Positions 1 through 64,000 of a DNA stretch of 64,000 nt are shown piece by piece. Positions within the stretch are counted from its first letter, which is position 1. Each line of letters begins with the position of its first letter. The notes under the pieces are model-generated. The model searched no databases and was not told the origin of the DNA. It saw only the letters and a list, made by a program, of their open reading frames with translations. This DNA is from Bolinopsis microptera (Eukaryota > Ctenophora > Tentaculata > Lobata > Bolinopsidae), in the NCBI RefSeq assembly GCF_026151205.1, contig NC_087075.1:13777628-13841627 (forward strand), in the 5' to 3' direction. The translations under genes were made by a program, and so were the position numbers.

Positions 1-1480
1 AACCAAGGATGCTAATTACCTATGTAGCGTATCTTATAACTTTATAAACGTACGGCACACGAATACCGTACGTATTTCTCAAAAGTGTTTATATGCGACA
101 TGCGTACTTCGTTCAAATCTTTCATTTCGACCATCGATTCATTAAATATGAGCATTTAGCAGTAACACGCTAAAAACGCGAGTTTATAGATATAAATAAT
201 ATGTTACTGTAGTACAAGACCTCGTGGCTTAGTCGATTGGGGCGTCACTTTTAATCTGCAGCACCCGGGTTCTGGGCCTGCCGAAGTTTTATTTTAACTT
301 TTTGTTGGCAATTATGAGTAGCTAACGAATAACTAATAATACCTCAGTAATATAATCAAACGTATTCCACGTATTTTTTAGAATTTTAACAAACGGCTTA
401 TTTTCGACCGGTTTTTCGGCTTACTTAACAACGATGACTCCAAAACTGTTCGTATGCAACTTTTTGCTTTTACCTAACTTCCTATTTATATTTTTCATCT
501 AATTTGCACGTGGGTGGTCGACGGTCGTACATACAAACATAATCTTTCGAATTATATTATAAACTAGAAAGCCCGTGGTCGCAGGGATCAGGAAGCTAAT
601 AGTATATTTTGAAAGTTGCAGTTTTTATAGCATCAAAAATATCCTAAACACCCTAAACGTATAACGTAATAATCACAAAATCGATCAAAATTTCGGTACA
701 ATAATCATTGCAAGTGCACTTTCCCTCCTCGTTACTATGGTTCCTATACAATGTACACCCTTTGCTTTTATCTGATTTACACATGGGCGGTCGTACAGAC
801 AAAAAGAATAAATGTATTAAGCTACAATATGTTGAATTTTTAAGTAATTATAATGAATGTTTTGGTAACATCCTTTACTTCAGAGAATTAGACTAGAAGA
901 ATGATGGAAGCAGGTATAATTTGGAGTTTGGACAGCTGTTCGTCGAGAGATGATTACTATATTAGATCTGGATTTCGGGAGGGACATGAACAATTATATT
1001 TATATTTAAATCTAATTTCAGTTTGACTCGTGACAGTTATTTTAAGTTTTCATAAGTAAACGCTTATAAGTGAAACTTTATTCAAAAGCTCAAAGTTCGT
1101 ATCGAATGTTCAAGTTGTTAGTTTGTTATAGCGATTTCAATTACTATTTCAGAAAACCTTGTCTCACTTGTTTTACAATTAGTCTAAAAGCATTCGCATT
1201 CATTAGAAAAGTTTACAAAATTTAAAGTTCCCTATTATATACAGTTCCATGTTATACAGGTCACTAAATTTAGCAATATTATGGCTAAACAGTAAACAGT
1301 AAACATTAAGACATTATAGTTTTGAAGTCACAAACTGCTGTAATACTACTGTACTGATGTTTACTGTTGACACGCAAAAGAATTTAGTGTTTATATCATT
1401 ATGCACCCATGCCCACTGCAAAATCAAATGTAAGATGACGTCATGATCTTACTGCTTACACAATACACAGCATGGATATA
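1..1480. other. AT-rich intergenic DNA
   Basis: I see no convincing coding region here. The short open frame at 708-896 has no signal peptide, domain or splice context and is treated as chance. Apart from the tRNA-like stretch at 218-287, which has its own entry, the DNA is AT-rich and holds no repeat I could define. Confidence 0.6.
218..287 (+). repeat. tRNA-like sequence, probable SINE head or decayed tRNA
   Basis: The stretch carries a good A-box match (TGGCTTAGTCG), a loop-like CTTTTAA that would give a TTT anticodon, and a weak B-box (GGTTCTGGGCC). The anticodon stem does not pair well: only the innermost pair is sound. A functional tRNA-Lys is therefore unlikely, and a tRNA-derived SINE or pseudo-tRNA fits better. 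Seen: the boxes. Inferred: SINE origin. Confidence 0.35.
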
Positions 1481-1489
1481 CAGTTACTA

Positions 1490-1770
1490 AATTATCCAGC
1501 ATATTCGCTAATTAATCCAGCATATTTGCTAATTAATCCAGCATATTTGCTAATAAACCAGCATATTTGCTAATAAACCAGCATATTCGCCAATTAACCC
1601 AGCACATTTGCTAAATAACCCAGCATATTTGCTAATAAACCAGCATTTTTTTAATAAACTCAGCATATTTGCTAAATAACCCAGCATATTCGCTAATTAA
1701 CCCAGCACAGTTGCTAAATAATCCAACATATTTCTAATTAATTAATCACCATATTTCTAATCAACCATGT
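1490..1770. repeat. ~21-bp minisatellite (CCAGCATATTTGCTAATTAA type)
   Basis: About 12 imperfect copies of a roughly 20-22 bp unit built around CCAGCATATTTGCTAA lie head to tail. Copies differ by substitutions (TTCG or TTTG, AATTAAT or AATAAA), so the array is old rather than recently amplified. It has no coding potential. Confidence 0.85.
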
Positions 1771-2983
1771 ATGTTCTTATGATACCGTTATTCATGTGGC
1801 CATATGAGGAGATGTATAACCTTATATAGATGTATAACCTTACATACTAAAATAGTCGTATTATATATAAATCGAATGTCTAGTTTGGTAGAAATCGAAT
1901 GACATGGTAATTGTATAACATGTGTTCGTGCTATTTCGTGTCGTCGGTGTTTGACTTAGAAAGTTAGAAATGGTGACTTTCCTTTCATAATTCATAGCTT
2001 TTAAAATATTGCTGCTATCGCGATTAATGCTCTTTTGAGGAATCAGAAGTCTAATTCTGCCTTCCTGACTCCAATTTATTGATAAAACACCAACCTATAA
2101 ACATGGTCGACATCTTTTAAATTTTAAGTTTAATAAATTTTAAGTCAGGGTATTTGCAAAATATGATTTGCATGGGAAAAATCTCATATCTTTGCACAAA
2201 TTCTTTAATCTCCTCAGCCGTTATCATATGTCAAATTGAAGCTCCACCAATAGAACTTATCATAATTTAGAAAAGGTGAACCGGGATAAACAAATCAAAA
2301 TTTTAGTTCACAACTCTTATCAGTAATAATTTGATTCACATCACGAGGCCTGCAGGGAAGTTGCCCTCGTTGGTAAATTACGATAAGAAATTGATAACCT
2401 TGTACCTTGCAGAAACCCTTGATACAATTAAGACCGGACAATAATACAATTATTTTCCGTTCCACCTCCACCCAACTCCTTCATCGTTAATTACTTGTTT
2501 TGTGCCGTTATAAATACCCACAGAAATTATGATCGAGTGAGGCAATCTCATATTTCTTATTTCACCTTTACACGAAATTAGTTTGAAATTGATCTTGAGA
2601 TTATTTTGGTTTTATGTTAGTCTAGGTGTCAACGGATTTACCTTTTTTTTACAGACCAAATTACAGGACCTAAGAAATTGCTTAGAAAAACTGACATTTA
2701 AATAAGCGGTGCTTAGGTACCACCCATATTACCACCCATATATTGCATCATAATTTCTAAGATCGTTCATAATGAAAATGCAAACTCGTTCGCACATATT
2801 TTGCGATTTTGCACACATCATTTAAACTATCAAATAAACGAATTTCCCAGCTCAATTTGAAAAGCAAAATATGGTGCAAACTACAATATTTTGCCCACTA
2901 GGCCCTCACAATTTCTCATACTAAAACCTTACAAAGTTATAACCCTAACAAAACCAAAACTTCTCCTAAGTATAACAGAAACA
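1771..2983. other. AT-rich intergenic DNA upstream of the first cysteine-rich gene
   Basis: No gene could be supported. The stretch presumably contains the promoter of the gene starting at 2984, but I could not single out a convincing TATA box or initiator. Confidence 0.4.
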
Positions 2984-3544
2984 ATGAAGCTAACCCTCCT
3001 TCTCCTCCTTGGATCACTAGCCGTGCTGACTGTACAAGGAGACACGTGCTCTCCGGGTGACTCCTGGCTGGATGAGTGTAACAAGTCAGTCAACCTACAT
3101 TTTAATTTTATGCCATTTATTACAGTGAAAATAGGGTGAATCAATTCAATGATCACTATTTAAAAGAGCTTGAAAGCCGTATGCTGGTATGGTTTCATAA
3201 CTTTTTAAATAACTTTTCAATAACTTTTTAAATAACTTTTTAAATAACTTTTCAAATAACTTTTTAAATAACTTTTTAAATAAATTTTTAAATAACTTTT
3301 TAAATAACTTTTTAAATAAATTTTTAGATAACTTTTTAAATAACTTTTTAAATAATTCAGGTGCCGGTGTCTCCGTAACGGGGTTGCTATCTGCACTAAG
3401 ATGGCCTGTGCTGTCAGTGTAACGTGCGAGCACAAGGGGGTGACTTACTACGCGGGGGACAGCTTCATGGACGAGTGTAACAATTGTAGGTGCACGAAAA
3501 CAGGGAGGGCTATGTGCACCAGGAGGTTTTGTAGAGGCATGTAG
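2984..3544 (+). CDS. Small secreted two-module cysteine-rich protein (pacifastin/VWC-like), 2 exons
   Basis: Exons are 2984-3084 and 3361-3544, with donor AA|GTCAGT, acceptor ATTCAG|G and a 94-aa product. An N-terminal signal peptide (MKLTLLLLLGSLAVLTVQG) is followed by two six-cysteine modules. Module 1 has C-x9-C-N-K-C-R-C...C-T-K-M-A-C spacing, the classical pacifastin pattern. Module 2 has a 16-residue first loop with YYAGDSF, closer to the first half of a VWC domain. Pacifastin inhibitors present their reactive bond between the fifth and sixth cysteines, where the residue after C-T is P1. Here that would be Lys and Arg, as expected for trypsin-like targets. The intron is largely a 12-bp repeat and a 14-bp repeat follows the stop. 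Without splicing only a truncated product is possible, so the two-exon model is strongly preferred. Protease inhibition is inferred, not shown. Confidence 0.82.
3180..3356. repeat. 12-bp minisatellite (AACTTTTTAAAT) filling the intron
   Basis: About 14 imperfect copies of a 12-bp AT-rich unit occupy most of the intron of the first cysteine-rich gene and run up to the polypyrimidine/acceptor region (AATTCAG at 3354-3360). The lysine/leucine-rich open frame on the minus strand is a by-product of the repeat. Confidence 0.85.
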
Positions 3545-3569
3545 AGTGGAAAAGGAAGACAGTCGTGTA

Positions 3570-3832
3570 TCCTGATGTACATTGTACATTGTACATTGTA
3601 TATTGAACATTATACATTGTATATTGTACATTGTACATTGTATATTGTACATTGTATATTGTATATTGTACATTGTATATTGTACATTGTATATTGTACA
3701 TTGTATATTGTACATTGTATATTGTACATTGTATATTGTACATTGTATATTGTACATTATATATTGTACATTGTATATTGTACATTGTATATTTTACATT
3801 GTATATTGCATATTGTACATTGTACAATGTGC
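3570..3832. repeat. 14-bp microsatellite-like array (TACATTGTATATTG)
   Basis: Dense copies of TACATTGTATATTG and TACATTG variants start about 30 bp after the stop codon of the preceding gene. All three plus-strand frames and two minus frames stay open (repetitive Y-I-V-H-C or Y-N-I-Q-C peptides). This reflects the repeat and not protein coding. Confidence 0.9.
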
Positions 3833-4170
3833 GATTGACTTTTATGGTTTCTTTATAAAGAACGATAAAAGTATAATTTTTTCATTTATACATCTGTAAT
3901 ATTTTTCGTGTAAAACTGTAAAAGAGTTTTAAAATTTAGTGTGTTTAATGTCTTCAACTTCTAAATTGAAAAAATGAGAGGTACTTTAATTTATCGCTAC
4001 AGAAACTAAAATAACTCTCAACACAGTTATTCAAGAGCAAAATATATTCTCTCATAGTCATAAGTTAGATGAATGTTAGATATATATACTATGCTAACAG
4101 GAACCTGTCTAATCCTGAAATGGTGCACAAAATACACGCCAGCACTAAGTAGTGTGACAGACATATGTTA

Positions 4171-5029
4171 GTAGAGGCTCTTACGGGCATTGTCTGCTCG
4201 ATACGCTAGGGACCCCAGACACACCTTTCTAAACGTATTTTTGACCATAGAATCGATTAAAAGTGGTTTCGAGATGATTGGACTGAGTTTACGTCGTGGG
4301 TAAAATCGCAAAAAACCGATTTTTGGGCAAAAAATAGGCCAAAAAACCATGTTTTTTGATATTTTGAACAAGTTAATTTTGTTGGCATGTCGGCAAAACT
4401 TGCATGGAAATAGCTAAAACACAGCCGCACAAGATGGTTTAAAAATTTTAAGAATCCCTCTGTTTTTACGCGGGTAAAAATCCAAAAAAGTGGTAAATAT
4501 TTTGACTTTTTTGCTTGAAGTTTGAATAATTTTTGCAGTTGTATGAAATCAACCCAAAAATAGTCACATCGTGTTTGCCTAAATTTTTCCTTTCCGAGAA
4601 GTACCCACTTCATATACTTTATCGAAGTTTGAATATTGTCACTCCGCAAGCGTTTTTGCCAAATTTTCGACGCGCACTACGCGCAAAAGCATTTAGTTGT
4701 TATCAATTGGCACCCGCGCGTTCATCATAAATTTCAAACAGCTATAACTCAGCGAGATTATGTCCGTTCTAGCTCATATTTTCACACTAAATAGAAAATA
4801 ATGTGATCTTATTGCTGACAAAATATGAATATAATTACTCTATTTGCCTTAGAGTAATAGACTGTCAAAGTTTAAAACGCGCATTGGTATAGCACGTGAC
4901 TAATAAGGCCAAATTTATACTTCTTAACATATTATCGATCCTTAGACATCATACTATTGTGTCCAATTAGCGGTTAGGTCTCTAAACTCGTAGCAGAAAA
5001 CACGTCTTTTTGCCCGTAAGAGCCTCTAC
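4171..5029. mobile_element. ~860-bp MITE with 21-bp terminal inverted repeats, TA target duplication
   Basis: The ends GTAGAGGCTCTTACGGGCA and its exact reverse complement lie at 4171-4189 and 5011-5029. Both are flanked by TA (4169-4170, 5030-5031). Short open frames inside have no transposase features, so it is non-autonomous. TA duplications are typical of the Tc1/mariner and related superfamilies. The superfamily is inferred only from this. Confidence 0.8.
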
Positions 5030-5921
5030 TATGTGGACAAGTTCTCACTACCAAGGATCATCGGCTTCATACAAGCAACAAAACTATTCACTAAATGCGG
5101 AGAGAACAAAGTTTAACTTTTTTTCTCCACTAATTAATATTTTACTGGGGTAAGCACAGGGCTCCAATGCTCTATCTTAAAGTGGTCACGATCTATCCAA
5201 TAGTGATAATGACCACAGCCCCTACGAAGAAGAAGAAGAACTTTGAACTGTAGCTAAAATTATATGAAAAATATTTTGACGTAATTATCATCACTTGATG
5301 ATGACGATGTCATCAAATTAGGCGTTTTTTAACTTGATGCTTGACAAAATAACAACTTTTCGAGTCGATTTTACACAATTAAGTATTTAATTCAAAATTC
5401 GAGGTCATGTTGAGGTTAGACTGTTATATAATCTTTTAAGCATTCCGAAAATCTACCGGAAAGTTTTCTGAGCTTGCTCCTTCATTAAGATATTTGCTAT
5501 TGAAGTGAGTACTTTTTTATAACAATTTTATAATGCTAGTATGGTATTGAGCCATCTCCTGGGCGGTGAAGCTCAGTTCTGCTTACCAGGGGTCTATATT
5601 GTGAAATAAGATAGTTCTCACGCCCAGATCGATCAAAAATCGCTATAGAGCTATAATAACTGATAATTTTATAACAATTGTAAATGAAATATTACTTCCT
5701 TATTACTTCAGTAGTACTACTTTAGTGGTACTACTACGGTAGTAAATGTGGATGTAGAACAGTAGGTAGTTGTTCAACTGAGTTCAGAAATTAATTATTT
5801 TAATCGTTACTGGGGAGAAATGAAATCCAATATTTTAAACTGAGAGTGAGTCCACTTTATACCTCACAAATTTAATCTATCAAAACAAAATGCCAGTATT
5901 ATACAGCGCAAGGAGCACTGT
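5030..5921. other. Intergenic DNA with a LINE/SINE-like 3' tail
   Basis: At about 5160-5240 there is a non-coding stretch ending in ACGAAGAAGAAGAAGAA, which looks like the 3' end of a retroposon. At about 5700-5740 there is a small palindromic AGTAGTACTACTTTAGTGGTACTACTACGG-like cluster. No gene was seen. Confidence 0.4.
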
Positions 5922-6422
5922 TCAAATCTCGAAATCTTCTTCAGTTTCGCATTTTATTATTTCAGGATAACAGCCCTTCATTGAACACACAGCAGTTCCG
6001 GTTGATGAGCACCTACACTTATTACAGTCCCTCCAGAACGTGTCTCCAGCGTAGTACCTCACCCCGTTATGCATACAGACCGCTACGTCATCATCGCCAC
6101 TACTACACTCCTTCTCCGTGCATATAACCACCCCATCTTTCGTGCATCTACACTTGTTGCAGTCCATTCTGAATGTGTCTCCAGCGTAGTAAGTAACATC
6201 ATTGTGTCTACAGACCGCTACAGTCTCACCATCACCACCACAGGCCCGCTCAGTGCACATCACTTCCCCCTTCTTAGTACATCTACATTTGTTACATTCA
6301 TCCTTGAACATGTCCCCTGCACGGTATGTTTCTCCGTTGTGTTCACACGTTTTTGTCCTTTTTCTTGCGGAGTCCACTGACATTAAAACCAATGCTAGTA
6401 AAAGAAGTGTTGCTGTCTTCAT
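5922..6422 (-). CDS. Secreted three-module cysteine-rich protein (pacifastin/VWC-like), single coding exon
   Basis: 166 aa. The signal peptide is MKTATLLLLALVLMSVDSA, followed by a basic RKRTK linker and three six-cysteine modules (roughly residues 26-61, 71-106 and 116-151), each with C...Y-x-A-G-D-x-F-x-x-(D/E)-C-N-K-C-R-C...C...C. An acidic tail (CETEEDFEI) follows. The putative P1 positions after the fifth cysteine are Glu (C-T-E-R-A-C), Glu (C-T-E-K-E-C) and Met (C-S-M-K-G-C). The start at 6422 is chosen because it gives a clean signal peptide and aligns with the start of its inverted sister gene at 7414. Conserved DNA upstream (TCTCACCGTAGCG) could be a 5'UTR splice acceptor. An extracellular protease inhibitor or matrix-binding role is inferred. 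Confidence 0.88.
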   Translation of the reverse strand: MKTATLLLLALVLMSVDSARKRTKTCEHNGETYRAGDMFKDECNKCRCTKKGEVMCTERACGGDGETVAVCRHNDVTYYAGDTFRMDCNKCRCTKDGVVICTEKECSSGDDDVAVCMHNGVRYYAGDTFWRDCNKCRCSSTGTAVCSMKGCYPEIIKCETEEDFEI

Positions 6423-7413
6423 CTTGATTACGTCGCGCTACGGTGAGAAAGAATGCAATAAATATCAGCGGTTAGTAAGTACAAAATGGTCGAAATTCGA
6501 ATATTGTGAAAAATGACGCATGCTCATATTGTCTTAAAATAAGTATATGATGTTACAATGTAATCCGACGTCGCTACTGTAAGAAGGAATGTAAAAGGAC
6601 TGCGATAAAACATACACAAACAAATTACTGAATTGAGGAATTGAATTTCCAACAGAGGGATCCCCCGCGGGGTTGGGAATTGGGATGGCCTGAGGTGCTT
6701 ATCTCACTTTGGTAACCTAAGCCACTCCGTGCCAAGGTATTCATCTTAATATAATACTAGTATACTAGTATGAGGTTAGTCCTATGAACCAAAGGAGTGT
6801 TATCACCAGCCAAAGCTGTACCAATTCACAGCTTGGTGACTGCAGGCCGATTTGTATCAGACCGAATTTCAACCCGGGACCTTTAGCATGGGAGGTGATC
6901 TTAGCACTACTGTAGAAACTAAAAACATCGTAGTACCGTCGAAATTCTTAAACATATGTACATTAACCATCAGCTAAATATGTATGCCGCGGTCTAAATA
7001 CAAGATGGTAAGACGAAACCTTAACGATACGTTTTATATCCCGATTACATTAGGTAATATGATTCCTTTGTTAGAAAATTCAATTCCTGAATTGTGTAAG
7101 CATTTAATTCTTCCATTTAACTCGCTCATTCCTTTTGTGTGTGTTTCGGTAAAAGTTCTACTTGTTAATTACAGTATTGTTGGCAAACTTGGCATTAAAT
7201 TGTTTATTTAGCAGCAGCAAAAAATTACACTACATTGTATCCTTAACCATTACATCGTAACATCATGTACTTACTTTAAGACATGAGCATGCGTAATTTT
7301 TCACAATACTCGAATTTCGACCATTTTGTACTCAGTAACCGCTTATATTTGGTTGTTATTCCAATTTAGTGAGTCTTTATTTTATTTTTTCTCACAGTAG
7401 CGACGTAATCAAG
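6423..7413. other. Spacer of the inverted gene duplication, with tRNA-derived SINE-like insert
   Basis: Both sides of the spacer (about 6423-6660 and 7070-7413) are inverted copies of each other, so the duplication includes the promoter regions of both genes. The middle, about 6655-6915, looks like a SINE. On the minus strand it has a tRNA-like block with CCCATGCTAAAGG and a B-box-like GGGTTGAAATTC near 6860-6900. The open frame 6984-7211 is considered chance. Confidence 0.6.
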
Positions 7414-7869
7414 ATGAAGACAGCAATACTCCTCCTACTAGCATTGGTTTTAATGTCAGTGGTCTCTGCAAGAAAAAGAAAAAAAACGTGTGAACACAAC
7501 GGAGAAACATACCGTGCAGGGGACATGTTCAAGGATGAATGTAACAAATGTAGATGCACTAAGAAGGGGGAAGTGATGTGCACTGAGAGGGCCTGTGGTG
7601 GTGATGGTGAGACTGTAGCGGTCTGTAGACACAATGATGTTACTTACTACGCTGGAGACACATTCAGAATGGACTGCAACAAGTGTAGGTGCACTAAAGA
7701 TGGGGTTGTTACGTGCACGAAGAAGACGTGTAGTAGTGGTGATGATGTGGCGGTTTGTCGGCATAATGGGATTGTTTACTACGTTGGGGACTCGTTCAGG
7801 ATGGACTGTAACATGTGTAGGTGCACATCAACTGGCACTGCTGTTTGTACAATGAAGGGGTGTATGTAG
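7414..7869 (+). CDS. Secreted three-module cysteine-rich protein (pacifastin/VWC-like), inverted paralogue
   Basis: 151 aa from the ATG at 7414. The frame is open 15 codons further upstream, but starting at 7414 gives the signal peptide MKTAILLLLALVLMSVVSA and matches the paralogue at 6422. There are three six-cysteine modules. Module 1 matches the paralogue's module 1 throughout. Module 2 differs from it at only three residues, all in the loop around the fifth and sixth cysteines (C-T-K-K-T-C here against C-T-E-K-E-C). Module 3 ends C-T-M-K-G-C and the protein stops two residues later, without the acidic tail of its sister. The gene is divergently oriented to 5922-6422. TTTTTCTCACAG|TAGCG just upstream resembles a 5'UTR acceptor. 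Confidence 0.88.
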   Translation: MKTAILLLLALVLMSVVSARKRKKTCEHNGETYRAGDMFKDECNKCRCTKKGEVMCTERACGGDGETVAVCRHNDVTYYAGDTFRMDCNKCRCTKDGVVTCTKKTCSSGDDVAVCRHNGIVYYVGDSFRMDCNMCRCTSTGTAVCTMKGCM

Positions 7870-8682
7870 AGTCAGGATATGGCAAAATGTAGATTTAGCA
7901 ATTTCAAGAGTTGCTCCTTATTGGACTGAATACTGGTATTTTGTTTAAGATTGATAAATTTGAAAAGATATAAAAAGGACTTAGTTCAAAGAACATTATC
8001 TCAAATTTAAGGCCATTTCGTCTGTGCTGAGTTATGTTTGTGTTACTGTTATAGACTTGATTTCAAAATATCTAATGCTTTCACTGTTTTGACCGAATTT
8101 TTCTTGAATGACCATCTTACAAGGTCACTGAGGATGACACAAGACACGATTGTGGTACTAAAATTACGAAAGAATAACTTCGGTAAACGGAAAATGTTCA
8201 GAATATAAAGGGATTTCGGAAGATTTGTGAAGAAAAGCTTTTCTGTCGTCTCTTTGACCGAAATTTCGCGGTTTTGACTGAATTTTTGACCAATGACCAA
8301 TCAGTGAGGTCGGTGAGAGTGCCACAAGTCACCATCAAGGCACTGAAAGCTGTATATCCGGAGAAAACGTTGGTGGGATGAAGATTTTGAAAATGTCCTA
8401 CCGGTAGGAAATTTTCAAATTTCAGCTTTCTGCGACCCTAACTTATTTTAAGAAACTGCCTCCGTCCCGAAGCAAAAATGGTCTGTAAATAAACCTATAT
8501 TGTTAGAAATATAGAGGTATATTGGAGACTATATTATATTTTACTTCTAGAATGAGAATCCTATGTCGTAACTGTACCTTGAGTAAATAACTAAGCATTT
8601 CCAGCAATAAAGTAACAACTATGTACTACCTTATTACATTGATTTATCCAATCTGTATTCCGTTTACCTTTTCTTCGTTACC
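7870..8682. repeat. Intergenic DNA with a diverged ~190-bp tandem repeat
   Basis: Two diverged copies of a block beginning TTTGACCGAA(A)TTT and containing AATGACCA..GGTCACTGAGG / GGTCGGTGAGA lie at about 8080-8225 and 8250-8400. This AATTTTGACC-rich style of sequence recurs in other non-coding parts of the window. No gene was seen. Confidence 0.45.
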
Positions 8683-9711
8683 ATGTCGTACAACTACTCT
8701 AACTACACACAGTTCGGTATAAAGAGCGACAGTGAGAGGTATTTATATGCGGGGTGGCTCCTGCTTGTGGTATTGTGTTCATTTGCGGGAGACACCACTA
8801 TTCTTGTTGCTTCCATCAAATATAACGCTATTCACCTCCAAAAGACAGTGGTAGTATTCATCCAGCATATTGCTGCATGTGACTTGCTTAACTCAGCGTT
8901 CAGCTTGTTCCCCAGCGTCCTTTCAGCCATGTTCAACAGCGAAGGTTCCAGTAGAGCTCCGATCCTCTTTCGGTTTTTTATAAGTTACCTTTGCACTAGC
9001 GCTGGAGCCTCTCTTGTAAGTGCGATGACATTGGGGAAGCTCCTGACACTAAAATATCCCCTCCGAGCAAGATGCTGGTCCAAAAGAAAAGCACACAAGG
9101 TTTGTGCAGTGATCTGGTTCACACTCCTCACAGTTCCAATAGTACATCTTCTTATAGACCCTGGTGACGTCACCTTCGATTACAGGGTGTATAATTCTTC
9201 CTATCGTTACTCGGCAAGGATATGGAGATTACTATCACCAACAGTAGCCATACTCGTGCTGTTTGCTCCAACCATCGTAATCATTGTTTCAACAATTTTA
9301 CTGCTAAAAGAAGCAAGGAAAGTTGTTAGAGGAACTCAAGAAAGTCTACGCTGGCAAGGAATCACGACTGTTGTTCTTACTGCAACTTTGTTCACCGTAA
9401 ACTGTCTTCCCATGACTGTGTACCTTATAGCTAAACCTTTAGTAGAAAATAAAGAGCTGGTTACAGGGCCTTTTTCCGGAGTCTTCTACAGAATAGCCGC
9501 CCAAATCATTAACATCAACGTTCTTTCCAACTTTTTTGTGTACAGCCTGACTGTGTCTAGTTTTAGGAATTTCTTGAAGACGAGGATTCTGATTATCTTC
9601 CCGTGTCTTTGTCGTCGAGGTAACTTTAATTACACTTTTTATATTCTTTTGAGACTTTTATTTGACATTTATGTGTACGCAGACCGAATCCCTAGCGCAC
9701 CAAAGCCCTAG
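8683..9711 (+). CDS. Seven-transmembrane GPCR (rhodopsin-like, divergent)
   Basis: 342 aa in one open frame, N-glycosylation sites (NYS, NYT) in the N-terminus, seven hydrophobic segments. TM1 ends AGDTTILVAS, with Asp where class A usually has Asn1.50. TM2 contains HIAACDLLNS with Asp2.50. The TM3 end reads LGKLLTLKYPLRA, so the DRY triplet is absent while the downstream YPLR survives. TM4 has a Trp. TM7 is NVLSNFFVYSLTVSSFRNFL, an SNxxxY in place of NPxxY. The frame runs past Cys-Leu-Cys-Arg-Arg into an odd hydrophobic tail. A donor-like CGAG|GTAACT at about 9619 suggests the real gene splices here and the last ~30 residues are intron. Ligand unknown. A paralogue lies at 60385-61824. Confidence 0.85.
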   Translation: MSYNYSNYTQFGIKSDSERYLYAGWLLLVVLCSFAGDTTILVASIKYNAIHLQKTVVVFIQHIAACDLLNSAFSLFPSVLSAMFNSEGSSRAPILFRFFISYLCTSAGASLVSAMTLGKLLTLKYPLRARCWSKRKAHKVCAVIWFTLLTVPIVHLLIDPGDVTFDYRVYNSSYRYSARIWRLLSPTVAILVLFAPTIVIIVSTILLLKEARKVVRGTQESLRWQGITTVVLTATLFTVNCLPMTVYLIAKPLVENKELVTGPFSGVFYRIAAQIININVLSNFFVYSLTVSSFRNFLKTRILIIFPCLCRRGNFNYTFYILLRLLFDIYVYADRIPSAPKP

Positions 9712-10617
9712 TCCCTACCTTTAACCTAAAACCTTAAGGCATCAGGTCACCGGGTCACGTCCCATATCTTGTCAGACTTTATCTATGTTGAGTGCTGCAT
9801 GTAAAGGGTTCCGTATAACCCACGTAATGTCCGTTAGAATTTTCGACTTCTACGTAATTTCTAGCGCCCATAATTCTATATCCCCTGAAGTAATCATACC
9901 TAACACTTCTCCATGCCCGCAGGTACGATACAAAGAGAGAGAAGAGATCAGCATAGGACGAGATTCCTAGAAACTGCTTTGTGATGGCGGAACATTCTGA
10001 CAAAGAGAAACGTTTTCATCGATAACTATTAATATTTGTGGTATGATACAATGTATCAGCGATTTTAACACTGAGTTGTGAATTTTTAATGGATTTGATT
10101 TCAATATATTATTATCTTAATAGGAATGAAAATTTTGCATAAAAAAGACTAAATTTAGCCCTAGGCCGTTCACGGAGCTCCGTTTCCAACTTTCCATAAA
10201 TTATATCAATTTAAATAGAAAGTGTGGATTTTCCGATAATTGAAATTGGTACACGGATATATCGTCACCACAAATCACACCACCTCGACCTCATTTCAGA
10301 AGAAGGTGTAAATTAAATTAGCGTGTTTATTGGTTTTGATTGGATCTTGGTGTTTTTATTTCTTTTTAGCTTTTCGTTCTTGCGATGCGACCAAATCTTT
10401 GACCACAGTTTCCAATATGGTACAGAATAACTTGAAATGTTCATATATTCAATTAGAGTCTTATTTTTATGGTACAAATACAGTTTTTTGATTACAATTT
10501 CTAAATTCTATATTAAGACAGCAATTAAACTTTCTATCTACGAAAAGACCACAGATTTTCAGCCGGCACTAATCTCGACTGCCAAAAAAGGTGTTTCTTA
10601 CTTACTTGTACTTGATT
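9712..10617. other. AT-rich intergenic DNA
   Basis: No supported gene. Missing 3' exons of the GPCR could lie here, but I could not identify one. Small frames at 9779-10003 and 10437-10619 lack domain or compositional support. Confidence 0.4.
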
Positions 10618-10625
10618 AGGTCTCC

Positions 10626-10743
10626 TCAATCATTCGAGTGGCCTGCACCAATGAACTCCCGTTTGTGTCGTATCATCTCTCCCCAGTGCTTACGATCACT
10701 AGCTAGATCACTTGCTCCTTCTAAATCTATATCCATTATACGT
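10626..10743 (-). pseudogene. C-terminal tail of a non-LTR retrotransposon ORF2 (remnant)
   Basis: The minus strand encodes LASDRKHWGEMIRHKR followed by EFIGAGHSND and a stop. This is the typical end of non-LTR reverse-transcriptase ORFs (a x-DR-x-x-W motif, then a GHSND-like terminus). Only about 35 codons remain and nothing RT-like precedes them, so this is a 5'-truncated relic. Confidence 0.55.
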
Positions 10744-11012
10744 GTCTCATGAAAACGCCATCTTCAAACAAACATTTAATCAAGTGTTACTTATTACTTA
10801 TTACTAATATATATGAAGGTGTTACTTATGATAAATATTCTGTTATGTTTTTGCAATTCTTTGGTGATCTAGAACTTTCTCTTTTTTTTCTAACTGTTAT
10901 AATTCGTAGCCTACTTTTCTTCGCCATTGAGACTCTTGTAGAATATAATAAAGGACTTAATGCAATGATTTATTGGAGATAACCGTTTTTGTTGACAAAC
11001 TTTATAGATGTT

Positions 11013-11147
11013 AATTCTAGTGGGGAGGCGAGGCATATTTTTGAAACGTTACAGCAATAAACCAATCTGCTTCCACTATTGACCAACAAAACCCAAGAAT
11101 TGCTGTCACATGTCAAATAAATGTGCTTCACCTCCCCACCAGAATCA
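11013..11147. mobile_element. Short inverted-repeat element (~135 bp)
   Basis: TTCTAGTGGGGAGGCGAGGC at the left and GCTTCACCTCCCCACCAGAA at the right form imperfect terminal inverted repeats about 28 bp long around a short core. This looks like a very small MITE or the ends of a deleted element. I saw no clear target duplication. Confidence 0.5.
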
Positions 11148-14100
11148 ACAATTATCGTCTGTTTCTTTGGATCTGTGGTCGCCCTGTGCAACTGTAGTGA
11201 TCTCTTTCCTGTTCCACTTGAAAATTTCAGGATATTAATTTTCTTGTAGTACAGCTGGATTACAGCGTATTTTGTGTATTGATATATCCAAGTGTTATAC
11301 ATTGATGTATGCTAGTTAAACTGTGGAGTGTGGAGTTTGTTATAAATGATTTGAACGTTTCTAAACCGTCCTTTGTGGAGTGTGTACGACTGTTATTATA
11401 TTATATACTACATAATAGTTTACTGTTAGTGTTTATAATGGCCTGCTCTCCCCTTTCCTATAATTAAAATAATAAATCAATTTTCATAAACCCATTAGAT
11501 ATATTGTTTAGCTAAAAGGAACTTGGTGAAGAAGCTGAAGTTTTGACAACCTATTTGGTGCTTAATTAGAGCATAATTAATGTGAATTTCAACGAAGTTG
11601 GCTGTTAATTATCAAGGACACAGCCCTAGAATTGATTTAGTTTTTCAAGCATTTCTAAGTGCATCTACAATGTGCCATTTAATCTGTCTTATGAGAGGCT
11701 TGTAATTTTATAACTTTATTTTACAAAGGTCCAGATTGATCTGAGGTGTAGTATTGCCAGATCCCAGTTCAGTTTGTAACGAAGTTTTATATTAACAGGA
11801 AACGATGTAACAGAGTCAATATATTTCAATGTTGCCATGGGGTGGCAAGTCCCCATACATCGTGGTCTGATATAATTTCACTGCGTCCTAATATATAAAT
11901 TTGTTTACTTATATAAATTTGTATCGACACCCCTGGCGCTGAAATTTAAAATTAGGCGTCAAATACCTTTACATTAAATAAATTAGCATCTCCAGCTTAA
12001 AGTTTCAACAGTGCTATTGTATAACCAACCCGTCGGCTTATTACTAAAGTAATTGCAATGAAATTTGAAAAATGTTTACCCAAAATAAAAAGTTGGAAAG
12101 AAGCTGCTAGACTTAACTAGACTATATATATTGTAATTTACTAATTGTGATAACCAGCAAATACTTGAGCGGTAAGTAAAGAAGATGCCTTAAATCAGTA
12201 TTTCATGGCAACCCGCAACAGCTGAAGACAGGAGATATAATTTATGTATCACCAAATACTGAGAAAGCAGAATATATAATAGTAATAGTAATACTATTCT
12301 GAATACCTTCGCATTTTCCTGTTTATATGTTTCAACCTAATAACATTTTAATAATTTTAATTGTCATATATATACCGAATCGAGATTGAGCTTGCATATC
12401 AAGCAATCGTAATTTCTGCTTGGTACTCATCAGGTTCTTAAGGAAGGTATGTTAGTATGTGCTTCCTACAAATCGTAGGTACAAAGTATAGGCTCATTTC
12501 GGGCTTACACGAGTTAGTATAGTTATAACTGTGATTAAATACTTAAATATTATATTAAGGTGAAAAACAGGACTCTATGGCGGCGACAGTAAGTCCCCAT
12601 ATTTTCGATTGATATGCGCATGGGTTCTAAGAGTTAAATAAGAGTTAAAAGAGTTACAAATTAGAATTTTGTTAATTACAATCTGAATCAGAGGTTTATA
12701 GCGGTGGTCTGTAGGTCATACCCGCTCCAGCACTATATGCCGGCTCATGATTTTCCGAATTGTTTACCAGTAAAAATCGAGTCCATTCAAATATCTTCTT
12801 TGTACACATGGTTGATACAATCACAGCCCTACCCACAGCGAATCAGACCGATTTCACAGAGCATGCTCTCTTAATTAACAATTGTGGATTCAATCTTGCT
12901 TGTTCTGATTCATTTTGTTTTGAGTATCGAACCCTTAGTGGAGCAGGTTCTTCCCCGGATAATCGCGAAGTTAAGTTGATCTGTCATTTGTTACTGTAGA
13001 AGTTGCGAGAATGTATAAGAGGAATCGGACATCCGACGAGTCCGGACCCCATTACTCCATTAGTAGCATAAAGGTGCAGAACTGACTTGCTTTGGCTTAT
13101 GCAAGTTATTAATTAAGATTGATGTTAAACAACTCCGTGATTTTTTTCGCCACCCAAGAGTGCCTGTTTTTTCACATCTACACACCCTAGAGTCCTGTTT
13201 TGTAGCGCGCTGCCCTACGGTTAGATGCCCTAAAGTCTAAACCCCGAGACATGAAGTCATAACTTTGAGAGTGATAACTCTTGAGACTTAGACTAATATA
13301 AAAGTAGTTTGTTGCTGAATATTCCTAATGGTGTTGTCTCACCGTGTAACTGTATTAATTTTGGTACATTAATTAGAATTATTGGCGCGTTGGAATTTTA
13401 TATTTTATTTAATGAAATCGATCATTTTGACGGGTCATATCATTTTTTCTGAGTACCGAAATTATATATGAAACTATTCATGTCTGAAACCAGGTGATAT
13501 ATTATTTTTATTCCTAGACTAGACATGACCAGTAGTATACTGATATCGAGATTATTTTTGATTCATTTTGCAACTGACCTGCTTTTTAGGAAACAAAAAC
13601 ATAATTATGAATGACAAGATTACATAAAATGCATAATACTTTTAAATACTCCGAATATAAAGGTATTAAAGTCGTCTTTACTGAGCATTTGAAAACTTTA
13701 TCTTGGCTCAGAAACGAGTTTAAACGTTTCGTTGAAAACGAGCAAAAACCACATAAAAAACCAAAATGATGGATACCGGCATATTGGCATTGCATGATTG
13801 GCACCCTAATCTAGCTGCTGTCTGACTACAAAGTGGACTTACCTGACGAAAATATGTACGCTCGACATTCGTCTGTCCGGTCCACGAAAGGCAATTGAAG
13901 GAAGCACTTTTAAAACCACGAAATAGAGTTTTTGCCGGCCGCTGATATCCCTAGCGTTTAGAGAAAACGCGTATACCTAACTACTGTGAGTGATATCCTA
14001 ATCGTTTAGGGATAATTACCTGCCTAATACTCCCACCACCACGAGGAGCCTCAGTATACTCAGCTATAACCCGGCCCTAACTTTCACGCTCCTCCAGACT

Positions 14101-14440
14101 GGGTCAGGTAACAGCTTAGTTGGTCGTGCAGCTCGTGAATTTAGAGTTCTAACTTGTACTCAGTGCTTTAGTGTAATAACGAGTTGTTAAATTTGATATT
14201 GTAAAAACATTGACTACGTACCTTTTCAAAGCTTTTGTTGGATTGTTTTTCTTCAGACTATTTTGGAGTCCATCTTGTTACAGCAAAGTAATCCACCTAA
14301 TTATCACCTAGTTACCACCACTTAGTCAATAGTTACTTACCATTTAGTAACAATCTAGTAACCACATGCAGTCACCACATAGTCACCACAAATACTGAGT
14401 AAACCTTAAAATGATAATCAGAACCCTTAAAAAACAGGTG
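11148..14440. other. Gene-poor AT-rich DNA
   Basis: Nothing coding could be supported. The frames at 12760-12999 and 13586-13804 are short, without signal peptide, domain or splice context. Around 14280-14400, short CACCTAGTTACCACC/AGTCACCACA motifs appear, which look like decayed units related to the minisatellite that follows. Confidence 0.45.
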
Positions 14441-14499
14441 ACATCTTGGTCCAGATCTGGATCATTACAGAGCTACTGGAGAAAATACTTGTTTTGACA

Positions 14500-14805
14500 C
14501 GTCACTATGGTTACACGTCACCATGGTTACACGTCACCATGGTTACACGTCACCATGGTTACACGTCACCATGGTTACACGTCACCATGGTTACACGTCA
14601 CCATGGTTACACGTCACCATGGTTACACGTGCACCATGGTTACACGTCACCATGGTTATACGGCACCATAGTTACACGTCACCATGGTTACACGGCATCA
14701 TGGTTACACGTCACCATGGTTACACGGTACCATGGTTACACGTCACCATGGTTACACGGCACCATGGTTACACGTCACCAAACTCACCATGGTTACACGT
14801 CACCA
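14500..14805. repeat. 16-bp minisatellite (GTTACACGTCACCATG)
   Basis: About 18 copies of a 16-bp unit containing the palindrome CCATGG and an ACGTCA half-site. Some copies carry CGGCACC instead of CGTCACC and one has a 1-bp insertion. The H-G-Y-T-S-P-W-L-H-V-T peptides readable in all three plus frames are repeat artefacts. Confidence 0.9.
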
Positions 14806-15002
14806 CTATCAGTCAGAGTCTTTTCGGAGAAACCGAGAAATTTTCATTGTCGACACTTCACGCAGAGTGGGGGGAGGCCGTATAAAACCTGCTAAAAACG
14901 CAAGCTGTGAAGTGAGTTGGACGTAGACCAGATGGGAGGCTGTGTGGCTATTCAACATAACGGGTACTTTGTTATTACGCAGTAGGGTTAGGCTATGTTG
15001 AG

Positions 15003-15251
15003 TGACGTCATGTCACGTGGTGTGAGACGTCAGGACACGTGGGCGTCTGTTGTTACTAAGTTACTATATTAGTCTGAGTCATGACACGTGATGATGTTAC
15101 ATATTATCTTGTTGTTGCCAAGACTACATAATATAACGTGTTGTCACATGACAACTTATACTGTTGCCATGACAACAGTTATCACATGGTTTGTGTTACC
15201 ATGACAACATGACACTTGACCACGTGGTATGTATATTGTTACCATGACAAC
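15003..15251. promoter_or_regulatory. Candidate regulatory cluster: CRE, E-boxes and four RFX X-box-like palindromes
   Basis: TGACGTCA (CRE) lies at 15003-15010 and CACGTG E-boxes at 15014-15019 and 15036-15041. X-box-like sites follow: GTTGTCACATGACAAC (15140-15155), GTTGCCATGACAAC (15163-15176), and GTTACCATGACAAC (15195-15208 and 15238-15251). The 14-mers fit the RFX consensus RYYNYY-WW-RRNRAC. A fifth site (GTTGCCATGACAAC) is at 16422-16435. No neighbouring coding exon is recognised, so either an unannotated gene or a transposon-borne cluster is possible. Motif presence is seen; function is inferred. Confidence 0.5.
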
Positions 15252-16665
15252 ATAAATAACATTATGCAGTGTCGTGTGCTGCATTGAGATAATCCGAGAC
15301 TTGGGCGACCAAGATATGAGCCCAACATATTACACATATCTTAGTGGAAAGTTGTCAATTTGTCCTCTTTCTACCAAGACACCGCGGTGTTTCCTATGTT
15401 GTCCGATCTAGTTTGTTTAAGTGGCTTGAATTTGTGTTTTTGTATCGTTAAATTTAATCTTATTATTTTTGAACCCGTCACACTATAAGTAGCTGCGCAC
15501 AACTTTTGATCTCACCTACAGCAGCTGCACACAATTACTCAATTAGCAGAACCAATTCTCAACAACATATTATCTCGCTGGTCCTGTTAAACCTTAGACA
15601 TAAGGTCGCAACAGGGTAGCCGCCGGCCAACAACCTACCTGTTAAAATCCACCATCAGTTAGGTGTTATCATACAAAGCACACCAATCACGTAATCGTGT
15701 GATCACGTACAATACAGTCCTACAATACAGGACTTTGTGAAGAACATATTATTATGACAGAACGGAGTATACTGGTCTGATTGAGCCCTGTCAGGCTGTC
15801 TCATTAGGTGCGGTTCGCGGTCTAAAACTTAGATTTGTTAACAGTTTTCTAGTTTCTTGTTGTTGATGTGTTTGTAGCTAGTGCACAGTTGTAAAAGTTT
15901 CACGGATTACAGTTAAGTTCATGCTGCTGTTGCCACCGAACGCTGTTGCCGATTGATCATTTTTGTCAGATGCTGCGCTGCCGATATGAAATTCCCACGG
16001 TGGATACAACACTGATTTTTTATTGAGCTTCGCGTTTTCAGTTACAAAATCTGTCTTATTGTTTGGGTTTTATTTGTTCGGTGTTATACTTAAGTTTGAG
16101 GTACCATCTATTCGATGTAGTACTTTAGTTTAGGATTCAAGATTGTCATTGGGTTATTGCTGTACGCAAGTTTCCGTCACTATCTATACATTTTTACACT
16201 TTAGTCGCCTTTATTATTTATCGCCCTTTATTATTTATCGTTATTCTCTAGCGTCCGTTATTACTTTACTCAACCATTCCCGTCAACTATACCAGGAGCA
16301 CTATTCGCAGAATGTCGACATCTACATTCTCATAGCACTCTGTTATATTTCTAGCTGTCCTGCAGAAAACGTGCAGGAATAAGTAGATTGTTTGACTGCT
16401 GTAGTGTCCTGGCAGCAAGTCGTTGCCATGACAACACGTCGCACACATTAACGTTAATATCTCCGTATCTAATAGACTTCAATTCTGTAGCCATGAACTT
16501 TGCTTGTAAGTCTTCAGCAGCTGCAGTACAGCTGTATCTAGATCAGATAAATTCCGTGACCTGTTCATGGCTTGTCCGTCTTCGATAACTGAGCAATTTT
16601 GCACCTGCACTTCTACATTGCCTGGTATTGGCACGCGTGAATGTTCATTGATAGTATGTTTTTAT
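15252..16665. other. Intergenic DNA, no supported gene
   Basis: Open frames at 16143-16785 are short and unlike any family I recognise. The stretch is richer in G+C than the flanks around 15.3-16.0 kb and contains one more X-box-like palindrome (16422-16435). Confidence 0.4.
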
Positions 16666-17069
16666 TACCTTATCGGACATAATTGTCACGTACAAGTTTT
16701 TCACGGACCAAATTTTTCACGGACACAATTATTCACGCTCATGACCGCCCAAAAATTTCCAAAAGATTGTGAAAATTTTTGGTGATTTTTAATAAGTTTT
16801 TTTTTTTTTTTTAAACTCTAGAATCAAATGATTGTGACTGAGGAGAGATTATATTTGAGATTTGTCCTAGAATACTAATTAAAGCTAATATAGTTATCGG
16901 CTACACACATATCTACGCATATGTAAGGACACACACACTAAAATGAATGAAAACAATTACCGGACTTTTCACGGACCTTAATGCCACAGACATTTTCACG
17001 GACATACTTATTCACGTTAAGGTCTTCAACGTGAAAGTAATGTCCGTGATAATTATGTCCGTTAAGGTA
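16666..17069. mobile_element. ~400-bp MITE, TACCTTA family, TA target duplication
   Basis: Terminal inverted repeats TACCTTATCGGACATAATTG and its near-complement at 17046-17069 (CGTGATAATTATGTCCGTTAAGGTA-type end). Several internal TTCACGGAC and GTCCGTGA motifs form sub-terminal repeats. Outermost TA is shared with the target. The family has at least two further members here (21240-21426, 57457-57980). Confidence 0.75.
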
Positions 17070-20000
17070 CATGTCTCGAAGTTATGTTCTAAACGATATT
17101 TTTAATTTCAATTCATATTTATGGGTTTTTTATACGCTGCAAATTACATACATTTTTCATGGTTCGTCCAAATGAGCGCCTGCTGTTTGTAATTTAAATG
17201 AAAGTTAGGGTCTCAATGGTACTCAGTTATCACTGACACGGCTATAACTACTTTAACTAATAGCATTACTAGATATCACTGATTAAACCCTGACAAAATA
17301 ACTCAAGTTTTTAAAATCTACCCACGGTACGTGCATTATAATGGGTGTTTTTTTGCATAGCTGTAGCCTCAAGCCTGAGGCTGTAGTAGGTATGCAGTAT
17401 GCACGGTAATTTATCACAGCAGCAGCTCTATCTGAAGTATGTGAGAGGTCTAATTTGATAACGACAGTCACCACTTAAGGAAATTCCTCTTGGTCTCGGC
17501 AGGCTGTTAGCTTGACAATTTTGTTTCGGGCTGATTGGGGTTTCGATTGAGCGGGTTCATACTTTTGCACCTTTTTAACTTCGACAATGGAATCCCGTCA
17601 GTACATACTAGTAGACCAGCTTCACTAGTATTATAATAGGGTAAAACGATAGAATTAATTTGTTATTGTATATTGTAAAAGAGTAATATAAATATTATAA
17701 AAGGATAATCTATGTAAATATGGTATTTAAAATATGTTATGATATATTTAATTATATTCAATGAGTATATAATTTTTAATCTGATATTATAAAAATCTTT
17801 TTCATAACGGACTTTTATATAATTATAACGGACTCATGAATTCAAAAACTACACTGCCTGGGGATCATGTCGTCTCTTTTATCGGCGTTGGTGTTGTTTA
17901 TACCGTACAGCATTTCGTATTTTAAACATTTCTTTTTAGTTGAGCTTAAATATGAAAATATACAATCCGAAAACCGACAAACATTTAAAACACCCTTTGG
18001 ATCATGGCATAATATTATGGCATAAATTTCTATGCAGAAAATTAAAAAACCTTTGACCGGTAAATCGCCTTTTTTTTGCCATGAATTTTGGTCACCGAAT
18101 TACATATGTGACACCTAAATTGGCCATCCTAACAGTAACATCAAACATCAAACATGTTTATTTACGCATACCAGACTACGAAAGTCAAACCAAGCTACTA
18201 GAGGCTCATACCAAGCTACTTATCTGCTACTATAATAATAGTAGCATGATCCGGTAGACTTTGGCATGATGCTGAATTGAGGTAAAATTGTTAGTCATTC
18301 TAGTTTGGTCATATAACTTCAAAGGTATCTGTTATTTAGAAATATTTTTACAGTATCGTAATTAGCTTGGCGAGACAAAACGTTCGGTAACGAATTTATG
18401 AAATATGATGAATTTTTATTAAATTTATACAAAAAGGGACCTTCGTGTTCAAATTAAAAAAATTGTTTAAGGTCGAATTAATACGATAAAAGGGCAAACT
18501 TTTCCATGTTTGTTCAAAATGAAATGTATTTCCTATATCAATATTGAATTCAATTTATATCGTTCTTTAAGGCTGGAAGTTTGCTTTCTTGAATTTGAAG
18601 ACAAGGAATGTCGTACACCGCTACGTCGTGGTTTTAATATTGACACCATGGGTTTGCACCACGATGTTAATCGGTCTGAAATGGGACCGCACAGTCTTGT
18701 CCAACTCCCAATTTGAGTTAAGATGAAGTATATCTAACAATTCTCAGCTATGAACGCTAAAGCTCACATCCAGAGTCTTACCCATTGTTGTAGGGACTAC
18801 GGCGTGGAAGATGAATAATTGAAATTCCAACAGCATCTTGTTCCCTTCATTGTGCTGATTCCGGGAAGCATTCTGTTTACGCTCTCATCATTCTGTAGAA
18901 TGAGATATCGTTCATTTAAAATTGGTTAATTATAGGCCTGTCAAGGATTGCAGCCCAATTATAAGAGCTGATCAATTGCAGCTCCTTGTGCCATATAACT
19001 TTGTTGTCTAGAGAAATTACAATATGAGACCTTTGATGGGTAGCCTGTATTTGAACAATTTACCCTCTGCGGCTAGTGCTTACAATTAGGGCTTTTCAAA
19101 ATGTGGCTGCTAGAAATTGTTTACAATCTAAATGTTGGATTTAAGTGATTAATAGGTATACCTATAGTTGTGTTTTATTTTTGTCTGTTTAACTTTAATT
19201 TAAAGTAAAAGCAATTATACAAAGTCTATTTTTAATCTGAAATACGATCTTCTATTGTGAACTGATTTCTCTTTGTCATTAAATTAGTGGCTGAGTTGTT
19301 GTTTAGTTCGCGCAGTACTTTGTTTTGACTTTAAAATCGTGTTTAATTGTACGCAACATCGTCAATATTTCGGCCTTTCGCCCTATTATCACATAAATTA
19401 AGTATATCCAATGACTCAAAATTCTCTAAAAGCGGCTAAGATAAAACTCGTAAGTGTCAAATTTAAAGAATTTACCCTACAATACTCACAGCTTGCACTG
19501 ATCACAATCGTGGCCGCCGCTCACAGTTTGGCTGGTCCGACAAAGAACTGAAAAGGTAGACTAGTTCATTACATTGTGTCTTCCAGTACTGAAATAAAGG
19601 GTGTCTGCTCCAATAGGGAAATCGTATAAATAACTGGAATTTTAAAAGTCAATATTTTTGTTTTAACAAGATTGATTTTTTTCTCTGGGAGGGTCTTGGT
19701 TAAAAGTTGATTGGATATCTCAACCTTACCATAATAGTCATCCACTAAAAAATCCGCCATCGCCAATAAAACCGGATCAGCTCCACCTACGACCACTCAT
19801 TCGTAGTGAGAGCTGGAAGACTCTGGAATATTCTCCACAAAATTGTCAATACTCAAAAGACTTTGGCAAGCTTCAAGACATCTTTTGGAAGCTTCCTAGA
19901 CACCCTTCCAGACAAGCCCCCTACTCCTGAATACAGTGCAGAAAACTCTAACTCAATAATCGATTGAAATCCGGAATTGAATACCTTGCTGCTATTTCAT

Positions 20001-21239
20001 GATATGTAGCAACTACAACTACTAAGTTCTAACTATTTTTCCTGTTAAAACTCCAATAAAAGTTGGAGTGAACGCCCGAATTAGTTTCGCTTCACTACAC
20101 AAATTAAACATAAAACGACTTCGAGTTGCTTAAGTTTTAACAATTTATCACCCAAAAAAGGATCGACGCATTCTTAAAATCCAAACTATTCTAAGTACCA
20201 AAGTACTGCAATTGTTCCAACCTGAGCTTTAACCTTAGAAACTTTTGTTTCGCTCGCGCTTGTGTTTAACAGCCGCTATATAACAGTTACGACAATATTC
20301 AACTGCAATCTGAATCACTAGACGATATATATGGGTTCATGTGCTTACAAGTTTACACGTTTGTTAGACATGTCCCGCGGTTAGTATATAGCAGAATTGC
20401 AACTCAGAAGGTTAGAGCTACAGCTGTATAATTGCCTTCTAAGACAGTGTCAGTGTCAGTTTTGTTGTTAAATACTAGGCGGGTAGTGTAGCTTTTTTGC
20501 CGTAACTACAATCTTAAATTTGAAGTTTTCGTGGATACCTCTCCTGAGCCGTATTCGTTTGGCGTTTACTTGGGTCGGTGAATAAAAAGAGCAATGAAAC
20601 AGCTTCTGGACATGTCATACTTTCATCATGATAAGGTAAGAGTATCATATTTATAAGCATTTCGATACATATTAGTTAGTGTTGTTTGTAAGTTTATTAC
20701 ATTGCCCTCACACACATAGTCAATAGCAATTGTTGTGTCTAAATCGTTTCTGCGTACAATGTATGAACTAATTGCAGCCGTGCGGTGACTCACCGTGCGA
20801 TTTTTCATGTTACGATTTCAGGTCAATTTATTTCTCGATTAAAACAGCTAATTGAATAACTAGCTCTTCCTTGTCCGTTATAATGAGGGATTTATGATTG
20901 TTATAACGGATTTAAATAATAGTATTATATTAAATTTAAATAATAGTTTAACAATTACTATACGCCAACTTCAAGGCACCCAATAGTTTCAGATGATTTT
21001 AATCAACTACTTATCGTAATTCCATTCATGCTCGCAGTGGCCGAAGGATTATAATTGCTTCAGACACTACCATCTCATACTATAGAATGTGCAATGTCTC
21101 GCCAATAAAGCGGTTAATATCTGCCCGTAACCTCTGTTAGAGCAGTTAATTGATTTCCTGGATCAGTAAACAATATGTGCAGCTCTCTGTGGTCATTTAA
21201 ACTTTTATCTCTGTTTCACGAAAAGTCAGGTTTTTATAC
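17070..21239. other. Gene-poor AT-rich DNA
   Basis: No gene supported. At about 18290-18480 there is a diverged, single-arm relative of the long palindromic element at 52421-53819 (shared CAGTATCGTAAT-AGCTTG and ATACAAAAAGGGACC-like blocks). Frames at 17283-17474, 18510-18716, 19569-19796 and 20626-20808 are treated as chance. Confidence 0.45.
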
Positions 21240-21426
21240 TACCTTATCAGACTTCATTTGAACGGATATTAATTGGACGCTATAAGAGGCCCTAAAGCGT
21301 TCATTTTAATGTCCGTTCAAATATAGTCCGAATAGGTAGTTAAAGTAAATACATTAAATGAATGCCTTCGAGCGTTTATTTATGTCCGTTCACGCATTGT
21401 CCGGTCAAATAACGTCCGATAAGGTA
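21240..21426. mobile_element. ~190-bp MITE, TACCTTA family
   Basis: The left end TACCTTATCAGACTTCATTT and the right end AATAACGTCCGATAAGGTA are inverted. Internal GAACGGACATT-like motifs parallel the GTCCGTGA motifs of the 16666-17069 copy. A TA duplication is shared at the ends. Confidence 0.7.
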
Positions 21427-24400
21427 TATACACTATACCCTATACAATAATATTCTTGATACACTAGATTACAGTATAACTCATGATCACCATTCACCCT
21501 GATAGTTAGACTCGTATATGTGTATTCTATATGGTGTGTCATTAATTTGGTGACGACCGAAAAGGTTTAATCAAATAAAGAGAATAGATCGCTCATCTAT
21601 TACTATTACTTTTTTGTTCTCTTGTCCGAGGACTGCATTTGGTGTCTGATAGTAAGAATGTCCATATACTAATCCATGATAAGGGAACACGTACCGGTAC
21701 AATTTATTAAGCACATTGTTTTATGATTAACACATGTGGACGGGGTTTTGTTTTGACGTTTGATGTTTCAAGGCTTTTGATTTTATTGATCGTTGCCTTC
21801 ATTCAAACAAATTAGCTCTGGTGTGCCGGGCATTTAGTTTTCGTTCTATCAAGATCAGGTCTTGAGAATATATTAATTCATAATCTGATAACAACGAGCT
21901 GTAGACGTCAAGAATCATGATACGGACTAGGCTTTTTGAGACAGTCTGGGAACGATTTTAGAATCTTTTCAAGATATAATCGCTTTTCATTGCTATTTTA
22001 TAGTTTAAATATGTTGCCAAGAAATCACAGCGAATTTTTGAGAATTACAAAAATTATAAACTTGCCTAATAACCTAAAGTAAAGTAGAAACAACTATTTA
22101 GATAACTAATGAAGTCAATAAATATAACTAATGAAATGTCAGTAGGAAGCTTCACTAGAGATACAAGCATATGCACATAATCTTAATTAATAATTAAATA
22201 TGCATCTCATTTAATTATTTTATCATATTAATTATGCACTGCAGACTATTTCAATTACTGTAACTGTGAGTAACTTGTCTACCCACAGGATAGACTGTTA
22301 ATAGGAACTTTGTTGCTGATTTCTGTATTAACAGAGTAACAGATAATTAGGGCTGCCCGCATATTGCAAGTGAATCAATTAAAATAATTTTCACTTCCAT
22401 AATAGATCCGCTTTTGATGAATTAGCATAGAATTAAGAATAAGGCTGGGCTGTTGCAGACCTGATATCGCTTTTGCAGGGCATTCAACTTGTTGATTAAC
22501 GGGTGATACTCGTAAAATATTTGTTCTATATATTATTATTGTTCCATATATTCCAGGACCGTCGACGAGTCCAACTCGGCGCGCGTCTTGGTAGGTTATA
22601 AACCTACAACTTGTTGAGTGTTCTTTAATTTGGCTTTTGTCATTGTATGATCGCATCAGCATTCGGCCCTACAATATTAGTATCCGATTTATATTCTTGA
22701 TTAATAAAGATAAAATGATAATAGTTATAGATGGACTAGGTCTCAGATAATTAACAGTAAACAGTAATACTGTGTCATTACAACGCAGATTATAGTGATA
22801 GTTCCATAAAAGCAGCAGGTGTAATGCTGTTATACTTATATGCCAAGCACACTAAAACGAAACTGACCATAAATTATACCAGACGTTTATGTTAACTATG
22901 TTAGACTGTCTTAACAAGAAGAAATAAGTCTCGACAGAATGCTTATATCTAGATTCTAGAATCCATTCAAATGCTTGGAATACTTTATGCACTACTATGT
23001 ATATGCATAACAAGGATAATCGAAGGAGCTTCCGAAAATATCACATAATGTTTTGAGGGTTAATCAGGTAATCTGTTGACCATATCAAGATCCAAGTATA
23101 TCAAGTTAAAACACAGTGCTGGCAAGCATGAGCACAACCGTGAAAATTTATACCCCCTTTACTCAGTTTTAAATTTGTTTCGTTAATATTGCTCTGATAT
23201 TTAGTTCAGCAGGTTTATTTTTGGTTCGAAATATTCTAATTCAATGTTAAACTGTTAAAGGTGGTAGACGTAGGAATGCAAATAGCCATGTTAAGATTTT
23301 TATAAAATTTACGCTAATTACTCGCCAGCACTGTTATACAGTTCTACGAAATTCGGCAAAAAAAACCCGAAATCGTCTTATTCAAGTTTTAAGTGTCTAA
23401 AAAACAGTGGTTTTGAATTAGAGAACTGAAATTTTGCAGGGTTTCTAGAACTTGTCCAAATCAAGTTTCAGGAGTAATTAGGGGGCAAACTGGAGCCCCT
23501 GTTTTCAGACAGATTGTTGTGAAGTACAGGGTGACATATTGGTACACTTTTAAACATCTATAATCTATATAATATGAGCAGACAACTGTATTTTGCTTTG
23601 CACAGCAGTTACAATTTTGTTAATGTTACAACTAGTCTAGACATCAAAACTGTGAAGCGAGCGATTATTTTACATTTGGGACCGGTCATTTAATTTGATA
23701 TCATTTCTTTTCCTTATGTTTGTACTTTTGTAGGAAGGAGACACTAGCCACTGGCCACTGGCCAGTGGCCATGGTCCATTCTACCTAATTTTGGGTTTTG
23801 TATCATAGAAATTTGCTGAGAGAAATCAACCTTTAGGTTTTGTCATAATCTTTTGGCATGTTCGCTTAGTTAACATCAAAGCCAAGGAATACATTGCGTA
23901 ATGTTCAAAAATTACCAATTTCCACCTCTAGTACCAATATAACCTAACAGTACTAATTCAACCTAATTTAAATTCAATCTATTCGTAGTAGTAGTTGACA
24001 GTGATAGAGTGACAGTGGCTGTTATAGAGTGACAGTGGAGGTTTCAATTGAACTATAGGACTATAAACTATACACCATATGGCATCTGCCATGTATTCAA
24101 GTATTCATATTTTCAAATTATTTGTTATAACATAATAACAGGCGTGTTGAAAGTATTAATTATTGCTGTTGTATATATAATATATTATATATATAATATA
24201 TATATAATATATTATTGCTGTTTGTCAGACGTTTCCCCCTTTTGCGCAGTTATTCATCACACACGTCTCTGCAAGCCTACTTATATATACCTACTATCGT
24301 TTATGAATACTTACAACACTATGATAAAAGCTTACCCGAAAATCTCTAAGTTTATTAACATCAAGTAAGACATCATCACCATGAGCAGAAACAACTGCTC

Positions 24401-25799
24401 ATAACCAGCATTCCTCCCTAGTTGCTATGGTTATAAAGTTATTGCTACCCAAACGTAACGGTCACATGACCGAACATAATTCATTTTTTTCAAACTGTAG
24501 AGATGATATAGTAATTTAACCTGACAAGGTGTAAATGAGAGCACTTACAATTTTTACTGATATGAATTAATGCTAACTTCTACGCCTGGCAACCCCTGGG
24601 TTTTCTTGAGTCAGAGAATCATTTTTTTGTTGTTTTCTTGAGAAAAAATCCCATCCTGGTACTCGGTGTAGTGGTTAATAAGTTTTTTGAAGTTTAAGTC
24701 TTGTTAGCCAATTAGCAAGAAGCAAGTAAGCCTGGTACCTGGTGCAGTGGTTACGTTTCAAGCGGGGTGCTCTGAATAAACTAACTTTTGTAAACTTTAT
24801 ATTTAAACCTGTTTCTCAAATTATTAACTGAGTACAGACAGATCCGTCTGAAAAAATCTATTTGCCGACACACGAAGCTTTCAGAGGATTTTTGACGTTT
24901 TTGAGTCCCATTAGGTGCCCTTTATAGCTGATCAGTAAATTTTACTTTTCTTTAATTTAATTTGTTTTGTTGAAGGTATAATTCGTCAAATAACACGTTT
25001 TGCGTCCAAGAAGAAGGTTTAAATCCATTAATTGACCTTGTCAATTTGTGCCATTTTAATATTACATTTAAGAGTTCACGCTGGCAGTTAGCCAGTCTAT
25101 TTCTGGCAATTAGCCAGTCTTTTTTATTTACCCAACATCATTAGCCATGCTATTCAGGTGTAACTCAGAGTATCCACTATTCTCATTAAAACTTAATTAA
25201 GTGATAAATGGAACTGTCTCACGTTTGGAAGCGTAGAGTTATGATTTATGAAACGTTGTGTTTGGGAAACTGTAGGGCAATTATCCGTTTTCCATAATGT
25301 TGGGCGCCTTCTGCGTCCTTAGGCTTAATAACTTCAAAGTGGTCGTACTGCAACGATAAAACGGCATTAATTTCTATAGAAAAGGAAACACTTTTCAGTA
25401 AATAGACACTAACGCCATTTTATGTTGCAACTTGTTTTTATGAATCTATAAAGCGGTTTCCTCAGCAATAGGCATATTATAGTTGTTGATATTTTTTAGT
25501 TGATATTTCTTCCAGATTTACTTTTATTTTATTTTACACAGTGGAGTGTATTTCCATTTTGGTTTGATGGTTCTGGATGATATATAAAAATATAAGGATC
25601 CCAATCGTCATAGACTTCCGTATTGTTCCTGCTATTTATATTCCCCCAATAACAGCAGTTAATACCTAAAAGTATATGATTTATGGAACCTTAGATAAAG
25701 CTATAATCAACTTATTATAAGCCTGTAATTAACCTACAATTAAGTTTTAATTATAATTATTTAATCATAATTAAGATCTAACCAGCTCATTCTCAGGCA
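21427..25799. other. Gene-poor DNA with small palindromes
   Basis: Contains a dispersed-repeat copy at 22495-22612 (separate entry), a CCACTGGCCACTGGCCAGTGG palindrome at about 23748-23768, and a TATATAATATA-rich tract at about 24170-24215. No coding feature is supported until the K2P gene. Confidence 0.45.
22495..22612 (-). repeat. Dispersed repeat, GACGCGCGCCGAGTTGGAC family, copy 1
   Basis: On the minus strand the copy reads a hairpin TAGGTTTATAACCTACCA, then GACGCGCGCCGAGTTGGAC, GTCGACGGTCC, and ends ACGAGTATCACCCGTTAA. The same order is found at 41667-41763, partially at 42600-42645, and at 57603-57678. The family has a stem-loop next to a GC-rich core. Its class is unknown to me. Confidence 0.65.
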
Positions 25800-28700
25800 A
25801 TGGCGGTGAATGTGATTCAGTCGATAGTGTTGCTAGTTATTAACATAGTGTTTATACTACTGGGAGGATATGCATTCAGCGTTTTGGAGTCAAGAGAAGA
25901 CAAAAACGTAATTATAATATACAAATTAAATATAAATACTGAGCAGCTGATGCGACCATGTTGTATCTCCAATTTTTTAATTTACAAACACTCAATCAAC
26001 ACTTGGTGATGGTCTAGTCAGTGACATCCATAAACTGTTTTTTTGCTGACGTTGATGGATTTGAAACTGATACTACGAATTGAATATTTTACTGAGGACT
26101 ATACCTCATGCTATACTTAGCTCCCAGATTTATACCCAAGTGTTTTCAATATCAACGGTATTTTATGTTTTACTTGCAGTAAAAAACAACCATTCTAGAC
26201 TTATAACACGCTGAATTGCAGATTGAGAGGTATATGAATATATCAGAAGAAGTGTTAAGAGCGGTTGACAGCATGACAGATGCTGACATTGGACCGTGAG
26301 TGTTTTTAAATCATAAATAATGAAATGTAATTAGTGAACAAATATAATTAGTGAAATATAATTAATGAAATATAATTAGTGAACGAATATAATAAAGTAA
26401 ATCGAAATCAGTTCCAAATTAATAAAATACATATTTTAATCAACGCGCTTTCAGAGCGGATGTTGAGAATATAACAATCTGGCAGAACGCAACTTATTTT
26501 CAAGATATGATCGACATTGGGTGTGCTCACGATAAGACAGTCCCCTGGACTTACGGGCAGTCCTTCTACTATTCTCTTTCTGTCATCACCACCGTTGGTA
26601 AGTACCGTTATTAGTTGGTAAGTTCTAGGTTTATAACTTTAGTTTAGTGGATATTTGGTAAGTTCTGGGTTTATAACTTTAGTAGTGTGGATACTTGGTT
26701 AGTTCTGGGTTTATAACTTTAGTAGTGTGGATACTTGGTTAGTTTTGGGTTTATAACTTTAGTAGTGTGAATACTTGGTTAGTTCTGGCATTATAACTTT
26801 AGTAGTGTGGATACTTGGTTAGTTCTGGCATTATAACTTTAGTAGGAATTAAACGGAATTAAACGGAATTAAACGGAATTAAACGTAAAGTTGTCGGAGA
26901 TGGCACTAACACCATCGTCTCGACTATACATGAATGAATAACATATCTAGAGTAAGTAAAATTCGAGATTCAAGAATCATGAGAATTTAAAACAAAATCA
27001 CTTAAAATTTAACTCCCGTACAAACAACCGAAATAGAAATAATTGCTGAAATAATAATTTAACAATAGAGGAAGTAGTAAAAGGCAACTTCAATGGTCAC
27101 TAAACTGCGATATTAGTATTCGAGTCCACAAAAGACACATTCATACTCAAACAGTCCTCCCACTCACAGTCACAACGTACTGGAAACAGTAATCACTAGT
27201 GTTCCATGCTCGTACAACAGATCGTGAAATCTGCATAATGATGGTTGATCTGTATTATGTCTGTTGAGTTGGTAGTCCTGATGGGGTGACAGGCAGTATT
27301 GTGTGGATACTTGGTTAGTTCTGGCATTATAACTTTAGTAGTGTGGATACTTGGTTAGTTCTGGGTTTATAACTTTAGTAGTGTGGATACTTGGTTAGTT
27401 CTGGCATTATAACTTTAGTAGTGTGGATACTTGGTTAGTTCTGGCATTATAACTTTAGTAGTGTGGATACTTGGTTAGTTCTGACATTATAACTTTAGTA
27501 GTGTGGATACTTGGTTAGTTCTGGGTTTATAACTTTAGTAGTGTGGATACTTGGTTAGTTCTGGGTTTATAACTTTAGGAGTGTGGATACTTGGTTAGTT
27601 CTGGGTTTATAACTTTAGTAGTGTGGATACTTGGTTAGTTCTGGGTTTATAACTTTAGTAGTGTGGATACTTGGTTAGTTCTGGCATTATAACTTTAGTA
27701 GTGTGGATACTTGGTTAGTTCTGGCATTATAACTTTAGTAGTGTGGATACTTGGTTAGTTCTGGGTTTATAACTTTAGTAGTGTGGATACTTGGTTAGTT
27801 CTGGGTTTATAACTTTAGTAGTGTGGATACTTGGTTAGTTCTGGGTTTATAACTTTAGTAGTGTGGATACTTGGTTAGTTCTGGGTTTATAACTTTAGTA
27901 GTGTGGATACTTGGTTAGTTCTGGGTTTATAACTTTAGTAGTGTGGATACTTGGTTAGTTCTGGGTTTATAACTTTAGTAGTGTGGATACTTGGTTAGTT
28001 CTGGGTTTATAACTTTAGTAGTGTGGATACTTGGTTAGTTCTGGGTTTATAACTTTAGTAGTGTGGATACTTGGTAAGTTCTGGGTTTATAACTTTGACT
28101 CAGTTAATGCTTGGTTAACTATGTAGTTTATCCGTAGTACAGCTTTATCTATGGCCTCGAAGCCTTTAGAACCGGGTTTGCCATACCAGAGACTATAAAT
28201 ATTTTCGATATACGACAGTTCATTTAAGTAGGAATTTTTGTCAATTTGCAATTAGAAATAGTGATTTTGCGCACACCTAAAAGTTTAATCCGAAATATTG
28301 ACACTCAAGTAGGTGAAGACAGGTCTACCCTACGAGTAATGTGAATATTTTGATAACACTATTTTGTTGTAAAATTTACTGAGAATTTGATCTTATTTCC
28401 CCAACCCCGACCCTTGCTACGGTTAGGTAAGAATAGGATATAACTACCTTATTGTAGTTTTATTCTTCCAGGTAAAATCAGAGCTAACATTCATCCCAGC
28501 TCATCATACTCCTGTATTTTTATTGTAATACTGTGGGCGTTCCTCCAATCGGCGCGGCGGCATCCGGCGGCGACGTGCATCCCTGGGGCGTTTATTCACA
28601 CTTTAAAACTGCGCATCTTTCCGTCCGTATTACCTTAAGTCTATACGGTGACTTGTGGAGTGATAACAATATATACCGTTGATAAAGTAAGCCAAGTTTA

Positions 28701-31357
28701 CGTAACTGGTTTTTTTTTCTCAACCCGACAAATATCTTTATGCTTCGAGAAACAACTTTGGTTTAAACAACTTTTTAAGCTCCGCAGTGAGGTCGCAGCT
28801 CTGTATTGTGATATAAGAACTGTCAACAGAACTAGAACTTGCATTAAATGGCTTCCAATGGCACGCGGCTAGCTCTTGTGCGTACGATCACGACCAATAA
28901 AAATAATAAAACCGATCAAGAATTGAGATAAGAATTGAACCATTAATTAACTCGTCCCTTTGTATTCCAAATTACAGGAACTGCGCAAAGACTTGTACCT
29001 GTAAATATACACTATCATTTCTAGTTCTCTGAAATTGCTAAGCAAGGGTTTGGTGCCTTGTTCCAGCTGCGTCACGAAAACAGTTAGCCAACTGTTGACA
29101 GTTTCTTCTAGCTAATTGTCGCTCTATTTGACCTCAGCACACAGTACTTTGACACTTTATATATATATTTCTTGTTGTTGAGCTGTGCTATTTCCGGTAG
29201 AAAAATGGAGATCAAAGCGAGGGCTTCCTCTCCAAACCCCTGGTTATTATAACAGACTGCATGTGATATGGGACTTGAAGTACGCGAGAAATTTTTAAAA
29301 AACCAATCTTCAACTTTTACTAAGTTCTTTCACTGTGTTTCACTTTCACTATTTTCACTGCATGTGCCTAAAATTTGTTATTCACTTTCACTTTCACTTC
29401 CAGGTCAGGTTGTAATGTAAATATGTAATGTATAAGTATTCATAATGTATTATGCTTAACTTTCATCTTTACCTCTCAGGTTGGGGAGTAATGACGCCCA
29501 GTTCCTACACAAGCAAGGCTGTAACATGCCTGTACGCTCTTGTGGGCATACCCATTTACGCCATGTTCATTGCGCAAATCAAAAACAAATGTGGTACCAT
29601 CTTCAGAAAAACAGTGAGTTACTCATGAAAACCGTTTAGTTTTTAGACTTTAGTAATTGAAAATTCGATTAATGCAGTACGCAAAACAAATTATTTCTAT
29701 TAAGCTAGATTTATTACGCTTTGTTAATTGTTATGCGGGTATGCCTTCATGATCTCACCAGTCACCACTTTTAGCAAGTGCTAAACTGACAAACACTAAT
29801 CTATGGTCTAACAATAAAACCCTCACAATTTATCATATTTTTCTTAAAAGCGCACCTATAACTTTATAAGGAATATGTTATCACTCCAATTTCTATCCAA
29901 CGCAAACATAATCTTTTTGCTAAGATTATGTTTGCGTTTCATTGCTCAACAGCTGTTCGAAGGATAAAATTTAAGACTTCAATATCATCGATGTTTTGTG
30001 TTTCACTTTCACTTTCACAGGTCAGAGTGTCACGAGATCTGAGCTGGTACTGGATACCGCTCTGTGTTGGAATATTGGGTACCATCTTCATGAACATTAC
30101 GATCAATGTGGCAGTTGATTGGGTCAGGTTGAAGACCAAGCAGCTGATAAACAACGATTGTAAACTCATACCTCCTTACTTTCACTGGCAGGTAAATTAA
30201 ACTCCGCCAGGTTCGGATAAGTTTCACTGAATCTGAGATTGAGAGTATATACACAGATTTGACGCCATTGAGGATAAAACAATATAGATACAGTTGATAT
30301 CAGTCAAATGATAGAATTAAAACATATGATAAAATTAAAGTTGAAACTCACAATTCAAATAACAGTATCACATTACTGCAGTAACACTGTAATCAGTAAT
30401 TAGTAATTACTGATTACTGTTATAGTAACACTGTAATCAGTAATTAGTAATTAGTAATTACTGTAGTAACACTGTAATCAGTAATTAGTAATTACTGATT
30501 ACTGTAGTAACACTGTAATCAGTAATTAGTAATTAGTAATTACTGTAGTAACACTGTAATCAGTAATTAGTAATTACTGATTACTGTAGTAACACTGTAA
30601 TCAGTAATTAGTAATTAGTAATTACTGTAGTAACACTGTAATCAGTAATTAGTAATTACTGATTACTGTAGTAACACTGTAATCAGTAATTAGTAATTAG
30701 TAATTACTGTAGTAACACTGTAATCAGTAATTAGTAATTAGTAATTACTGCAGTAACACTGTAATCAGTAATTAGTAATTAGTAATTACTGTAGTAACAC
30801 TGTAATTAGTAATTAGTAATCAGTAATTAGTAATTAGTAATTAGTAATTAGTAATTAGTAATCAGTAATTAGTAATAAGTAATTAGTAATTAGTAATTAG
30901 TAATTAGTAATTACTGTAGTAACACTGTAATCAGTAATTAGTAATTAGTAATTACTGTAGTAACACTGTAATTAGTAATTAGTAATTAGTAATTAGTAAT
31001 TATTAATCAGTAATTAGTAACTAGTAATTAGTAATTAGTAATTAGTAATTAGTAATTAGTAATCAGTAATTAGTAATTAGTAATTACTGTAGTAACACTG
31101 TAATCGTTACCTGCAGGAGAATGTGACACTATGGGAAGGTATCTATTTCCAGTTCATCACCGTCAGTACCATCGGTTTTGGTGACAGCTATCATAGGTTT
31201 TTAATTAATACATTTTTTATGTTATAAGTTACCCCTTGGGCATGCATAAGTTTTCTATACATCTGCTTTATCTTTAAGAGTTTAAGAAAGCTTATATTTC
31301 AGACTATTTCCATGTGCATGGTTTGTTGTGACGTAATCTTGTATTGTGTATTGAATT

Positions 31358-31400
<43 letters not shown>

Positions 31401-31846
31401 CACTACAATGTTAAAATTACTGACTACTTTCGCTTTCAGTTTGTTGGAGTGTAAAGATAACAGTGCGGACAGTGTAATGTCTGCTGTTGTGGGTTTCATC
31501 TTCTTCACACTTCTGCTAGGTATGGTAGTGGAATATTATAGTAGACAGTAAGAATAATTATATGAGTAAAAAGTTTATAAAATCAAAAATTATATGTTAA
31601 GTTATAGAACTCCTGATCCAATAAGGCTGGCAACAAAGCATGTTATACAATTAAGCCCTTTTCTAAACACACTGTGCTGAAAAGGACTATTAATCACCGA
31701 ATTTTTCAGGTATGTTGGCGCATTTGTTTGACGTAATCGCCGACAAAAGTCAAACCGGAGTCTCATCGCTGTCTTCCAAATTAAACAAAAGACTGGGAGG
31801 TGCAAATAGAGACAAATACGGGAACAGAACCTATGGAAGAATTTAG
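25800..31846 (+). CDS. Two-pore-domain potassium channel (K2P), 8 exons, 308 aa
   Basis: Exons: 25800-25907, 26222-26295, 26455-26597, 29480-29613, 30021-30191, 31117-31196, 31440-31519, 31710-31846. All have GT-AG introns and phases that join without a stop. The architecture is M1 (residues ~5-25), extracellular cap with N-I-S/N-I-T/N-A-T glycosylation sites, P1 with filter T-T-V-G-W-G, M2 (VTCLYALVGIPIYAMFIAQI), cytosolic loop, M3 (~WIPLCVGILGTIFMNITINV), P2 with S-T-I-G-F-G-D, M4 (SAVVGFIFFTLLLG) and a short C-terminal tail. K2P channels form dimers carrying background K+ current. The first filter has Trp where Tyr or Phe is usual. Introns 3 and 5 are full of tandem repeats, and several acceptors are preceded by TTTCAC repeats. 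I cannot assign a subfamily. Confidence 0.93.
26600..26845. repeat. 40-bp minisatellite in K2P intron 3, proximal block (~6 copies)
   Basis: The repeat begins within about 15 bp of the authentic donor (GTTG|GTAAGT at 26598). Units read GTGTGGATACTTGGTTAGTT + CTGGGTTTATAACTTTAGTA. The first units keep TTGGTAAGTT, a near-consensus 5' splice site, and later ones carry TTGGTTAGTT. Confidence 0.9.
26846..27300. mobile_element. ~455-bp insertion splitting the 40-bp array
   Basis: Unique sequence interrupts the array. It opens with four GGAATTAAAC units (26846-26885) and ends ACAGGCAGTATT, after which the array resumes at 27301. No inverted repeats or coding capacity was recognised. It is called an insertion because the flanks are the same array. 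Confidence 0.5.
27301..28100. repeat. 40-bp minisatellite in K2P intron 3, distal block (20 copies)
   Basis: Twenty near-identical 40-bp units in perfect register (800 bp). Two variants alternate at one site: GGGTTTATAAC and GGCATTATAAC. The last copy again reads TTGGTAAGTT. High identity indicates recent expansion or homogenisation. Confidence 0.95.
28101..29479. other. Distal part of K2P intron 3
   Basis: No exon was recognised. A short GC-rich island (about 28535-28605, GGCGCGGCGGCATCCGGCGG) stands out in otherwise AT-rich intron. TTTCACTTTCAC repeats occur at 29330-29400, ending in a decoy-like CACTTCCAG|GTCAGG about 80 bp before the true acceptor at 29479. Confidence 0.5.
29903..29936. 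other. Perfect 14-bp stem hairpin in K2P intron 4
   Basis: GCAAACATAATCT and AGATTATGTTTGC pair across an 8-nt loop. It lies 85 bp before exon 5. It could be a foldback relic or an RNA structure affecting the downstream acceptor. Confidence 0.55.
30360..31106. repeat. Nested tandem array in K2P intron 5 (CTGTAATCAGTAATTAGTAATTA units)
   Basis: A higher-order repeat of about 60 bp, CTGTAGTAACACTGTAATCAGTAATTAGTAATTA(C), alternates with runs of the 7-bp unit GTAATTA. The array extends to within about 10 bp of the exon 6 acceptor (CCTGCAG at 31116). Units contain self-complementary TAATTACTGATTACTG, so long hairpins are possible. Confidence 0.9.
31355..31405 (+). repeat. TTTCAC hexamer repeat upstream of K2P exon 7
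   Basis: Eight copies of TTTCAC lie 35 bp before the exon 7 acceptor. The same hexamer precedes exon 5 (29999-30020, directly forming its polypyrimidine tract TTTCACTTTCACAG) and occurs before exon 4. The pyrimidine-rich strand is always the coding strand. Confidence 0.8.
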
Positions 31847-32754
31847 AAAATAGCCCGCAATATTCCAACAAATCCTTGTTTTTTTAATTTAAGGACAGAG
31901 AAAGAAACTAAATGTTCCCGCTACTATACTTATATAAAGGGTGAGTAAGACAACAATGTGACAGTATATCTGATAATTATATTATGATGTCAGTTGTTAA
32001 TGAGTACTGATGAGAGAACGTTTAAAAAAATGATAAACATCAAAATTAGTAGATTTGTTAAGAGGTTACTATAATTGTAAAACGCACGTTCGGTAATGTA
32101 ATGGTAAGCAATAACAGAGAAAAATAATAAAATGCAACTCCTTTTTAAGAAGTGGAGCTCAAATTGATAATATTGAAAAAATAATGATGAAGATTAATGA
32201 AATGTGATGTGAGTGTTCTTTATTTATATTGATTTGAATTTTGTGTTGTTAATTTCTTAGTTTCCTAACATGATATCACGATATCAATTTGTGATTGCAT
32301 CGTTTTATTATAGATTTATTGAATAATTTTAACGTTTTAAGTATTGACATGATACAATTGGAAAATTAAGCTACTGAATTTGAGGAGAGTTGACGAATTG
32401 GAAATCAAGGTTGATGATGAACTGGATGAAGCAGAAATTATGGGAACGCTGTAATGTACTAGAATCTGGTACCATCGAATATATATTTTTCTTAAGATGT
32501 ATAAAAAGTCTCCATAATAGTTCGCCTAGATAATTTTCATAGCATTCCCAATTCCAAGATTATCATAAAGGGAGAATAATATACTGAGAACACATTTCCC
32601 CGATTTAATACAGCATCTTTGTAAAGTTTTTGGCGAACATTCCATCATTGTAAAAAACTTATCCATTTTCATATTGTAGAAATGAGATTTTCTCTCTCAA
32701 CATGTCAAATGTTAGAATTTCCACTTTATCGGCCTAACTGGACTAAAATTAAAA
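31847..32754. other. Intergenic DNA downstream of K2P
   Basis: No gene supported. A short copy of the GTATAAAAAGTCTCCA dispersed repeat lies at about 32495-32515; longer copies are at 34130-34225 and 40965-41100. Confidence 0.45.
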
Positions 32755-32799
32755 ATGACATTTTTTGAAATAACTCAATCTTTAAGATTCTTGACTGGT

Positions 32800-33655
32800 C
32801 ACGTAGCATGCAACATGAAGCTTCACGAGCAGAAGTTCGAGCTGTTAAATCACCTCCATAACAGTAAGAGCTCATTCCTCGAACTACCATTCTTTACCGA
32901 AACACTGCGTTTCAAAGTATCCAGTCAGGACATATTTTACCCTGTCGAAAACGTCCGAGATCTTGGAGTTATGGTTTCAAGTGATTAGTGATCTCAGCTG
33001 GTCGACACACATCGGCAACATGGTATCCAAAGCAAGGAGCACGTTATCTTGGGTATTCAGTGTCTTCAAAACTCGTGACAAGACCGTAATGACTACTCTC
33101 TACAAGTCACTAGTAAGAAGCCTACTGGAGTATTGCTGCCCACTCTGGAGCCCTACCAAGGTGACTGAAATACAGCTGATAGAGGGGGTGCAAAGAACTT
33201 TCACCAGTCGTATTGGCGGTCTTCAACATCTCAACTATTGGGAAAGACTCGTACAGCTTAAATTGATGTCTCTACAGTGCAGACGGGAGAGGTATATCAT
33301 CCTGATGATGTGAAGGATTCTCCATAATGTGGTACCAAACTGCTGTGATATCAAGTTCAAGGTGACCCCAAGACAGGGGGATGTAGCTGTCAACTCATAC
33401 CCTCATTGTCAAAGTCAAGTTCCTAAAGCAACCAGTCACTGTACGACAGGTGTTTTGCAATTCAAGGACCAAAGCTGTGGAACAAAGTGCCTTACTCAAA
33501 CAATAAAGGCTGATTTATCCTTGGACATGTTTAAGTTTAGTTTGTCGAACTTTCTTGCTTTGATACCGGACAACTCTCCGGTCGCCGGCTACAGCTGCAG
33601 TTGGTCAAACTCACTGGTTGACTACTCGCCATCCAGGTGGTCAGATATCTGATGA
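32800..33655 (+). pseudogene. 5'-truncated non-LTR (CR1/jockey-like) reverse transcriptase, dead
   Basis: The conceptual product contains MKLHEQKFELLNH, then VRDLGVMVSSDLSWSTHIG, TLYKSLVRSLLEYCCPLWSP and KVTEIQLIEGVQRTFTSRI, the classical C-terminal thumb/end region of CR1/jockey-type ORF2. Only the last ~280 residues remain. Two lesions are visible. A 7-bp tandem duplication (AGTGATT) at about 32975-32990 shifts the frame in the middle of VSSD-LSW, and an in-frame TGA lies at 33311-33313. The 3' tail is AACGAAGTAACGAAGTAAG, a short-repeat end of the CR1 type. Confidence 0.8.
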
Positions 33656-34749
33656 CCCTTCCGGCTCCACGGATGACCTCAACGAAGTAACGAAGTAAGT
33701 AAAGTTAAAAAACTATACTTGAAATAACTTTAAAAGCTCAAAAACTGCTTCGTTAATGTACTAATTTTAAGTTTTAACGGAAATGGACTAAAGTTCGAAT
33801 TTCGAGTTTTTCCAGTTCACAGTTCACATGCCTTTCATTTGGCTTAGTAAATAATATTGGAGCATGCCATAGAATAGTTGTCATGAAATAGTTGTGTGTG
33901 TGTGTGTGTGTGTATATGTGCGACAGTGAAGATAATTCTGTATTTTATCGTCAAATATTCAGAAGTTTAGCCTTAGGCTTCTAGACTTTTTTAAAATAAA
34001 TTTTTAAAAGAGAGGCATGGCCAAGTTAGCCCACGAGAGGATAGCATTGAGATGCTCTGCCTGGGGAAGGTTGCCGGTGAAATCAGAGTGAATGGTAGGC
34101 TTATAGATATTGAGTGGACACTGGACTCATGCGGTGGTCCAGGAAATGATTCCAGCGTTGTGTACCAGCTATATTATTGGACAGAAAAACTGATTTTTTC
34201 TAAACATGTATAAAAAGTCTCCAAAGTATCGCCAGGCATGGTTTCCAATATATTTTAAAACTATTATCGTAGTTCCTATAAAATGGTTTGCAGAGCTATT
34301 TTAAGCATTTGTTATGTTATAGATCGCTGTAAGTGTAAGTACATTATTTTGGCCTTAAGTTGTTTTAAATTGGTTGTGGCAGATGAATGTGTACGTTGTG
34401 CAGTGGGCACCAGAAAGTTTTAGAAGAATTAGCAGGAGAATGCACGAAAAGCAGGAAGCAACATTAATTTTAAAAGATCCAACAGATTTTATATCAATTT
34501 GTGGACATCAGAAGTGCTACTCTGGTGGTGTACTGCTTTATACGAAGATACAAAACAACTTTCTGGCAAATTTCATTGACTGTTATACGTATTAGAGAAA
34601 ATCATACACAAAAATTGCTATGCAATAATATGATCGATTAATTATTTATTGAATACACATATGAAACATACCAAAAACATATCACACAATCACTTGACTT
34701 TCTTCCGACTTCTGAAGTCCATCAGTTCTTTATTCTTTATCACGTCGGT
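33656..34749. other. Intergenic DNA with dispersed repeat
   Basis: A (GT)n run lies at 33894-33913. A copy of a dispersed repeat spans about 34130-34225: GGTCCAGGAAATGATTCCAG, TTATTGGACAGAAA and CATGTATAAAAAGTCTCCA in order. The frame at 34374-34595 has no recognisable domain. Confidence 0.5.
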
Positions 34750-37700
34750 CTAACCGTAATGTTTGACTTTAGCGACCTCAGCGTTGTAGCTCTTGACGTA
34801 GCTGTTGTAAGATGCCACAGCCTTATTGGAAGCAGCAGCAGCAGCCTTTGCCTTCGTAAGAGCAGCGTTTGTCTTGGTAAGCTGAGTGTTCTGAGCTGCG
34901 ACAGCTGCCCTGTAACTCTTCTGGACCGTGTAGACTGCTTGTCTCTGCTTCTTGTAATGAGCGTCAAGCTTGTTCTGTCTTGAAGTATGGGCCTTTTTGG
35001 CGCTTGCTAGAGCGGCGTTTTGTCTCTTGATGCACGCTGCCTTAGCGGCTTGTATTTTCTTAACATTGCTTGCGTATACCACCCTGTTGTTGTTCGCCGC
35101 TGTAGCTGCTTTGTTGGAAGCAGCTTTTGCAGTATTGAGTCGAGTAGCGTGAACTGCCACCTGTTTGTGGGCATTAACGTAGCCAGTTCTAGCTGTTAGG
35201 TACTGGGTATGGTAGGTTGTAGATGCTTTCCTTGTAGATACCACCAGCTTCTTTGAAGATACAATGAGAGACTTGTACTTTGTAACTTGCAGTCTTGCTG
35301 CGGAAACGAGATGTTTAGTATTTGCTCGTCAACTCTTTTTGAAAATAAATTGGCTTAACCAGTAAAACAGGAAACTAACAAATTTAAATGCAAGTGGAAC
35401 CTACCAGTACGGAGATGAGGGTTCACTCTTATCTGTTGGCTTCTGTGATGTCTTCTTTCAGGATCTGACGAAGAAATGTCAGTAAGGTTAAGCCCAATAC
35501 AAATGGCACTTTGTCAAGTGATTAAGTATTTCAAATATTCATAATATTATGTTCTTACAAAATTGTTGAGGGAACGACTTCAGCTTAAGAGTGAAAATTA
35601 AAATGCTTTATATATGACATGACTCTGACTGATTACCTCTGGAACAGTTTAATTACTTACGTGCAAGAGGATAATGGCAAAGATAATTATCGTTCCATGT
35701 ATTTGGATCAGCTGTTTCAATCCACTGGATACATGTCTTTCCTGCTTTGTACTGTTGATCTTTCAGTGCACCGCTGAAGACCCAAGTGAAAGCGTATGGT
35801 GAAGTTGGTGGAATACAAAGGAAGTTGTCGTTCCATGTGTGAGGATCGGCTCCTTCCGATATTTTTACACAGTAAGAGTTTGAAACTGGGCCTGGAGGAG
35901 AGATTGGTGTCATTCAAGTGTATTTTAAGAATAAGCAATGAGAAAAACACAAATTGAAAGTTTGACATTCCAATTTCGATTCAATTTTCATGTTTATAAT
36001 TGACAAATGAAATATACCGTTCATGTTGAAACGGATTCCAGGATCAGCCTTGTTTTCCCTCCAGCAGAAGAAATTGTCGTTCCAGTGGTGGTTAGCTGGC
36101 TCAGCCAACTCCCATATCCTATCACAGTGGTAACCCTTGGGTACTCCAGCGTTGCTCCACTTGAAGTCACCGGGCCATTGAGGTAAAGGAGCAGTCACTG
36201 AGAAGATTGTATTTAGTTTTATATTGTGAATTTTTTCCTTTTCACCCTTTTGAAAAAGGCAATAGTGAAAGGTTACGAATGGACGATTTTGCAGAAAAAC
36301 GTGGATTTTGGAGAACGAGATAGGTGGGTTTAAATATGTCGTGTGTCCTTCCTTCCGTTCGTTACCATGCAACGAAAAAGTTGGGCGCGCGAGAGGATTG
36401 CTTGCGGAGATGTGATGTTTAGATAGCCTGTGATCTATGAATGCGCGGCGCGACTGTCTTTAATGTATATGATGCATGTAATGTATAATATTACTATTAG
36501 GTAATACGCCCAATTTGTACGTGGCACGCGTAGTGTATTGATGTGTACACGAGTATAGTTTACCTTTGCTGATAATTTCTTGAATTACAGATACAAGTTA
36601 AGTTCTACGGCAATTGAACTGAATTTCAAGTGTTTCCCGTATTTGATGCATAATTTATCAATATTATTATCATGAAGATTGAAGTGAGCTGATTGGAGCT
36701 TATACTTAAATTTATAGTAAATGTGAAATGGAAATCTAGCGTCCGCCAAAACGAAACAACGGGCGCAATTCTTGTTATTGTTGACTTTTGTTCAATTATT
36801 ATAACTAAACGAGCAATACTGACCAAACGTAAACATCCTGATTGTGATATAAGAATATGTCCCAACCGAGTTTTGGACTAATTACAGTCGTCATACCATA
36901 CGCTGCGATGCACAGTGTAGGGTATGACGACTGTGAAGTCCAGAGCTCTAAATCTCCATTATAGTGTGAAGATATGCACGGTGATTCAAAAATAGGGTGA
37001 ATTTAGTTTGGATTTTAAGAAATGATTAACAAATTTATGAAGGAGCAAGTTGTAATGTCCAGCCTTACCGTGGGCTCCGTGGTAAGGGGCGTTACAGAGG
37101 AAATTGTCCCCCCACGTGTTAGGATCGGCTGTCTCCGACCATTGAATGCACTTCTCTCCTTTACGCATCTGATTGTCTCTGACTCTGTTGCTGGTGGCCC
37201 AGCTGAAATGGTAGGGAGAGTTATTCTGGACACAGAGGAAGTTATCCTTCCAGGTGTGTGATGCAGGCTCGGCTCCTTCATGAATTTGTGTACATTTCTG
37301 TCCGGGAATGGCTCCTGAAACATGGTTTAAATTTAACATAAGTAAAAGGAAAAAAGGTAAACAGTTCTATTGACGAAAATACGAAAAAATATCCACCGAA
37401 ATGTATTGTAACAATACATCTAAGTGACAATTTTTTGTTAGACTGAAACCAATGTTCGTCCAAAAATTAACATTATCAATTATTTGTTTAGTTATGTCAT
37501 TGTCATCGTAAAATTATTAGCACTGTTTTTTCCCCACCACATGGTTACTATGGTTACTATGGTTACTATGGTTACTATGGTTACTATGGTTACTATGGTT
37601 ACTATGGTTACTATGGTTACTATGGTTACTATGGTTACCTGCCATGGACCATCGGAGACCAGGGTCAGCCCTGTCGTTCCTCCAACACATGAAGTTATCG

Positions 37701-38592
37701 TTCCACGTGTGAGGATCCTTCATTTCCCAGATTTTGTCGCAGGTGTAACCCCTTGGTGTGCCAGCGGAGTTCCATTTGAAGTCTTGTGGCCAGCTTGGCA
37801 GAGTTGCTGCGAGATTAAAATGATTTGAAGTTGTAAGAAAACGTTTTAACTTATTAAAATGGTGGTATCACGGGTTTTTAAATTTTTTATTGACTGGCTC
37901 TAAATTAAATTTTTCGTTGAAGATTGCAACGGTATTATACATATGAATCATGAAAAACTGTAAAATGCGCATTAACTTACAATAAGAGTCGCAGTCCATG
38001 TTTGCACTAGTCAGTTCATTGTTCTTCCTGAACACGGCACCAAATGGTTGATATTTCAACCAGCACTGGTTGTCTCGTTTTCGGAAAGTAATAGATCGAC
38101 AGCCCTGTGCATCAGCCTTGTGGCACTCTTGGGCGCAATGGTTGAAACCGTGAGATTTGAAACTCCTTATGTCTGCACCCCCGTAGTCTGTGTGGTCGTC
38201 CACGCACACATGGATAGCTGAAAAAGTGTAATTTAGCTGAGAATTTGGATGAAAGCAAATGTGATCGGAGATTGACCGGAGCTAATTATTCAATCATTGA
38301 CTATGATTATCACCAATCTTATAACATTTATTAAATCATAATTAAATCATACTTCTAATCTCGGGATAGCCTGTAGCAAGTTTTTGATTTTCGCTGTAAT
38401 ACATTGCACAGCTCCTCATTTAATCCTTTTATCCTATGTCTTATAACTTTATAACAATTGGGGAATATTTAAATAAATTTCCTTGATTGTAGAATATGAT
38501 TGAACAATGAACACTGACTAAAATATAAACAAAAGCTTACCGTTAGAGATGGCAAGCACGAGTGCCGCAAGCAGGATAACTGCGATTTTCAT
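34750..38592 (-). CDS. Secreted PAN-domain protein with W-N-D-N-F-C modules and helical tail, 8 exons, 573 aa
   Basis: Exons (5' to 3'): 38541-38592, 37981-38217, 37639-37806, 37069-37314, 36018-36197, 35661-35891, 35405-35464, 34750-35297. All junctions are GT-AG and every phase joins. Signal peptide MKIAVILLAALVLAISNG. A PAN/apple domain spans residues ~18-96 (C-A-Q-E-C...C-R-S-I-T-F...Q-C-W-L-K). Four modules follow at ~97-371 as a duplicated pair of exons: type A (LPxWPxDFKW...WNDNF-C) then type B (two H-T-W-x-D-N-F-L-C units), twice. Then a short basic exon and a ~180-residue Ala/Lys/Thr-rich, probably coiled-coil tail with essentially no cysteines. PAN domains bind protein or carbohydrate. 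The W-N-D-N module is not one I can name. An adhesive, lectin-like or mucus role is plausible but unproven. Confidence 0.85.
36885..36936. other. Hairpin, perfect 14-bp stem, in intron of the PAN gene
   Basis: ACAGTCGTCATACC and GGTATGACGACTGT pair around a ~24-nt loop, with further partial pairing (ATAC/GTGTA) inside. Size and shape resemble a small-RNA precursor or a foldback relic. No homologue was recognised. Confidence 0.5.
37541..37639 (-). repeat. 9-bp minisatellite (TAACCATAG) at the donor of exon 3 of the PAN gene
   Basis: About 11 perfect 9-bp units start immediately at the 5' splice site (GCAG|GTAACCATAG). Each unit repeats A|GTAACC, a usable donor core, and stays in frame as Asn-His-Ser. 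Retention or downstream donor choice would add N-H-S tripeptides, each an N-glycosylation sequon. Confidence 0.9.
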
Positions 38593-38625
38593 GATGAAAT
38601 GAAGCGCAGAAAAATACCAAGAAAA

Positions 38626-38640
38626 TAATATATAAATTTT
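38626..38640 (-). promoter_or_regulatory. Probable TATA box of the PAN-domain gene
   Basis: The minus strand reads AAAATTTATATATTATTTTC, 34-48 bp upstream of the initiator ATG at 38592. That spacing suits a TATA box with a very short 5'UTR. Only motif and position support it. Confidence 0.4.
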
Positions 38641-39360
38641 GATTTCAGGTGGGAGATTTATACTGAACCAAGCCAGGAAATGGTGTGGGGACTCATGCGG
38701 CTTTTTCAGGATATGGTCAATGTGTACTCCAGCTGGCAATGTTTCAGATTATCTGCAATTGAAGAGGTGATTTGACTTAAGGAGGCGTTCCAGGAAATGG
38801 ATATATCAATCGGACTGAACACATTCCAGATTCCAGAGCTGCAATAATGTTGACGTGTAAAAGTCTTCAAAAATTTCAAGTTACCTGCTTTAGAATTTTG
38901 TAAGGAACTGATCTAAGAAGCGGTATCATGTTTGGAAAGAATGACATGACATGGCTAAGCCTAAAAGTAAAGCTGATGAATAGTAGATGAAGAACACTTT
39001 TTCAGAACATGTCCCAGATGCCATCCCGACCCAGTAGGACAAACTTGAAGGAACCTACAAAGTCTGTACTCTTCAGTTCATGACATAATAAAACCCTGTT
39101 CCTATCGGAACACATGGTGGAATTTCGTTGCTCAGCTTTTCAGAATTACAGATTCCCAATAAAGAAGAAACACAATAGTGATATATACTTACAGTTGTAC
39201 GAGACACCTCACACCACCGAACCCTCGCAGCATCAACTAATGCACTTTGTCTGAAGGAGAACGCCGTCACTAGTTGACCACACTCACACGGACTTTTTCA
39301 CAAGCAACTACACATTTTTGTTTTTCAAGGGTCTTCTATTTGACCGCCCCCCCCCCCCCA

Positions 39361-39395
<35 letters not shown>

Positions 39396-40723
39396 ATAAA
39401 ATCTTGGTAATAGGGGCGGAAAGGGGCCAACATTTTTTGGCCGCCATTGCATTATCCAAATTGCTTTAATGTTAAAGTGTAGTCCAAATTTACATTCCTC
39501 ATTGCTAGAATTCATTTCTTAAAGCAAATTCTCCAAAACATTTTCCAGATTTTTCCTCTTTCATCTTTGCTCCCTTAATTTTGAGAACTATTACTGTAAG
39601 AATATTTTCAAAATTTGCAGGACTTTATCCTTTGACCCCTAAATTGGCACAGCATGAAAGCCAAAATCTTGCTGAAATTTGAATTGATCTTGAAACTGTG
39701 TTTGAAAATGATCTCATTCTTTAGTAGTAGTGCCAAATTGCTCAGCTAGTTAGGCCTTATTCCTTAATGGTTCATTTTACCATAAGTTGTTCAAACAATT
39801 AGAGATCATATCTTATTAGTTGCTCTATAGGGTCAGGAACAACCATAAACATTTTTTGACTTTAATGTTTCGGATAATTTTGACTTGGGCTGCGCCCATA
39901 TTTTTCACCAATTTTTAACAGGTAAAATTCTCTAAATCTTCAATTTAGTCATGAAGGAGTATAGAAGGAGTTTTAAATGTGTGCTCCTCTTATATAAACA
40001 GTAGAACTAGAAACTAGTTAACTTTAGTCGAGGTCTCAGTTTGTACAATGTCGGGAAGTTCCTGCAAGAGTTTTGCGCAAGGTCGTTTCAAGTTCAACCC
40101 GTTCTCTAGCTGGCCCTGAACGACTATTTAAAACCCTAACCCTAACTTCTTTATACGATTATGGTCATATCACGTGATCGAGACAATTTTTCGCCAGGAC
40201 GCCAGGCACCAGGGGAGCATTTTAACCCTATGTCATGGGGTGTGATTCGGAATCAGCGTCCGAAAATACATCAAATTAAGTTGGTTTTAATTACATGGGG
40301 ACCTCAGGCTATTATGTTCATAAACATAGAGATTCGGCGGAATGACAGGCTGAGCGCGGCCCAGTAAGGTTTTAACTGATGGCATGATGATTGATGGGGT
40401 CCTTTTAGAACATTTTTGAGGATCGATTGTGGATTGTAGAGTTATTTAGCACGCTCGTACTGCGTACGTTAAAAACTTTGTCATTTAAAAACCCCCTAGT
40501 GTCAACAATTAACGGCTAACGTATTGATATTTTTTGGTTTTAATGAATTTACTGGTAGTGGTAACGGATTTCTTCTAATTAATTGGACTTTGGATTTTGA
40601 TTTTAGCACCGCTGATGATCTGACATCAATCATTATTTAATACATTTTACTATAGATATATTTTATATTTTGTAGAAAATCGCAAAGTTATCTCAAGGAA
40701 TTAATATAACTGAATAATTTGTA
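38641..40723. other. Intergenic DNA with long poly-C tracts
   Basis: Poly-C runs at 39347-39395 are interrupted only by AT. At 40130-40350, CCCTAACCCTAAC is followed by a repeat (GCATTTTAACCCTATGTCATGGGG...GATTCGGAAT) that recurs at 42500-42550. No gene supported. Confidence 0.5.
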
Positions 40724-40870
40724 GGGGTCGTTCACATATTACGTAATAATTGTTTGGAAAATTTTTACCCCCCCCCCCCCTCCGTAATCCGTTTTAAATT
40801 TACACATAGCAGATAGCTATTGTGTCAAAATTACACAATTTTGACACAATAGCTATCTGCGAACGACCCC
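40724..40870. mobile_element. 147-bp hairpin MITE with GGGGTCGTTC ends
   Basis: GGGGTCGTTC at 40724-40733 and GAACGACCCC at 40861-40870 are inverted ends. Inside, a perfect 24-bp stem (40809-40832 / 40837-40860) has a 4-nt loop. A poly-C tract lies at 40768-40780. A related ACGTAA...GTGAACG end appears at about 62985-63005. Confidence 0.65.
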
Positions 40871-40959
40871 ATATTATTTAATATCAACTGTGCAATGTGG
40901 CGATTTTCTCACGCTGCCAGTTCACGTGATTATGTTTTCGCTCTCACGTGATCATTTTA

Positions 40960-41100
40960 AACAGCGGTGATCCAGGAAATTATTCCAGTGTTGTGAACTA
41001 GCTGAATTATTGGACAGAAATGAAATGTTCACCATAGGCACATTGGAGAGAAAACATCAAATTCAAAACATGTGAACATGTATAAAAAGTCTCCACATCC
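40960..41100. repeat. Dispersed repeat (CCAGGAAATTATTCCAG...GTATAAAAAGTCTCCA), copy
   Basis: Shares, in the same order, the motifs GGTGATCCAGGAAATTATTC, TTATTGGACAGAAA and ACATGTATAAAAAGTCTCCA with 34130-34225. This copy carries an extra ~45 bp (CACCATAGGCACATTGGAGA-containing) before the last motif. Confidence 0.65.
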
Positions 41101-41666
41101 AATTCCATGTCTGGAAATATTTAAAATCTTACCGTATAGTAGTATACAGTGTGTTTATACATGTGGACTTGATCGACATAAACCAATATTTCGGACCAAT
41201 TCAAACACTTGTTATTAATGTTATACAGTTCCTCTGTATAGTTATACTTAATCGATAAACCATTTCGGACCAATTCTAATGTCTAACACTTGTGAGCTTG
41301 TACTTGTAGTCAATACTCTGCAGTTCCAATTTTGGGGTTAAATGAGAATTAGCTTGGGACGCTCTACTTCAAATTGGAGCATTGAAATTTTGGCTGAGTT
41401 ATGAGTTTTTTTGGAAAAGCTACACGTACAACTAAATATTCCAATAATATATGCAAAAGAACCGCCTCTCAATCCTGGATACAGACGTGAATGCCGAATG
41501 GTGACGAAAAAGGTTGATTCCGGCAGTGTTCTACAACTAACGACTCTTCTGCAGTGGTTTAGCGTCAACATAAAAATTTACATTATAACAATATAACATA
41601 TTTATAACATAATATTTATATGATCGTTCGCAATTTTAATTGACGCAGGGTGTTGTGAAAATGTTG

Positions 41667-41762
41667 TACTTGTAGGTTTATATCCTACCAGTGACCAGGA
41701 CGCGCGCCGAGTTGGACCCGTCGACGGTAATATTTGGAACAAATAACTTACGCGACGAGTAT
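41667..41762 (+). repeat. Dispersed repeat, GACGCGCGCCGAGTTGGAC family, copy 2 (interrupted)
   Basis: Hairpin TAGGTTTATATCCTACCA, core GACGCGCGCCGAGTTGGACC, GTCGACGGTAA and ACGAGTAT. The copy is interrupted by the hAT-type MITE that starts at 41763 and resumes at 42262 with ACGAGTATC. Confidence 0.7.
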
Positions 41763-42261
41763 CAAGGTTGTTAAATCATAAATACGTATTAGGAGGGAAT
41801 ACGTATTGGAATACGAATACGTATTAATCCTCGAAAATTGACGTATTACGAAAATTTCGATAAGCTAACATTAATTTCGCAAAAAATGTTAGCTTATCGG
41901 ATTATCCATAAAATTTGATTACAAATTTAAGTTATCATGTATAACTGCACTCCTTTAATGCATGATCGTTGTAGCGCGATGCACTACTGGGTCGCACGCG
42001 CATCAAATAATGCTTCTCGCAACCACGTATGCAGATCGGCGAGATGCGAAGGATTGACATCGTGAATCAAGCATGATCGATGATGAGGGTGGCGCGCAGC
42101 TGTAATGTTTAATTTTGACAAATCAGCGTATTACGGCGTATTCGTGGACGTATTTAACAATCCATAGAAATTACCGTATTACGGCGTATTACGACGTATT
42201 CTTTATTAGAACCGAATACGTCGTATTCTTTTACGAAAATTTGACGTATTTAACAACCTTG
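41763..42261. mobile_element. 499-bp hAT-type MITE with 8-bp target duplication
   Basis: The ends are CAAGGTTGTTAAAT and its complement ATTTAACAACCTTG. The flanking 8-bp direct repeat ACGAGTAT sits at 41755-41762 and 42262-42269. An 8-bp duplication plus a CA-A-G-G-start end is characteristic of the hAT superfamily. The interior is rich in TACGTATT/AATACGTA motifs and non-coding. Confidence 0.85.
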
Positions 42262-42351
42262 ACGAGTATCGGCTCTTACTAATTCGCTCGCCCAAAAATT
42301 TCACGTGACTTTGGTTTTTATGGTTTTACAGCCCTACAAAACGGTTTTAAA

Positions 42352-42440
42352 TAAACCCTAATCCCAACCCTAACCCTAACCATAACCCCGAAGCTATCCA
42401 TAACCCTTACCACAATCCTAACCCTAACCCGAGCCCTAAA
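42352..42440. repeat. Interstitial telomere-like repeat (CCCTAA)n, degenerate
   Basis: CCCTAATCCCAACCCTAACC followed by further CCATAA/CCCTAA variants. It is flanked by repeats that also accompany the short CCCTAACCCTAAC at 40130-40150, which suggests it is part of a dispersed element rather than a chromosome-fusion scar. Confidence 0.7.
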
Positions 42441-44006
42441 CAATCGAATTCATGTTTTACTAGCCTATCACGTGACCAAAACGGTTTTTTGCCTATAACT
42501 CTCCAGGGAAGCATTTTTACCCTACGTCATGGGGGGTGATTCGGAATTATTAAGATCAATTTCATACCCAAAGGGCCTTTTCACAAGAATTTTCTTAAAA
42601 TTTGGGCGAGCGATTTAGTAGGAGCGACGAGTATCACCCGTTAATGAAGATGACACGTCATGACAGTACAGTATTACCATTCCGAGTGGGTGCTGAGACG
42701 TATCTTTCCTGTTTCCCAAAAACCATGATCTCTGTTTTCTTTTCATCTTCAAGCCACCAAGCCCACAGTATTTAATTAAGCAATATTACCCGCTGTTTCT
42801 TGCAGTCCTTCAATGTACATGGCGAAATTAAAGATTACTCGATGAGTTCAGCGCGCCGCGCACCAATAATAATTTAATTCAGAATATCACGTAAAATAAC
42901 TTTGCGTGGCATTCTGATATAAAGAGTAAAATGAAACGAGATTTAAACGTCGTAATAACAAATGCGTATTAATATTATAAGGCAACTGCTCGTGTCAAAA
43001 CGACTTAAAATACCTAATCGAACGCCGTGAAACTTAAAACACGGAGCACACGGGCGCTTAAAATATGGTTAATTCTACCTCTTTTTTTTTTTCTTCGGTA
43101 CAAACTCGATACATCTTCTGGAATCTAGTTTTTCCAGAAAATACAAATTGTACAAAGAAGGAAATAATCGTAGAAGAGTATGTTTCGACAATCCTGTAAT
43201 TCTTTGCGATATCAACAACAAAATCCAAGCGGTAACACACTTTTTACAAAAACAATAAGCTACAAATCAGAAAACTTAGCAATTCATTATCCATTCCGGG
43301 TTCAATCTTGTGAATAACATAATCGCAAATGCTTGGATTTTGTTAAGTTTCGTCGGAAACCATTAACATGCCACTTTTCAAAACAAAGCTATTTCACAAC
43401 TCTAGAATAAATCAGTGATAAATTCACGCTGTCCTGCACCATATCTTCACACTCGGTCTAAGCATTAACCCTATAAGTATCCCAGTTATCCCATTATCCC
43501 TATATCCCAATTATCCCAATGTGTCAGGTCAATACCACCCAAAGCTCAGGAGGTAGCAGAAGAAAAGAAAAGAATTTCAAATGGGAATCAATGAGAAATA
43601 AGTCCTATATGTATCTAGAACTTTCGCCCCAAATTATGACATTCAAAATAATTTTCGATGAATTGTCAACATGAGGGATGACACATCTACCCGACGAGCG
43701 TGAACTTTCACTAATTCATATTGCAAATAATCCTTTTCTCGTAGAAAAAGCAAAGTTTACCCATTTTATACAACAAGATACCTATAAGTTAACCCCCAAA
43801 AGTAAACATACATTTCCGGTAGGCATAATATAATCCAACGATTCCAAGAACAAATTAGTTACTTTAAACAGTAATAATACTGAAACACTCAAGCGAGTCC
43901 ACAGATTTGCAAGGAGTGCACGTTTTCGCAAGTGCATGTTTTCGCGAGTGCATAGTTTCACGATTGCGTATATTTGCGAGTGCAGGTGGTCGCAGGAGTG
44001 GGGAGA
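42441..44006. other. Intergenic DNA 3' of GMP synthase
   Basis: A partial copy of the GACGCGCGCC-family tail (GAGCGACGAGTATCACCCGT) lies at 42600-42645. At 43895-43995 there are about five degenerate GTTTTCGCGAGTGCA units ending directly before the GMP synthase stop. No gene seen. Confidence 0.5.
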
Positions 44007-47000
44007 CTATTCCCACTCGGTGGTACCAGGGGGTTTATCTGTCAGATCGTACATTACTCGAGAGATACCCAACACTCCACTGAAACAGAAAGTTTTAGTT
44101 TAGTTAGATAAATAGGGTAGGAAGAGAGGAAAGGAGGGGGAAAGGAGGAGGGAGATGAGGTGAGGGCGGGGAGGGTAAAAGGAGAAGGAGGAAGAGAGAC
44201 TCAGCACTCTACTTATACATATAATCGTGTATTCGTTTTAAGTTGAATCAGTGAGAGTTATGAATAACAATTCGGGGGAGGGGGAGGAGGGTGCCATCTT
44301 TGCCACTTGAATCAATGTACTAACCTGACTGCAGCTACAATGTCGTTCACCACAGGTTCAGGTATGTGTTTGCCAGGTATAGCTGCTGAGCCTGAAATGT
44401 TGGACCATGTGTATTGTGGTTCAAAAGTTAAAGATACAAATATGATTAAGATTTAGATTATATTGTAAAGTTTTGAGATGATTCGAACATCATTTGCAAT
44501 TTTGTTAAAATTTCAGAGATAATGGTAAATGGACAACAGATTGAAACTCAGAAGTAAGCTCAATAAAGCTCAATAAAGCTCAATGAAGCAAAACAATATA
44601 AATAATACACTCGAATCTCGAATAGGAATAATTTGAAAAGTTTGCGACGCGCACATAAAAACTCGTAAATCAAAAACTGGTCCGTGCTTTATTTTAACAT
44701 GTATAATATACTATGTATATTTAAGTTAAAAGACTAAGATTGTTTTTAAGATTTACAAATCAGTCCATTTTGGATAATTCACACCCAATCAAAACGACAG
44801 CTATCCATCATTTTTCAAGAGAGACGAGTAAAGAAAAGCGGAGCACTGGAAACCCGCGAACTCCGTCTCACAAGTTTCCGAGGAATAATAGCACCCAATC
44901 TGCGTGACATCCTCATCTTCATACGTCACATGATCAACCTCCGTCCAGCGCCACGCGTTAAATATCTTGCAAACTTTACCGTCAGAACAGGGGGTGTTGT
45001 AAGGGGAGCCGAGAGTACGGACACATGACCGGATTATGGTGGGAGGAAAGGGGAGGGTAATCCGGGGATAAGAGCTGGTGTATTTGATGATGAGAGCGGA
45101 GTAGTCACGGCATACCGGACATACCGTTGAGGTGGCGACAATAACTGGGGAGTTGGTGACAGGAACTGGTTCAATGGCAGTAGCAACCGAGAGGAAGAGG
45201 GATAGCAGACAGAACATTACTTGTGGCACAAGGTTAAGAAATGGACACATTAGGTGGCGGTGGGAATTTCAGAATGGTTAGGTGGAGGAATCGTTAGAGC
45301 ATGCGCTCAGTTGAATATGAACGCGGCTTATCTTTTGAGGTGATTATATGTACGGTCTGGTGTTTTAAAATTCGGAACTCGTTAGGTTAATCGTAAAACC
45401 CGTATGAATTTCAATAAAATAAAAATAAAACCCCGGAAACAAATTTGTTAAGTTCAAAGAAAACTTTTGAGGACAAATTTACATCATGTGCAGGGTGTTC
45501 CATAAAAAATGTGACTTTTTCCACTTTAATTTTGTTTCACGTTTATTTTAACAGAATTTTGTCGGTAAATAATCGAATTTTTAAATATGATTAATAATAT
45601 GATTTAACATATATTGTTAAGTATCTGCACAAAAAAGTCAGTCACGCTTCTCAGAAATTACATCTGCTATTGACATTATTTATGGCAAAGGTCCAAGATT
45701 TTCAAAATCTATATAACAAGAAATGCGGTCGCTTTTCTTTTGTGGATGGCCGCTCAATTTCCCAATCCGTGACGGCGTATTTTGTCTTATTTCATACAAT
45801 CTGTTTTTAAGCATGCAGATATGGCGGAGTGATTATAGGCCGAGCACCGCCCAGTTAATTCCATATTGAATTTGAAAATCTTGTATATTTCTATGTAACC
45901 ACATTATGTTTATTGTTTATGCAACCTGATATGACAACGGATCTGTGCAAAATAGTAATACTAACTCGAAAATCGAAATAATACTCTATCAATTATGAGT
46001 CGGCACTTTGAGTCATGGATCGGGAAAAAAATTCTGTCTAGACAATCTCTTTTAAATATTCCTTAAAGCATATTATCCTGGAAATTTCAGGGTGATTGAT
46101 TAAAAACTGTTGGAGAAGAGAGATTTTCGATTAACTACGCGTTATAGATAAGACTCGATATTCAGAACGCGCGATGTAAAATCGCTAGCACAATACAATT
46201 ACTAGTTACCCATCAGCGCTGACCTTTTGGTTCAGGAACAAAATTTTTCGATGGGACTAAGAGTAACTGATAGAACTTACTCATCTCTATCAGAAAAAAC
46301 TAAAAAGTCGGTTCCGAATATTGAGACCCTTTGTTAAGTTCGTGAGGAAGCATCATAACAGAACAGCAATTTTCGAGAAATCAAGAAGTGATAAGGACTG
46401 GAAACTTGGTGTGCACAAATTCCATACATATTGACACATTCCCCTACTGGGGGGGTACCAATGGCATAGAATGGAGAAGAATGGCATAAAAATCATCAAA
46501 TGGCATAGAAATTTCATGGCATAAATGGAAATTTTGTTTGGCCAATTCTCCATTTATGCCAATTTATGCCATGAATTTAGGTCTTCATATTTGACCTTTA
46601 GGATGACTTTAAATTCGCAAATATTATTAGTACTTGAATAAGAGACATGTTTCATGCTTTATAACGCTTGGAATGATCGTTAAAGTCAAAGATTCATATG
46701 ACAAATAACTAAATAAAGAAAATAGAAATGTATTATATCAAATATATACCAAACATTTCACTATTCAAGAATAGCAAATTGTGAGTTGTTCAAAATGTAC
46801 AGAATACAAACATTGACAACACAACGATTTTGAATGTCATCAAGGAACAATGCATCTGATGTATTTGTCTTCGACGAGTAGCCATACATTAGGAGATCCA
46901 TTGATTAGGCTATGTTCCTGGCAGTAGTACTTCATCGGGCATGACTTATAAGAAATAAATCTAACCACTCCTGTTGCAAAGTTCTGCTGAGATTTGAAGA

Positions 47001-50000
47001 CTTTAAGAGTTTCTGTACTGCAAGCTTTCAAAACTGTTGAACATCCGCATTCAGGTTGATTGTATATGCGAACATCAGAAGACACTCCAAACGCGTCCCC
47101 CTTAAATCTTGAAAGACGAGATTTTGTTGATAAAGTGCTTCTTCCTCCATTGAGCGTGAGTGTCTCAAAAGACCGGAAGGATAGTGTTCCATATTTATCT
47201 GTTGATATCGTTTCTCCATCATCACAATCATCAACTCCAGGTTCTACCTCATAAGCTAAGTCGTCCTCGTCCTCGAGGCATCCAGCTTCATCATCTACAG
47301 CTTCCCAAGAAAGTTCTTGGCCATGGACGATTGGCTTCCCACTCCGTTCTTCAGGATCTGCGACTGCGGCGAACACAGGGAAATTGTTTCTTTTCCCTTC
47401 TCGAATGCAGTCCCTCGATGCCCTGTCCAGCGTTTTTGCCAACTTGCCTAGGCTTATCATACCACCAGTCCATTTTACTCGTTCTGCTTTCTGGCCTGTA
47501 GATTTAACCTTTTTGAGGTGAACTGTAGGATGCAAAACTGTACTTCCACGTGCATGTGCAATTGCAGATGTGTCTTCATGTAATGATAAAGCACTGTACA
47601 CATTCTTTCTCTCCATTCCATGGGCCATAGTTATCGCATCCATATATCTTGAGCGACCAGATGAAAAAGAAACCCGAATAAATGCAAACAGCTGCTCATT
47701 CTGATCACTTCCAAGGTAATAAGTGACGATTTCAGCATTAGGGAATTGCTTCTTCAGCAGAGTTAAATACAAAACAAGACCGTCACAAGTACATATAATA
47801 TCAAGGTACGTCTGATTTCTACTTCTCTTTCAAAGTAACGAAAAATGTTTTTTCTCAAACAGTTCCATCTTTATTATACTTTATAGTTTAGAGTCTAATT
47901 TGGCATGATATCAGATCATGTGATATTACATGGCCCCATGGAGAGCATTGCCAGAGCAATTGGCCAGAGAGCTCCATAGAAGTAAGGGGCCTACTCTAGC
48001 CAACAGCTCTAATACATTTCCTTCCTCAACTTCATTTTCTTCATCTAACTGCTGCTGCTGCTCAGCAACTACTTGACAGCTGGCACAGTGACAATTGTCT
48101 GCGTAGTGTATCTGTTAGCCTCAATTTTGCCTCAAGGAGGGAAGGTAGCCTCAATCCAACCTCACATAAGTTTCGATAAAGTCTCAATAACCTTCGAGCT
48201 ACAATTACAAGTTTTATAGTGGGTCTATAACATGTTTCCGTACATTAAAGTTAAAACTTAAAATGCGGCTGAATCATTTATTAGCCTCATTTTGGCCTCC
48301 TACAAGAAGACTCTGCGATTTCTGAAATGTTGAGCTTGAAGAGGATGAATAAATTTTTATTGTTGACACATTAGATAGTCACAATACCGAACATGCTCGA
48401 AAATATATACAAAAGTATACTTGTTAGCCTCATTTCACCCTCTCACAAGGTGGTTAGCCTCATTTTCACCTCGAAAATTTGAAGCTTAAATACCGATTAA
48501 ATATAATCCCAAGGAATTTCATGTGCAACATGGATATCAAGTAACGTGTGAGCTGTTAACTTGTTTCCGTACATTAAAGTTAAAATGCGGTTGAATTATT
48601 TATTAGCCTCATTTTGGCCTCCTACAAGTAGACTCGGCGATTTCTGAAATGTTGAGTTTGAAGAGGATGAATCAATCTTTATTGTTGACATATTAGATAG
48701 TCACAATACCGAACCAACTCGAAAATATACACAAAAGTATACTAGTTAGCCTCATTTCACCCTCTCAAAAGGTGGTTAGCCTCATTTTCACCTCGAATAT
48801 TTAAAGCTTAGATCTCGATCAAGTATAATCACTATGGATTATACTTGCAACTTGGATATCATGGACGTAACATGAGAAAGTTCTTTTTTGAAAGTGGTGA
48901 GGCTAATTTGTTAGCCTCAATTAGTCAATTGTCCCTCGCAGTTAAATCACTCCTACTGAGTCTAGTGAGTGAGCTAGGAGGTCGCCGAACATCTCATTTT
49001 AAAGCCGTATCGATTTTCTATGCGCATACCAAAAATCAAATGCGTAACTAAAACAGAAATGAAATTACAGAAGATTTAAATTTTTTGTCAAAAAACGAAC
49101 TTTTAGGGGTGTTTCTAATGACCAGGGTCAGTACAATAAATAGAGATAAAGGTGGACAGTACTAGTGGGGTGCAGACTATTCGTTATTAAATTCTCAGTT
49201 CAAAGTTTTAAAATTTCATATTTCGAATGGCATAGAATGGAGAAGAATGGCATAAAAATCATCAAATGGCATAGAAATTTCATGGCATAAATGGAAATTT
49301 TGTTTGGCCAATTCTCCATTATGCCATTTATGCCATTGGTACCCCCCCCCCCCCTACTTAATGAAAATTACTTTACTAAAAGTTTACTAATTAACGCTAA
49401 TTGTACATTAATTAATCTAATTGTAGTATACCTGTCATGAAGTCCGAGGTAACGAAGGGCCGAAGAACTATCGAGTGCTTTGTCGAGGGGTCATGACGAC
49501 TTGCTCTGACGGTAAACAGTATATAATTATCTGTAATTAGTTAATTACTTGAGCTGATTAGTAATAAGGTAGTTATTTTAGTTTAAAATTAATTAGTTTA
49601 TTAAGTTAGTTTATTAATTATTAGATTAATTAAGTGAATTAATCAATTAGTTATGCGGTTTGCTCTTAAATTGTCGCAACTGAGATTAGAAGAAGACGAA
49701 CAATAGGTAAGCGAGATGTTCTGAACCTAAAAATAAATTATGTTAATAATGTTATCGTTGAATGGTTATTGGTTATAGTCACGTGGTTATAGTCAGAGAG
49801 ATATTTACCGGTCAAAGTGGAGAGGAAGGAGCACTACTGGCATCTGACTGACCAGTTTCAGAGCGTCGTGCTGTCTCAACATGTCCATAGCGGCACTGTC
49901 TGCTTCCTGAGTGATCAGTGATCACGTGACATTAGTTCCACTTCAATTTCATCATTAACATAATTTGTGACGTCACAATACATTTTTAATATTATATGAC

Positions 50001-53000
50001 GTCACGAGGGACTATGATGACGTCACTTACCCTGAGTCTAGAGATAGCACCGGGGTTAAGGAGTGTTGGTGTTATGTCACGTACTGGTCCCTCAATCTTG
50101 TCACCGAACACGAAACAGCATCTGGACAGTGTGGAGGTTAGATGATCGGCCAACAATTATAACATTACCCCCCCCCCCCCTCCCCCTGATTTTTCCGATT
50201 TTTCCGACCTCACAAAATGTACAAAATTATAATAATAATATAATGATTGAATAATATAATCTTTAGATATATAAATAATAAATATTATTTAGACTATAAA
50301 ATAACCTGTTAACATTAGGACAGAGCATTGTGACTAGCTTCGTGAGATGACTGAGGACATCCCACTTAACTTGAGCTCCTGTTTCACAACTGAAGGCTGC
50401 AGCGTAACTGTACGTCCTCCCGTCACCCTGGACAGTGGAGAAGGTTAATTGATTAATTAATTAGTGAATTAGTTAATTAATTAACTGATTAACTGTATGT
50501 TCTCCCCAGCTGATAAGTTAGGATTTACCTGTACCCCCACAGTTCTGACGGGCAGTAACACTGGGTATATTCTAGGATTTACCTGGACCCCCACAGTTCT
50601 GACGGGCAGTAACACTGGGTATATTCTAGGATTTACCTGGACCCCCACAGTTCTGACGGGCAGTAACACTGGGTATATTCTAGGATTTACCTGGACCCCC
50701 ACAGTTCTGACGGGCAGTAACACTGGGTATATTCTAGGATTTACCTGGACCCCCACAGTTCTGACGGGCAGTAACACTGGGTATATTCTAGGATTTACCT
50801 GTACCCCCACAGTTCTGACGGGCAGTAACACTGGGTATATTCTAGGATTTACCTGTACCCCCACAGTTCTGACGGGCAGTAACACTGGGTATATTCTAGG
50901 ATTTACCTGGACCCCCACAGTTCTGACGGGCAGTAACACTGGGTATATTCTAGGATTTACCTGGACCCCCACAGTTCTGACGGGCAGTAACACTGGGTAT
51001 ATTCTAGGATTTACCTGGACCCCCACAGTTCTGACGGGCAGTAACACTGGGTATATTCTAGGATTTACCTGTACCCCCACAGTTCTGACGGGCAGTAACA
51101 CTGGGTATATTCTAGGATTTACCTGGACCCCCACAGTTCTGACGGGCAGTAACACTGGGTATATTCTAGGATTTACCTGGACCCCCACAGTTCTGACGGG
51201 CAGTAACACTGGGTATATTCTAGGATTTACCTGGACCCCCACAGTTCTGACGGGCAGTAACACTGGGTATATTCTAGGATTTACCTGGACCCCCACAGTT
51301 CTGACGGGCAGTAACACTGGGTATATTCTAGGATTTACCTGGACCCCCACAGTTCTGACGGGCAGTAACACTGGGTATATTCTAGGATTTACCTGTACCC
51401 CCACAGTTCTGACGGGCAGTAACACTGGGTATATTCTAGGATTTACCTGTACCCCCACAGTTCTGACGGGCAGTAACACTGGGTATATTCTAGGATTTAC
51501 CTGGACCCCCACAGTTCTGACGGGCAGTAACACTGGGTATATTCTAGGATTTACCTGTACCCCCACAGTTCTGACGGGCAGTAACACTGGGTATATTCTA
51601 GGATTTACCTGGACCCCCACAGTCCTGACGGGCAGTAACACTGGGTATATTCTAGAATTTACCTGTACCCCCACAGTTCTGACGGGCAGTAACACTGGGT
51701 ATATTCTAGGATGGTCCTTTAAACTGATCAGGAATTCCCTCTTAGCGTCCGTCAGCTGGGCCTCTAAGCTATTTAACATCTGAGATTGCTGAGGAGAGAA
51801 AAAGGTGTTTCTGTTATTAATTGGTTAATAAAAAAGAGAGAAAATTTGTCATACCTATATTTGTAAAAGCAAAAGTATGCCTTGTTTGAATCTTCCCCCA
51901 TAAAATAACTATAATATTTATTTTAAATGGAAGTTCATTAAATGACTATCCTTCATGAAAACAGAAAACAGAAAACAAAAACAAAAACAAAAAACAGAAA
52001 ACAGAAACAGAAAACAGAAAACAGAAAACAGAAAACAGAAACCAACAGTGGTTCGAAGTCGATGATAGGAGCAGATAAGGTTGAGACGGTTGTTAAAGTC
52101 GTTATAATTCTCCAAATACCAAGGGTAAAGGTCCAACTGACATATTATCCTGGGACCCAAACCTGGACCTGACAAGTTTTTAATAGTTAATATAGTTAAT
52201 ATAGTTAATATAGTTAATATAGTTAATATAGTTAATATAGTTAATATAGTTAATATAGTTAATATAGTTAATATAGTTAATATAGTTAATATAGTTAATA
52301 TAGTTAATATAGTTAATATAATAGTTAATATAGTTAATATAGTTAATATAGTTAATATAGTTAATATATAGTTAATATAGTTAATATAGTTAATATAGTT
52401 AATATAGTTAATATAGTTAAGGGGACATACACCAAAAGCTTTTTTGCCCTGGCCCTGCTGTTAACGTCATATTAAGAAAGTATACATAAAAACAATAAGA
52501 TTTGATACATTAAAAATTATTTTTGAGGACCCGCACTTTCGAAAAAATTATTATTTTCTTTTTCGAAAATTTTGGAAATTTTGAGAAGTCTGTCACTGTA
52601 ATACCGATATTTCGGTCATCTTAAAAGTCTTTTGGCTGTTTTTGTTACTGAAGATTACTTACAATCCGTACAAGAAATCCACGAAAGGATTATATAATTG
52701 AACAATATATGACGAAGTTACAGACCAAACAAGGTCGAAAAATAAAAATTGAAATTTTTGTAAAAATCAAAGTTGTATATTTTACCATTCACCCAGGTCA
52801 TAAGATATCGCTTCAAAAATTCTTGTGAGTGTAGCTGATGATCATATACAACTTTGTGGAACAGGATTTCTCTCAATTTTGAGTTTTAAGGTATGAAATG
52901 TGGCCTCAAACGACTTAGTAAAATTCATCGTAAAAAGGGCCAAACATGGCAGATTTAAGGATTAAAATGCCTATAACTCACAAAGTATCAGTTTTTTTGA

Positions 53001-56000
53001 AATAATTGTTACAGAATCGTAATCAGCTTGAAAAGACGAATCTTTTAGTACCAATTATGTGATTTTAGAAGACAAATTGTCTTAAATAATTTTCTAGCTC
53101 GAACACAAGGGTCCCCCCTTGTATAAATTTTGTACAAATTGTACACATTTTTTTACAAATTTTGTGTCTTTAACTATTATAAATTTGGTACTAAAAGATT
53201 CGTCTTACCAAGCTGATTACGATCCTGTAAAAATTATTTCAAAAAAACTGATACTTTTTGAGTTATAAGCATTTTAAGACTTAAATCTGCCATGTTTGGC
53301 CCTTTTTACGATGAATTTTACTAAGTCGTTTGAGGCCACATTTCATACCTTAAAACTCAAAATTGAGAGAAATCCTGTTCCACAAAGTTGTATATGATCA
53401 TCAGCTACACTCACAAGAATTTTTGAAGCGATATCTTATGACCTGGGTGAATGGTAAAATATACAACTTTGATTTTTACAAAAATTTCAATTTTGCTTCT
53501 CTCGACCTTGTTTGGCCTGTAACTTCGCCATCTATATTTTCATTATAAAATCCTTTGAAGGGCTTCTTGTACGGATTGTAAATAATGTTCAGTTAAAAAA
53601 TCAGTCAATAAACGTTTAAAATGACCGAAATATCGGTATTACAGTGACAGACTTCTCAAAATTTCCAAAAATTTCGAAAAAGAAAATATTTATTTTTTCG
53701 AAAGTGCGGGTCCTCAAAAATAATTTTTAATGTATCAAATCTTATTGTTCTTATGTATACTTTCTTAATATGACGTTAACAGCAGGGCCAGGGCATAAAA
53801 GCTTTTGGTGTATGTCCCCTTAATATAGTTAATATAGTTAATATAGTTAATATAGTTAATATAGTTAATATAGTTAATATAGTTAATATAGTTAATATAG
53901 TTAATATAGTTAATATATAGTTAATATAGTTAATATAGTTAATATAGTTAATATAGTTAATATAGTTAATATAGTTAATATAGTTAATGTAGTTAATATT
54001 TGTTAAGTTGGTAAACTAAATAGGCTGTTGAAAGTATAGTTGGTTTGATAGATGTTTGGTATATATAATACTGAATGATTATTATTCGTTCCAAAAATTA
54101 CCACATCGGGCCCATCAGATTGGTTATACCATGTACTTAAAAAGATCGATATAATAAGAATTTCGCCGCAGTTAAACCACGCACGATCAATTTTCCCTAC
54201 GATGTACTTGTATACCTTTAATTCTTTTGAGTGAAAAGTGTTACTGGAAAAAAGTGCAACATATTTACATAATATGTTATTTATAAATGAGTGGGATTCG
54301 TGCATGGTAAAAATTGACGATTTATTTGACCAATGTAAGAATGTAGCGCCGCGCATCAACAATAAATGAATCCAGAAGATTGCGGAAAATAACTTTGCGA
54401 AGGAGGAATTTCACTGTAATTAATTAACACATGGCTAGCGTCGCGCGCAGCATAACAGACGCTTCCTATACACATAATGATAGTATAGGGGAGTGGTCTA
54501 TATTGCGAAGGAGCAGACTTTTGTCATCAACGCAGGTCCATCGGGCCACCTCATATATCCAAACCCGAATACTTATTCCCAACGATCTTTTTGCCTTCGG
54601 CAAGAGTAGGGAAAAAAATTCATTACAACACTTGTCTAATACATTACCTGGGAAAGGGTGTCTGTTAACTAGTTCAGCTGGAAGGCTCAATTCTCTCCCT
54701 AGTTCCCTAACCTCATCCTTATAAAATGTTCTCAGAGGCTCTATTATTTTCCCCTGAAAGATGTACTTAATTAAACAAAACAAAGCTGTTTTCCATAAAT
54801 TATCCCCAAATAGGAAGAAAAATCCTTGAAATTAATAATATAGCACATGTTACTAATATTAGTAATAATAAATATTTTTATAAATTCTTTAGGTCGCGAA
54901 CAATACCTTACCGCATTCCTGAACTCCCTAGCAAGAGGACTGTCATTGTGATGAGTTTTAATGGTGTCAGCCATGGAAGAGGATAGTTTAGACCCGGACT
55001 CTATAAGATCAGGAGCTAAGGTTCCTTGAGCCAGAACAAACTTGTCTTTGTCAAGATCGTTTAGCAACTCCGACATTATCTAGGGTTTTAATTATGAATT
55101 AGTTAAATAATCAAAAGCAATCCAAGGTTATTGTTTTGTCTGATTGAACTTTGAAGTCGATGAATACTTGCCAGTTGCCAAACAGTGAGCCATTTGCTTC
55201 AAGAATAAAATTAAACATCATTGTAAAAAGAAGCGAATAAGGGAAATAACGACAATATAAATTTAATATAAGATCAAACATACAAGATAATTAATGTAAC
55301 AAACTGATCATACCTGCATAAAGACATCTCCAATGATCCTCCTCTTCTGCTCAGGATCCACCACAGTGTTCAAACACTCACTCAGCTGAGCGTTCTTACA
55401 TCCCTCCAGGTGCACCCACGTCTTACCGTTTAGGAACCTATACGCGCAATCAACACCTGAAATAGGAAGGATTTAGGAACCTGTACGCGCAATAACACCT
55501 GAAATAGGGGGGATTTAGGAACCTGTACGCGCAATCAACACCTAAAATAGGGGGGATTTAGGAACCTGTACGCGCAATCAACACCTAAAATAGGGAGGAT
55601 TTAAGAACCTGAACGTAAAATAGTTATAAAAGAGTCCTAAGAAGCTTGTAGCCCAGGACCCTATCCTTAACTCTGATCCCAACCCTAATCATAACTCTAA
55701 TCCCATACCAAAACCTTCACTCTAACTCTACTGAGGCTCTGGGAAGCAAGGTCAAAAGGAAATCGCGGCACGTGCGGAATCGCGTGAGTTAAAGGAAATA
55801 ACCCTCATGAGTTATTTCCTTTAACTCAGAGGGTAAAGGAAATAATTTTTCCCATTCTCTACGACAAATTTGTTAAGTGAGATTTGGAACAATGGGAACA
55901 TTGATCAATTGTTAAGACAGTTGACAATTAATCTATATTATAACTTTATAGCATACCTTTGCGAACACAATATGGACAAAAACTCATGAGGGTAAAGGAA

Positions 56001-56644
56001 ATAATTCTACGAACATAGTTTATATACATACATTATTATTTGATTGTTTCACACTTTTCACATTTCATAATTTTATTACTAGGTGGAGATGATGTTATTG
56101 AGACTTTGGGCGGCCAAAAAACTCCTGTTCTGAAAGTTGTCCTTTGTACTTGTTTCACTGACCCACGCTTTTTAGCATTTATACATTTCGGCCCATTTTA
56201 TATGTTTGTTCGAATTGCTGTACATTTGTATACTTGCTATTTTGTAAAAGTTTCAAATCAAATCAAATCAATAGTGAAAAACTTATACAAAGGATGCCAT
56301 AATGCTGGCAACAGTAACCACCTCTGCATCTGAGTCGTACACACAAACCAACTAGCAAGTCATAATTACATTTACCCTACAAACCAGTCCACCCCTAATT
56401 CATAATTCTATTCGTGCAAAAACATTATCTTTCGCTGCGATTTTTTGAGATTTTGGCCTAAATAATCGCGGTTTTCTTTTGTCCTTGCTGGGAAGCAATG
56501 TTCCGAGGCAGGAAAATGGGTACCACCAGCAGACTCACGTTTTACATCAAGACCGAGGGCCTTCAGCGCTTTGACCACCAGAGTGCTTTCATTCTTACGC
56601 ATCAGCCCATTGTCAATGTGTATAGCTAGGACACGTCCAGCACC
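44007..56644 (-). CDS. GMPS: GMP synthase (glutamine-hydrolysing), C-terminal two-thirds, multi-exon
   Basis: GMP synthase converts XMP to GMP using ATP and glutamine. Exons recognised (5' to 3'): 56539-56644, 55314-55456, 54912-55079, 54648-54753, 51663-51788, 50306-50427, 50031-50121, 49809-49906, 49432-49505, 44325-44391, 44007-44079. Diagnostic peptides are [113 protein letters not shown] and the terminal KPPGTTEWE. The N-terminal glutaminase domain and the SGGVDS P-loop exon are not found before 56644; they may lie beyond the divergent glycosyltransferase gene. An exon for the G-L-A-I-R-V segment, expected between 51788 and 54648, was also not found. That intron is occupied by repeats, so the gene may be disrupted or misassembled. 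Confidence 0.93.
44080..44324. other. Last GMPS intron, purine-rich
   Basis: A GA-rich tract (44115-44200, GGAAAGGAGGGGGAAAGGAG-like) fills much of this short intron. On the transcribed strand it is a polypyrimidine stretch upstream of the last acceptor. Confidence 0.6.
44801..45217 (-). CDS. Small secreted cysteine-rich protein nested in a GMPS intron
   Basis: A single-exon frame of 138 aa from the Met at 45217, giving the signal peptide [17 protein letters not shown]. The frame is open 11 codons further to a Met at 45250. The mature part has about eight cysteines, including C-P-V-C near its start and C-Y-Y-S-S-E-T-C near the end, with a Pro-rich middle. I recognise no family. The gene lies within the 5-kb penultimate GMPS intron on the same strand, so it would need its own promoter. 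Composition (GC higher than the flanks) and a plausible signal peptide argue that it is real. Confidence 0.6.
   Translation of the reverse strand: MFCLLSLFLSVATAIEPVPVTNSPVIVATSTVCPVCRDYSALIIKYTSSYPRITLPFPPTIIRSCVRTLGSPYNTPCSDGKVCKIFNAWRWTEVDHVTYEDEDVTQIGCYYSSETCETEFAGFQCSAFLYSSLLKNDG
45251..46440. other. Intronic DNA (GMPS), no feature supported
   Basis: AT-rich, non-coding. The remark about a GCACCGCCCAGT-like motif at about 45845, shared with 40345-40365, is the only repeat link seen. Confidence 0.4.
46840..47815 (-). CDS. Transposase-like C-terminal fragment of the 2.9-kb element
   Basis: A frame of ~325 codons, open from a probable acceptor (ATCAG|ACGTACC at ~47815) to the stop. Its start carries [14 protein letters not shown], which resembles the S-Q-D-x-x-E-x-x-F-x-x-I-R motif found near the C-terminus of several cut-and-paste transposases, including P-like ones. 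An acidic stretch ([12 protein letters not shown]) and a Cys-rich C-terminus (PECGC...C...C-P-M-K-Y-Y-C) follow. No initiator ATG exists in this exon, so upstream exons are needed. I could not find a catalytic DDE core, which may be lost. Assignment is by context (inside inverted repeats) and one motif. Confidence 0.5.
48234..48845. repeat. 329-bp tandem duplication inside the transposon
   Basis: Two copies begin GTTTCCGTACATTAAAGTTA at 48234 and 48563. Both carry several TTAGCCTCATTTT(GG/CA)CCTC motifs at matching positions. Similar AGCCTCAATTTTGCCTC motifs extend from 48116 and to 48925, so the GCCTCA unit itself is a short interspersed repeat. Confidence 0.85.
50523..51710 (-). repeat. 54-bp minisatellite of 22 copies spanning a GMPS 5' splice site
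   Basis: Each unit equals the end of the GMPS exon plus its donor. On the minus strand it codes [18 protein letters not shown] (18 aa), and every copy holds CAG|GTAAAT. Donors occur at exactly 54-bp intervals from 51663 down to 50529, which gives 22. No stop interrupts the frame. Copies are almost identical, the main variant being GTC or GTA before CAG (both Val). The first copy is continuous with genuine GMPS exon sequence ([20 protein letters not shown]). The long plus-strand frame is a mirror artefact. Confidence 0.95.
51950..52050. repeat. AAAACAG-type short repeat in GMPS intron
   Basis: About 14 units of AAAACAG/AAAACA/GAAACAG. The minus strand is a TTTTCTGTTT polypyrimidine run. Confidence 0.85.
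52180..52420. repeat. 9-bp minisatellite (TAGTTAATA), left part
   Basis: About 26 copies of TAGTTAATA interrupted once by a 3-4 bp slip. It continues as the same array after the palindromic element (53820-53998), so the element inserted into it. Confidence 0.95.
52421..53819. mobile_element. 1.4-kb long-palindrome (foldback) element with TTAA target duplication
   Basis: Two arms of about 645 bp (52421-53065, ~53175-53819), highly similar and inverted, flank a ~110-bp core. Ends are GGGGACATACACCAAAAGC and its complement. TTAA lies on both sides (52417-52420, 53820-53823). TTAA is the target of piggyBac- and Kolobok-type transposases. The element is non-coding. If transcribed within the GMPS pre-mRNA it would form a near-perfect dsRNA hairpin. 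Confidence 0.88.
53820..54000. repeat. 9-bp minisatellite (TAGTTAATA), right part
   Basis: About 19 further copies of the same unit as 52180-52420, ending in one TAGTTAATG variant and TTTGTTAAG. Confidence 0.95.
55440..55612 (-). repeat. 43-bp repeat carrying a GMPS 3' splice site and exon start (~4 copies)
   Basis: On the minus strand each unit reads CCTATTTTAG|GTGTTGATTG + CGCGTACAGGTTCCTAAATC. This is the acceptor and the first ~25 bp of the GMPS exon whose genuine copy ends at 55456. Extra copies lie upstream of the authentic acceptor in the intron, each with its own TTTTAG|GT. Two copies read TTTCAG, the others TTTTAG. Confidence 0.85.
55613..56538. other. GMPS intron with CCCTAA-like decay and short repeats
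   Basis: Degenerate CCCTAATC/AACTCTAATCC runs lie at 55670-55735. A GAGGGTAAAGGAAATAA motif is repeated near 55840 and 55988. The frame at 56040-56333 is probably not real. Confidence 0.45.
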
Positions 56645-56986
56645 TGTAATTGTTAGTGTCATTTGTATAATAATTATAGTTATTACTATTATAATAATAG
56701 TGTGGAACCCTCACGCAGTTAACGTTTGTACTATAATAGTATAACATGCTGTAATGTTAATGTGTGCAATGTATGGTAAAGTATTGAATATTGGTGCTCT
56801 GCAAATAAGCGAAACACGAAAACAGACATCTTTTAATGTTGTGCAGTTTCATTTGTTTGACTAGATATATGCTATAATCTTCTTTAAATTGAACTTAAAT
56901 TATTGAACTTGAATCGGACTCAAATTGAATTTGAATTAAACTAAAATCTTTAAATTAAAAGGATCATAGGTACTTATTTCAGCGAC
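56645..56986. promoter_or_regulatory. Short divergent interval between GMPS exons and the GT31 gene
   Basis: About 340 bp separate the most 5' GMPS exon found from the GT31 start codon. It holds no GMPS exon. TTATTTCAG|CGACATG just before the GT31 ATG suggests a 5'UTR intron end at 56981. Confidence 0.35.
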
Positions 56987-58793
56987 ATGGTATCAATAAA
57001 CTTGACAAGATGGGACATAGTTGGAATACTACTGCTAACTACAAATATATGTCTACTCTACAGTTATCAACCTGTTTCAATCATCACACCCGAGTTAATG
57101 AAACCGAACTCTAATTTAACTACAGCCGATATTTTAGCGGTTAACAGAACCCGTGAAAAATATTTCATTGTGTTCTTAATACCGTCACACCCGCAACGTT
57201 TTAACGTGAGGGATGCTATTCGTCGAACATGGATGAACGTTAATAGATGGAATAACTTAACCTCGATCGATGAACAATACAAGAGAATCAAGGTAATGTT
57301 CTTGTTCGGCTCCTACGCTGATAGCGGTGATTTTGACCAGGAGTTTTACGACGAGCTTAAAGAACACGACGATATGTACATGATATCCAATCTTAGAGAA
57401 CACAGGACCGCTCTAAAATACAAGGTACCTTAGTAGAGGAAATCAAGAGAGCAGGATACCTTAATTCCCAAAAATTTGGGCGACAAAAAATTTGAGCGGG
57501 CCTCTCGCCCAAATTTTTTGCAGACCAAATTTATAGCATAAATCTTTTCCGTCTGCTAAATTTGTTGCTAACCAAACTTTAGGCATTTGGCCCTGAAATT
57601 GTAGGTTTACAACCTACCAGGACGCGCGCCGAGTATATGGAACAGATATTTTAGTTTTACGAGTATCACCCGTTAACCCTGAAATCTATAGAAAGATGGC
57701 TTTTTTCATATCCAAGTGAAATAATATTTAAAATTTTAGTTTTCTAATCTGTCATTAATGGCTTGACCAATTAAATGTTAAAAAGGATTGAAAGCAAAAT
57801 GACTGGAATAATAAGGAATAATAATGAACTAAGGGCAAGGCAAATATTTAACTGAAATTTTAGTGGAAAATCGTTCATTTTTCGGTCGCCCAAATGAGTT
57901 CAAATTTTCTGCCCAAATTTTTCGGGCTCAAATAAATTGTGCTCAATATAATGGCACACAAATTTTTGGGAACTAAGGTATTAAGAAACCCCTTCTCGCA
58001 GTTTCTTAATTTTATGCCCTCTCTTAATTACGGTCACGGGTATGGTTTGGGTTTCCTAATTTTATGCTTACTAATTTTATGCATACTAATTATTTGATTT
58101 ATTAATAATTTGTACCAAGGTACTCTGGGGCACCAAGCAGGCGCTCCACCACTACGACTTTGACTACATCGTCAAAACGGACGACGACATCGTCGTCAAC
58201 CTGCCCGTCCTGATCACAGACCTGATAGCTCTACCACGTGACCGCTACTACACCGGCAACTGTAACATGAAGTACGGAGACTTCAATGGTTACCCTAAAT
58301 GGAAGTACTGCTCCGGAGGAGGATACGTGTTTTCACGTGATGTGGCCAGCAAGTTTCAGGAGTTACCTAGCTCTGTTCACCAGGTACCTTTCAGACCTAC
58401 TGCATTTCGACTTTCCCGTACAGTATTTAAACTATAATTGTTGAAAGTTTCATGACTGAAGATCTACCAGAATGGTTTCATGCGAAGTTCAATAGAATAA
58501 GCTAATTCTTAATGGTGCTGAATATCAAACTTTTTTTACCCAGCTGTGTTCACCAGGTACCCTTCAGACCGGAGGACGCGTACACGGGGTATCTGGTAAA
58601 CAGACTGAGGGTGCTGCTGGGGTACAAGGTCCAAATTGTGCCTAATCCGAAACTTAAAGTTTATGGTTATAAGTGTGGGCCTTTTGTGGGTTGGTTTTAC
58701 CATTCTTATAGCACGGTTAAGAAACACGAGGTACTGTACAAGAAGATAAGGTCAGATGTGTGGGTGCCCTGCAGTGAGCCCAATGGTAAATGA
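56987..58793 (+). CDS. Beta-1,3-galactosyltransferase-like enzyme (GT31), 3 exons, 312 aa
   Basis: Exons: 56987-57424, 58120-58383, 58557-58793, all phase 0. A type II Golgi enzyme is indicated: a short cytosolic N-terminus, a signal anchor (WDIVGILLLTTNICLLYSY), a stem with N-glycosylation sites, then family motifs in order: F-N-V-R-D-A-I-R-R-T-W, VMFLFGS, K-T-D-D-D-I-V-V-N (the metal-binding DxD), Y-C-S-G-G-G-Y-V-F-S and E-D-A-Y-T-G-Y. It would transfer galactose or GlcNAc in beta-1,3 linkage to glycoconjugates. Length is normal for the family. Both introns show signs of recent origin (see findings). Intron 2 must be spliced at the second CACCAG|GT (58556), because the nearer CCCAG at 58543 gives the wrong frame. 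Confidence 0.9.
57457..57980. mobile_element. ~525-bp MITE, TACCTTA family, in GT31 intron 1
   Basis: TACCTTAATTCCCAAAAATT and its complement AATTTTTGGGAACTAAGGTA are the ends, with TA as target. Nested within is a copy of the GACGCGCGCCGAG dispersed repeat (57603-57678, hairpin TAGGTTTACAACCTACCA, end ACGAGTATCACCCGTTAA). Confidence 0.75.
58398..58541 (+). pseudogene. GPCR gene fragment (TM6-TM7 region) forming GT31 intron 2
   Basis: The 144 bp match 61591-61732 of the downstream GPCR from TACTGCATTTC to GCTGAATATCA..AACTTTT with about 10-12 differences, including a lost TGTC. It is flanked by a 29-bp direct repeat of GT31 coding sequence (58369-58397 and 58542-58570, two mismatches). Confidence 0.9.
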
Positions 58794-58915
58794 TGGTCAC
58801 CAGCGTTTCAAGTGTAGATTCAATAATTATAAATTTATAGTTCGTCATCAGATTTTATTGCCATGTTATGGTACATGTGATTGTGAATATGATTGTGTAC
58901 GATTTTTAAAACGTT

Positions 58916-59770
58916 CTTAGGAGGAGTATGAGGAGGAGAAGTAGGAGGAGGAGTAGGAGGAGAAGTAGGAGGAAGAGTAGGAGGAGAAGTAGGAGGAGGA
59001 GTAGGAGGAGAAGTAGTAGGAGGAGTAGGAGGAGGAGTAGGATGAGAAGTAGGAGGAGTAGGAGAAGTAGGAGGAGGAGTAGGAGGAGGAGTAGGAGGAG
59101 GAGTAGGAGGAGGAGTAGGAGAAGTAGGAGGAGGAGTAGGAGGAGAAGTAGGAGGAGGAGTAGGAGGAGAAGTAGGAGGAGTAGGAGGAGGAGTAGGAGG
59201 AGGAGAAGTAGGAGGAGGAGTAGGAGTAGGACTAGGAGGAGAAGAAGGAGGAGTAGGAGGAGGAGGAGAAGAAGGAAGAGTATGAGGAGGAGTAGGAGTA
59301 GGACTAGGACTAGGAAGAGAAAGAGGGGAAGGGGAAGGGGAAAGGGGAGCTCGAGGAGGAAGGAGGGGTAGGAGGGGAGGAGGGGAGAGGAGGAGTAGGA
59401 TGAGAAGTAGGAGGAGGAGTAGGAGGAGAAGTAGGAGGAGAAGTAGGAGGAGGAGTAGGAGGAGAAGTAGGAGGAGGAGTAGGAGTAGGACTAGGAGGCG
59501 AAGGAGGGGAAGGGGAAGGGGAAAGGGGAGCTCGAGGAGGAAGGAGGGGTAGGAGGGGAGAGGAGGAGTAGGAGGAGAAGTAGGAGGAGAAGTAGGAGGA
59601 GAAGTAGGAGGAGGAGTAGGAGGAGAAGTAGGAGGAGTAGGAGTAGGACTAGGAGGCGAAGGAGGGGAAGGGGAAGGGGAAAGGGGAGCTGGAGGAGGAA
59701 GGAGGGGTAGGAGGAGGAGGAGCTGGAGGATGCTGGAGGGGAGAGGAGAGGGAAGGAAAACTAAAGTTAA
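58916..59770 (+). repeat. Polypurine GGAGGAGTA minisatellite with higher-order repeats
   Basis: About 850 bp of almost uninterrupted purine on the plus strand, built from GGAGGAGTA/GGAGAAGTA units. A higher-order block with GGGGAAGGGGAAGGGGAAAG then GGGAGCTCGAGGAGGAAGG recurs three times (~59325, ~59510, ~59665). The Arg/Ser-rich frame 58928-59371 is a consequence of the repeat. Triplex or G-quadruplex structures are possible. Confidence 0.93.
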
Positions 59771-60384
59771 GGTGGAGGGGTTACTATACGACGTACGCGT
59801 TTTTATGATTTAAAACTGTCGCACAAATACTATTTCGTCCATTCCTAGCTGCACAGCTCTCATTAAATCTGTAGATGGAGACTATTTTACGTTTTCTCTC
59901 GCGAACAATATCCTCTTCCGTCCACAAATGAGCTATTATTAAAGTAGGTCGCACATCTGGTGTCCTTGTAACCAATACGTGAGTGGATTGTGAGTTATGC
60001 AGATCAACTGATTATAAAACGTCGCATATTACCACTTGCACTCATTGCATTACTAATTCTTCTAAAACAAAGAACTCAAAAATGTAAAATACGCGACAAT
60101 ATCTTCCTTGAGCTGAAAAAGAAGATACAGCGTTTCGTACGTGTCCTCAGCCCGTCCTTAGACACATTTAGCACTTTTTACCGCATTTTAGCACATTTTG
60201 ACATTTTAGCACGTTGCACCTGGTGAACATTTCATTCTTTTCTGTCTGACAATCACTGCTAGTTAGTACCTTGTGGTGCATAAAATATTGACCGCTGTAT
60301 CTGACAATTCAGTAGTTCATAATTGGCTTATCTTTACAATTGTGGTTTTACGGCAATACTGCTGATGAACAACTTGTCCCTCTC
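59771..60384. other. Intergenic DNA upstream of the second GPCR
   Basis: No supported gene. The frames at 59784-59975 (minus) and 59990-60226 (plus) show no family features. Confidence 0.4.
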
Positions 60385-61824
60385 ATGACCATTTCAAGTA
60401 ACTATTCGGATATCAGATTCGGGATAGAGAGCAATGCAGAAAGATATTCCTGGGCTGCCTATTTGGTTTTTTGTCAAGTCTAATTGGAGATACTCTGATC
60501 CTGTTTGCATCCTTCCAGAAGGACGCCTTGTAGAGCATATAATTTCATTTCTTAATTTTAATTCTAATATTTTATGTTTTATTCCCGGACGGCTTCAAAT
60601 AAACTCATACTAATTTCACAAAGCATTGCCTACAAGTTTCAACACTTCAAGTTCACACCTATTAGTAATACCTCCCTTACGAATTCATTCTCAGAAACCT
60701 TAAGACTAAGTACCTACCTTCACCTTTCACCGTCCTAACACTATCTTAACATCAGCCAATCACAATTGAGAAACACGACTCACATGACACTACTTTCACC
60801 TCCATAGCCGTCCGTGGCTACGATTGTAAAATAAGTCTGTCTGACCCGTTTTGAGAGATACGAATGAACTTGTGTTTAGTTCCCATATTCTAAAAAACCT
60901 TTGCTGACTTTACCTTTCAAGAAGTCAAACTAATATAACGAGTATCACTTTGTATTAGACACCTAAAAAAGTACTTGAACTAGTCCTCAAGATCCCGGTA
61001 TTACACCAACCTCTACAGCCTTCAAAGTCAACAAATTCATACTGACTGTTATTCAACACATTGCAGCTTCTGATCTCATTTCGACTATCTGTACACCCTT
61101 CTCTGGGGCAGTCTCCTTGCTAGCCAACTCGTGGGTCCTTGGAAAAACACTTTGCTATGCTCGGGTATATGTCGGCAACTACGCTTACCTTGTTGGCATG
61201 TCCCTCATCGCAGTTCTCACTACAAGCAAGTTCCTTCTACTCAGATATCCTCTCCGAGCAGTAAGTTGGTCAACAAAAAGAGCTCATCAAGTTTGCAGCT
61301 TCATCTGGGCTTTCAACCTTATCTTACCAATACTTTTCTCCGCTGTAGACAAGGATGATGTTGACTTCGAGTACATAATCTACAACTGTCAATACGGGTA
61401 TAACTCTGATATTTGGAACAAAATATTGCCCTTAACTGGATTTTTTTCTGCTTTACTTCCAAACATAATTATCGTAGGAACAACAGTTCCTACACTGATA
61501 TACCCAGCTGATGCAAGGATATCTGCTAGACGTGTCCAAGGAAGTGTTCCATGGCAAGGAGCCCTCACTGTAGTCCTCACTGCTGTCATCTACTGCATTT
61601 CAACTTTCCCGTACAGCATTTATACTATAATTGTTGAAAGTTTCATGACTGAAGATCCACCAGAATGGTTTCATGAGAAGTTAAAAAGAATAAGCTATTT
61701 CTTAATGGTGCTGAATATCATGTCAAACTTTTATATCTACACTATGACGATAAAGACTTTCCGCAGATTTCTTCTCTCGAAACTATTCTCTGTCGTTCCC
61801 AGCACTGTTAGTTCTTTTGCTTAG
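60385..61824 (+). pseudogene. Second GPCR, paralogue of the 8683-9711 gene, broken or spliced
   Basis: The start (MTISSNYSDIRFGIESNAER) parallels the first GPCR. The frame is lost in TM1 at a T6 run (about 60469). Seven Ts would restore LVFLSSLIGDTLILFASFQ. The sequence then meets a TAG at about 60532 and ~450 bp of unrelated DNA. It resumes at about 61005 with FILTVIQHIAASD (TM2) and is open to 61824 through TM3 (T-S-K-F-L-L-L-R-Y-P-L-R, again no DRY), TM4, TM5, TM6 and TM7 (NIMSNFYIYTMTIKTF). Either an intron plus a 1-bp sequencing error in a homopolymer, or a decaying pseudogene. I found no clean splice pair bridging the gap. Part of its TM6-TM7 region has been copied into the GT31 gene. 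Confidence 0.75.
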
Positions 61825-64000
61825 CTTAGGTAAAATCAATACAGTTTTTTCTATTTATTATATGCAGTATTTAGTGTATTTGTTGCTATGGATAAAATTT
61901 TGAACATTTATTATGGATGGAAAGCTGATGACAAAAACTCGCGGACTCACAAAATTTCTCATAAACAGCGATTTAGCATTATATATAAATAGAATTTAAG
62001 ATATCATAAAATTCGTGAATTACTAATACTAAGAAATATGTGGGTAAATGTGGAAAATTGAAAACGATAAGTATGACCCGCTTATTAGTATGACCCGCTT
62101 ATAATTTTTACCATTTTCAGGAAAAAAGATATTTTATTACTTTAAAGGCTTTGTAAAAACTGTTTTTTTGGAACTTGAGTTTTTATTATATTAGTTATAA
62201 ATTATCAAATCGACGTAAAAATCATGAGTTTGACCCTGAAAATGGAAGAAGATTCACCGACAAAATGGCTTTTTATGTCTAACCGTGCAAGGAAAGCAGA
62301 CGCAGCATATTCTAGGGGAACCTGGAGGAAGAACAACCTCTGGAGTCAACGGAAGAGAGGATTATGATTTAGTCTATAATTCAAATGAGGCAATAAGGCC
62401 CCCCCCCCCCCGTCCATTGTCCAATCATTCTTTTCTTACACAATCATAATGACATTACACGTTCCATAAACCATAAAAATATCAGGACATGAAAAAATAT
62501 TGACATTTTTGACGAATATCCCCCACATTAAAATGTCCAGGGGTGTGACGTTATTAAGACCACAAGGAAATATTTTTAACGGGTTTTGTTAACCGCTAAA
62601 ATATCGGCTGTAGTGAAATTAGAGTTTGGTTACACTAACTCGACTGTGGTGATTGAAAAAAGGTGGATGACTGTAGAGTAGACATATAGTTGTAGTTAGC
62701 AGTAGCATTGCCACCATATCCCATCTTGTCATTCTCGATACAGTCACAGGTTCCCTGTTTCCGAGATCGCATCTCAAAGGGGAGGCCTCGACTCCAAGAC
62801 CATTATATAATAACGAGGGCCGAGGGGTAAGTGTGGACTATCGAATTTGAATCATAAATTTTTTTCATGTTTGCCAAAATTCAGGAATGTTTTGCTGACG
62901 TCAGCAAGGCTCAGACCCCCCCCCCCCCCCCCCCCCCCGTCAGTATTTTCCAACCCCCCCCCCCCACCCCTCCCCTCGGCTGCTGACGTAAAATGTGAAC
63001 GCTCCCTAAGTGCTACGTCAACGTGAATTGTTCAGTTTAAGCTATTAGCTACTTAGTTAAGAGCCATGAATAATACAATGTGTCGTTGCCTGGCAGCAAC
63101 TTGGCATGTAACAAACTACAAAAGAGAACATGTTTTCATTGTATCAAAGGTATTGTTAGTTTTTGCCGAATATTCTAAAAATACCATTAACAATATTTTA
63201 AATTCCGTAGCTTTTTACATGATCACACTTACGTCTTACAGTTGGTAGCCTTCAAACATTTCTTTTAAATTTATTATATCAAGATTTCTCTTGACAAAAT
63301 GTATTAAAGTGTGTTACTTCGACAACATTCAGAATCATTTTGTAGACAAGTTAAGGGGGGGGGGTTCACCCTGATTTTTTTGTGAAACTTAGTTTCGAGA
63401 TAGCAGTTGACCAACAAACTAGGACCGTGACCGAACTTTTGAGGGGGTCCCGGACCCCAACCGCCAAACGGTGCCTGCGGGGCAGCCACGCCCATATTTG
63501 ATATATTTGAGCCAAATTTTTTTAAAGGCCTAACTCAAAATTCCATATTAAAACTTAAGGTCGAAATGCGATTCTACGTTGATTCTGAAAATTTCATGTA
63601 AAAATATTGAAACCCTATTGAGTTCTATTGTTTTGAACGAATCAGTTTCGCAATATCGCGAACTGAGATATGGCGATTTTGTCATTTTTTGCAATTAATT
63701 GAACACAGAATCCACAGTTAGGTAGATTTGAGCTGATAATCATAGAGAATCTGTAGTATAGGCTTATCTTCCATATAAAGTTGGGTCATTCAAAAATATT
63801 GATATTTGACCAATTATGGGCCCAAAATCGATCAAATTTGGTGCGTATGCCCAAATATGGTCTTATGGTTTTTGGCTCATAACTCAGTCATTTTGTCCAA
63901 TCTTGATGAAAATTCATATACGAGTTCAAGGGACCACTAGCTACAAGTAGAGCACCTAAAATCTGGGTTTTGGGCATGTTCAGGGGTATTTGGCTAAATT
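61825..64000. other. Intergenic DNA with poly-C tracts and repeat-like AT sequence
   Basis: Poly-C runs lie at 62399-62410, 62917-62938 and 62954-62965, with poly-G at 63352-63363. A TGACGTAAAATGTGAACG end near 62983-63000 resembles the GGGGTCGTTCACATATTACGTAA-type MITE. At 63420-63500, GGGGTCCCGGACCCCAACCG is a GC-rich repeat-like patch. After 63520 the sequence resembles other AAAATTTC-rich dispersed DNA. No gene supported. Confidence 0.45.

Follow-up and report, generated by a model that had tools for sequence, protein, structure and literature searches.

The second intron of a GT31 (Galactosyl_T) gene in Bolinopsis microptera, located in the 64,000-nt stretch of DNA analysed here (the window), is probably a spliceosomal intron that was made in place by repair copying from a neighbouring GPCR-like gene and that matured afterwards. 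The evidence comes from the composition of the intron, from a second copy of the whole locus and from paralogues of the gene in the same genome.

A GT31 gene interrupted by GPCR-derived DNA

The gene is composed of three exons on the plus strand. Exon 1 (56987-57424), delimited by translation, paralogue alignment and Pfam, runs from the ATG to KYK; exon 2 (58120-58383) holds the DDD motif and ends in SSVHQ, as placed by paralogue alignment; and exon 3 (58557-58793) begins with VPFRPEDAYTG and contains a conserved ED segment. They are separated by intron 1 (57425-58119, plus strand), which resembles a TIR element with related elements elsewhere in the genome, and by the predicted intron 2 (58384-58556, plus strand), which measures 173 nt in the window (copy A) and 176 nt in an inverted duplicate of the locus (copy B). 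Both introns are in phase 0. Joined, the three exons form a 312-aa ORF, and the spliced protein belongs to GT31 by its match to the Pfam Galactosyl_T profile PF01762 (E = 4.3e-21; 76 bits against a curated cut-off of 23). The copy B protein is one codon shorter, its last codon having become a stop. When intron 2 is retained, the frame runs into a stop in the insert 17 codons after the presumed donor site, which deprives the product of the EDAYTG segment.

The insert in intron 2 is flanked by a direct repeat of GT31 coding sequence, with copies at 58363-58397 and 58536-58570 (both plus strand) that are identical at 32 of 35 nt and both contain CACCAGGTACC; in 60 mononucleotide shuffles of 58120-58793, no 35-mer repeat matched at more than 24 of 35 positions. 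This 35-bp duplication encloses, as its core, the 29-bp exon repeat reported in the preliminary description. The 5' splice site CAG|GTACCT would be provided by its 5' copy, and CACCAG|G, the 3' splice site, by the other. Splicing CACCAG|GTACCT to CACCAG|GTACCC (58384-58556) restores the 312-aa reading frame exactly, and the earlier proposal that removing one duplicate together with the fragment recovers the protein is thereby borne out.

Between the two repeats, 58397-58534 (plus strand) is a copy of 61590-61732: 130 of the 138 aligned bases agree, and the only gap is a 5-bp deletion. The donor segment sits 3.2 kb downstream in the same orientation. The 144-bp GPCR copy described previously therefore holds for the insert itself, except for some seven bases at its right end (58535-58541), which are part of the duplication or an additional T. 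Inspected by eye, the insert junctions share at most 1-2 nt of sequence, plus the extra T at the right, and the copy B insert has three additional bases (TAG) at its left junction.

The donor segment (plus strand) is 7tm_1 coding DNA according to the Pfam profile PF00001, is internal to the GPCR gene and forms part of a GPCR copy at 60382-61812. In this copy the frame changes near 60465, and 60528-61017 holds some 490 bp of additional DNA that is missing from copy B; the GPCR of copy B shifts frame near residue 110 of the paralogue L047. The GPCR copies of both duplicates are thus degenerate, and the receptor gene assumed as donor in the preliminary description is not intact today. Genome-wide, this rhodopsin-like GPCR gave at least 139 matches (138 of 650 candidates scored), nearly all of them in single long frames and several of them clustered on contig C4.

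A DNA search of the genome (264.65 Mb, 232 contigs) with the insert-bearing query 58340-58793 returned six matches. Three are copies of the gene: the window itself, the inverted duplicate, which lies on the same contig (96%), and a noisy one on contig C12 (74%). Two are GPCR copies (94%), and the sixth is a paralogue that matches over 43 exon bases. Beyond the three GT31 copies and the two GPCR copies, this search, which skips very common words and so may pass over further copies, found no other instance of the insert. We rejected a transposon as the identity of intron 2, given that the insert is not repetitive in this search, and other GPCR family members as its origin, given that they share at most 67% protein identity among the matches scored.

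Paralogues, locus copies and the order of events

A search of the genome with the spliced GT31 protein yielded 25 matches, eight of which represent exons or pieces of the window gene and copy B (L008, L009, L012, L013, L015, L016, L026 and L027). With the four weakest matches (L029-L032) excluded, we aligned 13 paralogues: L010 and L011 (as cuts L043 and L044), L014, L017-L025 and L028. All 13 are single ORFs that align without a gap at either intron junction, as illustrated for intron 2 by RVHHAPFRPEDAYTG and EVHQVPFRPEDGYVG; L025 carries two extra residues four positions before the second junction. In a tree of 15 GT31 proteins, rooted at midpoint only and with four rows, including L014, on long branches, A and B cluster together (100/100), and L043, L014 and L044 join them (98/99). 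Because none of the 13 aligned paralogues has the intron, intron 2 is best read as a gain relative to them, and its content, a duplication plus a GPCR copy, points to gain independently of the paralogues. The intron gain proposed earlier is thus supported, and an unrelated intron at this position, which would argue against it, was found in none of the 13 aligned paralogues from the same genome.

The inverted duplicate lies about 160 kb away and spans at least 13 kb, matching window positions 49913-63355 to C4:13989309-14003499. Copy B (L007, reverse complement) has the two introns as well, with the same insert, and its donor is arranged as in the window. A third copy, C (G000 C12:8544500-8552499, L041), also carries the insert and is error-ridden; it matches the locus at 73-74%, with many small insertions and homopolymer stretches, is nearest to copy B, and gives the impression of long-read sequence that went into the assembly unpolished. 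A 5-kb piece at 13.968 Mb presents three short matches to the window and nothing more, and another of 5 kb at 14.024 Mb gave zero matches to it. Elsewhere in the window are two related ORFs in opposite orientation (5925-6437, minus; 7339-7866, plus), known as ORFs alone, that would encode small cysteine-containing proteins with signal-like starts (KMKTAxLLLLALVLMSV).

Five differences within the copied segment set the inserts of both A and B apart from both donors. Furthermore, two positions, 58424 and 58493, show the outgroup base in the insert and a derived base in the donor, as judged from the three outgroup GPCRs aligning there, a fourth (L049) being only partly aligned in the comparison. 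These shared differences and outgroup bases indicate that the insertion took place before A and B separated, and by this comparison the intron 2 insert is older than their split. The intron is therefore not "newborn", as it had been called: its insert is shared by the inverted duplicate and by the third copy.

A and B diverge by 1.9% outside the CDS, and their divergence per 200-nt window ranges from 0 to 5.5% (windows with at least 100 aligned bases). This unevenness suggests that gene conversion shaped an A/B mosaic, and the near identity of exons 1 and 2 and their flank between the two copies may stem from it. A and B may have arisen by segmental duplication or may be two haplotypes that the assembly joined, inverted, into one contig; the insert predates the split either way.

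Candidate splicing signals and possible constraint on exon 3

Several features of the sequence lead us to infer that intron 2 is spliced out. Scored by pairing with U1, its 5' splice site comes first among 98 GTs, a rank that it shares with its exonic duplicate at 58557. U1 pairing was set aside as a test of intron 1, whose donor ranks only 8th of 98. The intron 2 donor site is without a G at +5. A T run precedes the 3' splice site, with 7 T in the window copy and 6 of 7 in copy B; a competing AG at 58543, located 13 nt upstream of the presumed acceptor, is nearer to the T run, and its use would shift the frame.

The only CTRAY motif of the window insert is CTAAT at 58502-58506 (plus strand), a candidate branch site 51 nt from the 3' splice site. 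The motif is present because of a T>A substitution at 58505, a change that both inserts share and that all five GPCR sequences aligning there lack. Single substitutions that create a CTRAY motif in the donor-derived part number 7 of 372 anywhere and 2 of 372 within 18-60 nt of the 3' site. Since a weaker yTnAy motif (TTAAT) was already there before the change, T>A may have improved the candidate branch site rather than created it. This argument, like that on the purine-rich tract below, is post hoc, having been made after the sequence was seen.

These signals bear on the foremost alternative, namely that the insertion broke the GT31 gene. On this reading the transcript stays unspliced, translation ends 17 codons beyond the presumed donor site, and both duplicates hold an exon 3 in decay. 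The stop-to-stop open frame through the unspliced insert does end, in SSVHQVPFRPTAFRLSRTVFKL, at 58437, and the neighbouring GPCR copies are clearly degenerate. Moreover, exon 3 is conserved no better than its surroundings, with an A/B divergence of 4.2% compared to 3.4% in intron 2 and 5.6% in the 3' flank (computed with exon borders shifted by one base), and its 3 silent and 7 replacement changes, too few for dN/dS between the duplicates to be telling, show by themselves no sign of constraint. Against this reading, exon 3 has neither a frameshift nor an internal stop in A or in B, the change of the last codon to a stop in B being the only such event. In addition, none of the 7 replacement changes falls in a column shared with the closest paralogues (P = 0.008 when two paralogues are considered, 0.004 when three), although P rises to 0.19 under a stricter rule that requires the residue in at least half of the 13 paralogues.

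Likewise, no indel separates A from B in 939 aligned CDS bases, whereas the other 5827 bases contain 26 (P0 = 0.015 by length, 0.034 by substitutions); this comparison set includes the GPCR copies, repeats and one alignment-edge gap. Exon 3 taken alone gives no significant result, with 1.06 indels expected in it by length and P0 = 0.09 by substitutions. The exact AG|GT placement, the branch-site motif and the T run also argue for a functional intron, and we consider a broken gene unlikely.

Proposed repair copying, probable transposition and known intron gains

We propose that intron 2 arose when a break or a stalled fork occurred within the GT31 coding sequence. Repair would have copied about 143 bp from the GPCR-like gene 3.2 kb downstream, in the same orientation, and synthesis would then have restarted 35 bp upstream of the point that it had left, placing the exon segment CACCAGGTACC on both sides of the filler. 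As the duplicated segment holds an AG|GT, its 5' copy would have given the donor site and its 3' copy the acceptor, with splicing restoring the frame. After the insertion, the T>A change in the filler would have yielded the consensus branch site CTAAT. Of the features by which filler-DNA break repair is recognised, direct repeats at the junctions, a source elsewhere in the genome and an empty site in the paralogues are present, and removal of the insert by splicing is predicted from the indirect evidence above. Microhomology-mediated template switching and polymerase-theta-type repair of a staggered break would fit the arrangement alike; templated insertions are described as marks of alternative end joining in animals in the available text of PMC7407515.

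Between recipient and donor lies a purine-rich tract of about 850 bp (58919-59766), within which fall all stretches of at least 100 nt and at least 90% purine or pyrimidine in the 64-kb window. Purine-rich tracts can stall replication forks, which makes this tract a plausible trigger of the intron 2 event. The tract is a GA-rich minisatellite; its counterpart in copy B is more fragmented and extends across about 2 kb. Just past the GPCR, an inverted fragment of GT31 exon 1 (62504-62731, minus strand; 230 bp, 85%), present in copy B too, is a further scar of local copying.

A much weaker contender is a LINE-mediated origin, in which GPCR RNA was retrotransposed in part and left a long target-site duplication. 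It would account for the direct duplication flanking the insert, and an RNA route is formally possible for a donor that is a coding segment. However, poly(A) is absent at the 3' end of the insert, the donor, with the same orientation, is just 3.2 kb off, the fragment comes from the interior of the GPCR gene, and the DNA search, which skips very common words, found no further copies in the genome. A duplication of 35 bp is also long for LINE-type target-site events. Weaker still, and hardly credible, is an old intron kept here, lost from all paralogues and then overwritten with GPCR DNA: the single-ORF structure of every aligned paralogue is what retrocopies would show, but the 35-bp duplication spans both splice junctions, intron 2 is essentially only the duplication plus the GPCR copy, and the gene nests within intronless paralogues (midpoint root only).

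Intron 1 appears to have a different origin from the repair copying proposed for intron 2. In context it reads (G)TA-CCTTAGTA...TACCAAGG-TA(C), and inspection places the ends of the element within 3 nt of the splice sites, so that terminal inverted repeats and intron ends coincide, as in transposon-derived introns. The two ends match in inverted orientation at 7 of 8 bases, and copy B, in which intron 1 measures 173 nt, has one change at the left end. It thus seems to be a TIR element with a TA target duplication inserted into AAGGTACTC, its right end giving the acceptor AG. Partial relatives were found at C2:11496929 (88%), C1:24172334-24172461 and C2:21423654, two of the three being recovered by further search, and the C1 relative reads TA-CCTTGGTACA...CTGTACTAAGG-TA. 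A 522-bp MITE (57457-57978) is nested in the intron in the window copy, and its site is empty in copies B and C; it therefore entered after intron 1 itself. The intron 1 query gave at least 130 repeat-family matches (40 of 1019 candidates scored).

The elements behind Introners and other transposon-derived introns, as presented in the accessible part of PMC9860276, are similar to intron 1 in being TIR-like, in carrying splice sites at or near their ends and in length-neutral splicing. Introners occur as one element in the introns of many genes; the intron 1 element has relatives at three places beyond the GT31 copies, and with so few recognised relatives a proliferating Introner family is unsupported. 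Intron 2 differs from Introners in not being repetitive, and its sequence was not seen at many gene positions in the genome-wide search.

The filler-DNA introns ascribed to break repair (PMC3443670; Drosophila, PMC3296678) share with intron 2 a foreign insert, direct repeats at the junctions and a restored frame. In contrast, the donor of intron 2 is a neighbouring nuclear gene and its repeat extends over 35 bp; the known fillers, in the portions of PMC3443670, PMC3296678 and PMC4202315 available, are mitochondrial, ribosomal or uncertain matches to other organisms, with no adjacent gene named among them, and most of the introns have no source. As in the ATP2A1, fission yeast and potato cases recounted in PMC4974935, both splice sites of intron 2 come from a duplicated exonic AG|GT, but unlike in those cases the intron body is a third sequence, taken from another gene. 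Intron 2 would thus be a break-repair filler intron that combines the AG|GT logic of a tandem duplication with a body from a neighbouring gene.

The origin of new introns is an old question, and the sources of most gained introns remain unfound. In the extracts available of the respective papers, Yenerall and Zhou listed five unambiguous break-repair gains to 2012 (PMC3443670); a study of 90 new introns in Daphnia gave potential sources for four inserted segments, next to one earlier mitochondrial source (PMC4202315); a source was found for none of 168 gained introns in Caenorhabditis (PMC9169325); and PMC4974935 counts one sourced intron out of 21 in an early Daphnia set and one out of 7 for a Drosophila pair. 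The same article cites a clear phylogeny and an identified source as the two conditions for strong evidence of intron gain; judged from its sequence, intron 2 has an identified source, and its phylogeny is that of the paralogues. In the open-access literature, as far as its text was available, we found no earlier report of an intron copied from an adjacent gene.

Taken together, donor, scar, empty-site paralogues and relative timing coincide at one locus, which makes the break-repair model directly testable. More tentatively, we consider it possible, if rather doubtful as a whole, that an ancestrally intronless gene gained two introns by two routes at AGGTAC sites: intron 1 through a TIR transposon, and intron 2 through template switching into the gene next to it, across a fork-stalling purine tract, followed by acquisition of a branch site through point mutation. 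If this two-route reading is true, the assembly of a neointron, the capture of its splice sites and its maturation would be readable in order at a single locus, with the duplicate as a replicate.
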